Of a DNA stretch of 50,267 nucleotides, positions 1 to 50,267 are shown piece by piece. Origin of the DNA: Planctomycetaceae bacterium (lineage in GTDB: Bacteria; Planctomycetota; Planctomycetia; Pirellulales; Thermoguttaceae). A program made the position numbers and the translations under genes. Below the pieces are notes generated by a model that was given only the letters and a program-made list of their open reading frames with translations, made no database searches and was not told the origin of the DNA. Positions within the stretch are counted from its first letter, which is position 1. Each line of letters begins with the position of its first letter. The stretch spans positions 1-50,267 of the forward strand of contig JAISZO010000203.1 of NCBI GenBank assembly GCA_031269105.1, in the 5' to 3' direction.

Positions 1-6
1 TCGGGA

Positions 7-135
7 ATGAATCGACGCTGTATTGAAGACAAAAAACAATACGAAAAAGGAATTAAAATTAAAAGCGATGAATTAGAAAATGTTACCATCGAACAAGACG
101 CCTTTCACCCAGAATGGAATTATACCATAAAAAAT
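7..135 (+). pseudogene. C-terminal remnant of an ISAzo13-like transposase
   Basis: The translation ...YEKGIKIKSDELENVTIEQDAFHPEWNYTIKN resembles the ISAzo13-family transposase C-terminus (GIK..eEl..l.i..d.FHgEWNYTI). The rest of the ORF is not recognisable. Confidence 0.5.
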
Positions 136-680
136 ATAGGTAATGTTATTTGCGCACGGTTGCTAAGCGGAAGTTCCGCGAGAAACGCCGAAAATTCCGA
201 CGAATTTGCTGAACATTGCGGCGGGCAGATTATAAAGCGCCTTGAGAAGGAGAATTTTGAACAGGAACACGGCGTCGCACGAACGACGCCCGCCCTTCGG
301 ACTCGGCTTGGGAGCGCCGTTTTGATGAGCGGACGAAACACGTTTCCCAATCAATCGCTTCGTCAAGCCGCTTGAGAAACGGGTTGAATTTATAAATCCT
401 GGCGAGTTGACGCTCCGCCGCAAACGAATGGTGCGACATGATATACGCTTCTCCCGAAAAAATTTGATTCTAATCGAACCTATGCGCACGTTCTGGAAAT
501 GGCGGGTTGTGAGAGGCGCCCAAATGGCGCTCCGTGAACAAAAATACACGGCATATTTCTGATAAATGACGCTTCGGGAAGAAAAATTCTACGGAATTTT
601 TCTTGAATAGCGCTTCATGGTTCTTCGTTTCTTTGCGGTGAAAAAGCGAGGTTAGAAATATCTACGTTTTTGCAATAAAC

Positions 681-1640
681 TTACGGCGTTTGGATTCCGG
701 CGGGCGGCGGCAAAATTCCTTTGACCTTGAGCGGAATACCGAGAAATTTATCGCGAGACGTAATATACAAAATGGAAAAATTCGGTCCGCCGAAAACGCA
801 ATTGGAAGCGTAAAGAACGCCGTAGTTTTTGTCGAGCGCTCCGATAAACTTGCCGGTTTTATCGTAAATTTTCACGCCGCCGCCGCCGCAAGCGATATAC
901 AAATTACCGTTTGCGTCGAGCGTCATGCCGTCCGAGCCGGGCGCGTCGTTGATAAACGCCGTTTCCTTGGCAAGTTGTCCCGGCGCAGTCACGTCGTATT
1001 TATAAATTTTTGTCGATCCGTTATCGCCGACGTAAAGCGTTTTGCAATCGGCGGTCAACAGAATACCGTTCGGACGGACGCAAACCGTTGAAACGCGGGT
1101 TGTTTTGCCGTCTTTTGAAACGTAATAAACGTCTTCTTTCATGTTTGTCGGTTGTTTGCGATGACCATAATTCGGATCGGTGAAATAAAAGCCGTTTTCA
1201 AAATCAATCGCAAGATCGTTAGGTTCGTTGAAATGTTTGCCGTCGATTTCGGAGGCGAGAACTCGCTTTTCTTTGGTTCGCGTGTTGAACGCGACAATTC
1301 GGTACGCCGCGCCTTCGACGGAAACCAATTCGCCGTTTCGATTAAACGTCATTCCGTTTGCGTCGGTGGAATCGTTGACAAAAACTTCGACGTTTTGTCC
1401 GTAGGCGTAAAAGTGAATCGAATCTTTCGCGCCATCGGAGAAATAAACGTTTCCGACCGCGTCGGCGGCGGGACCTTCGCAAAAGCCGTAGCCGACGCCA
1501 AGCACGGTTGCGGACGTCGTCGGATCAATCAAATCGGAAAGCGAATACTCCGCCTTTTCCTGCGCCGATAACGTCGCCGCCAATAACAACGCGACCGGCA
1601 AAATTCCGCAAAACAAAACTCTTTTTAAGGGGTGCATGAT
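681..1640 (-). CDS. secreted SMP-30/gluconolactonase/LRE-family protein
   Basis: Signal peptide MHPLKRVLFCGILPVALLLAATLSAQ, then a six-bladed SMP-30-like fold pattern (GFCEGPAADAVGNVYFSD, NGMTFNRNGELV, NEPNDLAIDFENGFYFTDPNYG, GSDGMTLDANGNLYIACGGGGVKIYDKTG). The ORF could start at 1685; the start near 1640 has a better RBS (TGAGG). Confidence 0.92.
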   Translation of the reverse strand: MMHPLKRVLFCGILPVALLLAATLSAQEKAEYSLSDLIDPTTSATVLGVGYGFCEGPAADAVGNVYFSDGAKDSIHFYAYGQNVEVFVNDSTDANGMTFNRNGELVSVEGAAYRIVAFNTRTKEKRVLASEIDGKHFNEPNDLAIDFENGFYFTDPNYGHRKQPTNMKEDVYYVSKDGKTTRVSTVCVRPNGILLTADCKTLYVGDNGSTKIYKYDVTAPGQLAKETAFINDAPGSDGMTLDANGNLYIACGGGGVKIYDKTGKFIGALDKNYGVLYASNCVFGGPNFSILYITSRDKFLGIPLKVKGILPPPAGIQTP

Positions 1641-2156
1641 TAACCTCATTTTTAAGGGAAGTGTGAAAAACGAGCGACATTTCATTATGGAATCTCTATT
1701 TTTTTATGAAACCGCTTTCCATAAAAATAAACGGCTCGAAATATCATAGAAATTATTTTTACACTTTTTATGAAAAAATCAAGTCTCAAGAAAATCTCCA
1801 AAAATAAATTTTATTATTCCTCTCTGTTTCGTCAAAAGATGGGAGAAATACTTACCAGGAAGGATGCCGCGACTTCCGGCGCTTTCCGCGGAACTTCCGC
1901 TTACGTCCGCCGGATAACTCTTCCGGCGTACCGGATAACCTGTCGGGAAGCGCCGCGAAAGTTTGGCGACACGCGCGAGGAAAACGCGGAAATCAAAGCG
2001 GGAACATCCTTTTTTGGTTTGTCTTTCGCCGGAATCGCAAAAACTCTGGATGGATTTTTTCGACCAGGCCGGAGCGTCGGCATTCGTCCTGCAAGGACGA
2101 AATGATGCATAAACGGACAAGACCGCGCGAGAAGAAAAGAAACTCTGTAGGAGTTT

Positions 2157-2421
2157 CCCATGAAAATTCCCCTCCGGTGGACCGGTGGAGGAGTGGCGGG
2201 CGGCGTCAGCCGATCGACGGGGTGGTTTCAGAAAGTTAAAAGCTAAAAGTGAAAAACGAAAAGTGAACATCATCTCGCCCCATGCGGGGCTTGATTGTTT
2301 TCTCTCGCGGCGCTTTCCGGCGGTTGCACCGCCGGTTACGCATGATTCCGCCGCTGCGCAGCTACTCCAATGATTGTTTCAATCCTAGAGCGACGCATTC
2401 TGCTTGCAAAACTTTTCTTCT
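2157..2421. repeat. dispersed intergenic repeat island (copy A)
   Basis: Near reverse complement of 27281-27522. Contains gccccatgcggggc, ccggcggttgcaccgccgg and gccgctgcgcagc palindromes and atgattgtttcaatcctagagcgacgcattctgcttgcaaaactttt. Confidence 0.85.
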
Positions 2422-2578
2422 CTTTTAACTTTACCATTTTTCAAAATTTCTTCACTTTTTTAAATCTGTCGAATTTTGATTCTCGTCGTTTGTTGTATAA
2501 TTTGGATAGATCGCGTGCAAATTCTCAAGGCGGTAAAAAAATCAAAATTCACCAAAAACCCAACAAAGGAGGTTTCTG

Positions 2579-5500
2579 ATGCTTTTCAAAGAGAGCCAAA
2601 AACTCATGTTTATTCTGACGACGGCGATCTGCTGTCTGACTTTCATGGCAATAAAATCGTTTGCGCAAGAAGAGAACCCTCAAGAAGATACGGCGTCAAC
2701 TGCCGCGACTGCGGTTGAGGCGCCAGTTGCGGCGGAACAACCGGTTGACGCAACAGAAACGTCTGTCGCGGAACAACAAACAGTAACAGCCGAGTCGCAA
2801 AACGAAACGTCCCAAACGGAAAATTCAAAAGCGGAAACGCCGCAAGACGAACCCAAAGCGGAAGAGCCGAAAGAAGAATCCAAAACGGAAGAAAAAAAAA
2901 CGGAGGAAAAATCGCCGGAAACTCAAGCGTCGAAACCTGTTGCGGTCATTGAAAAAGAGCAAACGGTTTACGTTCCTTACGAAAAGCTCAAAAACGCGTT
3001 TGAATCAGAAGGACGCGGCGTATTTCTTCCTTACGCCGAATTTCGCAAGTTATGGGACGCCGCCAAAGAATTGGAGAAGCCGAAACCCGTCGCCGAGCCG
3101 CAGAAATCTCCGATTGCGGCGCTGATCACCGCGACGGAAAATCAGGCGAAGATCAACGGCGATCTTGTCGAAGTGACGGCGACGGTCAAATTTGACCTTC
3201 TTGAACCGGGTTGGCGGCAATTACCTCTTCAATTGCAGGGAGCGGCGATTATCGAAGCAAAAATCGGAAATGAACCGGCGAAAATCATCGGCAATCACGA
3301 ACAGGGATACCAACTCTTAGTCGAGCGGAAAAAGGACTCGCCCGTTCATTACGAACTCATCCTCAAATATGCAAAAACTTACGAGAAATCGCCGGGACGC
3401 AATTTCGTGTCGTTCCGCGTTCCGCAAGCTCCGTTGAGCCGATGGGAATTTCATGTACCGGACGCGGGCGTTAAAGTCGATTTTGTTCCAATGATCGCCG
3501 CGACGGAAATATCGGCGGAAAAAAGCGAAAACAAAACGAAGGAAACGATTTTTCAGGCATTTGCCGGTTCAGCGCCGAATGTTCAAATTGGCTGGACGCC
3601 GAAATCCGAAGGCGCGACGGGGCTTGCGGTATTGGCAAACGTTCAGTCGCAGCATCTCGTTGCGATTGAAGAAGGCGTGGTGCGAAACCGCGTGACGCTG
3701 AATTATGTTATCAGCCGCGCGCAATTGGATAAACTGACGGTGGAAGTACCGGACGATCAAAAAATTGTCGGCGTGGCGGACGACAATGTTCGGTCGTGGA
3801 AAATTTCGCAGGGAAATAAAACGCAAGTCATTCAGGTTGAACTGTTTGAACCGGCGAAAACTCGTCAGACATTGTTAATCGATATGGAAAAATTCGTGCC
3901 GGTCAGCGACGTCTTTTCTTTGAACGTCCCGCGTATTCATGTCGTCGGCGTTGGCGGACGTCAGGGAATTTTGGCGGTGGACGCTTCGCCGGGACTGGCG
4001 GTGGAACAGAAAAAATCGTCGGGGCTGATTCAAATTGATCCGGCGGAACTCCCGCAAATGCTGAAAATCCGCGACGGCGGATTCGCGTACCGGCTTTCCG
4101 CTCCGGCGTATGATCTCGAATTAAATATCGAGAAAGAACAGCCGCGAATTTTTGCGAAAACGCAAACAAACGTTACGCTTCTTCCTACCGGCAGTTATAA
4201 CGTTGTCATGCAAAACGTTTACCGCATTGAAAAAGCGGGCGTCTTTCAGTTGTTTTACGATATTCCCGACGAATATCAAGTTCAAAGCGTTTCCCGCGTC
4301 AATATTACCAATAATCCATTTGCCGCGACTCGCAGCGTGCAATCCCAACCGCAGGAAGATTCTCAGGCAAACGTTTCTTTCAATAATAACATTGCGATTG
4401 ACGGTTATCAACTTTCCGATCTTCCGACGCAAGAAGGCAAACCGAAAATGAAACGGCTTACCGTCAATCTCGCTCGAAAAGCAATTGGGATTTTCAGCGT
4501 GAATGTGACGTTGTCAAAGAGTGAAACGGTCAAAGAATTGTATGCGGAAACGGAAAAAAATGTCGATCTCAAAATTATCGCGCCGGTGATTACGGCGGAA
4601 GGAATCGAACATAAAGAAGGAATTTTTATTCTCTACGCCCCAAATAATCTGCGGGTTACTCCGACAGGATTTTCGGGAATGCAAAATGTTCCGTTTGATC
4701 AATTATCGGAGAAATGGATTACCGGACCGCTCTCCAACACGCCGGCTCTTTTGGCTTACGTCTTTGCAAACGAACAGCCGGAACTCTCGTTGCAGGCGAT
4801 GAAGCGAACGCCGCAGGTTACGATTAAACAACTTCTTTCGTCCAGAATCGACGACGGCGTTATCCGTTTCACGGATAAGATTTCTTATAACGTTCTTTAT
4901 AGCGGCGTAAAATCGTTGCGAATCGACGTGCCGAAAGAAATTGCCAAAGACCTCCGCAATCAAAGTAAAGAATTTCGCGATACGATTCTTTCGCCGCAGC
5001 CGGAGGACGTGGCGGAAGGTTACGAGGCGTGGAACTTTGCGAAAGATGTGAATTTAATCGGTAACGGTACAATTACGTTGACGTGGGAAAAACAAATTCC
5101 GCAACTGCTTGACGGCGGAAACGTCGATATTACGATTCCGCGTCTTATTCCGCAAGACGTCTTTCGTTCTTGGGGACAAATTCTGCTTTCCAAAGCGGAA
5201 ACCGTCGATATTTCCGCGTCGGATAAGAATGAAGGTTTGCGGCAAATCGACCCACAGCACGACGTTGACGCAAACGACCGTATTCAGGACGCGGCGTATG
5301 CGTTTGAATTTCACAACGACTGGAATTTGTCGCTGTTGGCAACCCGTTATCAGTTGCAGGAAGTCAAACGGGCAAGCGTTGAATACGGCGTTATCCGCAC
5401 GGTTTTGACGCGGGCAAATACGATTTCCGTGCAAGCGTTATATCGTATTCAAAGCGTGAAACAGCGTTTGCCGATTGTTTTACCGCCCGATTCGCAATTT

Positions 5501-6511
5501 GATACGGAACCGCGTATCAACGGCAAACCGGTAACGCTTGAAACCGACGCGGCAAAACAATATTTAATTCCGCTGACCGCAACCACGCCGGACAAACCGT
5601 TTCTGCTGGAACTTCGTTACACGCAAAAGAAAGAAAACGTCCGATCGGAACGCAATCGATGGAAAGAAAAAGAAACGATTTCGATTCCTGTTTTTCCCGA
5701 CGAACCGGCGGTGCAACATCTTTACGTTGCGGTTTATTTGCCGGAAGAATACGCGCTCGCGTCTTATCGCGGGAACGTTTCAAAGAATTTCGGTTCGTCG
5801 TACTTCTTTAACGACCGGAACGAAGCGCATGTTTTCAATACGCCGTCCGTTGAGACGCTCGTCAACGAGGCGCAAAAAGGGACGCCGCAAAATCATTCCT
5901 GGCAGGATTTTCCGGTCGGCGGAACGCCTTATCTTTTCTCGACCGTGCAGCCGGATAAACAAACGCCGGAACTTTTACAAATCGTTTTGCGCAAAACCGC
6001 CGCCGTCAATGCGTTTATCTTTTTGCTGGCGCTGACCGGCGGAATCGCGTTGACTTTTTATCCATGGCGGATACGCGGAATCGCAGTCTTTGGATTAGCG
6101 GCGTTGTATGCGCTGCTCGCTTTTGCCGCTCCGACGCCTATGACTCTCGTTGTCGCCATGTCCGGTTTGCGGTGGGCTATCGGTTTAACGATCCTTGTTT
6201 GGATCGCTTATCTTTTCATAACAAACAGGGAAAAAATAGAATTACCGAAAATCCAGGCAACTTCGCCAACATTTGGAATTCTTGCCGTTTACTGTTTGTT
6301 TGTGATGTTGATCATACCCAAACCGGTTGCCGGACGCTGGGCGCTGGCGCTTCCGCTCGCGGTATGGCTCGCGATATTGGTTGTGAAAAGTTTACGGGCG
6401 TATCGGACACAATCTAATCCAATCCCAAAGAAAGTCGAAGCCGTTGTGGAATCTTCTGAAAACGAGACAAAATCCCAAAATACGGAAACGGAAGGAGGCA
6501 ACCATGCGTAA
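2579..6511 (+). CDS. large exported/membrane protein, 1310 aa, acidic low-complexity N-terminus, C-terminal TM helices
   Basis: Long uninterrupted ORF with RBS aaaggagg. N-terminal hydrophobic segment, Glu/Thr-rich stretch, VYVPYEKLKNAF..GVFLPYAEFRKLW motif, several C-terminal TM segments. Confidence 0.9.
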   Translation: MLFKESQKLMFILTTAICCLTFMAIKSFAQEENPQEDTASTAATAVEAPVAAEQPVDATETSVAEQQTVTAESQNETSQTENSKAETPQDEPKAEEPKEESKTEEKKTEEKSPETQASKPVAVIEKEQTVYVPYEKLKNAFESEGRGVFLPYAEFRKLWDAAKELEKPKPVAEPQKSPIAALITATENQAKINGDLVEVTATVKFDLLEPGWRQLPLQLQGAAIIEAKIGNEPAKIIGNHEQGYQLLVERKKDSPVHYELILKYAKTYEKSPGRNFVSFRVPQAPLSRWEFHVPDAGVKVDFVPMIAATEISAEKSENKTKETIFQAFAGSAPNVQIGWTPKSEGATGLAVLANVQSQHLVAIEEGVVRNRVTLNYVISRAQLDKLTVEVPDDQKIVGVADDNVRSWKISQGNKTQVIQVELFEPAKTRQTLLIDMEKFVPVSDVFSLNVPRIHVVGVGGRQGILAVDASPGLAVEQKKSSGLIQIDPAELPQMLKIRDGGFAYRLSAPAYDLELNIEKEQPRIFAKTQTNVTLLPTGSYNVVMQNVYRIEKAGVFQLFYDIPDEYQVQSVSRVNITNNPFAATRSVQSQPQEDSQANVSFNNNIAIDGYQLSDLPTQEGKPKMKRLTVNLARKAIGIFSVNVTLSKSETVKELYAETEKNVDLKIIAPVITAEGIEHKEGIFILYAPNNLRVTPTGFSGMQNVPFDQLSEKWITGPLSNTPALLAYVFANEQPELSLQAMKRTPQVTIKQLLSSRIDDGVIRFTDKISYNVLYSGVKSLRIDVPKEIAKDLRNQSKEFRDTILSPQPEDVAEGYEAWNFAKDVNLIGNGTITLTWEKQIPQLLDGGNVDITIPRLIPQDVFRSWGQILLSKAETVDISASDKNEGLRQIDPQHDVDANDRIQDAAYAFEFHNDWNLSLLATRYQLQEVKRASVEYGVIRTVLTRANTISVQALYRIQSVKQRLPIVLPPDSQFDTEPRINGKPVTLETDAAKQYLIPLTATTPDKPFLLELRYTQKKENVRSERNRWKEKETISIPVFPDEPAVQHLYVAVYLPEEYALASYRGNVSKNFGSSYFFNDRNEAHVFNTPSVETLVNEAQKGTPQNHSWQDFPVGGTPYLFSTVQPDKQTPELLQIVLRKTAAVNAFIFLLALTGGIALTFYPWRIRGIAVFGLAALYALLAFAAPTPMTLVVAMSGLRWAIGLTILVWIAYLFITNREKIELPKIQATSPTFGILAVYCLFVMLIIPKPVAGRWALALPLAVWLAILVVKSLRAYRTQSNPIPKKVEAVVESSENETKSQNTETEGGNHA

Positions 6512-9500
6512 ATCAAATTTATTTCAGTTGAGTTTGAACTTTCGTTCCTTGCAAAGACGTAAAGCCGCAATGCGTTTTCGCTCAAAAGATGCGAACCGGT
6601 TTTTGCCGCGTTTGATTTTCGCAGGCGTTGCGATGGTTCTGTTTTTATACGGCGGCGGAATTGCCGCGGAAGAAAAAGAAGAAGCGAAAAAACTTCCCAA
6701 AATTTCCGTCCGCGAAATTTTCGTGCCTGATTCCGAAATGGCGACGTTACTCGAAAACTGCAAAGACCGCGTGTTGCTTTCGCGGGAAGAATTTGAAACG
6801 CTGTTGCTGGAATCGCTGAAACAACAATCGGAAACCTCGGACAAACCGGAAGCGGCGCCGTCGAATCCGCTGGTCGTTCTTTCAAACGATTTGGTCGTTA
6901 CGGTGGAAGGAGAGCAGGCGAGAATTAAGGCGAAATTGGAATGGGAATCGTTTTCTGATCAATGGCAAACCGCCTCTTTTCCGTTGGAAAATGTCGCCGT
7001 TCATTCGGCGTTGTTAAACGGCGAACCGGCAAAACTCGGTTTGAAACCGCATTCGGAAAATCATTCGCAAGCGGAATACGTTCTTTTTCTGCGGGGAAAG
7101 GGACGGCATAAACTGGAACTCGAAATGATTACGCCGCTTTATCTTGACGCGGTGCGTCAGGAGTTGCGTTTTCAGATTCTTCATGCGCCGAAAACATCCG
7201 AAACGCTTATTATACCGGGCGACGTGGAATTGAAAGAAGGGGCAATGATTGTCAGTCGCGTTGTCGAAGGAGAAGGAGCGTCGCGCGTGACGCGGTTTGA
7301 ATTACTGCCGAAAAGTCCGTTGCAAAATATTGTTTTGACGCTGAACAGCCATCGGACGCGCATGGTCCGGTCGATACTGGCGCGAAGCGTACAATTCGCC
7401 GAAGTGACCGAACATTACGAAAAATTACACGCGACCGTTTCATTGGACGTGTTGCATCAGCCGGTACAATCGGCGGAATTTATCGTGCCGTCCGGTTTTG
7501 AAATGACGGAGGTAACGTCGCCGCAATTGTTGCGTTGGAGCGTTACGGAACGCGATAAGAAAACGATTCTCGAAGTTCGTTTCCGCGAGCCGGTCAACGG
7601 TCTTGTGCCGATTCATCTGACGGCGGTTCATTTTTTTGAAACCGCGTCCGCCGCCGATGTTCTTTCCGAATGGGCGTTTCCGTCGTTTCAACCGTTGGAC
7701 GTAAACAACGATTCGGCGGTTTTCGGATTGTTGGTCGATACGCAATGGAACGTGCATCAATTGAACGCAAAGCGTTTGATTCCGATAGCGCCGCAAATTC
7801 TTAACGAGACAATTCCCGACAGCGTATTTGACGTAAGCGTTGATGCGCCCGCCGTGCGGACTGCTGCGGCTTGGTACGCGCCGAATACTGAAAATTGGAG
7901 TATCGTTTGCGAATTTCTCAAGCCGAAACCGGCGTTTGACGCCGCGTCGCATCAGGTATTAACGTTGAGCGACAAAGAAGAGACGCTGCGCGGACTAATA
8001 CAAATCGCGCCGCGTTACGAAAAAATATTTGAATTGACGCTTGAATCGCCGGAACATTGGACGATGGTTCGCGTCGCAAATCAACAGGACGTCGCGTTGC
8101 CGTTTGAACAAAAAGGAAAAACCGTGCGGATAAAAATTATCAACGGCATTCCCGCCGGAACGGTTTTTCCCGTGATTTTCGAGGCGAAAGGAAACACGCC
8201 GGGTTGGTTCGGAAGTTGGGACGAGCAGAAATTGGCGTTTCCGCGATTTTGTCTGATCGGCGCGGCAAGCGACAGCGGAACGATTGCGGTTGATGTGGAA
8301 ACCGATATGCGGGTAACGTCGGAAAACGACGTCCGGCTGGCGCCGCTTGACAGCAAAGAACGCACGGAATTTCTTGCGGGATTGCCGACCGATATGGCGT
8401 TTCGTTATTTGAGTCAACCGTATTCGACCGATCTGAAAATTTCTCGTGCGGAACCGCGTTTGACGGCGAGAACGTTTGCGTTTTTCCGGTTTGCGCCGTC
8501 GTTGTTGTCGGCAAGTTACGAACTGCATTACAATATTGAACAGGCGCGGACAAAATCGCTGTCGTTTTTACTTCCGCCCGATACGCCGGAAAACGTCGGA
8601 ATACAAGGATTGAACGGCTTGGTCATTAAGGAATATACGAGTTCGACGGTTACGAAAGACGGCAAAGAATATCGCAAGTGGAATCTGCAACTTGCCGATC
8701 CTGTTGCGGGCGCTCCGGTCATCGGCGTCAATTTTGAACAGGCGCGGCAGGAAAAAAACGATACGAAAAAGAAAAACGACAAAGAAAACGTCATGGAACT
8801 TCCGCTTCTTCTTGCCAACGACGCGGCATGGCAATCGGGATTGGTTTCCGTCGAGGGACACGAAGAATTGAACCTTTCCATAGAAAACAATCTGGAAAAG
8901 AATCAGGAGATTCGTCAGGCGGACGTGGGCGAACTTGCCGCGACGCAATACGTTCCCGGTCGGCGATTGATCGGCGTTTATGAAGGCGTAACTGCGCAAA
9001 ATCCGCTGAAAATACGGATTGAACGTAATCCTGATTTTCAATTACCCGCGTCGCTTGTGCAACTGGCTCGCGGAGAAATTGAAATAGCCGCTGACGGAAA
9101 ACGAATTGCCAAAGCGATTTACGATCTGAAAACGCGCGCGGTGTTTTTGAAAATCGGCTTTTATCGTAACGAAGAAATCTGGTCGGTTTCGCTCGACGGT
9201 CAAACGCTCAAACCGCAAAAAGACGCCAACGGAATTTTGGTGGACATTCCGGCAAAAGACGACGCGGCGGTTCGCGAACTCGAAATCATTTGGGCGCTTT
9301 CCGGCGATTCAAAACCGGCGAGGATGTTCGCGTCGTCGGAAATTCAACTTCCCGACCTTCTGACGTCGCAAAATTTTGAAGATGAGACGAGAGAAAATCC
9401 CAACTTAAAAGTACAAGCGGAACGGGGAACAATCTTTTGGCAAAAGATTCCTGTAACCCGCATGGCGTGGAACGTAACCGCGCCGCCCGGTTACGACGTG

Positions 9501-12500
9501 ATTCGCGTCGGCAATCAAACGCTTTCCAATGAAACGCCGCGACCGATTCTTTTGAGATATTTTTTCGGCATTGTCGGTTATGAATGGCTTGCCGCGTCGC
9601 GGGATATTCATCATTGGGGAATTGGTTGCAGCGCGCCGCCGCAATCCGCGAAAAATAAACATCCTTTACCTGAAACTGCTATGCCTGCTGATTCGTCAGT
9701 AGTATTCCTCACAGCGCCTGCGCCGGTTGGCGAAACGTCTGATTTGAAGTTTCTCAATGCTCCGTCGGAATCGGAAATAGCGAACGACTCTGGTTTTTTA
9801 GATAAAAAATTGGTATCGCCGAAAAAAACAGATTTAAGCATGTTAGACGGCGCTTTCGATTTAAATAATAAAAACGTCGGTAACAAAGATGCAAAAAGTT
9901 CTTTAAAATCGGAAGAATTTATGCCGTATCAAAAACAAACGCTGCAAACAGTGCGTCCGGTTCAAGTGACGTTTCAGAAAAATTTATCCGCGCCGCTTCA
10001 ACGGCATTTGCAATTTCAATGGATTGGCGGCGGCAATGCGTCCATGAACGTTTACATGGTCAACACGCGGTTGACGACATTCGGAATTTATCTGATTTGG
10101 GGAGCGGTTTTCGCCGTTGGACTTTGGTTACTGAAATCATCGGTTCGCGCGAAAACAATTTTTGTTTCCGCCGTGATAATCGCCGGAACGTTGTTCGTAC
10201 TTTTGCCCGGTTTGGAAACGTTTGCAAAACTATTTGACGAAACGGTGAAAGCGGCGTTAGGCGTTATGGCGCTTTATCTTGTTCGCGGCGGATGGCAAAA
10301 ACTAACGCAATCCCAAACGACGACGGAATCGGTAACAGCGCGGCATTCTGCGGAAAAAGCGGCGATGATTTTACTCCTTGCCGCAACCGTTTTGATTTTC
10401 GGAAACCGTCGGACATGGGCGGACGATTCCCAAGAAAAAATATTGACTTTGCCGGACGGCGTGATTGCCGTATTTTACGATGAAGAGACGCTGAAAAAAG
10501 CGGCGCAAAACGGAACGCAGTTTCCCGATCCGAATATTCTGACGCGAAACGATCAAAAACTTTTGGTGCCATACGCAAAATATCAGGAACTTTGGAAACT
10601 TGTTCATCTCGAAGAAAAAACGGTAAACGAAGAAAAACCGCCGGCGAATTACGCGATCACGTCCGGCGAATATTCCGCAACGCTTAACGCTGCGGACGAT
10701 CTTGTCGTTAACGGTAAAGCGGAAATCGAATTACTCGCCGATCAGGTTGTATTATTTCCAATGCCGATTCAACACGGTATTCTGACTTCTCTGAAAGCGG
10801 ACGGCAAAGACGCGGAAATTTCCGTTTCGTTGATTCAACCGCTTCAACAACCGCGAATGCAACAACAGCAAGCGATGCAGCCGCAAATGGCGCAGCAATA
10901 CTCGCCGATGCAAGCGCCGCCGCAACAAAACGGCATGTTTGTCGTGCAAATTCGCGGCAAAGGAAAACATATGCTGGAATGGACGACGCGATTCAAAGTC
11001 GGACGACAAGGCGGCTGGCGTTCCGCAACGGGAATATTGCCAAAATTTCCGGCGGGAAAAATACGGATTACGTTGCCGGAAGAGCGAATGGAATTTCGCT
11101 GTACGGAAGTTTCCGGTCAGTCGAAATGGATAGCCGGTCGCGCCGGCGAAGTGATTGACACGTCGCTCAATACCGGAGGAAAATTTCATTGGTCGTGGCG
11201 GTCGAAAGTGACCGAAGCGGAAATTGACCGAAGTTTGACGGCAAATTCCGAGTTGCAATTCAATATTCAGGAAGATTCGCTGATCCTGAATTGGGATTTG
11301 TCGCTGGCGTTTCGACGCGGAAAACAAGAATCGTTCCGGCTTCGGATTCCGAATGATTATTTGGTTGCGGAGGTAACGGGCGAAAACGTGCGCGGCTGGG
11401 AAAACGTCGAAACGGATTTCAAAAAAGATTCCGCAAAAGAGTCGCAAATTGACGTGGAACTTCTTCATCCGACGGAGGGGAATGATCGTTATCGCCTCGT
11501 GTTGATGAAAAAAGTCGATTTTTCTGAAAACAAACCGCATCAGATCGTAGCGCCGAATATCGGCGTTGTCGCCGCCGCCATGCATCACGGACGCATCACG
11601 ATTCAGCATAGTCCGCGATTTGACGTTAAAATCGGCGAAACGTCCAACGCGAGCATGACCGATATGCTGGACCAAAGCCGCGCTCCGACGGTTTCCGATA
11701 GCGAGTCGTCCTCAAAAGTTATGCAATCGCCGCTTGGTCTGACGGCGTTCCGCGCCTACAGTTTTATGACGGAAAATTATCTTTTATCGATGACGGCGGG
11801 GAATAAACGTAGGGGCGTTCATTACAGCAATAACAATATTGTCAAACTGACTCCTCACGAAATCAAACTGGAAAGCAATTTTCAATTCCATTATCCGGTC
11901 AATCATGACGTCTTCAAAGAAGTTCTGTTGACGTCGAAAGGTCTGAAATTAGACGCCGTGCGATCCGATTCGTCGATAGAATGGTCAACGAAACCGCTTG
12001 AATCGGGAGAAACAGAGTTGACCGTTTTATGGACGGCGATTCCTGATAATCGTCGCATTGTTTTCAACGTTTTGGGAACCGTATTGCGCAATCAGAAAAA
12101 CACGGCGGATTTGCCTGTCGCGTTACGCAAAGAAAGTTCTCCAGATCATTATACTACAAACGCGTCGTTTGCCGTTTTGACCGATCCGGCATTTGACGTT
12201 CAGTTGAGCGACGTCGTGGACTTGAGCGCGATTGAAACCAACGCGAACTGGAATTGGATTACTCCTGAACAGCGTCCGCTTTGCCGAAAACAACTCGTAA
12301 AACAAGGGAAAAAACCATCCGCCAAATTGACGCTCGTTCCGCGAGAACCGAAAATCATTAGCGAAAGTATCACGAACGTGCGAATGAATAACCGAAGCGT
12401 CGAAGAGAGCATTCTTCTGGATTACAACATTCAAAACGCCGGAATTCATTCCGTACAGTTTGAATTGCCGAAAAACATGGCGGATGTGCGGATTGACGCG

Positions 12501-15122
12501 CCGTTACTGCAACGGAAGGAAATCGCGGAGACCGATCATGATACGATTCTCGTAACGCTGCATTTGCAAGATGAAATCATGAACGAGTTTCGCGTTTTCA
12601 TTCGCAACGACCGCGAACTGATTTCAGGAAAAACGTACTTGGCGGCGATTCCGAAAATGCTGACCGGCGCCGTGCGGAATCAATATATCGTTTTGGAAAA
12701 CGCCGGAAGCCGCGACGAATTGCAGATCGATACATCAGACGTCGTCAATGTGCGAAAGATCAGCCGTCAACAAAACGAATGGCGGCGGTTGCAGGAAATT
12801 CTTGGTTCCGGCGCGACGGAAGCGTATCTTGTCACGTCAAATATGCAGGAAAACGCGGCGCAAAACAATCCGCCGGAAAATCAACAAAGTGCGAACGCCT
12901 CCAAAGAGATTGCGCCGAAACTTCCCTTTTCGATGACGCGGCGCGAAACGGTTAAGATGTCGGGGGCGCAAATCGGGCTGGCGGAAACGCGGGTTGTACT
13001 GGGAGAGAACGGCGATTATCTTGCGGAACAGATTTACCGAATTGACAACAAAACGGAACAATTTCTCGACTTGAAATTGCCGTCCGGCGCAAAAATCTGG
13101 ACGGTGCGGATTCTCACGTCGCAGGAATGGAACGCCCGCGAATCGGGACAATCCGGCGATTTCGGGCAGCCGGTCAAACCGACGTTAATGACTTCCGGCG
13201 AATATTGGTCGATGCGGCAAAAAAACATGCCGGAAAATGAAAAGAAATTGCCGGTTGAAAACTCGTTGACTCCTCAAACGGAGGCAGCGCGTATTCCGAT
13301 TGTCAAAACCGAAGTCGGCGACCTTGATTATATTGTACGGATTGTTTACGCCGGAACAATCGGAAAAATTCGGCGGACAAGTTCGCTCGACGTTCCGTTT
13401 CTCGAATCGCTGAACATTCCGGTTGCCGCGTCTTACGCGAAATTGCATCTGCCGGAGAATTACAAATTCACGTTCGGCGGCACGATGCGGCAATCCGATC
13501 AGAACCTTGTCAAACAAACGGTTTCGGATTATAAAAAACGCGTTGAGACGAAACTGCAACAGACGCTGCAAACCGGCAATCCTTACGAACAAACGCGAGC
13601 GAAAACAAACCTGTTGCAATTAGGATTCGCTTTGCCGAAAGGTATTGGAAAGCCGGTTGATGAAACGCAAGCTCATGTTCCTCAATTGGAAAAGCGTTCT
13701 CGCGAAACCGTTACGAGACGCCCCGGTTACGAAATGCAAATCGTGAATTCCGGTTCTCAATCAGGCGAAACGTTGGCGGTGGAATTTTCTAATTCTCTAC
13801 AATTACAACAGCGTTTCGAATCGCAAAGTAATGTTCGCGGGAAAAACGTCGTGGCGCAATCGTCGGACAATTGGAAGTTAGAACAAAAACCGCAGGTTTC
13901 TTCTTCGCTAACGTCTTCTTCCAAGACGTCCAATCAATTTGACGGAAAATGGCTTGAAAACAATGGTTTTACTCAGAACGGGCGGGATTCGGCGAAGAAG
14001 AAATCGCCGATTAACGAAAACGATGAAATCCATGAAAAGCCGCAAGAGTCGGCAACATATAGAAGAGACGATAGTCTCCAAGAGAATAAGCCGCTTTTTG
14101 GCGGCGCAGATAATTCGAGACAGACTCCGCAAAACGGCGTCGAGGAAAATGGCAAATCACCTGTGCAGGGTTTTCGCGACTCTTCTCGCTTCAGCAATGA
14201 ACGGCAACAACAATCGGCGGTTCAATTCCCGTTGAATCAGAAATTAAACGACAAAGAACTTGCATCCAAGTTATCGGGAAAGAATCCGCAATTGGCAGAA
14301 GGAATTTTTCAACAACAAGTTCCGCAATTATTGCAAGCGCCGTTACCGCAATCTCAAATAAATGATGCTGTCGCCGATCAGAGCTCGTCGCAAATCGGAC
14401 GAGAATTGGGATTACAGAATAACCTTATAAGCAATTCTGAAACAAGCGATTTCAATTCTTTTGCCCAATCAGACGACGAAAATATCAAACGTTATGAGAA
14501 ACGTTTGGCGGCGAATAATAGAGCGTCCACAGCGCCGCAAAGCGGAGGAAGACGCTCTTCTTTAGCGGGAACGGATGATATTGGCGCATCGTCGTCAATT
14601 GGTAGCGGAACAGTCTCCGGCTCGATTATTTCGAACAATCCCAATAACAGTAGGAAAGGCAACGTCAATCTTTCGGTTGAGGTACATGCCGACAGCGGGA
14701 TGACGGGAAGAATAGAAGTCAAGGAGTATGGCGGCGGTTATGCCGGCGGCAGTATGGCAAACGCCGCTCCGAATCCGAATGCAAGCGGCGGCCCGATAGG
14801 TAGCCCGGTCGTTGTTCCGTCTGCTGTCGCGTGCGAACCGGAAATCTCTTCCGAAGAAGAACCTTCGTATTCAGGGAAAACGTCTGTAATGTCCGCGAAA
14901 GCCGCTAGTCTTGATATTGAAATTCCGCAAACCGGCGCCGTTTATTTCTTCACGGCGCCGAAGGCGGAACATCGGTTGAGTATTCGCGGTATTTCTCACG
15001 CTTCGTTGCAGCGTGCCGGCGACTTAACATGCGTTGTCATTATCTTTGCCGTGATTGGCTTGACGACTCTTGCTGTCAAAAAAAGCGGCGGGAAAAAGCG
15101 AAAATCTCCTCAAAACCGGTAG
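6504..15122 (+). CDS. giant exported/membrane protein (about 2870 aa) with two tandem modules related to the upstream gene product
   Basis: Uninterrupted ORF. ATG at 6504 follows ggaggc and overlaps the upstream stop codon (coupled). Module 1 ends with TM segments near 10080-10290. An internal signal-peptide-like segment (MILLLAATVLIFGNRRTWADD) precedes module 2. The C-terminus is Q/N/S-rich with a final TM. Confidence 0.9.
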   Translation: MRKSNLFQLSLNFRSLQRRKAAMRFRSKDANRFLPRLIFAGVAMVLFLYGGGIAAEEKEEAKKLPKISVREIFVPDSEMATLLENCKDRVLLSREEFETLLLESLKQQSETSDKPEAAPSNPLVVLSNDLVVTVEGEQARIKAKLEWESFSDQWQTASFPLENVAVHSALLNGEPAKLGLKPHSENHSQAEYVLFLRGKGRHKLELEMITPLYLDAVRQELRFQILHAPKTSETLIIPGDVELKEGAMIVSRVVEGEGASRVTRFELLPKSPLQNIVLTLNSHRTRMVRSILARSVQFAEVTEHYEKLHATVSLDVLHQPVQSAEFIVPSGFEMTEVTSPQLLRWSVTERDKKTILEVRFREPVNGLVPIHLTAVHFFETASAADVLSEWAFPSFQPLDVNNDSAVFGLLVDTQWNVHQLNAKRLIPIAPQILNETIPDSVFDVSVDAPAVRTAAAWYAPNTENWSIVCEFLKPKPAFDAASHQVLTLSDKEETLRGLIQIAPRYEKIFELTLESPEHWTMVRVANQQDVALPFEQKGKTVRIKIINGIPAGTVFPVIFEAKGNTPGWFGSWDEQKLAFPRFCLIGAASDSGTIAVDVETDMRVTSENDVRLAPLDSKERTEFLAGLPTDMAFRYLSQPYSTDLKISRAEPRLTARTFAFFRFAPSLLSASYELHYNIEQARTKSLSFLLPPDTPENVGIQGLNGLVIKEYTSSTVTKDGKEYRKWNLQLADPVAGAPVIGVNFEQARQEKNDTKKKNDKENVMELPLLLANDAAWQSGLVSVEGHEELNLSIENNLEKNQEIRQADVGELAATQYVPGRRLIGVYEGVTAQNPLKIRIERNPDFQLPASLVQLARGEIEIAADGKRIAKAIYDLKTRAVFLKIGFYRNEEIWSVSLDGQTLKPQKDANGILVDIPAKDDAAVRELEIIWALSGDSKPARMFASSEIQLPDLLTSQNFEDETRENPNLKVQAERGTIFWQKIPVTRMAWNVTAPPGYDVIRVGNQTLSNETPRPILLRYFFGIVGYEWLAASRDIHHWGIGCSAPPQSAKNKHPLPETAMPADSSVVFLTAPAPVGETSDLKFLNAPSESEIANDSGFLDKKLVSPKKTDLSMLDGAFDLNNKNVGNKDAKSSLKSEEFMPYQKQTLQTVRPVQVTFQKNLSAPLQRHLQFQWIGGGNASMNVYMVNTRLTTFGIYLIWGAVFAVGLWLLKSSVRAKTIFVSAVIIAGTLFVLLPGLETFAKLFDETVKAALGVMALYLVRGGWQKLTQSQTTTESVTARHSAEKAAMILLLAATVLIFGNRRTWADDSQEKILTLPDGVIAVFYDEETLKKAAQNGTQFPDPNILTRNDQKLLVPYAKYQELWKLVHLEEKTVNEEKPPANYAITSGEYSATLNAADDLVVNGKAEIELLADQVVLFPMPIQHGILTSLKADGKDAEISVSLIQPLQQPRMQQQQAMQPQMAQQYSPMQAPPQQNGMFVVQIRGKGKHMLEWTTRFKVGRQGGWRSATGILPKFPAGKIRITLPEERMEFRCTEVSGQSKWIAGRAGEVIDTSLNTGGKFHWSWRSKVTEAEIDRSLTANSELQFNIQEDSLILNWDLSLAFRRGKQESFRLRIPNDYLVAEVTGENVRGWENVETDFKKDSAKESQIDVELLHPTEGNDRYRLVLMKKVDFSENKPHQIVAPNIGVVAAAMHHGRITIQHSPRFDVKIGETSNASMTDMLDQSRAPTVSDSESSSKVMQSPLGLTAFRAYSFMTENYLLSMTAGNKRRGVHYSNNNIVKLTPHEIKLESNFQFHYPVNHDVFKEVLLTSKGLKLDAVRSDSSIEWSTKPLESGETELTVLWTAIPDNRRIVFNVLGTVLRNQKNTADLPVALRKESSPDHYTTNASFAVLTDPAFDVQLSDVVDLSAIETNANWNWITPEQRPLCRKQLVKQGKKPSAKLTLVPREPKIISESITNVRMNNRSVEESILLDYNIQNAGIHSVQFELPKNMADVRIDAPLLQRKEIAETDHDTILVTLHLQDEIMNEFRVFIRNDRELISGKTYLAAIPKMLTGAVRNQYIVLENAGSRDELQIDTSDVVNVRKISRQQNEWRRLQEILGSGATEAYLVTSNMQENAAQNNPPENQQSANASKEIAPKLPFSMTRRETVKMSGAQIGLAETRVVLGENGDYLAEQIYRIDNKTEQFLDLKLPSGAKIWTVRILTSQEWNARESGQSGDFGQPVKPTLMTSGEYWSMRQKNMPENEKKLPVENSLTPQTEAARIPIVKTEVGDLDYIVRIVYAGTIGKIRRTSSLDVPFLESLNIPVAASYAKLHLPENYKFTFGGTMRQSDQNLVKQTVSDYKKRVETKLQQTLQTGNPYEQTRAKTNLLQLGFALPKGIGKPVDETQAHVPQLEKRSRETVTRRPGYEMQIVNSGSQSGETLAVEFSNSLQLQQRFESQSNVRGKNVVAQSSDNWKLEQKPQVSSSLTSSSKTSNQFDGKWLENNGFTQNGRDSAKKKSPINENDEIHEKPQESATYRRDDSLQENKPLFGGADNSRQTPQNGVEENGKSPVQGFRDSSRFSNERQQQSAVQFPLNQKLNDKELASKLSGKNPQLAEGIFQQQVPQLLQAPLPQSQINDAVADQSSSQIGRELGLQNNLISNSETSDFNSFAQSDDENIKRYEKRLAANNRASTAPQSGGRRSSLAGTDDIGASSSIGSGTVSGSIISNNPNNSRKGNVNLSVEVHADSGMTGRIEVKEYGGGYAGGSMANAAPNPNASGGPIGSPVVVPSAVACEPEISSEEEPSYSGKTSVMSAKAASLDIEIPQTGAVYFFTAPKAEHRLSIRGISHASLQRAGDLTCVVIIFAVIGLTTLAVKKSGGKKRKSPQNR

Positions 15123-15172
15123 GAATTAAATGAAAAGATAAAATGACTCCCCAAAACGTAAGCGGGGATTGA

Positions 15173-15720
15173 ACTTCACCACGAAGAACAAAGAAGCGCG
15201 AAGAAGTCGCGAAGGATTTTTAAAGTTGGGCAAATGATTATTTTAATCCCGGATCGACGCATTCCGCTTGCGAAACTTTTAGTTTTTAGCTTGCTTCGCG
15301 GCGTTTGCAGCGCGACGCCGGAAGCGGAGGAACTCAAAACCGTGTTGACTTGTTTGAGCGGCAAGAGTCGCAAACGCGGCAAGCCGCCGACCGCGGGAAT
15401 TTTGCTTTCGGGATTATTCGTGTTGCTCCAAGTCCTTGACTACCTGGATTCCATGGGCAACGACCTGAACCAAATCGCAAAACTTCGCGTGCTCCTCAAA
15501 AAATCCCTGCCAAACTTTATAAAAGATGGGGAGATACTTTTGCCAGTGGAGGGGCAGCGGGCGGCATCAGCCGACCGACGGGGTGGTTGATTGAAGTTAA
15601 AAACGAAAAGCTAAAAGTTTTGCAAGCGGAATGCGTCGCTCTGGGATTGAAATAATCATTAACCCAACTTTAAAATACTTCGCGTCATCTTCGTGAAACT
15701 TCGTGTCTTCGTGGTGAATG
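15173..15720. repeat. element bounded by about 120-bp imperfect inverted repeats
   Basis: Left arm 15173-15292 (ttcaccacgaag...tttaaagttgggcaaatgattattttaatcccggatcgacgcattccgcttgcgaaactttta) pairs with the reverse complement of the right arm, 15598-15720. Confidence 0.75.
15350..15530 (+). pseudogene. possible MobC-like mobilisation protein remnant
   Basis: Within ORF 15234-15590: KSRKRGKPPTAGILLSGLFVLLQVLDYLDSMGNDLNQIAKLRVLL. The GNDLNQIAK string resembles the GNNLNQIA motif of MobC. Short and flanked by repeat-derived sequence. Confidence 0.25.
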
Positions 15721-15779
15721 CGGATCATTTTCCGATTCCCAAACTCCGAAAATCAATATACTCAATTCGCCAACGATAC

Positions 15780-16548
15780 GGCTATTTTGAACGATTGGAA
15801 TTTAGGATTTAACAGCGATGTCAACTTGATAAGCGCTGTTTCGTTAGCGAAAAGAGTATATAATGATACACTCGCTCAATATGCAACTCGACCGGATATT
15901 TCACCGTGACGCCGTTGCGATCGATATTTTGATTTCTAACCCAAAGATAATCCTAGCCGTACTTAAACGGTATCAGCATATTTCCCACGTAAAAATTCGA
16001 TTCGTTGAGCGAAACGGCAAAACGAAACGTGGTTTCCGCCTGGTCTCGTCTTCTCTCCAATTTCCCGAAGCGCCGAGAAAACGAACTTCGCCCGCGAAAT
16101 ATCCGCGCCACGGTCTATCATTCACGCATCCGCAAGCGCCCGTAACGAACGCGATAAAATCCGCCGTCATCACTTCCGGCGGGAAAAACGCCGTCTCCGA
16201 AAAAACCGCCGCCGCAACGTCCAAATCGACGCCTTCCACGCCGTCGTCGGTCACGCCAATCAAACCGCCGTAATCGCGCGGCGTTCTTCCATTCGCCGCG
16301 TAACTCGCTATTGTGTCGAGCGAGCAGGTCATTTTCGTTTGCGTCGAAGAAACGTCAAACGAATACGAGGGAACGTTTTGAATAACGGCGTTCGTTTCAA
16401 AAAATTTATTCTTGCGTCGCACCCGTTCGATATAAATTTTGTCGGCGCCGCCGGAATCCTCGTCAATCGTAATTTCTTCCAGTCCCGAAATGGAAACGGT
16501 TCCGCGTAACGCCAGTAACGCGTTTTCCGCGTTGTCAAAACCGCTCAA
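15780..16548 (-). pseudogene. decayed gene of unknown function
   Basis: A 191-aa ORF with coding character (FDNAENALLALRGTVSISGLEEITIDEDSGGADKIYIERVRR...). Near 16060 the coding signal switches frame (TTFRFAVSLNESNFYVGNMLIPFKYG*DYLWVRNQN...VKYPVELHIERVYHY). Confidence 0.4.
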
Positions 16549-16670
16549 TTCGTAAACGCGTCCTGTATTTTACAAAAATTTCGGCGGCTTGTTTTTTCTT
16601 ACGACTTATGGCAAAATATGCGTATGTTGTTAAAACTAAATTTCAGAAACATTTTATTGGAGACGCGACA

Positions 16671-17828
16671 ATGAAAAAAATGATGAACATGAAAAACGGA
16701 TTAAGCATTTTGCTTTTTCTGACATTGAGTTTCGCCGGTTTCGCGCAGGAAACCGAAGTTGCTAAAGCGTTACAACCGTATGTGGATTCGGGCGAAGCTC
16801 CCGGATTTGTGACTCTGTTAGCGGCGAAGGACAATATTTTGCAAATCAATACGGTTGGTTATGCGGACGTTGCCGCGAAAACGCCGATGAAAGAAGACAC
16901 GCTTTTCTGGATTGCTTCGTCGTCCAAACCGTTTGCGGCGGCGGCGGCAATGATTTTGGTCGATGAAGGAAAAATCAATCTCGACGAATCTATCGCAACT
17001 TATTTGCCGGAATTTCGGGATTTGAAAGTCGCGGTCAAAAACGACGATGGAACAATTTTGCTGAAAAAACCGGCGAAACTTCCCACTGTCCGGCAATGTC
17101 TTTCCCATACCGGCGGCTGGTCTTTTCTTTCGCCGTACATGGAACGTTTTGGAATTGATTCGCTTCCGCCAACGCGCGCTGCCGGAACTTACGCAATGAT
17201 GTTTTTAAACTACGAACCCGGCTCGCAATATGTTTATTCCAATATCGGTATCAACATCGGTTCGGCGGTAGTTGAGAGAATTTCCGGTCAGCCGTTTGAC
17301 GAATTTATGAAAAAGCGAATTTTTGAACCGCTCGGTATGAAAGAAACGACTTACGTTCCTACATCCGAACAAGTAGGACGGATTGCCAAATCGTACCGTT
17401 ACGACAATGAGAAAAAATCTCTTCAAGAAACGAAAATTCATTTTTTGACGTATCCGCTTGACGATCCGCATATTCGTTATGCCGAAGCGGGCGGCGGAAT
17501 TTTTTCGACTGCGCCGGAAATTGTCCGGTTTTTTCAGATGCTTGCTAACGACGGCGAATTTCAGGAAAAACGGATTCTTTCTGCAAAATCGGTCGAAGAA
17601 ATGCGTACGAAACAGACCGGTAATCTGGACGCTTCGTATGGTTTGGGGCTCGGATTGTTCGGTGATTTTTACGGTCACGGCGGCGCGTATGGCAACGACG
17701 CGGTCATTCACAAACCGACCGGTTTGATTGCAATTTACATGGTTCAAGTCGCCGGAGTTCCCAAACAAGGCGAGGCAAAACAGCAATATCAAAAAGCGGT
17801 TTTGAAAGACATGGAAAAATTTAAATAA
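16671..17828 (+). CDS. secreted serine hydrolase, beta-lactamase class C/PBP4 family
   Basis: Signal peptide; SxxK (ASSSKPF), YxN (YVYSNIG) and HxG (GHGGAYGND) motifs; upstream RBS at ggaga. Confidence 0.9.
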   Translation: MKKMMNMKNGLSILLFLTLSFAGFAQETEVAKALQPYVDSGEAPGFVTLLAAKDNILQINTVGYADVAAKTPMKEDTLFWIASSSKPFAAAAAMILVDEGKINLDESIATYLPEFRDLKVAVKNDDGTILLKKPAKLPTVRQCLSHTGGWSFLSPYMERFGIDSLPPTRAAGTYAMMFLNYEPGSQYVYSNIGINIGSAVVERISGQPFDEFMKKRIFEPLGMKETTYVPTSEQVGRIAKSYRYDNEKKSLQETKIHFLTYPLDDPHIRYAEAGGGIFSTAPEIVRFFQMLANDGEFQEKRILSAKSVEEMRTKQTGNLDASYGLGLGLFGDFYGHGGAYGNDAVIHKPTGLIAIYMVQVAGVPKQGEAKQQYQKAVLKDMEKFK

Positions 17829-18071
17829 AGCGTAGAAATTTCCTCAAGCGAAATTTTGTCATTTTAACGGAACGTAACGGTTAAAATCGGCAAACTTCAA
17901 AAACTTTTTTTGCCGCAAACGTTACGAATGAAATATTCCAACGGTTTTGGCAAAATAATTGACTTCGCAAAAATATTGAGGATAATTGAGCGCATTCTCT
18001 CTAAAAAAACGTAAAATTTTTCAAAGTTTCCGAAAGATACTAGCGTTCAAAGTTTGTACAGAACCCAACAT

Positions 18072-19067
18072 ATGCAAAAACATTTTTTAATCACAGGCGG
18101 CGCGGGATTTATCGGTTCGCATTTGGTTGATTCGCTTCTTGAACAAGGAAGTCACGTCACTGTTATCGACGATTTGTCCACCGGACGTTGGGAAAATATC
18201 GCACGGCACGAGTCGAATCCGAATTTCAAAATTCTCATCGCGTCTGTCGAAGAAGAACGATTGATGCAGGAAGAAATTCCGCGAGCGCATTTTGTATATC
18301 ATTTGGCAAGCGCGGTCGGCGTGAAATTGATCATTGAAAAACCGGTCGAAATTATTCAGCGCATTGTCCGCACAACCGATTTTGTCGTTGAGTTGTGCGC
18401 GAAATATCGCCGTCCGATGTTACTGACGTCCACAAGCGAAGTTTACGGAAAGTCGGAGCGGACGCCGTTTCGGGAAGAAGACGACGTCACGTTGGGCGCG
18501 TCGTGCAAACGCCGATGGGCTTACGCCGCAGCAAAACTCCTTGATGAATTTCTGGCGCTGGCGCATTATTATCAAAGCGCTTTGCCGATTTATATCGTGC
18601 GGCTTTTTAACACGGTTGGACCGCGTCAGGCGGCGCAGTACGGCATGGTGCTTCCGCGATTTGCCGACGCCGCGTTGGCAAACCGTCCGGTACAGGTTTA
18701 CGGAACCGGCGAACAAACGCGATGTTTTTGCTCCGTGTTTGACGTTATAAAAGGTCTCGCGGCGATTCGCGATTCACGAGAGGCAATCGGCAAAGTCGTA
18801 AATCTCGGCTCTAACAAAGAAGTCCGCATTGTCGATTTGGCAAAGCGAGTGATTGAATTATGCGGTTCGTCCTCGAAGATTGAATACGTTTCTTACGACG
18901 ACGCTTACGGCACAGGATTCGACGACATGCAACGCCGCGTTCCCTCGACAGAATTAGCGAAAAAATTGATTGACTGGAATCCGCAATATCATTTGGACGA
19001 CGTCATTCTCCAAGTGATTGAAGACCGCAAAAGCCGCGATTACATGGATTTCCCCAAAAATTCCTGA
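18072..19067 (+). CDS. NAD-dependent epimerase/dehydratase (extended SDR)
   Basis: GGAGFIGSHL Rossmann motif, TSTSEVYG, YAAAK catalytic motif, RLFNTVGPRQ. Confidence 0.92.
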   Translation: MQKHFLITGGAGFIGSHLVDSLLEQGSHVTVIDDLSTGRWENIARHESNPNFKILIASVEEERLMQEEIPRAHFVYHLASAVGVKLIIEKPVEIIQRIVRTTDFVVELCAKYRRPMLLTSTSEVYGKSERTPFREEDDVTLGASCKRRWAYAAAKLLDEFLALAHYYQSALPIYIVRLFNTVGPRQAAQYGMVLPRFADAALANRPVQVYGTGEQTRCFCSVFDVIKGLAAIRDSREAIGKVVNLGSNKEVRIVDLAKRVIELCGSSSKIEYVSYDDAYGTGFDDMQRRVPSTELAKKLIDWNPQYHLDDVILQVIEDRKSRDYMDFPKNS

Positions 19068-19550
19068 TGATTTCTTTTGCTTTTGGCGCATACAAATTTC
19101 TTGAAAAGAATCGAAAATTGGTCAAACCGTATGAGAAATTTGTCAAAACGGTAGAGAAAAAAGATAAGATTTCAAAGTTAAAAAGTAAAGATAGAAAGGT
19201 AAATGGAAAAGGCGAGACGTGAAGAAAGCAACCGTATCAGAGTTGTTGAATACCTTGTTTGCCTAAATTAACAGTAAAGTAGAAATAGCAATGATTTTTT
19301 TAATTTTTTGTGAAACTCGTCTTCAAAAATTAACCGAAACGGCACAAAAGTTGTATAATAAAAATGTGATGAAAATAAAACAAGACGCTAAACTTTCTAT
19401 TTTGCAATGAGATTTTTGTGCAGAAGACAAAAATAAAAACGTCTTCTTTTTATTCAAGGAAAATCGGCTTGTGTTAGGAATTGCTTTTGAATCGGCTTTT
19501 TCTGCCGTTTTCCATTTCCATTCACTCATAAACCTAAAAGGAGTTGAATC

Positions 19551-19898
19551 GTGCAGATTAATGTTTCAACACGTCACGGTACTATTAGCGACGCGACAGA
19601 GCGAAAAATTCTGGCAAAGGTTGAAAAACTAGGACGTTATTTTGAACGTCTGACTCAAATTGAAGTCGTGGTTGATCTGAAAAGAGCGGACGAACCGCTC
19701 GTGGAAATTAATGTTTCTGCGGAACACAAACACGATTTTATTGCGAGTTATCAGTCGTCCGATCTTTGGGGCTGTATTGATCAGACTATTCACAAACTGG
19801 AACAACAGATAAAAAAATATAAAGAGAAAATCCAAACGTCTCATCGGGGCGACGCTCCTCCGAAAACGCTTACCGAGTTTGCGGCGGAAGCGGAATAA
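19551..19898 (+). CDS. hpf: ribosome hibernation promoting factor (short HPF/RaiA-type)
   Basis: GTG start after aaaggag. MQINVSTRHGTISDATERKILAKVEKLGRYFERLTQIEVVVDL..AEHKHDFIASYQSSDLWGCIDQTIHKLEQQIKKYKEK is typical of the family. Confidence 0.9.
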   Translation: MQINVSTRHGTISDATERKILAKVEKLGRYFERLTQIEVVVDLKRADEPLVEINVSAEHKHDFIASYQSSDLWGCIDQTIHKLEQQIKKYKEKIQTSHRGDAPPKTLTEFAAEAE

Positions 19899-19961
19899 AC
19901 AAAAACTCAAAACGTTTTCCGCTTGATTTCTTTGAGAAGAAAAGACGCAAAGATTTTTCGG

Positions 19962-19993
19962 TAAAGACGCGGTTTATCGCGTCTTTACTTTTT
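19962..19993 (+). terminator. rho-independent terminator downstream of hpf
   Basis: Perfect 10-bp stem TAAAGACGCG-GTTTAT-CGCGTCTTTA followed by CTTTTT. Confidence 0.85.
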
Positions 19994-20172
19994 GCATTGG
20001 TATGTTCTATTTGATCGAAATAAATCCTTTGCTTGCGCCGCAGCGACCGCGTTCTATCGTTTGTTTCCACAATTCATACTAGCGACTTGCAATGATCGCG
20101 ATTTCTATTAAAATGTTGAAAAGTTTCCAATTTTGTCTTTCGCATTAAACTTTCATTAGGAGCAAAATACAG

Positions 20173-21726
20173 ATGTCCGAAAACCAGCAGGAACAAAGCA
20201 AAGGTCTTCCGATGACCGCGAAATGGGATCCGGAAAAATTAGAAAAAGAGAAAGCGGAACTTCGCGCGTTGGAGTCGCAGCCGTTTTTTACGCGGGCGAA
20301 AGCGTATATCAAGCGAAGCGGTCCCGGATTACTGCAAAGTGCAATGACGCTCGGCGCGGGAAGCGCCGCGGCGTCGGTTGTAGCGGGCGCGTCGTTTGGT
20401 TATAAACTTCTTTGGGTTCAACCGTTGGCAATGTTTCTTGGCGTGCTGATGCTCGGCGCTTTGAGCAATATCGTGCTGACGACCGGAGAACGTCCTTACA
20501 AAGCGTTCATGCGGGAATTGAGTATCATTCTCGTTTTTCTTTGGGCGTTTGGAACAATTTTCGCGTCGGTGATTTGGCACTTTCCGCAATACGGTCTTGC
20601 CGCCGGAGCCGCGAGGTCGCTCGTGACGGAATTTACCGGCGCGGAAATGGAAAACATGGTCGATAAAATCGACAAAACGACTCTTCAACCGGTCGTCAAT
20701 CCAGCGACAGGTCGACCGGAACAAGAAAAAAAATTCACGCCAACCGGTTACTTCACAAGTTTTGCCGTCGGACTTTTGATTCTGGCGATCAATTGTACGG
20801 TCGTTTTCAATTACGGAAGCGGCTCGAAAGGAATCAAAATTTACGAATGGTTTTTGCGGGCGATGATCGCGTTGGTGATTATAATGTTTGCGATTGTCGT
20901 CGTTGCCAATATCAGAAAGCTGCAATGGTTAGAGTTGCTGAAAGGGGTCGCCGGATATTACGGCATTCCCAATTCCAAACCGGAAACAATCACCACTGTT
21001 TTAGGAATGCTTGGCGCGGCGGTTGGAATCAATATGACGTTTCTCTATCCTTATTCATTGCTGGCGAAAGGTTGGGGAAAAGAACATAAAACGTTGGCGC
21101 GTTGGGATTTGGGTTTGTCGATGTTTTTGCCGTTTGCGATTGTTACTTCGCTCATTATGATTGCGATGACCGTTTCGGGAATTTACACCGGCGAGGACGT
21201 CGTCAACACGAATATTTCTCCGATTAAAGCCGCGGCGTCGCTGACCGGCGTTTTAGGAGAAAAACTCGGACGGCTTGTCTTTTATCTCGGTTTAATCGGC
21301 ATGACGTGCAGCGCCGTGAGTACGCACATGGTTGTTTGCGGTTTTACGATGTGCGAAATGTTAGGATTGGAATACACAAAAACGCGGTTTCGGTTGTTCG
21401 CATTAACGCCGTCAATTGGAGTGTTCGGCGTTGTTTTCTCGCTTCCGCTTTGGTTTCCCGTCGCGGCGTCGGCGATTTGTTTAACGATGCTTCCGGTCGC
21501 GTATTTTATTTTCCTGATTTTGAACAACAAACGCAGTTTCATTGGCGACGCGGTCGGCAAAGGACTGGGACGCGAAATTTTCAACGTCTTGCTTGTGATC
21601 GCATTGATTATGGCGACTATCGGCGCATTTGTCAAAGTGAAACAAGGCGTGTATGACAAAATTTTCCCGCCGAAAAAAGACAAACCTGTCGCTGTCCAAA
21701 CGGAAGTCGTTAATACGCCGAAATAA
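20173..21726 (+). CDS. Nramp-family divalent metal transporter
   Basis: Multi-TM protein, GPGLLQSAMTLGAGSAAASVVAGASFGYKLLWV near the N-terminus; RBS taggag. Confidence 0.82.
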   Translation: MSENQQEQSKGLPMTAKWDPEKLEKEKAELRALESQPFFTRAKAYIKRSGPGLLQSAMTLGAGSAAASVVAGASFGYKLLWVQPLAMFLGVLMLGALSNIVLTTGERPYKAFMRELSIILVFLWAFGTIFASVIWHFPQYGLAAGAARSLVTEFTGAEMENMVDKIDKTTLQPVVNPATGRPEQEKKFTPTGYFTSFAVGLLILAINCTVVFNYGSGSKGIKIYEWFLRAMIALVIIMFAIVVVANIRKLQWLELLKGVAGYYGIPNSKPETITTVLGMLGAAVGINMTFLYPYSLLAKGWGKEHKTLARWDLGLSMFLPFAIVTSLIMIAMTVSGIYTGEDVVNTNISPIKAAASLTGVLGEKLGRLVFYLGLIGMTCSAVSTHMVVCGFTMCEMLGLEYTKTRFRLFALTPSIGVFGVVFSLPLWFPVAASAICLTMLPVAYFIFLILNNKRSFIGDAVGKGLGREIFNVLLVIALIMATIGAFVKVKQGVYDKIFPPKKDKPVAVQTEVVNTPK

Positions 21727-21826
21727 TGTCGAACTGTCCAAATGAAACGTAAATAAAAGATATTGGGTTGCGTTTTTTAGGCAACCTCTCATTGACAAAA
21801 TTTCCAGCGTCAGCGTTCTTTTGTCC

Positions 21827-21854
21827 TTCGGAAGTACCAAAAGGTACTTCCGAA
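21827..21854. terminator. strong hairpin between convergent genes (possible bidirectional terminator)
   Basis: Perfect 12-bp stem TTCGGAAGTACC-AAAA-GGTACTTCCGAA between the Nramp gene (+) and the autotransporter (-). No canonical T tract. Confidence 0.4.
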
Positions 21855-21948
21855 CATCGAATTTCTCTCAAAAAGAATCAAAATTGACACTCGGAGAGTC
21901 AAAATCGGCTCTCGGCGAGTCAATTTTGACTTGCCGATCTCGCGTCTT

Positions 21949-23961
21949 CTAAAACGTTTGCTGAAAACCGAACGTGGCAGTTTGGTAACGCGAACGATTT
22001 TCGCCGAAATCAACGTTGTAATCGATATATATCATCCGGCTGCGGTCGTCGGAAAGATTGATTTGTAATCCGAGATTCGCCGAGACGAACCCTTTGCCCA
22101 AATCAACGCCGCGTACTTCAAACGCCGGACCGCCCCCAAGAAACGACGCCCGCGAATAATAAGTTTGATCGCCGCCGAGTAAATATTTGTAAAACGCTCC
22201 GCCGTACAAACTGCGCGCCGAATCGCCGTATTCCGCGTTCAATCCGACGCGTCCGATATGCCGCGCGATCTCCGTTTTGCCGAAAGAAAGTCCAATCGCG
22301 GAATTGCCGGTTTCGTTCGCTTCTTTCTGAGAAAGGTACAAGTAATCGTAACCGACCGCCGGTTTGAGAATCAAAAACGTTCCGGTATAAATCGGACGAA
22401 CAATTTCCGCGCTGAACGTTCCCGTGTTTCCCTTGAAATTCGAGCGGAACGTTTGCGGCGTATCAAAAGAAACGTTTCGCGTCATGTCGTAATATTGATA
22501 ACCGTAACCGCCCCAAACTTTCAATTCTAGCGAGTCCCAAACGCGCGACGCCAGATACGCTCCCGCGAGAAAATCGTCTAATTCTGCCTTGCCGCGCGGA
22601 TGGCGAAGTTCAGGACGACCGTAGCCAAGCATGACGCCAAACGCGGTTTTGCCGCCGATAAGCGTTTGATCAAAACCGCCGACAAATCCGTAACCGTCAA
22701 GCGAATATCCCGCCGCATTTCCGTCGCTATGAACTTTGTTGTTCGCATAATACGGACGCAACCAAACCGCGCGACGGCTCGGCGCGGCGGCTAATCGATA
22801 CTGCGGACCGAAAAAGATATGTCCGTTTTGCGAATCCCAACCGACATGATCAAACGCCATTCTGCCGGGAGATGCAAGCGGCAACGCCATTGTTTCCGCG
22901 CGGATTTCGCCGGAAAGATCGTTGTAAAGCGTTCGTAACTCCGCGTCGCTCATGTTCCATGTCCGCTGCATGAACGAATTTAATGTAGGCGGTATCGCCG
23001 AATGATGAATCGCGTCCAACGTTTGCCCAACGCTTCGTTCATTCCAAGTTTGCGTAAAATTGGCGTAAGGATTCTCGCTGGGCGCGAATGTCAGCGAAAT
23101 CGATTTCTCGTCGATCGCTTTTTCCAACGTAAGCGCTCCGTACCGCGTTTGCGAAAGCCGCGCGTTGGCAAAAGCGCCGTCGATTGTTCCGTCGCTTTTA
23201 AGAATTTCTACCGTGAGCGGCGCAGCGCCGTAATTTCCATATTCCGGCGTAATAAGCAACATAGCCTCGTTGAGCGCGATATTATTTTCCGCCGTAATTT
23301 TTCCCGCATCTCCAAACGCATTGAGCGTAATACCAAGCGTCGCCGTCTTATCGAAAGATAAAGTATTAATGCCGTTTATTCGCAAATCGCCATTTGAACC
23401 GACAACGTTTAATGTCGTATTTTTGCCGATAGAAACGCCTTGATCGGCGTTCAACGTTCCGGCGCTATTCACGATAGAATTGTTATCGAAAAAGATTTTA
23501 CCGCTTCCCGCGTCCAAAAGCGTATCTTTCGATTGCATTAAATAAGCGTTATCGAAAACCGCCGCGCCGTTGAAAAGAATTTGACCGTAATTCGTCATCT
23601 CAATTTTTCCGCCGCCGGTAACGCCGAGAACGCCGGTTCCGTCAGACGTAAGAGACAACGCGGAATCAGCGTTGACTAACAATGTCGAACCGTTCCCCGT
23701 AACGAGCAACGTTCCTCGTCCGTCGGAATCTTGACCAAGAACAACGCCGTCCGCTTGAATCTTTTCTCCGTCGGCGATCAACTTAATTTCTTCCTCCGTA
23801 TTGCCGATAACAAGTTCGCCGTTCTCGGAACCCAAATTGATATTGATCTGCGCGTAAATAGCGAAATCCGTCAAAACCGTAGATAAAAATAAAACGTAAA
23901 AAATATTCCGAAATTGCTTCAATCTGACGACAGAAAAACTCAAATTTTGTGGGAAAGTCAT
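21949..23961 (-). CDS. autotransporter (type Va) with beta-barrel domain, 670 aa
   Basis: Signal peptide, beta-helical passenger (GNGSTLLVNADSALSLTSDGTGVLGVTGGG), C-terminal barrel with aromatic beta strands ending in ...RYQTATFGFQQTF. Confidence 0.88.
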   Translation of the reverse strand: MTFPQNLSFSVVRLKQFRNIFYVLFLSTVLTDFAIYAQININLGSENGELVIGNTEEEIKLIADGEKIQADGVVLGQDSDGRGTLLVTGNGSTLLVNADSALSLTSDGTGVLGVTGGGKIEMTNYGQILFNGAAVFDNAYLMQSKDTLLDAGSGKIFFDNNSIVNSAGTLNADQGVSIGKNTTLNVVGSNGDLRINGINTLSFDKTATLGITLNAFGDAGKITAENNIALNEAMLLITPEYGNYGAAPLTVEILKSDGTIDGAFANARLSQTRYGALTLEKAIDEKSISLTFAPSENPYANFTQTWNERSVGQTLDAIHHSAIPPTLNSFMQRTWNMSDAELRTLYNDLSGEIRAETMALPLASPGRMAFDHVGWDSQNGHIFFGPQYRLAAAPSRRAVWLRPYYANNKVHSDGNAAGYSLDGYGFVGGFDQTLIGGKTAFGVMLGYGRPELRHPRGKAELDDFLAGAYLASRVWDSLELKVWGGYGYQYYDMTRNVSFDTPQTFRSNFKGNTGTFSAEIVRPIYTGTFLILKPAVGYDYLYLSQKEANETGNSAIGLSFGKTEIARHIGRVGLNAEYGDSARSLYGGAFYKYLLGGDQTYYSRASFLGGGPAFEVRGVDLGKGFVSANLGLQINLSDDRSRMIYIDYNVDFGENRSRYQTATFGFQQTF

Positions 23962-24360
23962 GTTTTTTATTGCAAAGAAAAATGTTTACTTGAATGCTAG
24001 GTAATATTTTAATTCTCTATTCCTAATAAAAGGAAGGCGGTGGAATCGTAGTAAAAAGTCGTGATTGATACAATACCTTTTTTCATAAATTCTTGGTATT
24101 TTCAGAAAATTTCTTTTGAGATTTTTCAAACACGAAAAATTTACAGACTTCAAGTAAAATCTTCTCCTTGCGGCGGTACAAAAATAACAATCAGTAAAAA
24201 ACTCATAGGCGGTATTTTTTTTCTAATCTTTCTTTTTCAATTGTTCGATACAAAGAAATGACAAAGTTTTTTCTCGTGAAATAGTTCGCGATTTTAAAAT
24301 GATGGTCTGACAAAAAACGAACGTTTTTTTGGCTTATTTTTCAAAAAGAAAGAAAACGCG

Positions 24361-27180
24361 ATGTGCGGTTTAAATGTATTTCAGTATTGGTTTCGGATTA
24401 GCATTGTTACTTTCCTGTTGGCGGGAATTTCGTTATTTATTTTTGCTCAAAACGCGAATAACGTCTCAATTCCTCAAAATCAGACGCAGCTTCATTCGCC
24501 GTATTCTTCAAATTCCGGCGCCGACAACGGCAGTTTGGTGAAAAAAGTTAAAAGATGGCTGAACGGAAACGACAACGATACGTCCGCCAATCAACCGCAC
24601 TATTCTCAATCGCCGGCAAATGTTCCGCCGATCCAACAGCAACAATCGCCGGGAGTCGTGCCGCAACAATATACCAACAGCATTACCGTTACGCCGCCGC
24701 GTCCTGAAATTATTTCGCCAGCCGCCGCGTCAACCAGTCCGGGACAATATGGAACGTCGCCTTATAACCCTTCAAGTAATCTCTCGTCGAGAAATACAAA
24801 TTACGGGACAAGAACGACGCTTTCGTCTCCCTTGCAACAAACTCCCGCAAGTTCGACGCCAACCGGAAGTTTTCTGTTGACTCAACGAGTCAATGAGTTG
24901 CAAAAAAAAGGAATTATTGATACGGGCATTGCGCCGCCGCCAATAAAAGAACGCGCGAATTTCAGCGGATTGCCAACTCCGCCGCCGGGATCAAAAGCAG
25001 AAACTCAAAAAAACGACGAAGAACAGCTTTCATCAGCGCAAAACGTCCGCACGATAGAAATGGAAACGGAGGAACAAAAAACAAAACCGAAAAAAACAAC
25101 AAAAGAGACGGTTGCAAAAATTCCCGCGCCGTTCCACGAGTTAAGTACGGAAGACGAAGTTCAGGAATCCGAAGAATCCGCTCATCGTTTTAAATCCGGT
25201 TCCGCTTCAAATAAACAGCAATTGACGTCAACCTCTCCGCCTTCGCGAAAACCGGAAAGTTTGCCGACGCTTGCCGACGAAAAAAACAGACCGACGCCGA
25301 TTACCCAAAACAGCCGTTTGATTAAACGAAATAGTCCGGTGTTGGAAATCGAAGCCGACGATATAAAAGAACTTATGGTCGGCAAAGAATCGACCTATCG
25401 TTGTAAAGTAACGAACAGCAGTTTGACTCCGGCGGAATCGGTTGTCGTAAATATTGAGATGCCGCGTTGGATGGAAGCGCGCACGCCGGAATTGAGTACG
25501 GGATTATCAACGATATTACCGCTCAACGGCGAATTTTATACCTTCCAATGGCAAGTTGGAAAAATTGAGCCGGGAAAAAGCGAAACGTTGCTCTTGCACG
25601 TGATTCCGCACGAGTGGAAATCGTTTGAGCTAAAAGTCGCTTACGATTTCAAGCCGATAGAAATTCAAGTGCCGATTGAAGTTCAGAAGCCGGTGATTGA
25701 AATGTCTTTGGAGGGAAAAAACGAAGTTCTTTGGGGGAACTTGGAATATTATAACCTCCGTATTAAAAATACCGGCAACGGAAACGCAGGCGAGATTAAA
25801 ATATTTCTTTTCGTGTCGGAAACGGAAGTTACTTCCACGACGATTCCTTCGTTGAAAGTCGGCGAAGAAAACGTTCAAGAAGTTACGGTTGTCGCTCAGC
25901 AATCCGGTAATTTACAAATCCGCGTGCGAGCGACGGGCGATTACGGTTTATCTGGGGAAGCGGCAAAACAAGTGATTGTGCATCGCGCCAATCTGGATTT
26001 AGATATTATCGCGCCGGAGATGCAATTTGTCGGCAACCCGATTGAATATCTATTGACGGCGAAAAATTCCGGTTCTGCAGCGGCGGAAAACGTAGCGCTT
26101 GAAGCGACATTGCCGCCCGGAGTCAAATATGTTTCCAGCACAGCCAACGGAAAATACGACGCGGAACAAAATTGCATTCGTTGGAACGTTAAGAAGATTC
26201 CGATTGGCGAATCGTTCGCTTGCTCGGCGACGTGCGAAGCGAAACGCGAAGGCAATTGCCAGATTGACGCAAATGTATCGGAAGCGACCGGCTTAGTGCA
26301 AACGGCAAGCGCAGGAACGCAAGTAACGGCGATTGCCGACGTGGATTTTCAAATCGAAAAACCGATAGGTCCTATTGCTATTGGAAAAACGGCGGAATAC
26401 GCTGTGATTATTTCCAACAAAGGCACCAAAGCGGCGGAAGGAATTGAAGTGGCGGCGTATTTTGAACCCAATGCGATTGAACCGGTTGCGGTAGAAGGCG
26501 ACGCGATCAACAAGGCGAATATCAATCTTGAAAAAAGCGAAGTCCTTTTTACGCCGATTCCGGTTTTGGCAGAGGGACAGTTGTTAAAGTACATTATTAA
26601 AGTCAAAGGTTTGACTTCCGGGCATCATAAAATGCAAGTTGCGTTGGTTTGTCGCTCGACAAAAACCAAATTAATGAAAGAGCAAGCGGCGTATTTTTAT
26701 CAAGGACAGAATAAAGGTTTGTCGCCGCCGCCAACGGGACTTGCCAATTCTTCTAGGACGACGTCGATTCCGGCGACAGCGACGCAACAAGTTCAAGCGA
26801 TCGAGCCGAAAAACATGACAAATATTCCGGCATTTGAAACGCCGTCGATAAATCCTCTCAACGGAAATGCGCCGAATCGCATGTTGGAAACGTTGCGAAA
26901 CCCGTTGCTTGACCGGAGTTATGAAGAAACGCACGTGGCTTCAGGCAATCAAAGAGGACTACCTTCGGAGACGTTGGCGAGAAATATGCAATTGGAATCA
27001 ACAGCGCCTCCCAGTTTGAGAAACGGTTCCAACAGCGTATTTTCTCCGCAGATTCCTAGCGCTCCGTCCACTCCGATTATACGGAGCGGCAATACCGGAT
27101 TGCGTCCATTGCCGTTGCAACCCGCGTCTCGAATTGATAACAATACGCCCCCAACGCCTCCCGCGTTAAATAATAATTGA
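24361..27180 (+). CDS. surface/exported protein with DUF11-like repeats and proline-rich linkers, 939 aa
   Basis: N-terminal TM/signal; repeats such as YLLTAKNSGSAAAENVALEATLPPGVKYVSSTANGKYDAEQNCIRWNVKKIPIGES are typical of DUF11/COG1361 domains. Confidence 0.85.
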   Translation: MCGLNVFQYWFRISIVTFLLAGISLFIFAQNANNVSIPQNQTQLHSPYSSNSGADNGSLVKKVKRWLNGNDNDTSANQPHYSQSPANVPPIQQQQSPGVVPQQYTNSITVTPPRPEIISPAAASTSPGQYGTSPYNPSSNLSSRNTNYGTRTTLSSPLQQTPASSTPTGSFLLTQRVNELQKKGIIDTGIAPPPIKERANFSGLPTPPPGSKAETQKNDEEQLSSAQNVRTIEMETEEQKTKPKKTTKETVAKIPAPFHELSTEDEVQESEESAHRFKSGSASNKQQLTSTSPPSRKPESLPTLADEKNRPTPITQNSRLIKRNSPVLEIEADDIKELMVGKESTYRCKVTNSSLTPAESVVVNIEMPRWMEARTPELSTGLSTILPLNGEFYTFQWQVGKIEPGKSETLLLHVIPHEWKSFELKVAYDFKPIEIQVPIEVQKPVIEMSLEGKNEVLWGNLEYYNLRIKNTGNGNAGEIKIFLFVSETEVTSTTIPSLKVGEENVQEVTVVAQQSGNLQIRVRATGDYGLSGEAAKQVIVHRANLDLDIIAPEMQFVGNPIEYLLTAKNSGSAAAENVALEATLPPGVKYVSSTANGKYDAEQNCIRWNVKKIPIGESFACSATCEAKREGNCQIDANVSEATGLVQTASAGTQVTAIADVDFQIEKPIGPIAIGKTAEYAVIISNKGTKAAEGIEVAAYFEPNAIEPVAVEGDAINKANINLEKSEVLFTPIPVLAEGQLLKYIIKVKGLTSGHHKMQVALVCRSTKTKLMKEQAAYFYQGQNKGLSPPPTGLANSSRTTSIPATATQQVQAIEPKNMTNIPAFETPSINPLNGNAPNRMLETLRNPLLDRSYEETHVASGNQRGLPSETLARNMQLESTAPPSLRNGSNSVFSPQIPSAPSTPIIRSGNTGLRPLPLQPASRIDNNTPPTPPALNNN

Positions 27181-27280
27181 AGGCGCGACCCGCGCACGGA
27201 AAAGGCGAGAGGCGCTTCCTAAAACCTGTCATAATGGCGTCCCGAAACGTAAGCAAGGGTTTGGATAAGTTAAACGCTAA

Positions 27281-27522
27281 AAGTGAAAAGTTTCGCAAGC
27301 GGAATTTTTCGCTCTGGGATTGAAACAATCATTGGAGTAGCCGCGCAGCGGCGAAATCATGCGTAACCGGCGGTAAAACCGCCGGAAAGCGACGCGCAAG
27401 AAAACAATCAAGCCCCGCACGGGGCGAAATGATGTTCACTTTTCGTTTTTAACTTTTAACTTTCATCAACCACCCCGTCGGTCAACTCTGTTGACCGCCA
27501 CCCTCCACCGGAGGGGAATTTT
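27281..27522. repeat. dispersed intergenic repeat island (copy B, inverted relative to 2157-2421)
   Basis: By-eye alignment of the reverse complement with copy A, collinear over about 240 bp (tgaaaagtttcgcaagcgg...gattgaaacaatcattggagtagccgcgcagcggc...ccggaggggaatttt). Confidence 0.85.
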
Positions 27523-27639
27523 GTTTTAGGTTGCAGGTTCTAGATATCACAACACGCGCGGTAATTCAATTAGTTTGTATAAGCGTATTGAGTCGTAATT
27601 TGAGTTTGTTCTCAATTTCTGGATCAATTTTGTCTGATA

Positions 27640-27860
27640 GTGTGTTTTCGCGAGTCAATCGTTTCGTCCTATTATCGTCCGTTCCACCTTCCAACGCTGA
27701 TGTTGTATCTTGCCGTTTGCCAAATCCGTCCGCTTCACCGTTTCAAACTCCCAACCGTAATTCTTTTTCACAAACTTCCGCATTTTTTCGCCGGAATATT
27801 CGTCGTCGGCAAGGATTTTGTGCAATCGCGGAACGTTCCGTCTTGCCGATTTAATGCAAG
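27640..27860 (-). pseudogene. IS5-family transposase C-terminal remnant
   Basis: Reverse strand KILADDEYSGEKMRKFVKKNYGWEFETVKRTDLANGKIQHQRWKVERTIIGRN resembles the IS5 C-terminus (..GYdG..fr..v....gw..eiVkR....gF.v...RWvVERT..W..). Confidence 0.6.
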
Positions 27861-28175
27861 AACAGTTATCCAAAATTACCAAGTTACCGCTCTCCCTATT
27901 AGAAATCCTATTGAAAAACATCAGTGGAAAAAATCTTTGAAAACCCATTGTGAAATCTTCACGATTCTTCACGGCTTCGTGGTGAATTAAACCGTCGCTG
28001 ACGCTCCGGTCCGCCATTGTGTTGCACGCGAATTGAACCCAAACTCGCCGCCATCAAAAGATTTTTTTACAAAATTCAATTCCGCGAACCTGTTATCGAA
28101 AGAAAAAAACGATATAATGAGAGCGTTAAATGAAATATAAAATACAAATTAAGAAAAATACGCAAAATAAACAAA

Positions 28176-29573
28176 ATGTCTTATCCTCAAATCGCCATTG
28201 TGGGTCGCCCAAATGTCGGCAAGTCGAGTTTGTTCAATTGGTTGATTGGCGATAGGATTTCTATTGTCGATTCCGTTGCCGGAGTAACCCGCGATAGGAT
28301 TACGTATCGGCTCGAATACGAGGGGCAAACGCTGGAGTTGGTCGATACCGGCGGAATCGGCGTCGTGGATCGCGACGATCTGTCCGAACATATTGAGCGT
28401 CAGATTCAGATTGCGCTCGAGTCGGCGGCGGTGGCGCTGTTTGTTACCGACGCGCGCGAAGGCGTAACTTCGCTCGACGAAGTGGTTGCGCAGCGGCTGC
28501 GGGAACTTTCAGCGCCGGTGATTTGCGTTGTCAACAAAGCCGATACGGAGAACGAAGCAAAGCTGGCGATTGATTTTTATCAATTCGGATGGGAAATCGT
28601 AACGGTCAGCGCGTTGCAAAAACGGGGACGATCCGCGTTGATGGACGCGATTGAGAAAAACCTTCCCGCGATTGCCGGACAAGAACAAGAAAACGATTCT
28701 TCCAATCCGACTCGCAAAAAGACGTCGGACGAAAAAGAAGAACGCGAAATGCGGATTGCAATTGTCGGACGGCGAAATGTCGGCAAAAGCACGTTTATCA
28801 ATACGCTGACGAATGAAGAGCGCGTCATTGCCAGCCCGATTCCCGGAACAACGCGCGATAGTATCGACGTGCGTTTTGAAATGGACGCAAAAACGTTTAT
28901 CGCTATTGATACGCCCGGATTCCGCAAGCGTAAAAGCGTCAAAGCCGACCTTGATTTTTATAGCGTTACCCGCGCCGAGCGAAGTATCCGCATGGCGGAC
29001 GTTGTGTTGATGTTTTTTGATTGTTCGCAACAAATTGGCAAAGTCGATAAACAGTTAGTCGGTTATATTGAGCGGCATAACAAACCGTGCATTTTCGTGG
29101 TCAATAAATGGGATTTGATGGCGGAACAAATGCCGACCGAGCGTTGGGCGGATTATCTTCGGGAAACGTTTGCGACGCTGTGGTATGTGCCGATTATTTT
29201 CGTCACCGGACTGACCGGCAAGAATTCCAAACGGCTCGTCAACCATGCTCGAATGTTGTATCATCAGAGCCGCTCGCGAACGTCAACCGCGAAACTCAAC
29301 AAATTGATAATGGCGGCTCTTGAATACAGTCCGCCGCCGTTGTATTATCATCGCAAACCGAAAATCTATTACGCCACGCAAACCGAAGTTCAGCCGCCGG
29401 AAATCGTGCTTTTCTGTAATAATCCCGACATGTTTGCGGCGGATTATCGGCGTTATCTGCTCGGCGTCTTGCGAGACGAGTTAGATTTTGGCGAAGTGCC
29501 GATTCGGTTGGTTTTCAAAAAACGGGAGGGCGGCGATTCGGAAAACGCAAGCGACACGCAACGCAAAGCGTAA
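28176..29573 (+). CDS. der: ribosome-associated GTPase Der (EngA)
   Basis: Two tandem GTPase domains (IVGRPNVGKSSLFNWL and IVGRRNVGKSTFINTL) with DTGG/DTPG and NKAD/NKWD motifs, plus the C-terminal KH-like domain. Confidence 0.97.
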   Translation: MSYPQIAIVGRPNVGKSSLFNWLIGDRISIVDSVAGVTRDRITYRLEYEGQTLELVDTGGIGVVDRDDLSEHIERQIQIALESAAVALFVTDAREGVTSLDEVVAQRLRELSAPVICVVNKADTENEAKLAIDFYQFGWEIVTVSALQKRGRSALMDAIEKNLPAIAGQEQENDSSNPTRKKTSDEKEEREMRIAIVGRRNVGKSTFINTLTNEERVIASPIPGTTRDSIDVRFEMDAKTFIAIDTPGFRKRKSVKADLDFYSVTRAERSIRMADVVLMFFDCSQQIGKVDKQLVGYIERHNKPCIFVVNKWDLMAEQMPTERWADYLRETFATLWYVPIIFVTGLTGKNSKRLVNHARMLYHQSRSRTSTAKLNKLIMAALEYSPPPLYYHRKPKIYYATQTEVQPPEIVLFCNNPDMFAADYRRYLLGVLRDELDFGEVPIRLVFKKREGGDSENASDTQRKA

Positions 29574-29667
29574 GAATCCGATTTCAAAATCGAACAAGTT
29601 GGCGTTGTTCAATATCGTTCATCAATGCTTCGTATTTAATCGTCGCCCATGACGCTTCGCGTTTTTC

Positions 29668-30942
29668 TTATGTCTTTTCAATTACGACGGCGACAGATCT
29701 GCCGGAACGGGTGTGGTTGAGCGATAGGACTTTCGTTTTTTGACACGATTGCGGCAAGCCGCGTACAATGCGAATCGGACACGACTTGTCAATGTTATCG
29801 CAATTGAGCGTCGGCGGAATCAATTCTTTTTGCAAGCCAATCAGCGACGCGATCAATTCTATTGTTCCCGAACCGCTGCCGGAATCGCCGAAATTTCCTT
29901 TGGGCGAAGTGACCGGCACGTCGCCTAATTCGTCGCGAATCGCTTCCGCCTCGACTCGGTCCTCCCAAACGCCGCCGAGACCGTCCGAATTGACATGGCT
30001 GAGTTCTTCCGGTTCGCAATTCGCGTCGCGCATCGCTTGACGAATCGCTTGACGAATCGCGCGTCCCGAAAACGGTTTTTGATAGACCGCCGATTCAAAT
30101 GTCGAGGCGAAACCGAGTATGCGGGCAAACGGTTTCGCGCCGCGAGCGTCCGCCGTTTCACGGGATTCGATAATTAACGCGGCGGCGCCTTCGCTCAACA
30201 CGGTTCCGCGACGGTCCGCGTCGTAAGGACGCGGATGCGACGCGGCGTTTCCATTTGCGGTCGAAACAAGATTGTGCGTTTTACTTCGAGCAAGGAACAA
30301 CGGATTCATGCGGTTTCCCGTTCCGCCGCAAATCATCGCGTCCGCCTGACCGCGTTCAATCGTGCGAGCGGCTTCGGAAACCGCCGCTAAACCCGAACAT
30401 CGGCGCAAGGTTATCGTGTTATTCGGACCGCGCGCGTCGAAAGCAATCGCCATTTGTCCCGCCACAAGATTGGGAAGATATTTCAACATCCAAAGCGGAA
30501 AAATTTTCGGCAGCGCCTCCGTCCCCCAACGCGAAAATTCAATTTTGTCCTCAACCCGACAAACGCGAAACGCATCGACCAACTCGTCTAATTCCAAACC
30601 GATCAAATCCGAACCGAATACAACGCCAAGACGTTCCGGCGGCACGGACGGATTTTCGCTGTTGACCGTCATTTCCGCGTGTTCCAGCGCATGAATTGCC
30701 GCAATGTAACCAAGCTGAATGTCGCGGCTCATATTTTTAATGTTTTTTCGCGGTTTGACGTAATCGCGGGCGCGGACGTCCGGCGTAACGCCTCCCCAAA
30801 GCGGAGCGCGTTCCGACTCAAACGTTTTGACAACGCCAATACCGCTTCGCCCTTCGCAAAGCGAATTCCAATATGTTTCCAGATCGTTTCCAATCGGGCT
30901 GAGTACCCCCATCCCTGTTATGACAATTTCTTTGTGTAGCAT
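29668..30942 (-). CDS. beta-ketoacyl-ACP synthase (FabF-like)
   Basis: VITGMGVLSPIGNDLETYWNSLCEGRSGIG N-terminus, candidate active-site Cys in TLRRCSGLAAVSEA, LSEGAAALIIE, C-terminal TSPKGNFGDSGSGSGTIE. Confidence 0.85.
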   Translation of the reverse strand: MLHKEIVITGMGVLSPIGNDLETYWNSLCEGRSGIGVVKTFESERAPLWGGVTPDVRARDYVKPRKNIKNMSRDIQLGYIAAIHALEHAEMTVNSENPSVPPERLGVVFGSDLIGLELDELVDAFRVCRVEDKIEFSRWGTEALPKIFPLWMLKYLPNLVAGQMAIAFDARGPNNTITLRRCSGLAAVSEAARTIERGQADAMICGGTGNRMNPLFLARSKTHNLVSTANGNAASHPRPYDADRRGTVLSEGAAALIIESRETADARGAKPFARILGFASTFESAVYQKPFSGRAIRQAIRQAMRDANCEPEELSHVNSDGLGGVWEDRVEAEAIRDELGDVPVTSPKGNFGDSGSGSGTIELIASLIGLQKELIPPTLNCDNIDKSCPIRIVRGLPQSCQKTKVLSLNHTRSGRSVAVVIEKT

Positions 30943-31046
30943 CCGTTTAAGGTAAAAAAGGTAAAAATGTGTCGGTAAACTTATGTTTTTTCACTTGCTT
31001 ACGCTTCGTGATCTGATTATTGTGGATGTGTTATTCTTGACTTTCT

Positions 31047-32072
31047 TCATCTTCGCTTTCCAATTGTTGAAGAATCAAATTGCGTAACTCTTCTTTGTTG
31101 GGAAGGTATAATTGATATTTGGAACCGGCTGTTCATGCCGTATGTGGCGTATTCGACTAACAATTCGTCTTTTTCTTTCGACAAGATAATACCGATAGGC
31201 GGATTATCTCCTTCAATGTTTTCTTCTTTGGCAAAATATCCCATGTACATATTTATTTGTCCGACGTCGTTATGTTTGACCTCGCGGATTTTCAAGTCAA
31301 TCAATACAAAACAGCGGAGAATGCGATGATAAAATACCAAGTCCACACGGTATGGCGTATTGTTTATCGTCATCCGGTACTGCCTCGCGAAAAACGTGAA
31401 TCCTTTGCCTAATTCCAATAAAAACGATTGCAAATTATTGAGCAGCCGTAATTCAAGTTCCGTTTCAGAAATGGAATACGGTTCGGAAATTTTGAGAAAT
31501 TCAAAGACATACATATCTTTGATAATATCGGTAGGCGATTCAACAATTTGACCGTGTTTTGCTAACGGTAAAACTTTTTCTTTCTCTTTTGACAAAGCCA
31601 GACGTAAAAACAATCCCGAATCTTTTTGCCGTTTGAGTTCAGGGACAGACCAATGTTCAATCAATGCTTGCTGTTCATAAAAACTGCGTTCTAAATCGTC
31701 GTCAATTTTCAGTAGTTCGAAGTAATGAGACCAACTCAATTTGTGAGAAAGCTTCTCACAAATTGGGTAGCGGATATATAATAACCTCATATAATTGAGA
31801 TTAGATCGACTGAACCCTTTGCCGTGCAATAGTTTAAGGTCACGTGACAGCTTTTCTAAAAGTGCGCTGCCGTACACCGCTTTTTCTTTTCCTTGTTGTT
31901 CATATTCGACAATATACTGTCCGATTTTCCAGTAAGTTTCGACAAGACAATTATGTATGGCTATTATTGCACGGTTTTGTTCTTGCGAAAATTCTGCAGA
32001 AATTTGTTGTACTAATTCTTCGTATGGTTTTGAAGATTCTTGGTTTGTGAGGATTTTGTTCATATTTACCAC
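31047..32072 (-). CDS. DUF1016/YhcG-family PDDEXK nuclease, apparently frameshifted near its C-terminus
   Basis: RAIIAIHNCLVETYWKIGQYIVEYEQQGKEKAVYGSALLEKLSRDLKLLHGKGFSRSNLNYMRLLY..., FYHRILRCFVLIDLKIREVKHNDVGQINMYMGYF. The expected tail (SKYQLYLPNKEELRNLILQQLESEDEESQE*) is in another frame. Confidence 0.85.
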   Translation of the reverse strand: MVNMNKILTNQESSKPYEELVQQISAEFSQEQNRAIIAIHNCLVETYWKIGQYIVEYEQQGKEKAVYGSALLEKLSRDLKLLHGKGFSRSNLNYMRLLYIRYPICEKLSHKLSWSHYFELLKIDDDLERSFYEQQALIEHWSVPELKRQKDSGLFLRLALSKEKEKVLPLAKHGQIVESPTDIIKDMYVFEFLKISEPYSISETELELRLLNNLQSFLLELGKGFTFFARQYRMTINNTPYRVDLVFYHRILRCFVLIDLKIREVKHNDVGQINMYMGYFAKEENIEGDNPPIGIILSKEKDELLVEYATYGMNSRFQISIIPSQQRRVTQFDSSTIGKRR

Positions 32073-32273
32073 ACGATTTTTACTTGTCTATGCAAATTAT
32101 GTTCAATTTATGCGATGGCTTCGTACCAATCGGAAAAGTAAATTAAAAATTTCTTTTTTGAATTTTGTTTTTATTCTGTTACGGTTTTAGTATTCAAGAT
32201 TTTGAGGAAATTTTATTCAATTGAGCAACTCTTCCGTTTGTTTTCAAGTTGAACGTTATTGTTTGATAAATTT

Positions 32274-32582
32274 TTATTTGGGTTGTATTTCGTTGTTTTG
32301 TTGTTTGATTTGAGAAATAATCCATTCCGTTCCATTTTTATTCCAGTTTTTACATAATAGGATCAACGCGCGTATCAACCAAATAAAAAAAACGACCATC
32401 GAAATAAAAAATATTGCAAACCATTGTTCTTTGGTCAAATAAAATTTATCTTTAAAATCTGCGGTAATGAGAGTTATAAGACATGTTATAAAAAGTCCCA
32501 ATGGAGCAATCCAAGCATTTTGAGATAATATAGCATTTTGATTTTCAATGAACGCAAGTTTTAATTTGTCTTGAGTTGTCAT
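32274..32582 (-). CDS. small protein with two predicted TM helices
   Basis: MTTQDKLKLAFIENQNAILSQNAWIAPLGLFITCLITLITADFKDKFYLTKEQWFAIFFISMVVFFIWLIRALILL...; the ORF can extend to 32696. Confidence 0.6.
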   Translation of the reverse strand: MTTQDKLKLAFIENQNAILSQNAWIAPLGLFITCLITLITADFKDKFYLTKEQWFAIFFISMVVFFIWLIRALILLCKNWNKNGTEWIISQIKQQNNEIQPK

Positions 32583-32676
32583 TATCACTTCTTGTTCGAG
32601 ATTAACGTGTATCGTTATATTTTTCCCAAATTCGCTATGGATACTTATTGATTTGCCGCGATCGCTATGTTCTTTG

Positions 32677-32967
32677 CTACTTCGTTGTGGACACATTTTT
32701 TCCCTCTTGAGATGGTAATAATCCTAATATACCTAAAGCATGTTGACTGACAAAACCGCAATGATTACAAATAAGTCCTATCGTAGGCAATGCCGTAGTA
32801 GTGAGTTGATAAGCATAAAGCTGTTCTTGTAAGTTATTTAAAAAATAGCCGTCCGCAATAGAAAAATCGTTATTATGACACATTGGACAACAAAATGTAT
32901 CCGGTAATTCTTCGATAATTTTTTCTCTGATTTTTCTCTTTTTTTCTTCATTTAACATAATTCTCAT
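32677..32967 (-). CDS. small zinc-ribbon protein
   Basis: Two CxxC knuckles (CCPMCHNND ... LICNHCGFVSQHALGILGLLP). Confidence 0.6.
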   Translation of the reverse strand: MRIMLNEEKKRKIREKIIEELPDTFCCPMCHNNDFSIADGYFLNNLQEQLYAYQLTTTALPTIGLICNHCGFVSQHALGILGLLPSQEGKNVSTTK

Positions 32968-33002
32968 AGTTTTAATATTCCCTTAAATACAATTTTTCTC
33001 TT

Positions 33003-34232
33003 TTACTTTAACGATTTGATATAAACCCGATACGTTTTATAACGTTTTGCTCCGACTCGCTCAATGATTCGGTTGATTTTCGCGTTGTCTTCGTCCGTCC
33101 AGCTTAATTCGCCGGCTTTGAATTTTCGCGTATTTTTGCCGTAATTCAACGTTTCAAGAATGAGACGCTCCGCAATGCCGCGTTGACGGTATTCCGGCAA
33201 AACGCAAAGCACCATCATTCGCGCGGTTTCTATTTGTTTCAAACCGCGATAAAACCGCCATATTCCAATCGGCAATCCCCGCCATGTCAGACGTCCGTTG
33301 AGCGGACGAATCGCTTCGTTCAAATCGGGCATTGTCACCGAGAAACCAATCGGTTCGCCGTCCTTTTCCGCGAGCAAAACCATATTTTCATCGCCGAATA
33401 TGCTTAACTGTTTGGCGTAATAATGCACTTCGGCGTCGGTCAATTTGACGCACGCCCACCACCAGTTTTTTCTCGCGTGATCATAAATTTTCATACACCG
33501 CTGCACGTCGTTTTCAAAATTGCGTTTCGAAAACGGACGCACCGTGATTCCCGTTTGACGCGACGTAATGCGTTCGAGAAACGGCTGCCATTTTTTCACA
33601 ATGTCGTAAGGATCGTTAAACCACCAGGCGTAAAGGTCTTTGTTTTTTTTAAATCCCCACGCTTCGATTCGTTGCGGATAATACGGCGGATTATGCGGCA
33701 TCATCAAACGCGGCGGAGAATCGAAACCGTCAATCAAAGCGCCGCATTCGTAATTGGTCGAATACGTCGTCGGTCCCATGATCGCGTTACGTCCTTTTTT
33801 GCGAACCCATGCCGACGCCCGTTCAAAAAGCGAGTCGGCAACTTCTTGATCGTCAACCGACTCGAACAATCCGAAGTTGCCGATATTCGTTCCGTTTTGT
33901 TCGTTATAATGCGGGTCGTCCGACGCCAAAATCCGTCCGACAACTTCGCCGTCGCGGACGGCAAGAAATTTCACCGCATCTCCGTGTTTCAAAAACGGAT
34001 GCTTTTTCGGATTGAGCGTATTCCGAACATCAATTTTCAACGGCGGAATCCAATACGGGTCGTTCCGATAAATTTGCCAAGGAAAATCAATAAACTGAGC
34101 AAGCTCTTTTGATGTGCTAACTTCTTTAACTATCACGAGTCGTTTAACCTTTATTATTAGGCAGAAAACGGGAATATTAAAAGTTGAACGAGCGTTATAC
34201 CATCGTTTCGACGGAAACGGCAATTTTTCCAA
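33003..34232 (-). CDS. GNAT-like N-acetyltransferase-family protein (paralog 1)
   Basis: FIDFPWQIYRNDPYWIPPL..AVRDGEVVGRI and C-terminal VLPEYRQRGIAERLILETLNYG acyl-CoA-binding-like motif. Confidence 0.75.
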   Translation of the reverse strand: MEKLPFPSKRWYNARSTFNIPVFCLIIKVKRLVIVKEVSTSKELAQFIDFPWQIYRNDPYWIPPLKIDVRNTLNPKKHPFLKHGDAVKFLAVRDGEVVGRILASDDPHYNEQNGTNIGNFGLFESVDDQEVADSLFERASAWVRKKGRNAIMGPTTYSTNYECGALIDGFDSPPRLMMPHNPPYYPQRIEAWGFKKNKDLYAWWFNDPYDIVKKWQPFLERITSRQTGITVRPFSKRNFENDVQRCMKIYDHARKNWWWACVKLTDAEVHYYAKQLSIFGDENMVLLAEKDGEPIGFSVTMPDLNEAIRPLNGRLTWRGLPIGIWRFYRGLKQIETARMMVLCVLPEYRQRGIAERLILETLNYGKNTRKFKAGELSWTDEDNAKINRIIERVGAKRYKTYRVYIKSLK

Positions 34233-34267
34233 CTTTTAACTTTTTGTTTTTTAATTTTCAACTTTTT

Positions 34268-35434
34268 TCATTGCGGCATATTTTCTATCGCTTTCAGCGA
34301 ATCCTGACCAGTTTCCGGGTAATCGTAAATACGGTAGGTTTTATTGCGGATCGCTCCTCCTTTTTCGAGACTTCCGCGCGAAAAACGGTTCGACTCCAAG
34401 ACCCACGAAAACTCCGCTTCTTCAATTCCCCAATCTAGCACTTTCGGCACCAGCGCGTCCATGAGCAGCAACGGCAATCCCTGCAACTGATATTCCGGCA
34501 GGACATTGGTGCTTAAAACGCGTATCCGTTTAATTCTTTCTTTATGACGCAGCAATTTCAGAAAACCGAACGGAAATAATCTTCCATCAATTTCTTTAAT
34601 GCGCGGGTTATAATCCGGCAACACAAACGCCGCGCCAACCATTTTGCCTTTGACTTCAACCGCGACGGCAAGTTCCGGCACAATCAAATATCTCAACCCC
34701 GACGCCATCTGTTTGAGTTCCGCATCCGACATCGGCACGAATCCCCAAGTGTTGGTCAGCGACCGATTGTAAATATTCAAAAATAACTCGACGTCGCGCA
34801 TAAAATGCCGTTTGTCAAGCGAGCGAACTGTTGCTCCGGTTCGTTCCGCCACAATCTTTGAAATTGGCAGCAGTTTTTCGCGGATTTTCGGAAGCATATT
34901 GATATTTCCCCAATACGAATACAAATCCTGCGATTTTCGAAAACCGTATTCTTCGACTAACCGTTCATAATAAGGCGGATTGTAAGTCATCATAAAATAA
35001 GGAGTTGAGTCAAATCCGTCAATCAAAAGCCCAAGCGTATGATTTAGCGACGGATTCACCGGTCCCCGCACGATTTTCATACCTTTTTGCTGAAGCCAAC
35101 CAAACGCGGCGTCAAAAAGTAGGTGAGAAACTTCAGGATTGTCAATCGACTCAAAGAAACCAAAAAATCCGATATTTTCGTTATAACGCTCGATATGGCT
35201 ACGATTTACGATAGCGGCAATCCGTCCGACAACTTCATTGTTTTTTACAGCAATAAACGTCTGACACTCATTTTTTTTATAAAAAGGGCAAAACGCGTAA
35301 TTAACGAGAGATTTTTGTTCGCTTTGTATCGGCGGAATCCAATAGGGATTATTTTTGTATAAAATCCACGGAAACTCCAGGAATCGCTTTTTGTCGCGCG
35401 AAGATTCAACTTGGATAATCTGTAATTTATTCAT
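34268..35434 (-). CDS. GNAT-like N-acetyltransferase-family protein (paralog 2)
   Basis: FLEFPWILYKNNPYWIPPI..AVKNNEVVGRI..NPPYYERLVEEYGFRKSQDLYSYW aligns along its length with the neighbouring 409-aa protein. Confidence 0.75.
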   Translation of the reverse strand: MNKLQIIQVESSRDKKRFLEFPWILYKNNPYWIPPIQSEQKSLVNYAFCPFYKKNECQTFIAVKNNEVVGRIAAIVNRSHIERYNENIGFFGFFESIDNPEVSHLLFDAAFGWLQQKGMKIVRGPVNPSLNHTLGLLIDGFDSTPYFMMTYNPPYYERLVEEYGFRKSQDLYSYWGNINMLPKIREKLLPISKIVAERTGATVRSLDKRHFMRDVELFLNIYNRSLTNTWGFVPMSDAELKQMASGLRYLIVPELAVAVEVKGKMVGAAFVLPDYNPRIKEIDGRLFPFGFLKLLRHKERIKRIRVLSTNVLPEYQLQGLPLLLMDALVPKVLDWGIEEAEFSWVLESNRFSRGSLEKGGAIRNKTYRIYDYPETGQDSLKAIENMPQ

Positions 35435-35743
35435 ATTTCAAAAGTTGAATTTTGTAATGTTGTTGACGCTGTTGTTACCGTGATATTTACTATTTATCGG
35501 AAAAACGCAACGAGAGCATTATAACAGAGATAGCGAATATGGTCAAAGCAAGGGCGGGGAGATATTTTGCAATTATTCAGGAGTAATGTTTACCTGAAAA
35601 CCGCGTTCCTTGCGGGACGCATCCGCCAAATGGAAAACGAACATAGAAAAGATGAAACGTGCGGCGGTTGCACGGGAATGGCGGCGCGGTCTTTGTCTCC
35701 CCAAAACGATTTCGCGTTCTTCTTGGAACAAAAATGACGGCTT

Positions 35744-37177
35744 TTATTCTTTTTCCCAATTTCTAACGTCCGTGAAATGTCCGGCAATTGCGGCGGCGGC
35801 AGCCATTGCGGGAGAAACAAGATGCGTCCGCGCGTCTTTTCCCATGCGTCCTTCAAAATTGCGGTTACTCGTTCCGGCGCAACGTTTTCCTTTTGGCACG
35901 CGATCGGGATTCATCGCCAAACACATACTGCAACCGGGTTCGCGCCATTGAAAACCGGCTTCCGTGAAAATTTTGTCCAATCCTTCCGCTTCCGCCTGAC
36001 GCTTGACCATTCCGCTTCCCGGCACAACAAGAGCAGTGACGGACTTTTGCACTTTTTTTCCTTTGGCGAGAGCGGTTTTGATAATTTCCGCCGCCGCACG
36101 TAAATCTTCAATCCGTCCATTCGTGCATGAGCCGATAAAAACGTAATCCACTTGAATATTTGTTACCGAATCGCCGGATTTTACGTTCATATATTCTAAC
36201 GCCGATTCGACGTTTTTTCGAGCAATCGGATCGTCGTAATCGCTTGTATGCGGAATTGTTGCGCTGATTCCAACGACTTGTCCGGGATTTGTTCCCCATG
36301 TGACTTGCGGCTCGATTTCTGTTGCGTCAATCGTAATTTCACGGTCAAATTTCGCATCGGAATCGGTTGTCAGCGTTTTCCAGTAAGCAACGGCGGTCTC
36401 CCAATCCGCGCCTTGCGGAGCGTGATTTCGACCTTTTAGATACGCAAATGTCGTTTCATCGGGAGCGACCATCCCGAAACGCGCTCCGGCTTCAATCGTC
36501 ATATTACAAATCGTCATTCGTTCTTCCATCGTCATCGCGCGAATGACTTCGCCGGCATATTCGATGCAATATCCGGCGCCGCCTTGAGTTGTAATTTTTC
36601 CAATAATCGACAAAATTAAATCTTTTGCCGACACGTCGGGCTGTAATTTTCCGTTGACAGTGATACGGAACGTTTTGGGCGGTTTTTGCCGAAGCGTTTG
36701 CGTCGCAAAGACATGCTCCACTTCGCTTGTTCCGATTCCAAACGCCAACGCTCCAAACGCCCCGTGCGTTGCCGTATGACTATCGCCGCAAACAATCGTC
36801 ATTCCCGGTTGAGTGTAACCTTGTTCCGGTACGACAACGTGAACGACTCCTTGATCGGGATCGTCAACGTCGTAAAGTTTGAAATCGAAATCCTTTGCGT
36901 TCTGCCGCAATGTCTCAATCTGCTGTCTGGCAATCGGATCGGCGATTGGTTTCGAGCGGTCGGTCGTCGGCACGTCGTGATCTTGGACGCCGACAACCCG
37001 ATTTTTGCGGCGTAATTTTCTTCCCGCAAGTCGAAGTCCTTCAAACGCTTGCGGACTTGTTACCTCGTGACAAAGCTGCAAGTCGATATAAAGAAGCGTA
37101 TCGCCTGCCGGTTCAACGCGAACAACGTGGTCGTCCCAAATTTTCTGAAACATTGTGCGGGGAGAAGTCATTGACAT
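35744..37177 (-). CDS. leuC: 3-isopropylmalate dehydratase large subunit
   Basis: [79 protein letters not shown] cluster ligands. Confidence 0.97.
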
Positions 37178-37438
37178 AATTCGTGAATTTGACGCCTATA
37201 TCGTAATGAAAATGAAATTTACAACGAATGTTTATTTATTATCCAATTTTACTCATTGACGTCAACACGTTCACCACGAAGTCGCGAAGAAGCACGAAGG
37301 AAGCACGAAGTTTTTTTAAGTGGGCAAATGATTGTTTTCATCACAGAGCCAAAAATTCCGCATAAAATTCCCCTCCGTTGAAGCGGCGCAGCCCTACAAA
37401 ACGTGAGTTCAACACGATTTCGTCCCAACAAGGCAATG

Positions 37439-37525
37439 AGAATAAAATATTGGTAGCCCCGCGCGTAAGCAAGGGGTTTCGGTTGGGAATGTTACCCCCG
37501 TCGCTTACCGCTCACGGGTTGCCAA
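37439..37525. repeat. direct repeat copy 1, upstream of the 1130-aa autotransporter
   Basis: agaataaaatattggtagccccgcgcgtaagcaaggggtttcggttgggaatgttacccccgtcgcttaccgctcacgggttgccaa; near-identical to 41572-41657. Confidence 0.9.
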
Positions 37526-37933
37526 GCGGAAATAAAATGAAACGCAATACCCGTTTGAACACCCTACCTGTAAAGACGAAATGATGCATAACCTACGGCA
37601 AAACGTTTAAATTACTTATATTGCCATTAATCACGGAAATTTTAATCGGCGGTTTATTCACGAACAGTTATACGCTCACCAATCGTTGTAATAATCAAAT
37701 TCTAATACTTCGGCGAAAAAAAATAATAGAATTTTAAAATAATGTTGCCTCTGATTGCATAAAAACCGTTTCGATGGACGATATAAAAATCAGGAATTTT
37801 TACCGAAAGGCAAGCGCAAAAATTACGAAATTGTAATAACGTCCTTCTATTCCGGTAAAATTGCGGGAGAATAAGCGTTATTCCCCGTAAGTAAGAGCGA
37901 CAAGATTTTCACAAAGACTCAGGAGGAGCTAGC

Positions 37934-40900
37934 ATGGAAAATCACCCAAGTTTTTTACCCCCCCCCCCCGCACTAGTCTGTGTATTTTAACAGGCAAGCG
38001 AGATTTCAACTCCTTTGGGAAAAGGGTTGGATTGTTTCTGGCGTCAATCACGACGGCAACCTGTCTCTTTCAGGTTCCCGCAACTCATGCCGAAGATTGG
38101 GATTACGCCGCATCGACAACGATCAGTTCCGACGCCGAATATTCCAATATCAAAAACTTCAACGGCGGAGATACGCTCAATATTACCGTGAAAAACGGTC
38201 AGGGAGCAAATCACGTGAATGATGAGCATGGAGGTTGGTTTGACAGGGACGTTACATTCGGAACAACGAATTCGTCTCCCAATATTTTCGACGCCAACAA
38301 TAACCGGGTTAATCCTGACAACATCAAGCACGTCAAGATTGATTTACAAGCTCAAGATCATGAGACGAGTTATACCTATTTGGATGAGGGCACTTATTTA
38401 ATTTTCGGCGAAAAAACTTCCGGCAACACAAAAGCCGGTTCGGCTTCGTGGACGGTCAAAGAGGGCGATACTTTTCACGTTATAAATAGTATCGTCGGCA
38501 ATCCGGGAGAATCCATATTGCAATTCGGCGGCAATAGCGACTATAACGAGGCCGGCGAGTATTACGGTAACGGCGGAGACGGTACGTTCACGGTGAACGG
38601 CGGAAACGTCAAGTTCACAGAAGGCACAGAGTTGGCGCTTGGCGGTTGGGGTAAAACCGGCGGAAACGGTACGTTCACGATGACCGGAGGAGATGTCGAT
38701 TTTTTGGATAGTTATTTGGGTCTCGGTGGAACCGGTAACTATGATTATGATCTCAATAAATCCAACGATGGTGTAGGCAGATTTGATTTGAGTGGCGGAA
38801 CGTTCAAAATATCTGGAGGCATATACGCCTCTAGCAATAGCAATAGCGTTCTCAACCTGACCGGCGGGAACTTAATACTCAAAAGTGAGTATAATGGTGA
38901 GTGTTGGTATGGCGGTGATGTTGGCGTGTATGAGGGCACAATCAATATTGGCGCCAACGCCAAAGTAACATTGGAAGGAGCGAGACATTACGTTGACGCA
39001 AACCAAATCAATATCGCAAAAGGAAGTACGTTTGCGTTTGACGTTTCGGGTCTTACTTCAAACGATACGGACGCCGCCGTAAATTTGAGAGCCTCTCAGT
39101 CCGGCGAGCTTGGAAAATTTAACGTCGAGATACTGAATGCCAAAGCCGAAGATTTTATAAGCGGCAGTGCAAACACCTATAACTTAATCAATGCTCCCGG
39201 CGTCTATTTCACTTTAGGTAGTTTTGACGTCATCGTAAACGACAGAGAAGGTTTTAGGTATGACGTCGACGCTTCAATTATAGGACAGGACTCGGTAAAA
39301 GTTGCAATTAAATACGACTCCGGCAATATTGACAACAATAATAGAGTTGCCGAGTGGAATTCGAACGAGGCGAATGCTTCGTGGAGCGGAAACGCCTGGG
39401 ATGTGACTGATAGTGACTCGCACCATTTCAAAAACGACGACCAGGTTAAATTTAAAAGCGGCGCCGCCAATCAAAACAAAAACATTACCGTAAGTCAAAA
39501 CGGCGTTACGGTTGCAAGACTATCAACATCAGATCCGGCGATGTTGGTTGACAGTTCCGCCAATTACACGTTTGAAGGCGGTAGTATTACCAGTACATTA
39601 GGCGACTTTAAAAAAGCCGGCTCCGGAACATTAACCATTAAAAACGAGCTTAATTTTACCGGTAAGGAAGTCGATTTGACGGCGGGCAATACGGTTGTTG
39701 ACGGAAAGATCACCGCAGATAACGTGATAGTTGACAGCGGCGCAACTCTTTCCGGCGGTAAGGGCGAGATTGCGGTGATTGTCGGCAATTTGACGTTCAA
39801 CGACGGATCGTTCCATCGCCCCGGTCATTCGCCCGGAACTTTTACCGTCGATGGAGATATCAACTACAACGCCGGATCAAAGGTCTATCTTGATTTCGGA
39901 AAAACTGCCGATTTCGTTCAGACAATCAATTCCGGCAATATCAAATTCGCTTCCGATGCCGTCGGCAAAGTCAAAGTTATTGTCGGCAACAGCGGTGATC
40001 TTACCGTGAATGATAGCGAGGAAAAGCACACGGTCTTTCAAGCGGGCGGAACAATTCAACTCGGCGCTCAAGACATTAATGACAACACTTGGGTTGCTGC
40101 TGCTGATAACACGATTACCATTGACGACTCCGCCAGCGGCGGTAGCGGCGACCATAAGATCGTATTTTCCGGCGTCTCTGGAATTGAACTTCAACAAGCG
40201 AAAGTGATTAACTCAAAACAACTTGAGTTGACTGCAATGGGAACGATTGTTCCGTTACCTTCCGATATTACGCCGAATCAATTGGCGTTTTTCAATTCTC
40301 TTGACGAGGTGAGAGATTTGGGAACGTTTGCGAATTATCTGAAAGCGTCTCTTTGGGAAAGCGGTACGGTCGATAAGGCGGCTCTTGAAGCGGCGTTGCC
40401 GACCGTCAATTCCGCGTTATTTGTCGCTTCGCAGCGGAATGTCGTTTCCGCCAACCGTTCGATTTATAACCGTTTGCATTTCCTTCAAGACGCCCAACCG
40501 CGTCTCGGCGGATTCGCGAATGGAGAAACGATTTTTCGCGGTCAAAACAGCGCTTGCGACCCGTGCGGTTCGGTTTCCGATCCTCGCAATTCGAGGAACA
40601 GTTTAACCGCCAACGCATGGTTTGAAGGTTTCGGCGACTTCCTGCGACAATCCAATACGGGAACGTTGCAAGGTTATCGATCCAATGTCGGCGGATTCAA
40701 TCTCGGTGTTGATCAACGAATCAATCGGTATACGATTTTAGGAATCGGTTTCGGCGGCGCTTATGCGGACATGAAAACAAACGATCATTCCCAATGGGGC
40801 GACGTGGAACAGTATATTTTCTCCCTTTACGGTTCGCGTTCGTGGGATAACTGGACATTTTCTTTTGCGGGCGGTTACGCCTACAGCGATTACGATTTGA

Positions 40901-41424
40901 CTCGTCACCCCGTCGGCGTGGAAATCCGCAGCAACCATAACGGCGATCAGTATTTTGCGTCTTTTGAATTGGCGCAGAAATTACGATTCGCAAAATACGA
41001 CTTGACTCCGTTCTACGCTCTTGACTTCGTCCGTCTGGAAGAAGAAGGATACGATGAATATACGACCGGAAGCAACGCGCTTGCGTCAAGTATCGACGCG
41101 CAAAATACCAATTCGTATTTGCAGACAATCGGCGTCAAGTTTGGTCGTTCGAGAAGATGGCATGGTTGGATCGTCAATCCTTCCGTCACCGCCGGTTGGG
41201 TTCACGATTACGGCGCCGGAAATATTTACACAACCGCGCAATACGCGGGAGGAAGCCGATTCACGATCAAAGGCGCCGCAATCAATAAAAATCGCGGTTT
41301 GATCGGAGCAAATCTGAGTATCGCGACAAGTCCGAATTTGACAATTTTCGGCGGCTATAACGGAGAATTTGCCGGTCATTTCCAGGTTCAAACCGCTCAA
41401 GCCGGATTGAATTACGCATTCTGA
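37934..41424 (+). CDS. autotransporter (type Va) with poly-C tract at the 5' end; off-frame as assembled (12 C)
   Basis: AGGAGG at 37921-37926, 7-nt spacer, ATG at 37934, C12 at 37958-37969, TAA at 37988 in the present frame. With 13 or 10 C the ATG reads through a signal peptide (...GKRVGLFLASITTATCLFQVPATHA/EDWDY) into the open frame continuing to 41424. Beta-helix passenger and C-terminal barrel ending ...QTAQAGLNYAF. Confidence 0.88.
37958..37969 (+). promoter_or_regulatory. poly-C(12) tract, putative phase-variation switch
   Basis: Twelve consecutive C eight codons after the ATG; the reading frame of the whole gene depends on the tract length. Confidence 0.7.
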
Positions 41425-41571
41425 TTTCCCACAGCAAACCGTTCGGAAAATTTCCGACGAAAAAATCAAGAAACAACCTCTTCTTCCTTTGTTTCTCTTA
41501 AATACAAGGTAAACAACATTGTTTGCCTTGTATTTTTTCTTTTTTCTCACACAAAGGCGCAAAGTCACGAA

Positions 41572-41657
41572 AGAATAAAATATTGGCAGCCCCGCGCGTA
41601 AGCAAGGGGTTTCGGTTGGGAATGTTCCCCCCGTCGCTTACGCTCACGGGCTGCCAA
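41572..41657. repeat. direct repeat copy 2, downstream of the autotransporter
   Basis: agaataaaatattggcagccccgcgcgtaagcaaggggtttcggttgggaatgttccccccgtcgcttacgctcacgggctgccaa. A second shared motif (atgaaacgcaat[a/g]cccgtttgaacaccctacc) follows both copies. Confidence 0.9.
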
Positions 41658-41840
41658 AATGAGATACAGATTTTTCATGCGCAAAAGATGATACTTTCAA
41701 TTTTTGCTATTTATTTTCACTAACCTCTTTGAAACCAATAGGTTCAATAAAAACGATAACTCAAATAAAAATGAAACGCAATGCCCGTTTGAACACCCTA
41801 CCCGTGCGGGGCTTTGATATTTTGATCTTATGGAACAATT

Positions 41841-42839
41841 CTATTGAATAAACTGTTCGTCTCCGCCGTTGGCGTGAACCGTAATTTCGCCGACGTCTTC
41901 GAGTTTTCGCACAACATCGACAATTTCCTGCTGCACGCGTTCCACGTCCGACGCGCGCATCGGACCAAGAAAATCCATTTCTTCCTGCAACATCTTTGCC
42001 GCGCGTTTCGACATGTTGCGGAAAATTTTCTCTTTGAGTTCCTCGCTCGCTCCTTTGAGCGCGGACGCCCATTGCGACGTTTCGACGTTTTTGAGAATCG
42101 CTTGAATATCAGGATCGGCAAGTTTGAGAATATCTTCAAATACGAACATCAGCCGCCGAATTTCATCCACCAATTCGGGATCGTCCTGACCGAGATTTTC
42201 CATGATGTTACGTCCGGTCTGACGGTCAATGACGTTCAAAATTTCCGCGACGCTTTCTACTCCGCCCGCATTTTCTAACTTTTGACTCATCACGCTGGAC
42301 ATCCGGTTTTCGAGACCTTTTTCTACTTCTTTGATGATTTCCGGGCTGGTTTGCTGCATCGTGGCGATGCGGCGGATGACCTCAAGCTGGCGTTCCGGTT
42401 TGAGCGCGTTGATAACGTCCGCTCCCTGTCCGGGCGTAAGATGCGACACAATCAAGGCAATCGTTTGCGGATGTTCGTCAATAATGAATGTCAACAGGTT
42501 TTCGCTGTCCACTTTTTGTAAAAATCCGAAAGGAATTGCTTCGAGCGAATTTTTGACCTGCTCAAGAACGATTTGCGCGTTTTGTCCGAGCGCGTCTTCG
42601 ACAAGCGATTGCGCAACCTGAAAACCGCCCGCTCCGCCAATCAATTTCGTCGGATTCGCTTTGGAAAATTCGCGGATCACGTTTTCCTGTTCTTCGGGCG
42701 TGATGATTCCCAACTTGGCAATTTCAACCATGACCGCCTCGACCTGTTGCGGTTCAAGCCGATTCAAAAGTTCCGACGCATGTTCTTTTGGAATACTAAT
42801 CAAAAAAACGGCGGCTTTACGAAGACTGTTTTGTGCCAT
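41841..42839 (-). CDS. fliG: flagellar motor switch protein FliG
   Basis: MAQNSLRKAAVFLISIPKEHASELLNRLEPQQVEAVMVEIAKL..., DHPQTIALIVSHLTPGQGADVINALKPERQLEVIRRIA, FVFEDILKLADPDIQAILKNV, GPMRASDVERVQQEIVDVVRKLEDVGEI. Confidence 0.96.
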   Translation of the reverse strand: MAQNSLRKAAVFLISIPKEHASELLNRLEPQQVEAVMVEIAKLGIITPEEQENVIREFSKANPTKLIGGAGGFQVAQSLVEDALGQNAQIVLEQVKNSLEAIPFGFLQKVDSENLLTFIIDEHPQTIALIVSHLTPGQGADVINALKPERQLEVIRRIATMQQTSPEIIKEVEKGLENRMSSVMSQKLENAGGVESVAEILNVIDRQTGRNIMENLGQDDPELVDEIRRLMFVFEDILKLADPDIQAILKNVETSQWASALKGASEELKEKIFRNMSKRAAKMLQEEMDFLGPMRASDVERVQQEIVDVVRKLEDVGEITVHANGGDEQFIQ

Positions 42840-42922
42840 GACATTACGTCAATAAATAATGGGATTTTTCGTTCACGAAAATACTTAAACTCGCGCATTT
42901 TCCCGAAATATGAAATCAGAAA

Positions 42923-43474
42923 TCAGGAAGAATACGCAATTTCAGCAAACATTCCGGTTTCTTCTTCGAGCGTCAACACAAATTGTTCATCGGAAAACGG
43001 AGCGGTCATCGTGTTGTTTTTTTGCAATACTTGAATGAATTTATCCAGAATAATCGTTGCAATCGTTTCGGTTGATGCAGATTTTGCGGGAAGAAATTTA
43101 ACGTCTTTTGCCGGAAATTCCCATTTTCTATTAAGAACTTTGATATGCAACTGTCCGGCTTCGTTTTGCAATTTCATGTCGGGATCGTATTCCGCGATAA
43201 GAATTTTGTGTTCAAATTGTTCGAGAATCGCGCGAAGCAGATGTTCCGCCAACACAAAGTCGATAACGCAGCCGAAATCATCTGGTTTTCCAGAGATTTT
43301 CAGCTTTGCGCGAAAAGTATGACCATGCAACGGCTCAACCACAGCGATTCCATGTTTTTGAACGGAAATTTCTCCATCCGCGTTTTTAACAATCTGTGTC
43401 GGAATGAATTTGACCCAATGGGACGCGGAAAAACGTAAACTGTCGCGGTCAATGATGACGGAAAATTTAGGCAT
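42923..43474 (-). CDS. 6-pyruvoyl-tetrahydropterin synthase/QueD family protein
   Basis: FSASHWV, LHGHTFRAKL, FGCVIDF zinc-binding/active-site motifs; start chosen at MPKFSV. Confidence 0.8.
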   Translation of the reverse strand: MPKFSVIIDRDSLRFSASHWVKFIPTQIVKNADGEISVQKHGIAVVEPLHGHTFRAKLKISGKPDDFGCVIDFVLAEHLLRAILEQFEHKILIAEYDPDMKLQNEAGQLHIKVLNRKWEFPAKDVKFLPAKSASTETIATIILDKFIQVLQKNNTMTAPFSDEQFVLTLEEETGMFAEIAYSS

Positions 43475-43863
43475 AATAAAATCCTGAAAGAGTATTTGTG
43501 CGTTTAGTATTGATTTCAATCGTTTCTTAAACAAAAACGCCTACGATTCCAAAGTCGTTAAATTGTTAATCCCCAATAGTTACACATTCGCATAATCCAT
43601 AATCATTGTCAATGCAAAAAACAAGAACTACAAATAGAGAATATTTACTTTTTAAAAATTATCAATAACCGTGTCGGCGAGCGGCTCTGTACTTGCGAAT
43701 AGTATTTGTTATAATCTTTTCGTCGATTTTATTGTTGTTTTTCTTAAAAAAGCGGTTGTTGATTTGCTATAACCTTTTTACTAGAAATAACTTGGGTTCG
43801 ACAATATCACTTTTTTATTTTCCGTTTTGAAAACGACTGATAATACATAACAAGAAAACATTT

Positions 43864-44262
43864 ATGTCAACAGAACCGTTTGGACGCCTAGATCATCATT
43901 TTGAAATTCGGGAAAAATTGCTTCCGTATTGCCGTTTGAAAGCGGGAGAAATAGGGAGCGATTCCCAACGCGGACACAAAATCGGCGTCCAGAACGCTGT
44001 TGCGCTGGACAATGTGCAAAAAATATTCGGACATGAAAAAGCGGTTTTGGGAATTCAAGACCCGCCGTATAATGTTGCAGTCGGTGCGGAAAATACAAAT
44101 AATCTTTTCAAATGGAATTTGAAAGATTATGATGAATCTATCAATCGCAATTTGTTTCTTTACGTTTTTGAAATAACGGCGCCGAGAGGTTTCGGCGACA
44201 CTTGGGCGTTTGGTCATTTGCATGAATTAGAACCTGATTTCAAACGTCCCAACAAAAAGGTT
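43864..44262 (+). pseudogene. truncated type II DNA methyltransferase (N6A/N4C class)
   Basis: AVALDNVQKIFGHEKAVLGIQDPPYNVAVG carries the DPPY motif; the reading then jumps to unrelated sequence with no other MTase motifs, consistent with an internal deletion. Confidence 0.6.
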
Positions 44263-44263
44263 G

Positions 44264-44691
44264 ATGAAACCCTACAAAGGCGAATACGATTTATACTTAG
44301 ATTGGTTTGATAACTGCAAAAAACAACATTACGTCAAAATCGAAGTCAAAGCGTCGCGGGCAAATGATCGGAAAAAAACGACGCTCCGCTTTATATCAAA
44401 GCGTTATCTTCAGAGAGTAAATCTTCGTTTTTAATGAATTTTCAACAACTTAAACCCAAATGTTGCGACGTATTCCTTTGGATTGCCGTTTATCGCGACG
44501 CTATCAAATATTGGGTCATTAATTCCAATGCAATCCAAACGCATAACGATTTTACGCCGCAACATCGAAATGAAACGACCGCCGGACGTGAAAGAGATTA
44601 TCGTAAAGAAGATATTTACGAAGGACAAATTATGGTTACGGAAAAAACATCAAAACGTTTGACAAATATCTTGCTGCCGGAAACAGCTTAA
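44264..44691 (+). pseudogene. frameshifted restriction-endonuclease-like gene
   Basis: MKPYKGEYDLYLDWFDNCKKQHYVKIEVKASRAND in one frame continues as NDAPLYIKALSSESKSSFLMNFQQLKPKCCDVFLWIAVYRDAIKYWVINSN... in another; the switch coincides with an A7 run at 44372-44378. Confidence 0.6.
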
Positions 44692-44903
44692 AAAAAGCGG
44701 TTATTCAACAGTACAAATTAATGAAATGACGCAATGAATGCGTAAGTCATTAAAAAGCCGAATACTAAATCATAGAACTGCTAAAAATTCAAACTTTATT
44801 ATTACAATATCAATACGGAACGAAACTCTTTATAAGTTGAGTAATAAAAAAGATAGATTTTCTCTTTAGAAAAATTAAAATCAACAAAAACAATTTACCA
44901 ACA

Positions 44904-46346
44904 ATGCCGTCGAACGATTTGCAATCAAATTCTCAAAAATCTATATCACAAAAACCCGGGCGCACTCCGATGCCGGAGCAGCCGCCGAAAATCCGCGCCC
45001 GAAATTTTCTGGAGGTTCCGCTTGGTTACACGCCGGAAATGGCGAGGCAGGAAGCGGCGCGGTGTATCGGCTGCAAAAAACCGTTGTGCGTAACCGGATG
45101 TCCGGTGAATGTCAACATTCCCGCGTTTTTGAAGTTGATTGCCGACGGAGAATTTGCCGCCGCCGCGAGAAAAATCAAAGAAACAAACGCTTTGCCCGCC
45201 GTTTGCGGTCGCGTTTGTCCGCAGGAATCGCAATGCGAATCGAAGTGCATTCTCGGCAAAAAATTTGAACCGGTCGCTATCGGACGTTGCGAGCGGTTTG
45301 CCGCCGATTTTGAACGCGCGAATCCTCTTGTTGAAAAATCGCAAATTCTCTCAAAAAACGGAAAAAAAATCGCCGTCATCGGCGCGGGACCGTCCGGCAT
45401 TACCGTAGCGGGCGACTTAATTTTGCTCGGTTACGAAGTAACGATTTTTGAAGCGTTTCATAAACCGGGCGGCGTTCTTATGTACGGGATTCCTGAATTT
45501 CGGTTGCCGAAAGAAATTGTCGAAAAAGAAATTGACGGTATTCGGCGTCTCGGCGTGAAAATCGAATTGAATCAAGTTGTCGGAAAAACCGTAACGATTG
45601 ACGAACTTCTCGAAAAAGACGGTTTTGACGCGGCGTTTATTGGAGTTGGAGCCGGTTTGCCGATGTTTTTAGGGATTCCGGGCGAAGATTTCAACGGCGT
45701 TTATTCGGCAAACGAATATCTGACTCGCAGCAATCTGATGAAAGCGTATCAATTTCCCGACTACGATACGCCGGTCGTTCGCGGAAAAAATGTTTGCGTG
45801 GTCGGCGGCGGAAATGTCGCGATGGACGCCGCGCGAACCGCGTTGCGGTTAGGCGCGGAATCGGTGAAAATCGTTTACCGCCGTTCCCGAAACGAGTTGC
45901 CGGCGCGGGCGGAGGAGATTCATCATGCGGAAGAAGAAGGCGTGGAATTTCAGCTTCTCGCAAATCCGAAGGCGTATCTTGCCGACGAACAATCGCGAGT
46001 TCGCGCGATGCGGTGTATTCGCATGACGCTCGGCGAGCCGGACGCGTCTGGTCGGCGGCGTCCGGTCGAAGTTCCCGATTCTGATTTTGAAATAGAAACC
46101 GATTGCGTCATTGTCGCCGCCGGAGCGTTAGCGAATCCGTTATTGACGAAAAATACGCCGCAACTTGAATTAAACAAATGGGGATATATTGTCGCCGACG
46201 AAACGACGGGGCAAACGAGCAAACCGCGATGCTGGGCGGGCGGCGACATTGTCACCGGCAGCGCGACCGTCATTTTAGCAATGGGCGCGGGACGCGCAGC
46301 GGCAGAAAATATTCATAAATTTCTTTCGGGAAAAGCGGAAAATTAA
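44904..46346 (+). CDS. gltD: NADPH-dependent glutamate synthase small subunit
   Basis: CIGCKKPLCVTGCPVNVNIPAFL, CGRVCPQESQCESKCILGKK, GAGPSGITVAGDLILLGYEVTIFEAFHKPGGVLMYGIPEFRLPK, VVGGGNVAMDAARTALRLGAESV, WAGGDIVTGSATVILAMGAGRAAAENIH. Confidence 0.95.
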   Translation: MPSNDLQSNSQKSISQKPGRTPMPEQPPKIRARNFLEVPLGYTPEMARQEAARCIGCKKPLCVTGCPVNVNIPAFLKLIADGEFAAAARKIKETNALPAVCGRVCPQESQCESKCILGKKFEPVAIGRCERFAADFERANPLVEKSQILSKNGKKIAVIGAGPSGITVAGDLILLGYEVTIFEAFHKPGGVLMYGIPEFRLPKEIVEKEIDGIRRLGVKIELNQVVGKTVTIDELLEKDGFDAAFIGVGAGLPMFLGIPGEDFNGVYSANEYLTRSNLMKAYQFPDYDTPVVRGKNVCVVGGGNVAMDAARTALRLGAESVKIVYRRSRNELPARAEEIHHAEEEGVEFQLLANPKAYLADEQSRVRAMRCIRMTLGEPDASGRRRPVEVPDSDFEIETDCVIVAAGALANPLLTKNTPQLELNKWGYIVADETTGQTSKPRCWAGGDIVTGSATVILAMGAGRAAAENIHKFLSGKAEN

Positions 46347-46539
46347 GAGTGACAAGCCGTCAGGTACCAGTGTTCAGATACCAGGTCAGGATTGCGGAAG
46401 TTAAAAGATAAAAACTAAAAGTGAAAAATGACGTTCCAAAGCGTCAGCGAGGGTGAAACGCCGCGTACTCGTTACCGTTTGTCGTCAGCGTTGATTTTCA
46501 ACATACGAGAGTCAAACGCCGAGCCCTTTTCCTTTGAAC

Positions 46540-46680
46540 AATCCCCAATGAAATCGGGGGTAGGAAAGTCCCGCAGGGATGAAACGATGCATAACCGTAG
46601 GTGAAGCGTAGCGCAACCTACGGACAAGACAGCGCTGAATAACCAAGTCCCGCAAGGGACGAGATCATCCATTAAGATTG
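46540..46680. repeat. palindromic intergenic repeats
   Basis: aagtcccgcagggatgaaacgatgcataaccgtaggtgaagcgtagcgcaacctacgg...aagtcccgcaagggacgagatcatccatt; self-complementary arms (ccgtaggt/acctacgg, gtcccgc/gcgggac-like). Confidence 0.65.
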
Positions 46681-46826
46681 CTGCCGTTTGTAAAATTACA
46701 CCATACGGATGTAATTTTAATGCGTTGACTCCATGTTATAGTCTAAATTTTTGCGGAGAAAATAGAGAGCGGTAATCAGGAAACAGATTTTTTCAGAATC
46801 CTGATTTTACCGCAACAGTACATAAG

Positions 46827-47183
46827 TTACTTAAACTGGCGATAGACTTTTTTGGCGGCTTTCTCTCCAACATAACCACCACCGAAAATACCGCCCCAAT
46901 AACCGATAAATCCTCCAATTGCACTTCCCGGTCCCGGGCAAATTATCGTTCCTCCTACCGCGCCAAGATAAGCGCCGCCTGCTCCGCCTGCGTAACTCCC
47001 CACTCCATCGCCTACCATACCAACTGCATTTTCTGCTGTGGGTTCAAGCGCCAGATTAGCTGCATCCGGTCCGTGAGTAACCAACGATTTTACAACTTTA
47101 TCCAAAACTCCGGCATGGGTATTGGGGGAAACATAACCGCCGATACAAACGATCAACACAAACATTATAAACACATTTTTCAT
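46827..47183 (-). CDS. secreted glycine-zipper protein, about 118 aa
   Basis: Start at 47183 with RBS aaaggaag; signal peptide MKNVFIMFVLIVCIGGYVSPNTHA; GDGVGSYAGGAGGAYLGAVGGTIICPGPGSAIGGFIGYWGGIFGGGYVGEKAAKKV. Confidence 0.75.
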   Translation of the reverse strand: MKNVFIMFVLIVCIGGYVSPNTHAGVLDKVVKSLVTHGPDAANLALEPTAENAVGMVGDGVGSYAGGAGGAYLGAVGGTIICPGPGSAIGGFIGYWGGIFGGGYVGEKAAKKVYRQFK

Positions 47184-47281
47184 ACTAAACTTCCTTTCAA
47201 AAATATATTTGGAAACTGAAATTGAATCTGAAACAAACAAACGATGATTGTTACTCATAATGACCTCGTGAAATTTAAGAG

Positions 47282-47725
47282 TTAAAGAACTTTCGACAAA
47301 ATTTTTACGTATTTTCTAATTGTCTGCCAGTAAGTTGATTTGGGAAATTTATTTATCTCTTTTGGGGCTTCCAATTTATGAGACCGGTTACTGCTCGGTA
47401 ATTCCGGACGATAATGGGAAGGATTATTGTGTTCCGCTTTAAACTCGTTTTCTGTCAACGCCCGATCCATTGCACTCGGAACATGCTTGGAATATTCGTA
47501 ACCCGGTTTATGACCGGCGTCCCAAGGTTTAGAAGGCGACATAAATTTTCCAGTAAGCGGATCGCGAACTTGCCCCGTGCTGGATTCACGGGCATTTTCC
47601 CAAACTTGTCGGCGAGTTTCCTGCGAAAGCGGATACCGTTTATACGGACGATCCGTTGTTTGAGCAAATGTCATACCACAACATAAAGCGGTAATTAAAA
47701 TGATTGAAAAACTAATTTTTTTCAT
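47282..47725 (-). CDS. secreted GH-E family (HNH/ENDO VII superfamily) nuclease
   Basis: Signal peptide MKKISFSIILITALCCGMTFAQ; RRQVWENARESSTGQVRDPLTGKFMSPSKPWDAGHKPGYEYSKHVPSAMDRALTENEFKAEHNNPSHYRPELPSSNRSHKLE matches the GH-E pattern GHxxGxE with the NxPSHYRPELPSSNRSH block. Confidence 0.8.
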   Translation of the reverse strand: MKKISFSIILITALCCGMTFAQTTDRPYKRYPLSQETRRQVWENARESSTGQVRDPLTGKFMSPSKPWDAGHKPGYEYSKHVPSAMDRALTENEFKAEHNNPSHYRPELPSSNRSHKLEAPKEINKFPKSTYWQTIRKYVKILSKVL

Positions 47726-47970
47726 AATATTTTCCTAAGTTAAATCTTATTGAACAGGAAATAAAACAAACACAAAACAGTAAGCGAATTTTTCGTCGTC
47801 AATTTTTTCTTTTTGTTGAATGTTCAAAAGGTCTCAATCTTTGATAGATATAACAAAAATAAACGCGGAATCTGACAAAAATTTTCTACGAACGGCTACA
47901 AATATTTTTTGTTGCAACAACAAGATTAAACCGGAAAAACGAAAAATCTGACAGAAAAATTTTTCCCGTT

Positions 47971-49344
47971 TCAATAAGGGCAACGATCAACCAGTATTTC
48001 CGGCTTGGAAATTAAATGATCGTAAATCTTTCGTAACCGTGTTCCTTCCGGCGGAGCAATTGACGGCGGGATTTGTTGCAATCCGTTGTTGTGCGTAACA
48101 AAAAATTTCTTCCCAATCATCGAAAAGAAATATCAAATCCTTCCACGCCAATTCTAATCGGTCAACATTTTGTTCATACCTCGCTAAAAAACATTTTCGT
48201 AACGCTCTTGTGTTTGCTAATGTCAACGCTCCGAAATAATCGTTTCTCTCTGCGTATCCGTTTTTAATTGCGTTTTGTAAATGTTCCAGCCGCTCGTCAA
48301 CTTCCTTGTGAGTTTCGTGATCATCATTCCAAATTCCTAAATCAATTTCGAGAATCGACGTCGCCGCAAAACGTTCATAACGCCAATAATGCCCCAAATA
48401 ATCATTCGGAATTTTATTCCAGGAAACCTGCCCGATTTGTTTACGATATTGATCCGATTTTGTCGTCTTGCCCTGATGTAAAGCATTACGCGAAAGAATA
48501 TCACACGCAACAGATTTTACTAACAGCGAGTTGCTTTGGATAAATGTTTCAATAATATTTTCGTTGCGCAATTTTCCTAATCTATTTGCGAAAAACAATA
48601 ATCGGGCAATATGCCGGTCTTTGCGAATTGCGCCGGTCCGTTCAGAATCAATTAACTGAAATACCGCAATGATCGGGTCGTGATCAACCTGAATGATTTC
48701 TAAACCGCAATCTTGCGAATACCCGTTTGTCCTTCCACAAGAATAATTTTTTTATAACCAAAACGTTTGGCGGTATCAATTTTCAATGAAAGCGTATTGG
48801 AATCGACCGACAATAATTTTCCTTTGGTCAAACAAAAACAACCCGTAGAAACAACCGTATCCGGCAAACAAATTCCGGTCAAACGCTGCAAAGCGGCAAT
48901 CATTGCGGGCAACGACAACGACGAACCGCCGCCAGTTTGATCAAGATAAATATCGACAAGCGGTTCACCGAGATTATGTTGAAACGGTTTGAATAAATCG
49001 AATATAAGTTTTGCAGCATTGTAAGCGTGTGATTCAAATTCATTATATTCACTTGACGCCGTGTTGCCGTAAGTTATTTTTTCGTCAATAATCAAAAAAC
49101 CAAGTCGCCCGTTACTGTTATTGACAGTCAACACCGGAACATAATGTTGCGGCGGTCCGCACAATACATGTTGAGCGGTTCTCGTAATCCATGTGTTGGC
49201 TTTTTGTAACCATTCAACATTGGGATTATCTTTCACTTTTTGCGCAGTCTCCTTGTCGGACGACAGCGAACCAAACCATTGCCAGTCAGGATTTGATGGA
49301 GCAAGAAACACAATAATTATAGTTGCAAAAATGGTAAAAAGCAT
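47971..49344 (-). pseudogene. membrane-anchored Lon-like (S16-type) serine protease with two apparent frameshifts, or a split gene
   Basis: N-terminal TM (MLFTIFATIIIVFLA); DQTGGGSSLSLPAMIAALQRLTGICLPDTVVSTGCFCLTKGKLLSVDSNTLSLKIDTAKRFGYKKIILVEG resembles the Lon proteolytic domain with Ser and Lys. Coding changes frame near 48720 (GQTGYSQDCGLEIIQVDHDPIIAVFQLID) and near 48100 (EEIFFVTHNNGLQQIPPSIAPPEGTRLRKIYDHLISKPEILVDRCPY*). Confidence 0.6.
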
Positions 49345-49499
49345 TTGACACGGTAACCGTTACTCAATTGAATAAACAGCGGTTGTTCGAGAAATTCACG
49401 GCGGATATTATCGGCAAACATTTTCAGATGGACATTCCATTGATTGTCCGTATCGAGATTTTGAAACGCCGGCTTTTCGGCAGGATGCAATCTATCGGG

Positions 49500-50006
49500 G
49501 TTCCAATCCCCCCTAAAAGTCGGGGGGTTCTGAAACTGGTATACGTACGCTTCGGGAAAAAGGTTGGGTTCCAATCCCCCCTAAAAGTCGGGGGGTTCTG
49601 AAACATCATACTCCGTCGTTCGACAAAATTCACGAGTTCCAATCCCCCCTAAAAGTCGGGGGGTTCTGAAACAACGGCTTGCCAATGAAGGCAGGCGCGT
49701 ACGTTCCAATCCCCCCTAAAAGTCGGGGGGTTCTGAAACATCAAATTGCACACGACACCAGACCTTGCAGTTCCAATCCCCCCTAAAAGTCGGGGGGTTC
49801 TGAAACCTTGTCAAAACAAACGTTCTTATTGCTTCCGTTCCAATCCCCCCTAAAAGTCGGGGGGTTCTGAAACGAAAAGGAGTTTGCCAGAGTTTCGAAA
49901 GGTTCCAATCCCCCCTAAAAGTCGGGGGGTTCTGAAACAGTTTCTTTCGCGGATTGAAAAGTACGCGAGGTTCCAATCCCCCCTAAAAGTCGGGGGGTTC
50001 TGAAAC
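49500..50006 (-). CRISPR. CRISPR array: 8 identical 37-nt repeats, 7 spacers of 28-31 nt
   Basis: Plus-strand repeat GTTCCAATCCCCCCTAAAAGTCGGGGGGTTCTGAAAC at 49500, 49568, 49636, 49703, 49770, 49837, 49902 and 49970. Dyad CCCCCC/GGGGGG inside the repeat. Minus orientation is tentative (ends GGGATTGGAAC; AT-rich flank on the right; possible degenerate terminal repeat on the left at 49431-49467). Confidence 0.97.
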
Positions 50007-50082
50007 CTCGGGCTTGTAAACGCTGTGTATAAAATAAATTAAGTTCAAATTGTTCGGAAAAAAAACGAGAAATTTCACGCAT
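49920..50082 (-). other. short ORF that starts in the CRISPR flank and runs into the array
   Basis: RBS aaaggaagg, 5-nt spacer, ATG at 50082: MREISRFFSEQFELNLFYTQRLQARG, then repeat-derived residues to a stop in the second repeat. Confidence 0.35.
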
Positions 50083-50267
50083 TTTGACCTTCCTTTCTGC
50101 CGTTTTTTTTTTCGGCTTTTAGGCAAAATTTACCCCTCACATATTGATACATTTGTTACCTTTTCCATCATCGCACGGCATTAAATGCTTTGTCAAATGT
50201 CGCAACGAAACAGCCGATAATATGTTTCGTTAACGAAGTCTTCGATAAATTACAGGAGATCACCGCC

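Follow-up and report, generated by a model that had tools for sequence, protein, structure and literature searches.

Within the window (the whole stretch of 50,267 nucleotides analysed here), an autotransporter gene is, as assembled, out of frame with ATG 37934, its only well-placed start, and a run of 12 C lies between the start and the frame. The locus raises the question of whether this run is a switch that turns a surface protein on and off, whether the gene is read in some other way, or whether it is not read at all. A first-pass annotation, made from the letters of the window, had proposed a putative phase-variable surface protein. We found that the orthologues, the genome's other tracts and a polysaccharide-export gene whose tract differs between two species support this proposal, and that the C12 tract is very probably the phase-variation switch of a surface autotransporter gene, itself a member of a genome-wide set of tract-bearing surface genes.

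The C tract and the start of the autotransporter gene

The layout given in the first-pass annotation (AGGAGG, a 7-nt spacer, ATG 37934, 12 C and TAA 37988) was confirmed to the base (Table 1). The codons between the ATG and the tract are GAA AAT CAC CCA AGT TTT TTA, and the bases directly 3′ of the tract are GCACTAG. When read at n=12, the ATG gives MENHPSFLPPPPALVCVF and then the TAA. The post-tract frame that enters the autotransporter, TSLCILTGKRDFNSFGKRVGLFLASITTATCLFQVPATHAEDWDYAAS, is open for 1150 codons, and frame arithmetic joins it to ATG 37934 when n = 1 mod 3, that is, with one C more (13) or two fewer (10), as had been proposed. The assembled length is outside this class and the locus is OFF, again in agreement with the first reading. 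Under a first-order Markov model, C runs of at least 12 are expected 1.7e-4 times per window, and the second-longest C or G run within the 50-kb window is 6.

The gene product is identified as an autotransporter by its PF03797 domain and its terminal aromatic residue F (...LNYAF); it had no sequence match in PDB. By eye, a signal-peptide-like positive n-region (GKR), hydrophobic core and AxA-type site appear in the n = 1 mod 3 frame only. The TTG at 38032 is the sole ATG, GTG or TTG codon in the autotransporter frame between the tract and the signal-peptide core.

Table 1. Coordinates of the features at the 5′ end of the autotransporter gene and in its product
Feature	Position	Strand	Basis
Hairpin UUGCGGGAGAAUAAGCGUUAUUCCCCGUAA in the 5′ leader, about 30 nt upstream of the Shine-Dalgarno sequence	37861-37890	+	13-bp stem, region z = -2.4
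Shine-Dalgarno AGGAGG	37921-37926	+	sequence; AGGAGG also in G001, AAGGAG in L169
Start codon and pre-tract leader codons, MENHPSFL	37934-37957	+	orthologues: MKKHPGFP, MKQKITFS
C12 tract (candidate contingency tract)	37958-37969	+	sequence; G001 = C12, L169 = C17
Remainder of putative extended signal peptide, autotransporter frame, TSLCILTGKRDFNSF-GKRVGLFLASITTATCLFQVPATHA	37972-38091	+	by eye; orthologues conserve it
TAA closing the n=12 frame, 18 codons	37988-37990	+	TAA in same position in G001
Autotransporter ORF from first downstream start (TTG), 1130 aa	38032-41424	+	mechanical ORF finding
Autotransporter beta-barrel domain PF03797	40615-41361	+	profile match E = 3.7e-46, complete profile

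Other features of the window were recorded alongside. The hairpin-forming sequence upstream recurs in the alignment with the G001 orthologue, and the hairpin could be an operator, a terminator or an RNA control element. A second autotransporter (21949-23961, - strand, PF03797, 670 aa) has a start without a C/G tract, and two adjoining very large ORFs (2579-6511 and 6444-15122, + strand, 1310 and 2892 aa) have no Pfam match.

Tracts in orthologues, across the genome and across the family

A search of 60 genomes revealed a single full-length relative in the same genus, at 67% identity, in genome G001 (JAIRYX010000236.1, Planctomycetaceae bacterium Gsp477_bin66). A scan of named genomes, which also returned G001, yielded a third orthologue at 58% identity, L169 (JAIRWK010000291.1, Gsp477_bin102). 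The 5′ end of the G001 gene reads AGGAGGAGCAAA, ATG, 21 nt and C12, with the stop as in the window's gene, and that of L169 reads AAGGAGCTAAATT, ATG, 22 nt and C17. In L169 the stretch before the tract is longer by one base and the stretch after it shorter by one, so that the in-frame class is unchanged, and n = 1 mod 3 is the in-frame class of all three orthologues. Tract lengths in related genomes, which the first-pass annotation had put forward as a check, differ; the assembled lengths of 12, 12 and 17, which like all tract lengths given here are the assembly consensus of metagenome bins, leave all three genes OFF, and no ON allele of the gene was found among these three assemblies. The distal frame, a 3.4-kb ORF, is intact in all three species at 58-67% identity. 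Furthermore, protein-like conservation starts right after the tract in the three species (ILT...NS.GKR). When the window's gene was compared with that of G001 over the stretch from tract to TTG, the autotransporter frame had 4 synonymous and 10 non-synonymous codons and the other frames 3/11 and 2/12, which is a weak test. The remaining relatives' autotransporters that were examined had no tract at the 5′ end. A C run after a Shine-Dalgarno sequence and ATG (SD-ATG) occurs in the window's genome and in G001 only at the autotransporter gene; one other case was found, in G002.

The window's genome (G000), a 4.2-Mb metagenome bin in 439 contigs, contains 69 C/G runs of at least 9. A/T runs of at least 9 numbered just 9 in 363 kb of AT-rich DNA from stretches that had been picked around C/G runs, and in these sampled stretches they are rarer than the C/G runs, the opposite of what base composition predicts. 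About 55 of the 69 runs, read as G runs, precede genes for DUF1559 prepilins. Forty-five of the runs sit in one near-identical cassette, AGAAGGAGTTTCGACT-ATG-AAAAAGTTGAACAAAGCGTTTGATTTTCTTGAACTTCGGCAGAATGTATC-Gn-TACGTAA on the G strand, in which the Shine-Dalgarno sequence AAGGAG is followed by ATG, leader and G tract; a further ten tracts ahead of DUF1559 prepilins have other leaders. At n=13 the cassette reads MKKLNKAFDFLELRQNVSGGGGYVIWL..., a long leader into the DUF1559 prepilin (PF07596 with N_methyl PF07963), and at n=12 a TAA comes directly after the tract. At one such locus, L104, the matches are E = 7.8e-48 for PF07596 and E = 2.4e-6 for the N-methylation motif PF07963, and PF07596 matches in the genome number 148, fragments among them. 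The first-pass annotation had treated the tract as a single locus; the switch is supported, with tract, start and frame kept in orthologues, and most of the 69 runs belong to one system.

Lengths differ between these paralogues as they do between the orthologues. In 42 complete cassettes, the 53-nt stretch from ATG to tract is 94% identical without an indel, and n differs in 59% of cassette pairs, with one copy at 10, six at 11, 26 at 12, six at 13, two at 14 and one at 15; the cassettes are of recent common ancestry, and their tract lengths are partly non-independent. Overall, the paralogous G tracts span 9-15. The prepilin frame was open back to the tract in 34 of the 34 copies with both an SD-ATG and a prepilin motif, and 7 of these are ON as assembled. 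Collectively, the loci present a run far above chance, an SD-ATG upstream of it, a distal frame that can be reached and lengths that differ between related alleles, which are the marks of a translated-repeat contingency locus.

Several further observations concern the cassette. About 45 DUF1559 genes (L065-L126) have the near-identical 5′ cassette yet differing proteins behind it, and contigs often end there. Leaders are alike within a species and unlike between congeners, a pattern suggestive of leader shuffling or gene conversion. At the contig ends of L065, L086 and L106 stand C runs of 19-40, which were left out of the member counts and are probably assembly (or sequencing) artefacts at longer real tracts; shared sequence adjoins them (in L086 and L093, AGGAAATATGCAGCGACATAC or a similar one). 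Two other starts were considered for the prepilins. The poly-G could act as a Shine-Dalgarno sequence for the start ATGGCTAATAAGCC, 8 nt past the G tract, and this was rejected, that ATG being off the prepilin frame in most copies; an ATG 7 nt before the tract was replaced by the SD-bearing ATG 53 nt upstream.

A tract was also found at a Poly_export gene (Wza-like, PF02563), which has a G tract after its SD-ATG (L107:3160-4525, + strand, and L233, - strand). This tract is G11, and OFF, in the window's genome and G13, and ON, in the G001 orthologue, and export of capsule or exopolysaccharide may also be phase-variable.

The same layout of SD-ATG, leader and Gn, with other leader sequences, is present in the congeners G001, G002 and G003 (MQKFTLCPKCQN-G12 is an example from G003) and in a further genus, g30, in which the four loci examined lead into DUF1559-type prepilins. 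The modal tract length is 12 in all four genomes of the genus (G000-G003). A length of 12 is ON for most copies in G002 and OFF for most copies in G000, G001 and G003, and a mode of 12 whether ON or OFF is as expected for mutational equilibrium. The probability of so few ON copies under an expectation of one third was 0.08 in G000, 0.02 in G001 and 0.001 in G003, and ON copies were in excess in G002 (0.02), figures that assume independence among paralogues, an assumption that does not hold. In the 119 family genomes surveyed, the highest SD-ATG-Gn count was 74, several genera had counts in the tens, and a reversed control pattern gave 0-5 per genome. A class-wide survey of 296 genomes showed the pattern only at background outside the family (0-9), with GC-rich matches and controls similar in kind. 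The motif TGTTAA[AGT][AT]TG recurs across genera immediately 5′ of the G tract (G002, G003 and the g30/g21 leaders); its ON frame codes V-K-M/L and another frame gives the stop TAA. Record names of relatives resemble those of termite-gut bins, and the habitat is probably insect gut; Planctomycetota MAGs have been reported from the termite gut (PMC9137090).

Probable switching by slippage and the competing readings

In the mechanism that we favour, slipped-strand mispairing at replication would change the number of C and would switch the gene reversibly in cells. With 13 or 10 C, a ribosome starting at ATG 37934 would translate an extended signal peptide and continue into the autotransporter (ON), and with 12 or 11 it would meet a stop within a few codons or run out of frame (OFF). 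As judged from known processing, the tract would code for leader residues that signal peptidase cuts off, and the tract-encoded leader of DUF1559 proteins would likewise be removed by prepilin peptidase. A tract within the removed leader would give an identical mature protein at every in-frame length. The preferred length may be set by mutation bias, as in Campylobacter, and cells may benefit by presenting altered surface structures to phages, protists or host immunity. Reduced mismatch repair was considered as a common cause of the tracts and dropped as unsupported, MutS being present in G000, G001 and G003.

An isolated chance run or assembly error was rejected in view of the orthologues and the genome-wide set, and three other readings were weighed against slippage. 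Programmed -1 ribosomal frameshifting or transcriptional slippage could restore the frame at n=12 and give constant low expression from unchanged DNA. It would suit this reading that C12 and G12 form slippery homopolymers, that 12 occurs more often than any other length and that G001 keeps the immediate frame-0 stop; however, a recoding site would not tolerate the variation seen among orthologues (12, 12 and 17) and paralogues (9-15), and the modal 12 is already in frame in G002. Transcriptional slippage, moreover, usually occurs on A/T rather than G/C runs (PMC3711429). We consider recoding of either kind very unlikely. Translation could instead start at TTG 38032, leaving the C run in the 5′ leader and yielding protein whatever the tract length, possibly in modulated amounts, an objection that the first-pass annotation had raised itself. 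The TTG has AAAAGGG about 7 nt upstream and is found at the same codon in G001, but there is no TTG there in L169, and the putative signal peptide of the product would be left without its GKR n-region. What the orthologues conserve is the strong SD-ATG, and upstream of the TTG the three species also show protein-level conservation of the codons. In the prepilin copies, start codons past the tract occur at scattered positions, and an SD-like sequence stands at any of them in only 6 of 36 copies. The objection is thus weak, and we give a downstream start slightly less credence than recoding.

It is also conceivable that the gene is merely off, through an assembly consensus error, the other objection raised at the outset, or as a decaying pseudogene frozen out of frame. 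Homopolymers are error-prone, and the gene is OFF in all three assemblies. Against this, the 3.4-kb ORF is intact in three species at 58-67% identity and must have been translated recently, and consensus error would not explain why 69 long C/G runs lie mostly behind the SD-ATG of a surface gene. In the sampled stretches, moreover, C/G runs of at least 9 outnumber A/T runs against base composition. We regard a gene that is simply off as the least probable of these readings, and slipped-strand phase variation as the best explanation of the locus.

Relation to known systems and meaning for the family

Most known cases of slipped-strand phase variation come from host-adapted Proteobacteria, Campylobacterota and mollicutes. 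The opa genes of Neisseria, about a dozen outer-membrane adhesin genes with pentamer CTCTT repeats, are a multigene surface family in which the repeat lies in the signal-peptide coding part and one mature protein results at all in-frame lengths. The planctomycete set resembles opa as a surface gene family with a repeat tract in the leader part, and differs in having G homopolymers in dozens of prepilin leaders. DUF1559 is an expanded planctomycete family. For autotransporters, the nearest parallels are NalP and AusI (MspA) of Neisseria meningitidis, in which poly-C tracts undergo phase variation with frame switching by slipped-strand mispairing (PMC5472700). As there, a classical autotransporter would be frame-switched by a tract, here as judged from sequence; the phylum and the passenger are different, and the tract lies within 8 codons of the start, in a putative extended signal peptide. 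CapA of Campylobacter is a phase-variable autotransporter, and C. jejuni has many G/C tracts with a preferred length of G9-G10 set by mutation bias (PMC8355987), whereas the preferred length here is 12 and the genes are mainly DUF1559 prepilins with a common leader cassette. Another member of the PVC superphylum, Chlamydia pneumoniae, has autotransporters, the Pmps (Pmp10), that are proposed to vary in phase through homopolymer tracts, according to work cited in PMC4514472; these belong to another autotransporter family and phylum and come with no prepilin set. In the open-access literature searched, we found no report of phase variation in Planctomycetota and nothing on point for DUF1559. The mechanism itself is already known from NalP, AusI, CapA and Pmp10, and what would be new is the prepilin set with its shared leader.

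Taken further, it is likely that several genera of one planctomycete family possess a very large phase-variable surface system, made up of tens of DUF1559 prepilin genes per genome, with a common leader cassette and a G tract kept close to 12, and of capsule export and the autotransporter. Each cell would then show a random subset of pseudopilins, and DUF1559 proteins would form a variable surface structure, not housekeeping parts of secretion. In practice, wherever the assembled tract length is out of frame, gene callers will overlook such genes or call them too short. Should this reading hold, the set of such switches in this uncultured planctomycete family would be among the larger ones, with surface structures as its target, and the first testable hint on the role of DUF1559 would be that its proteins are worth concealing from phages, grazers or a host.
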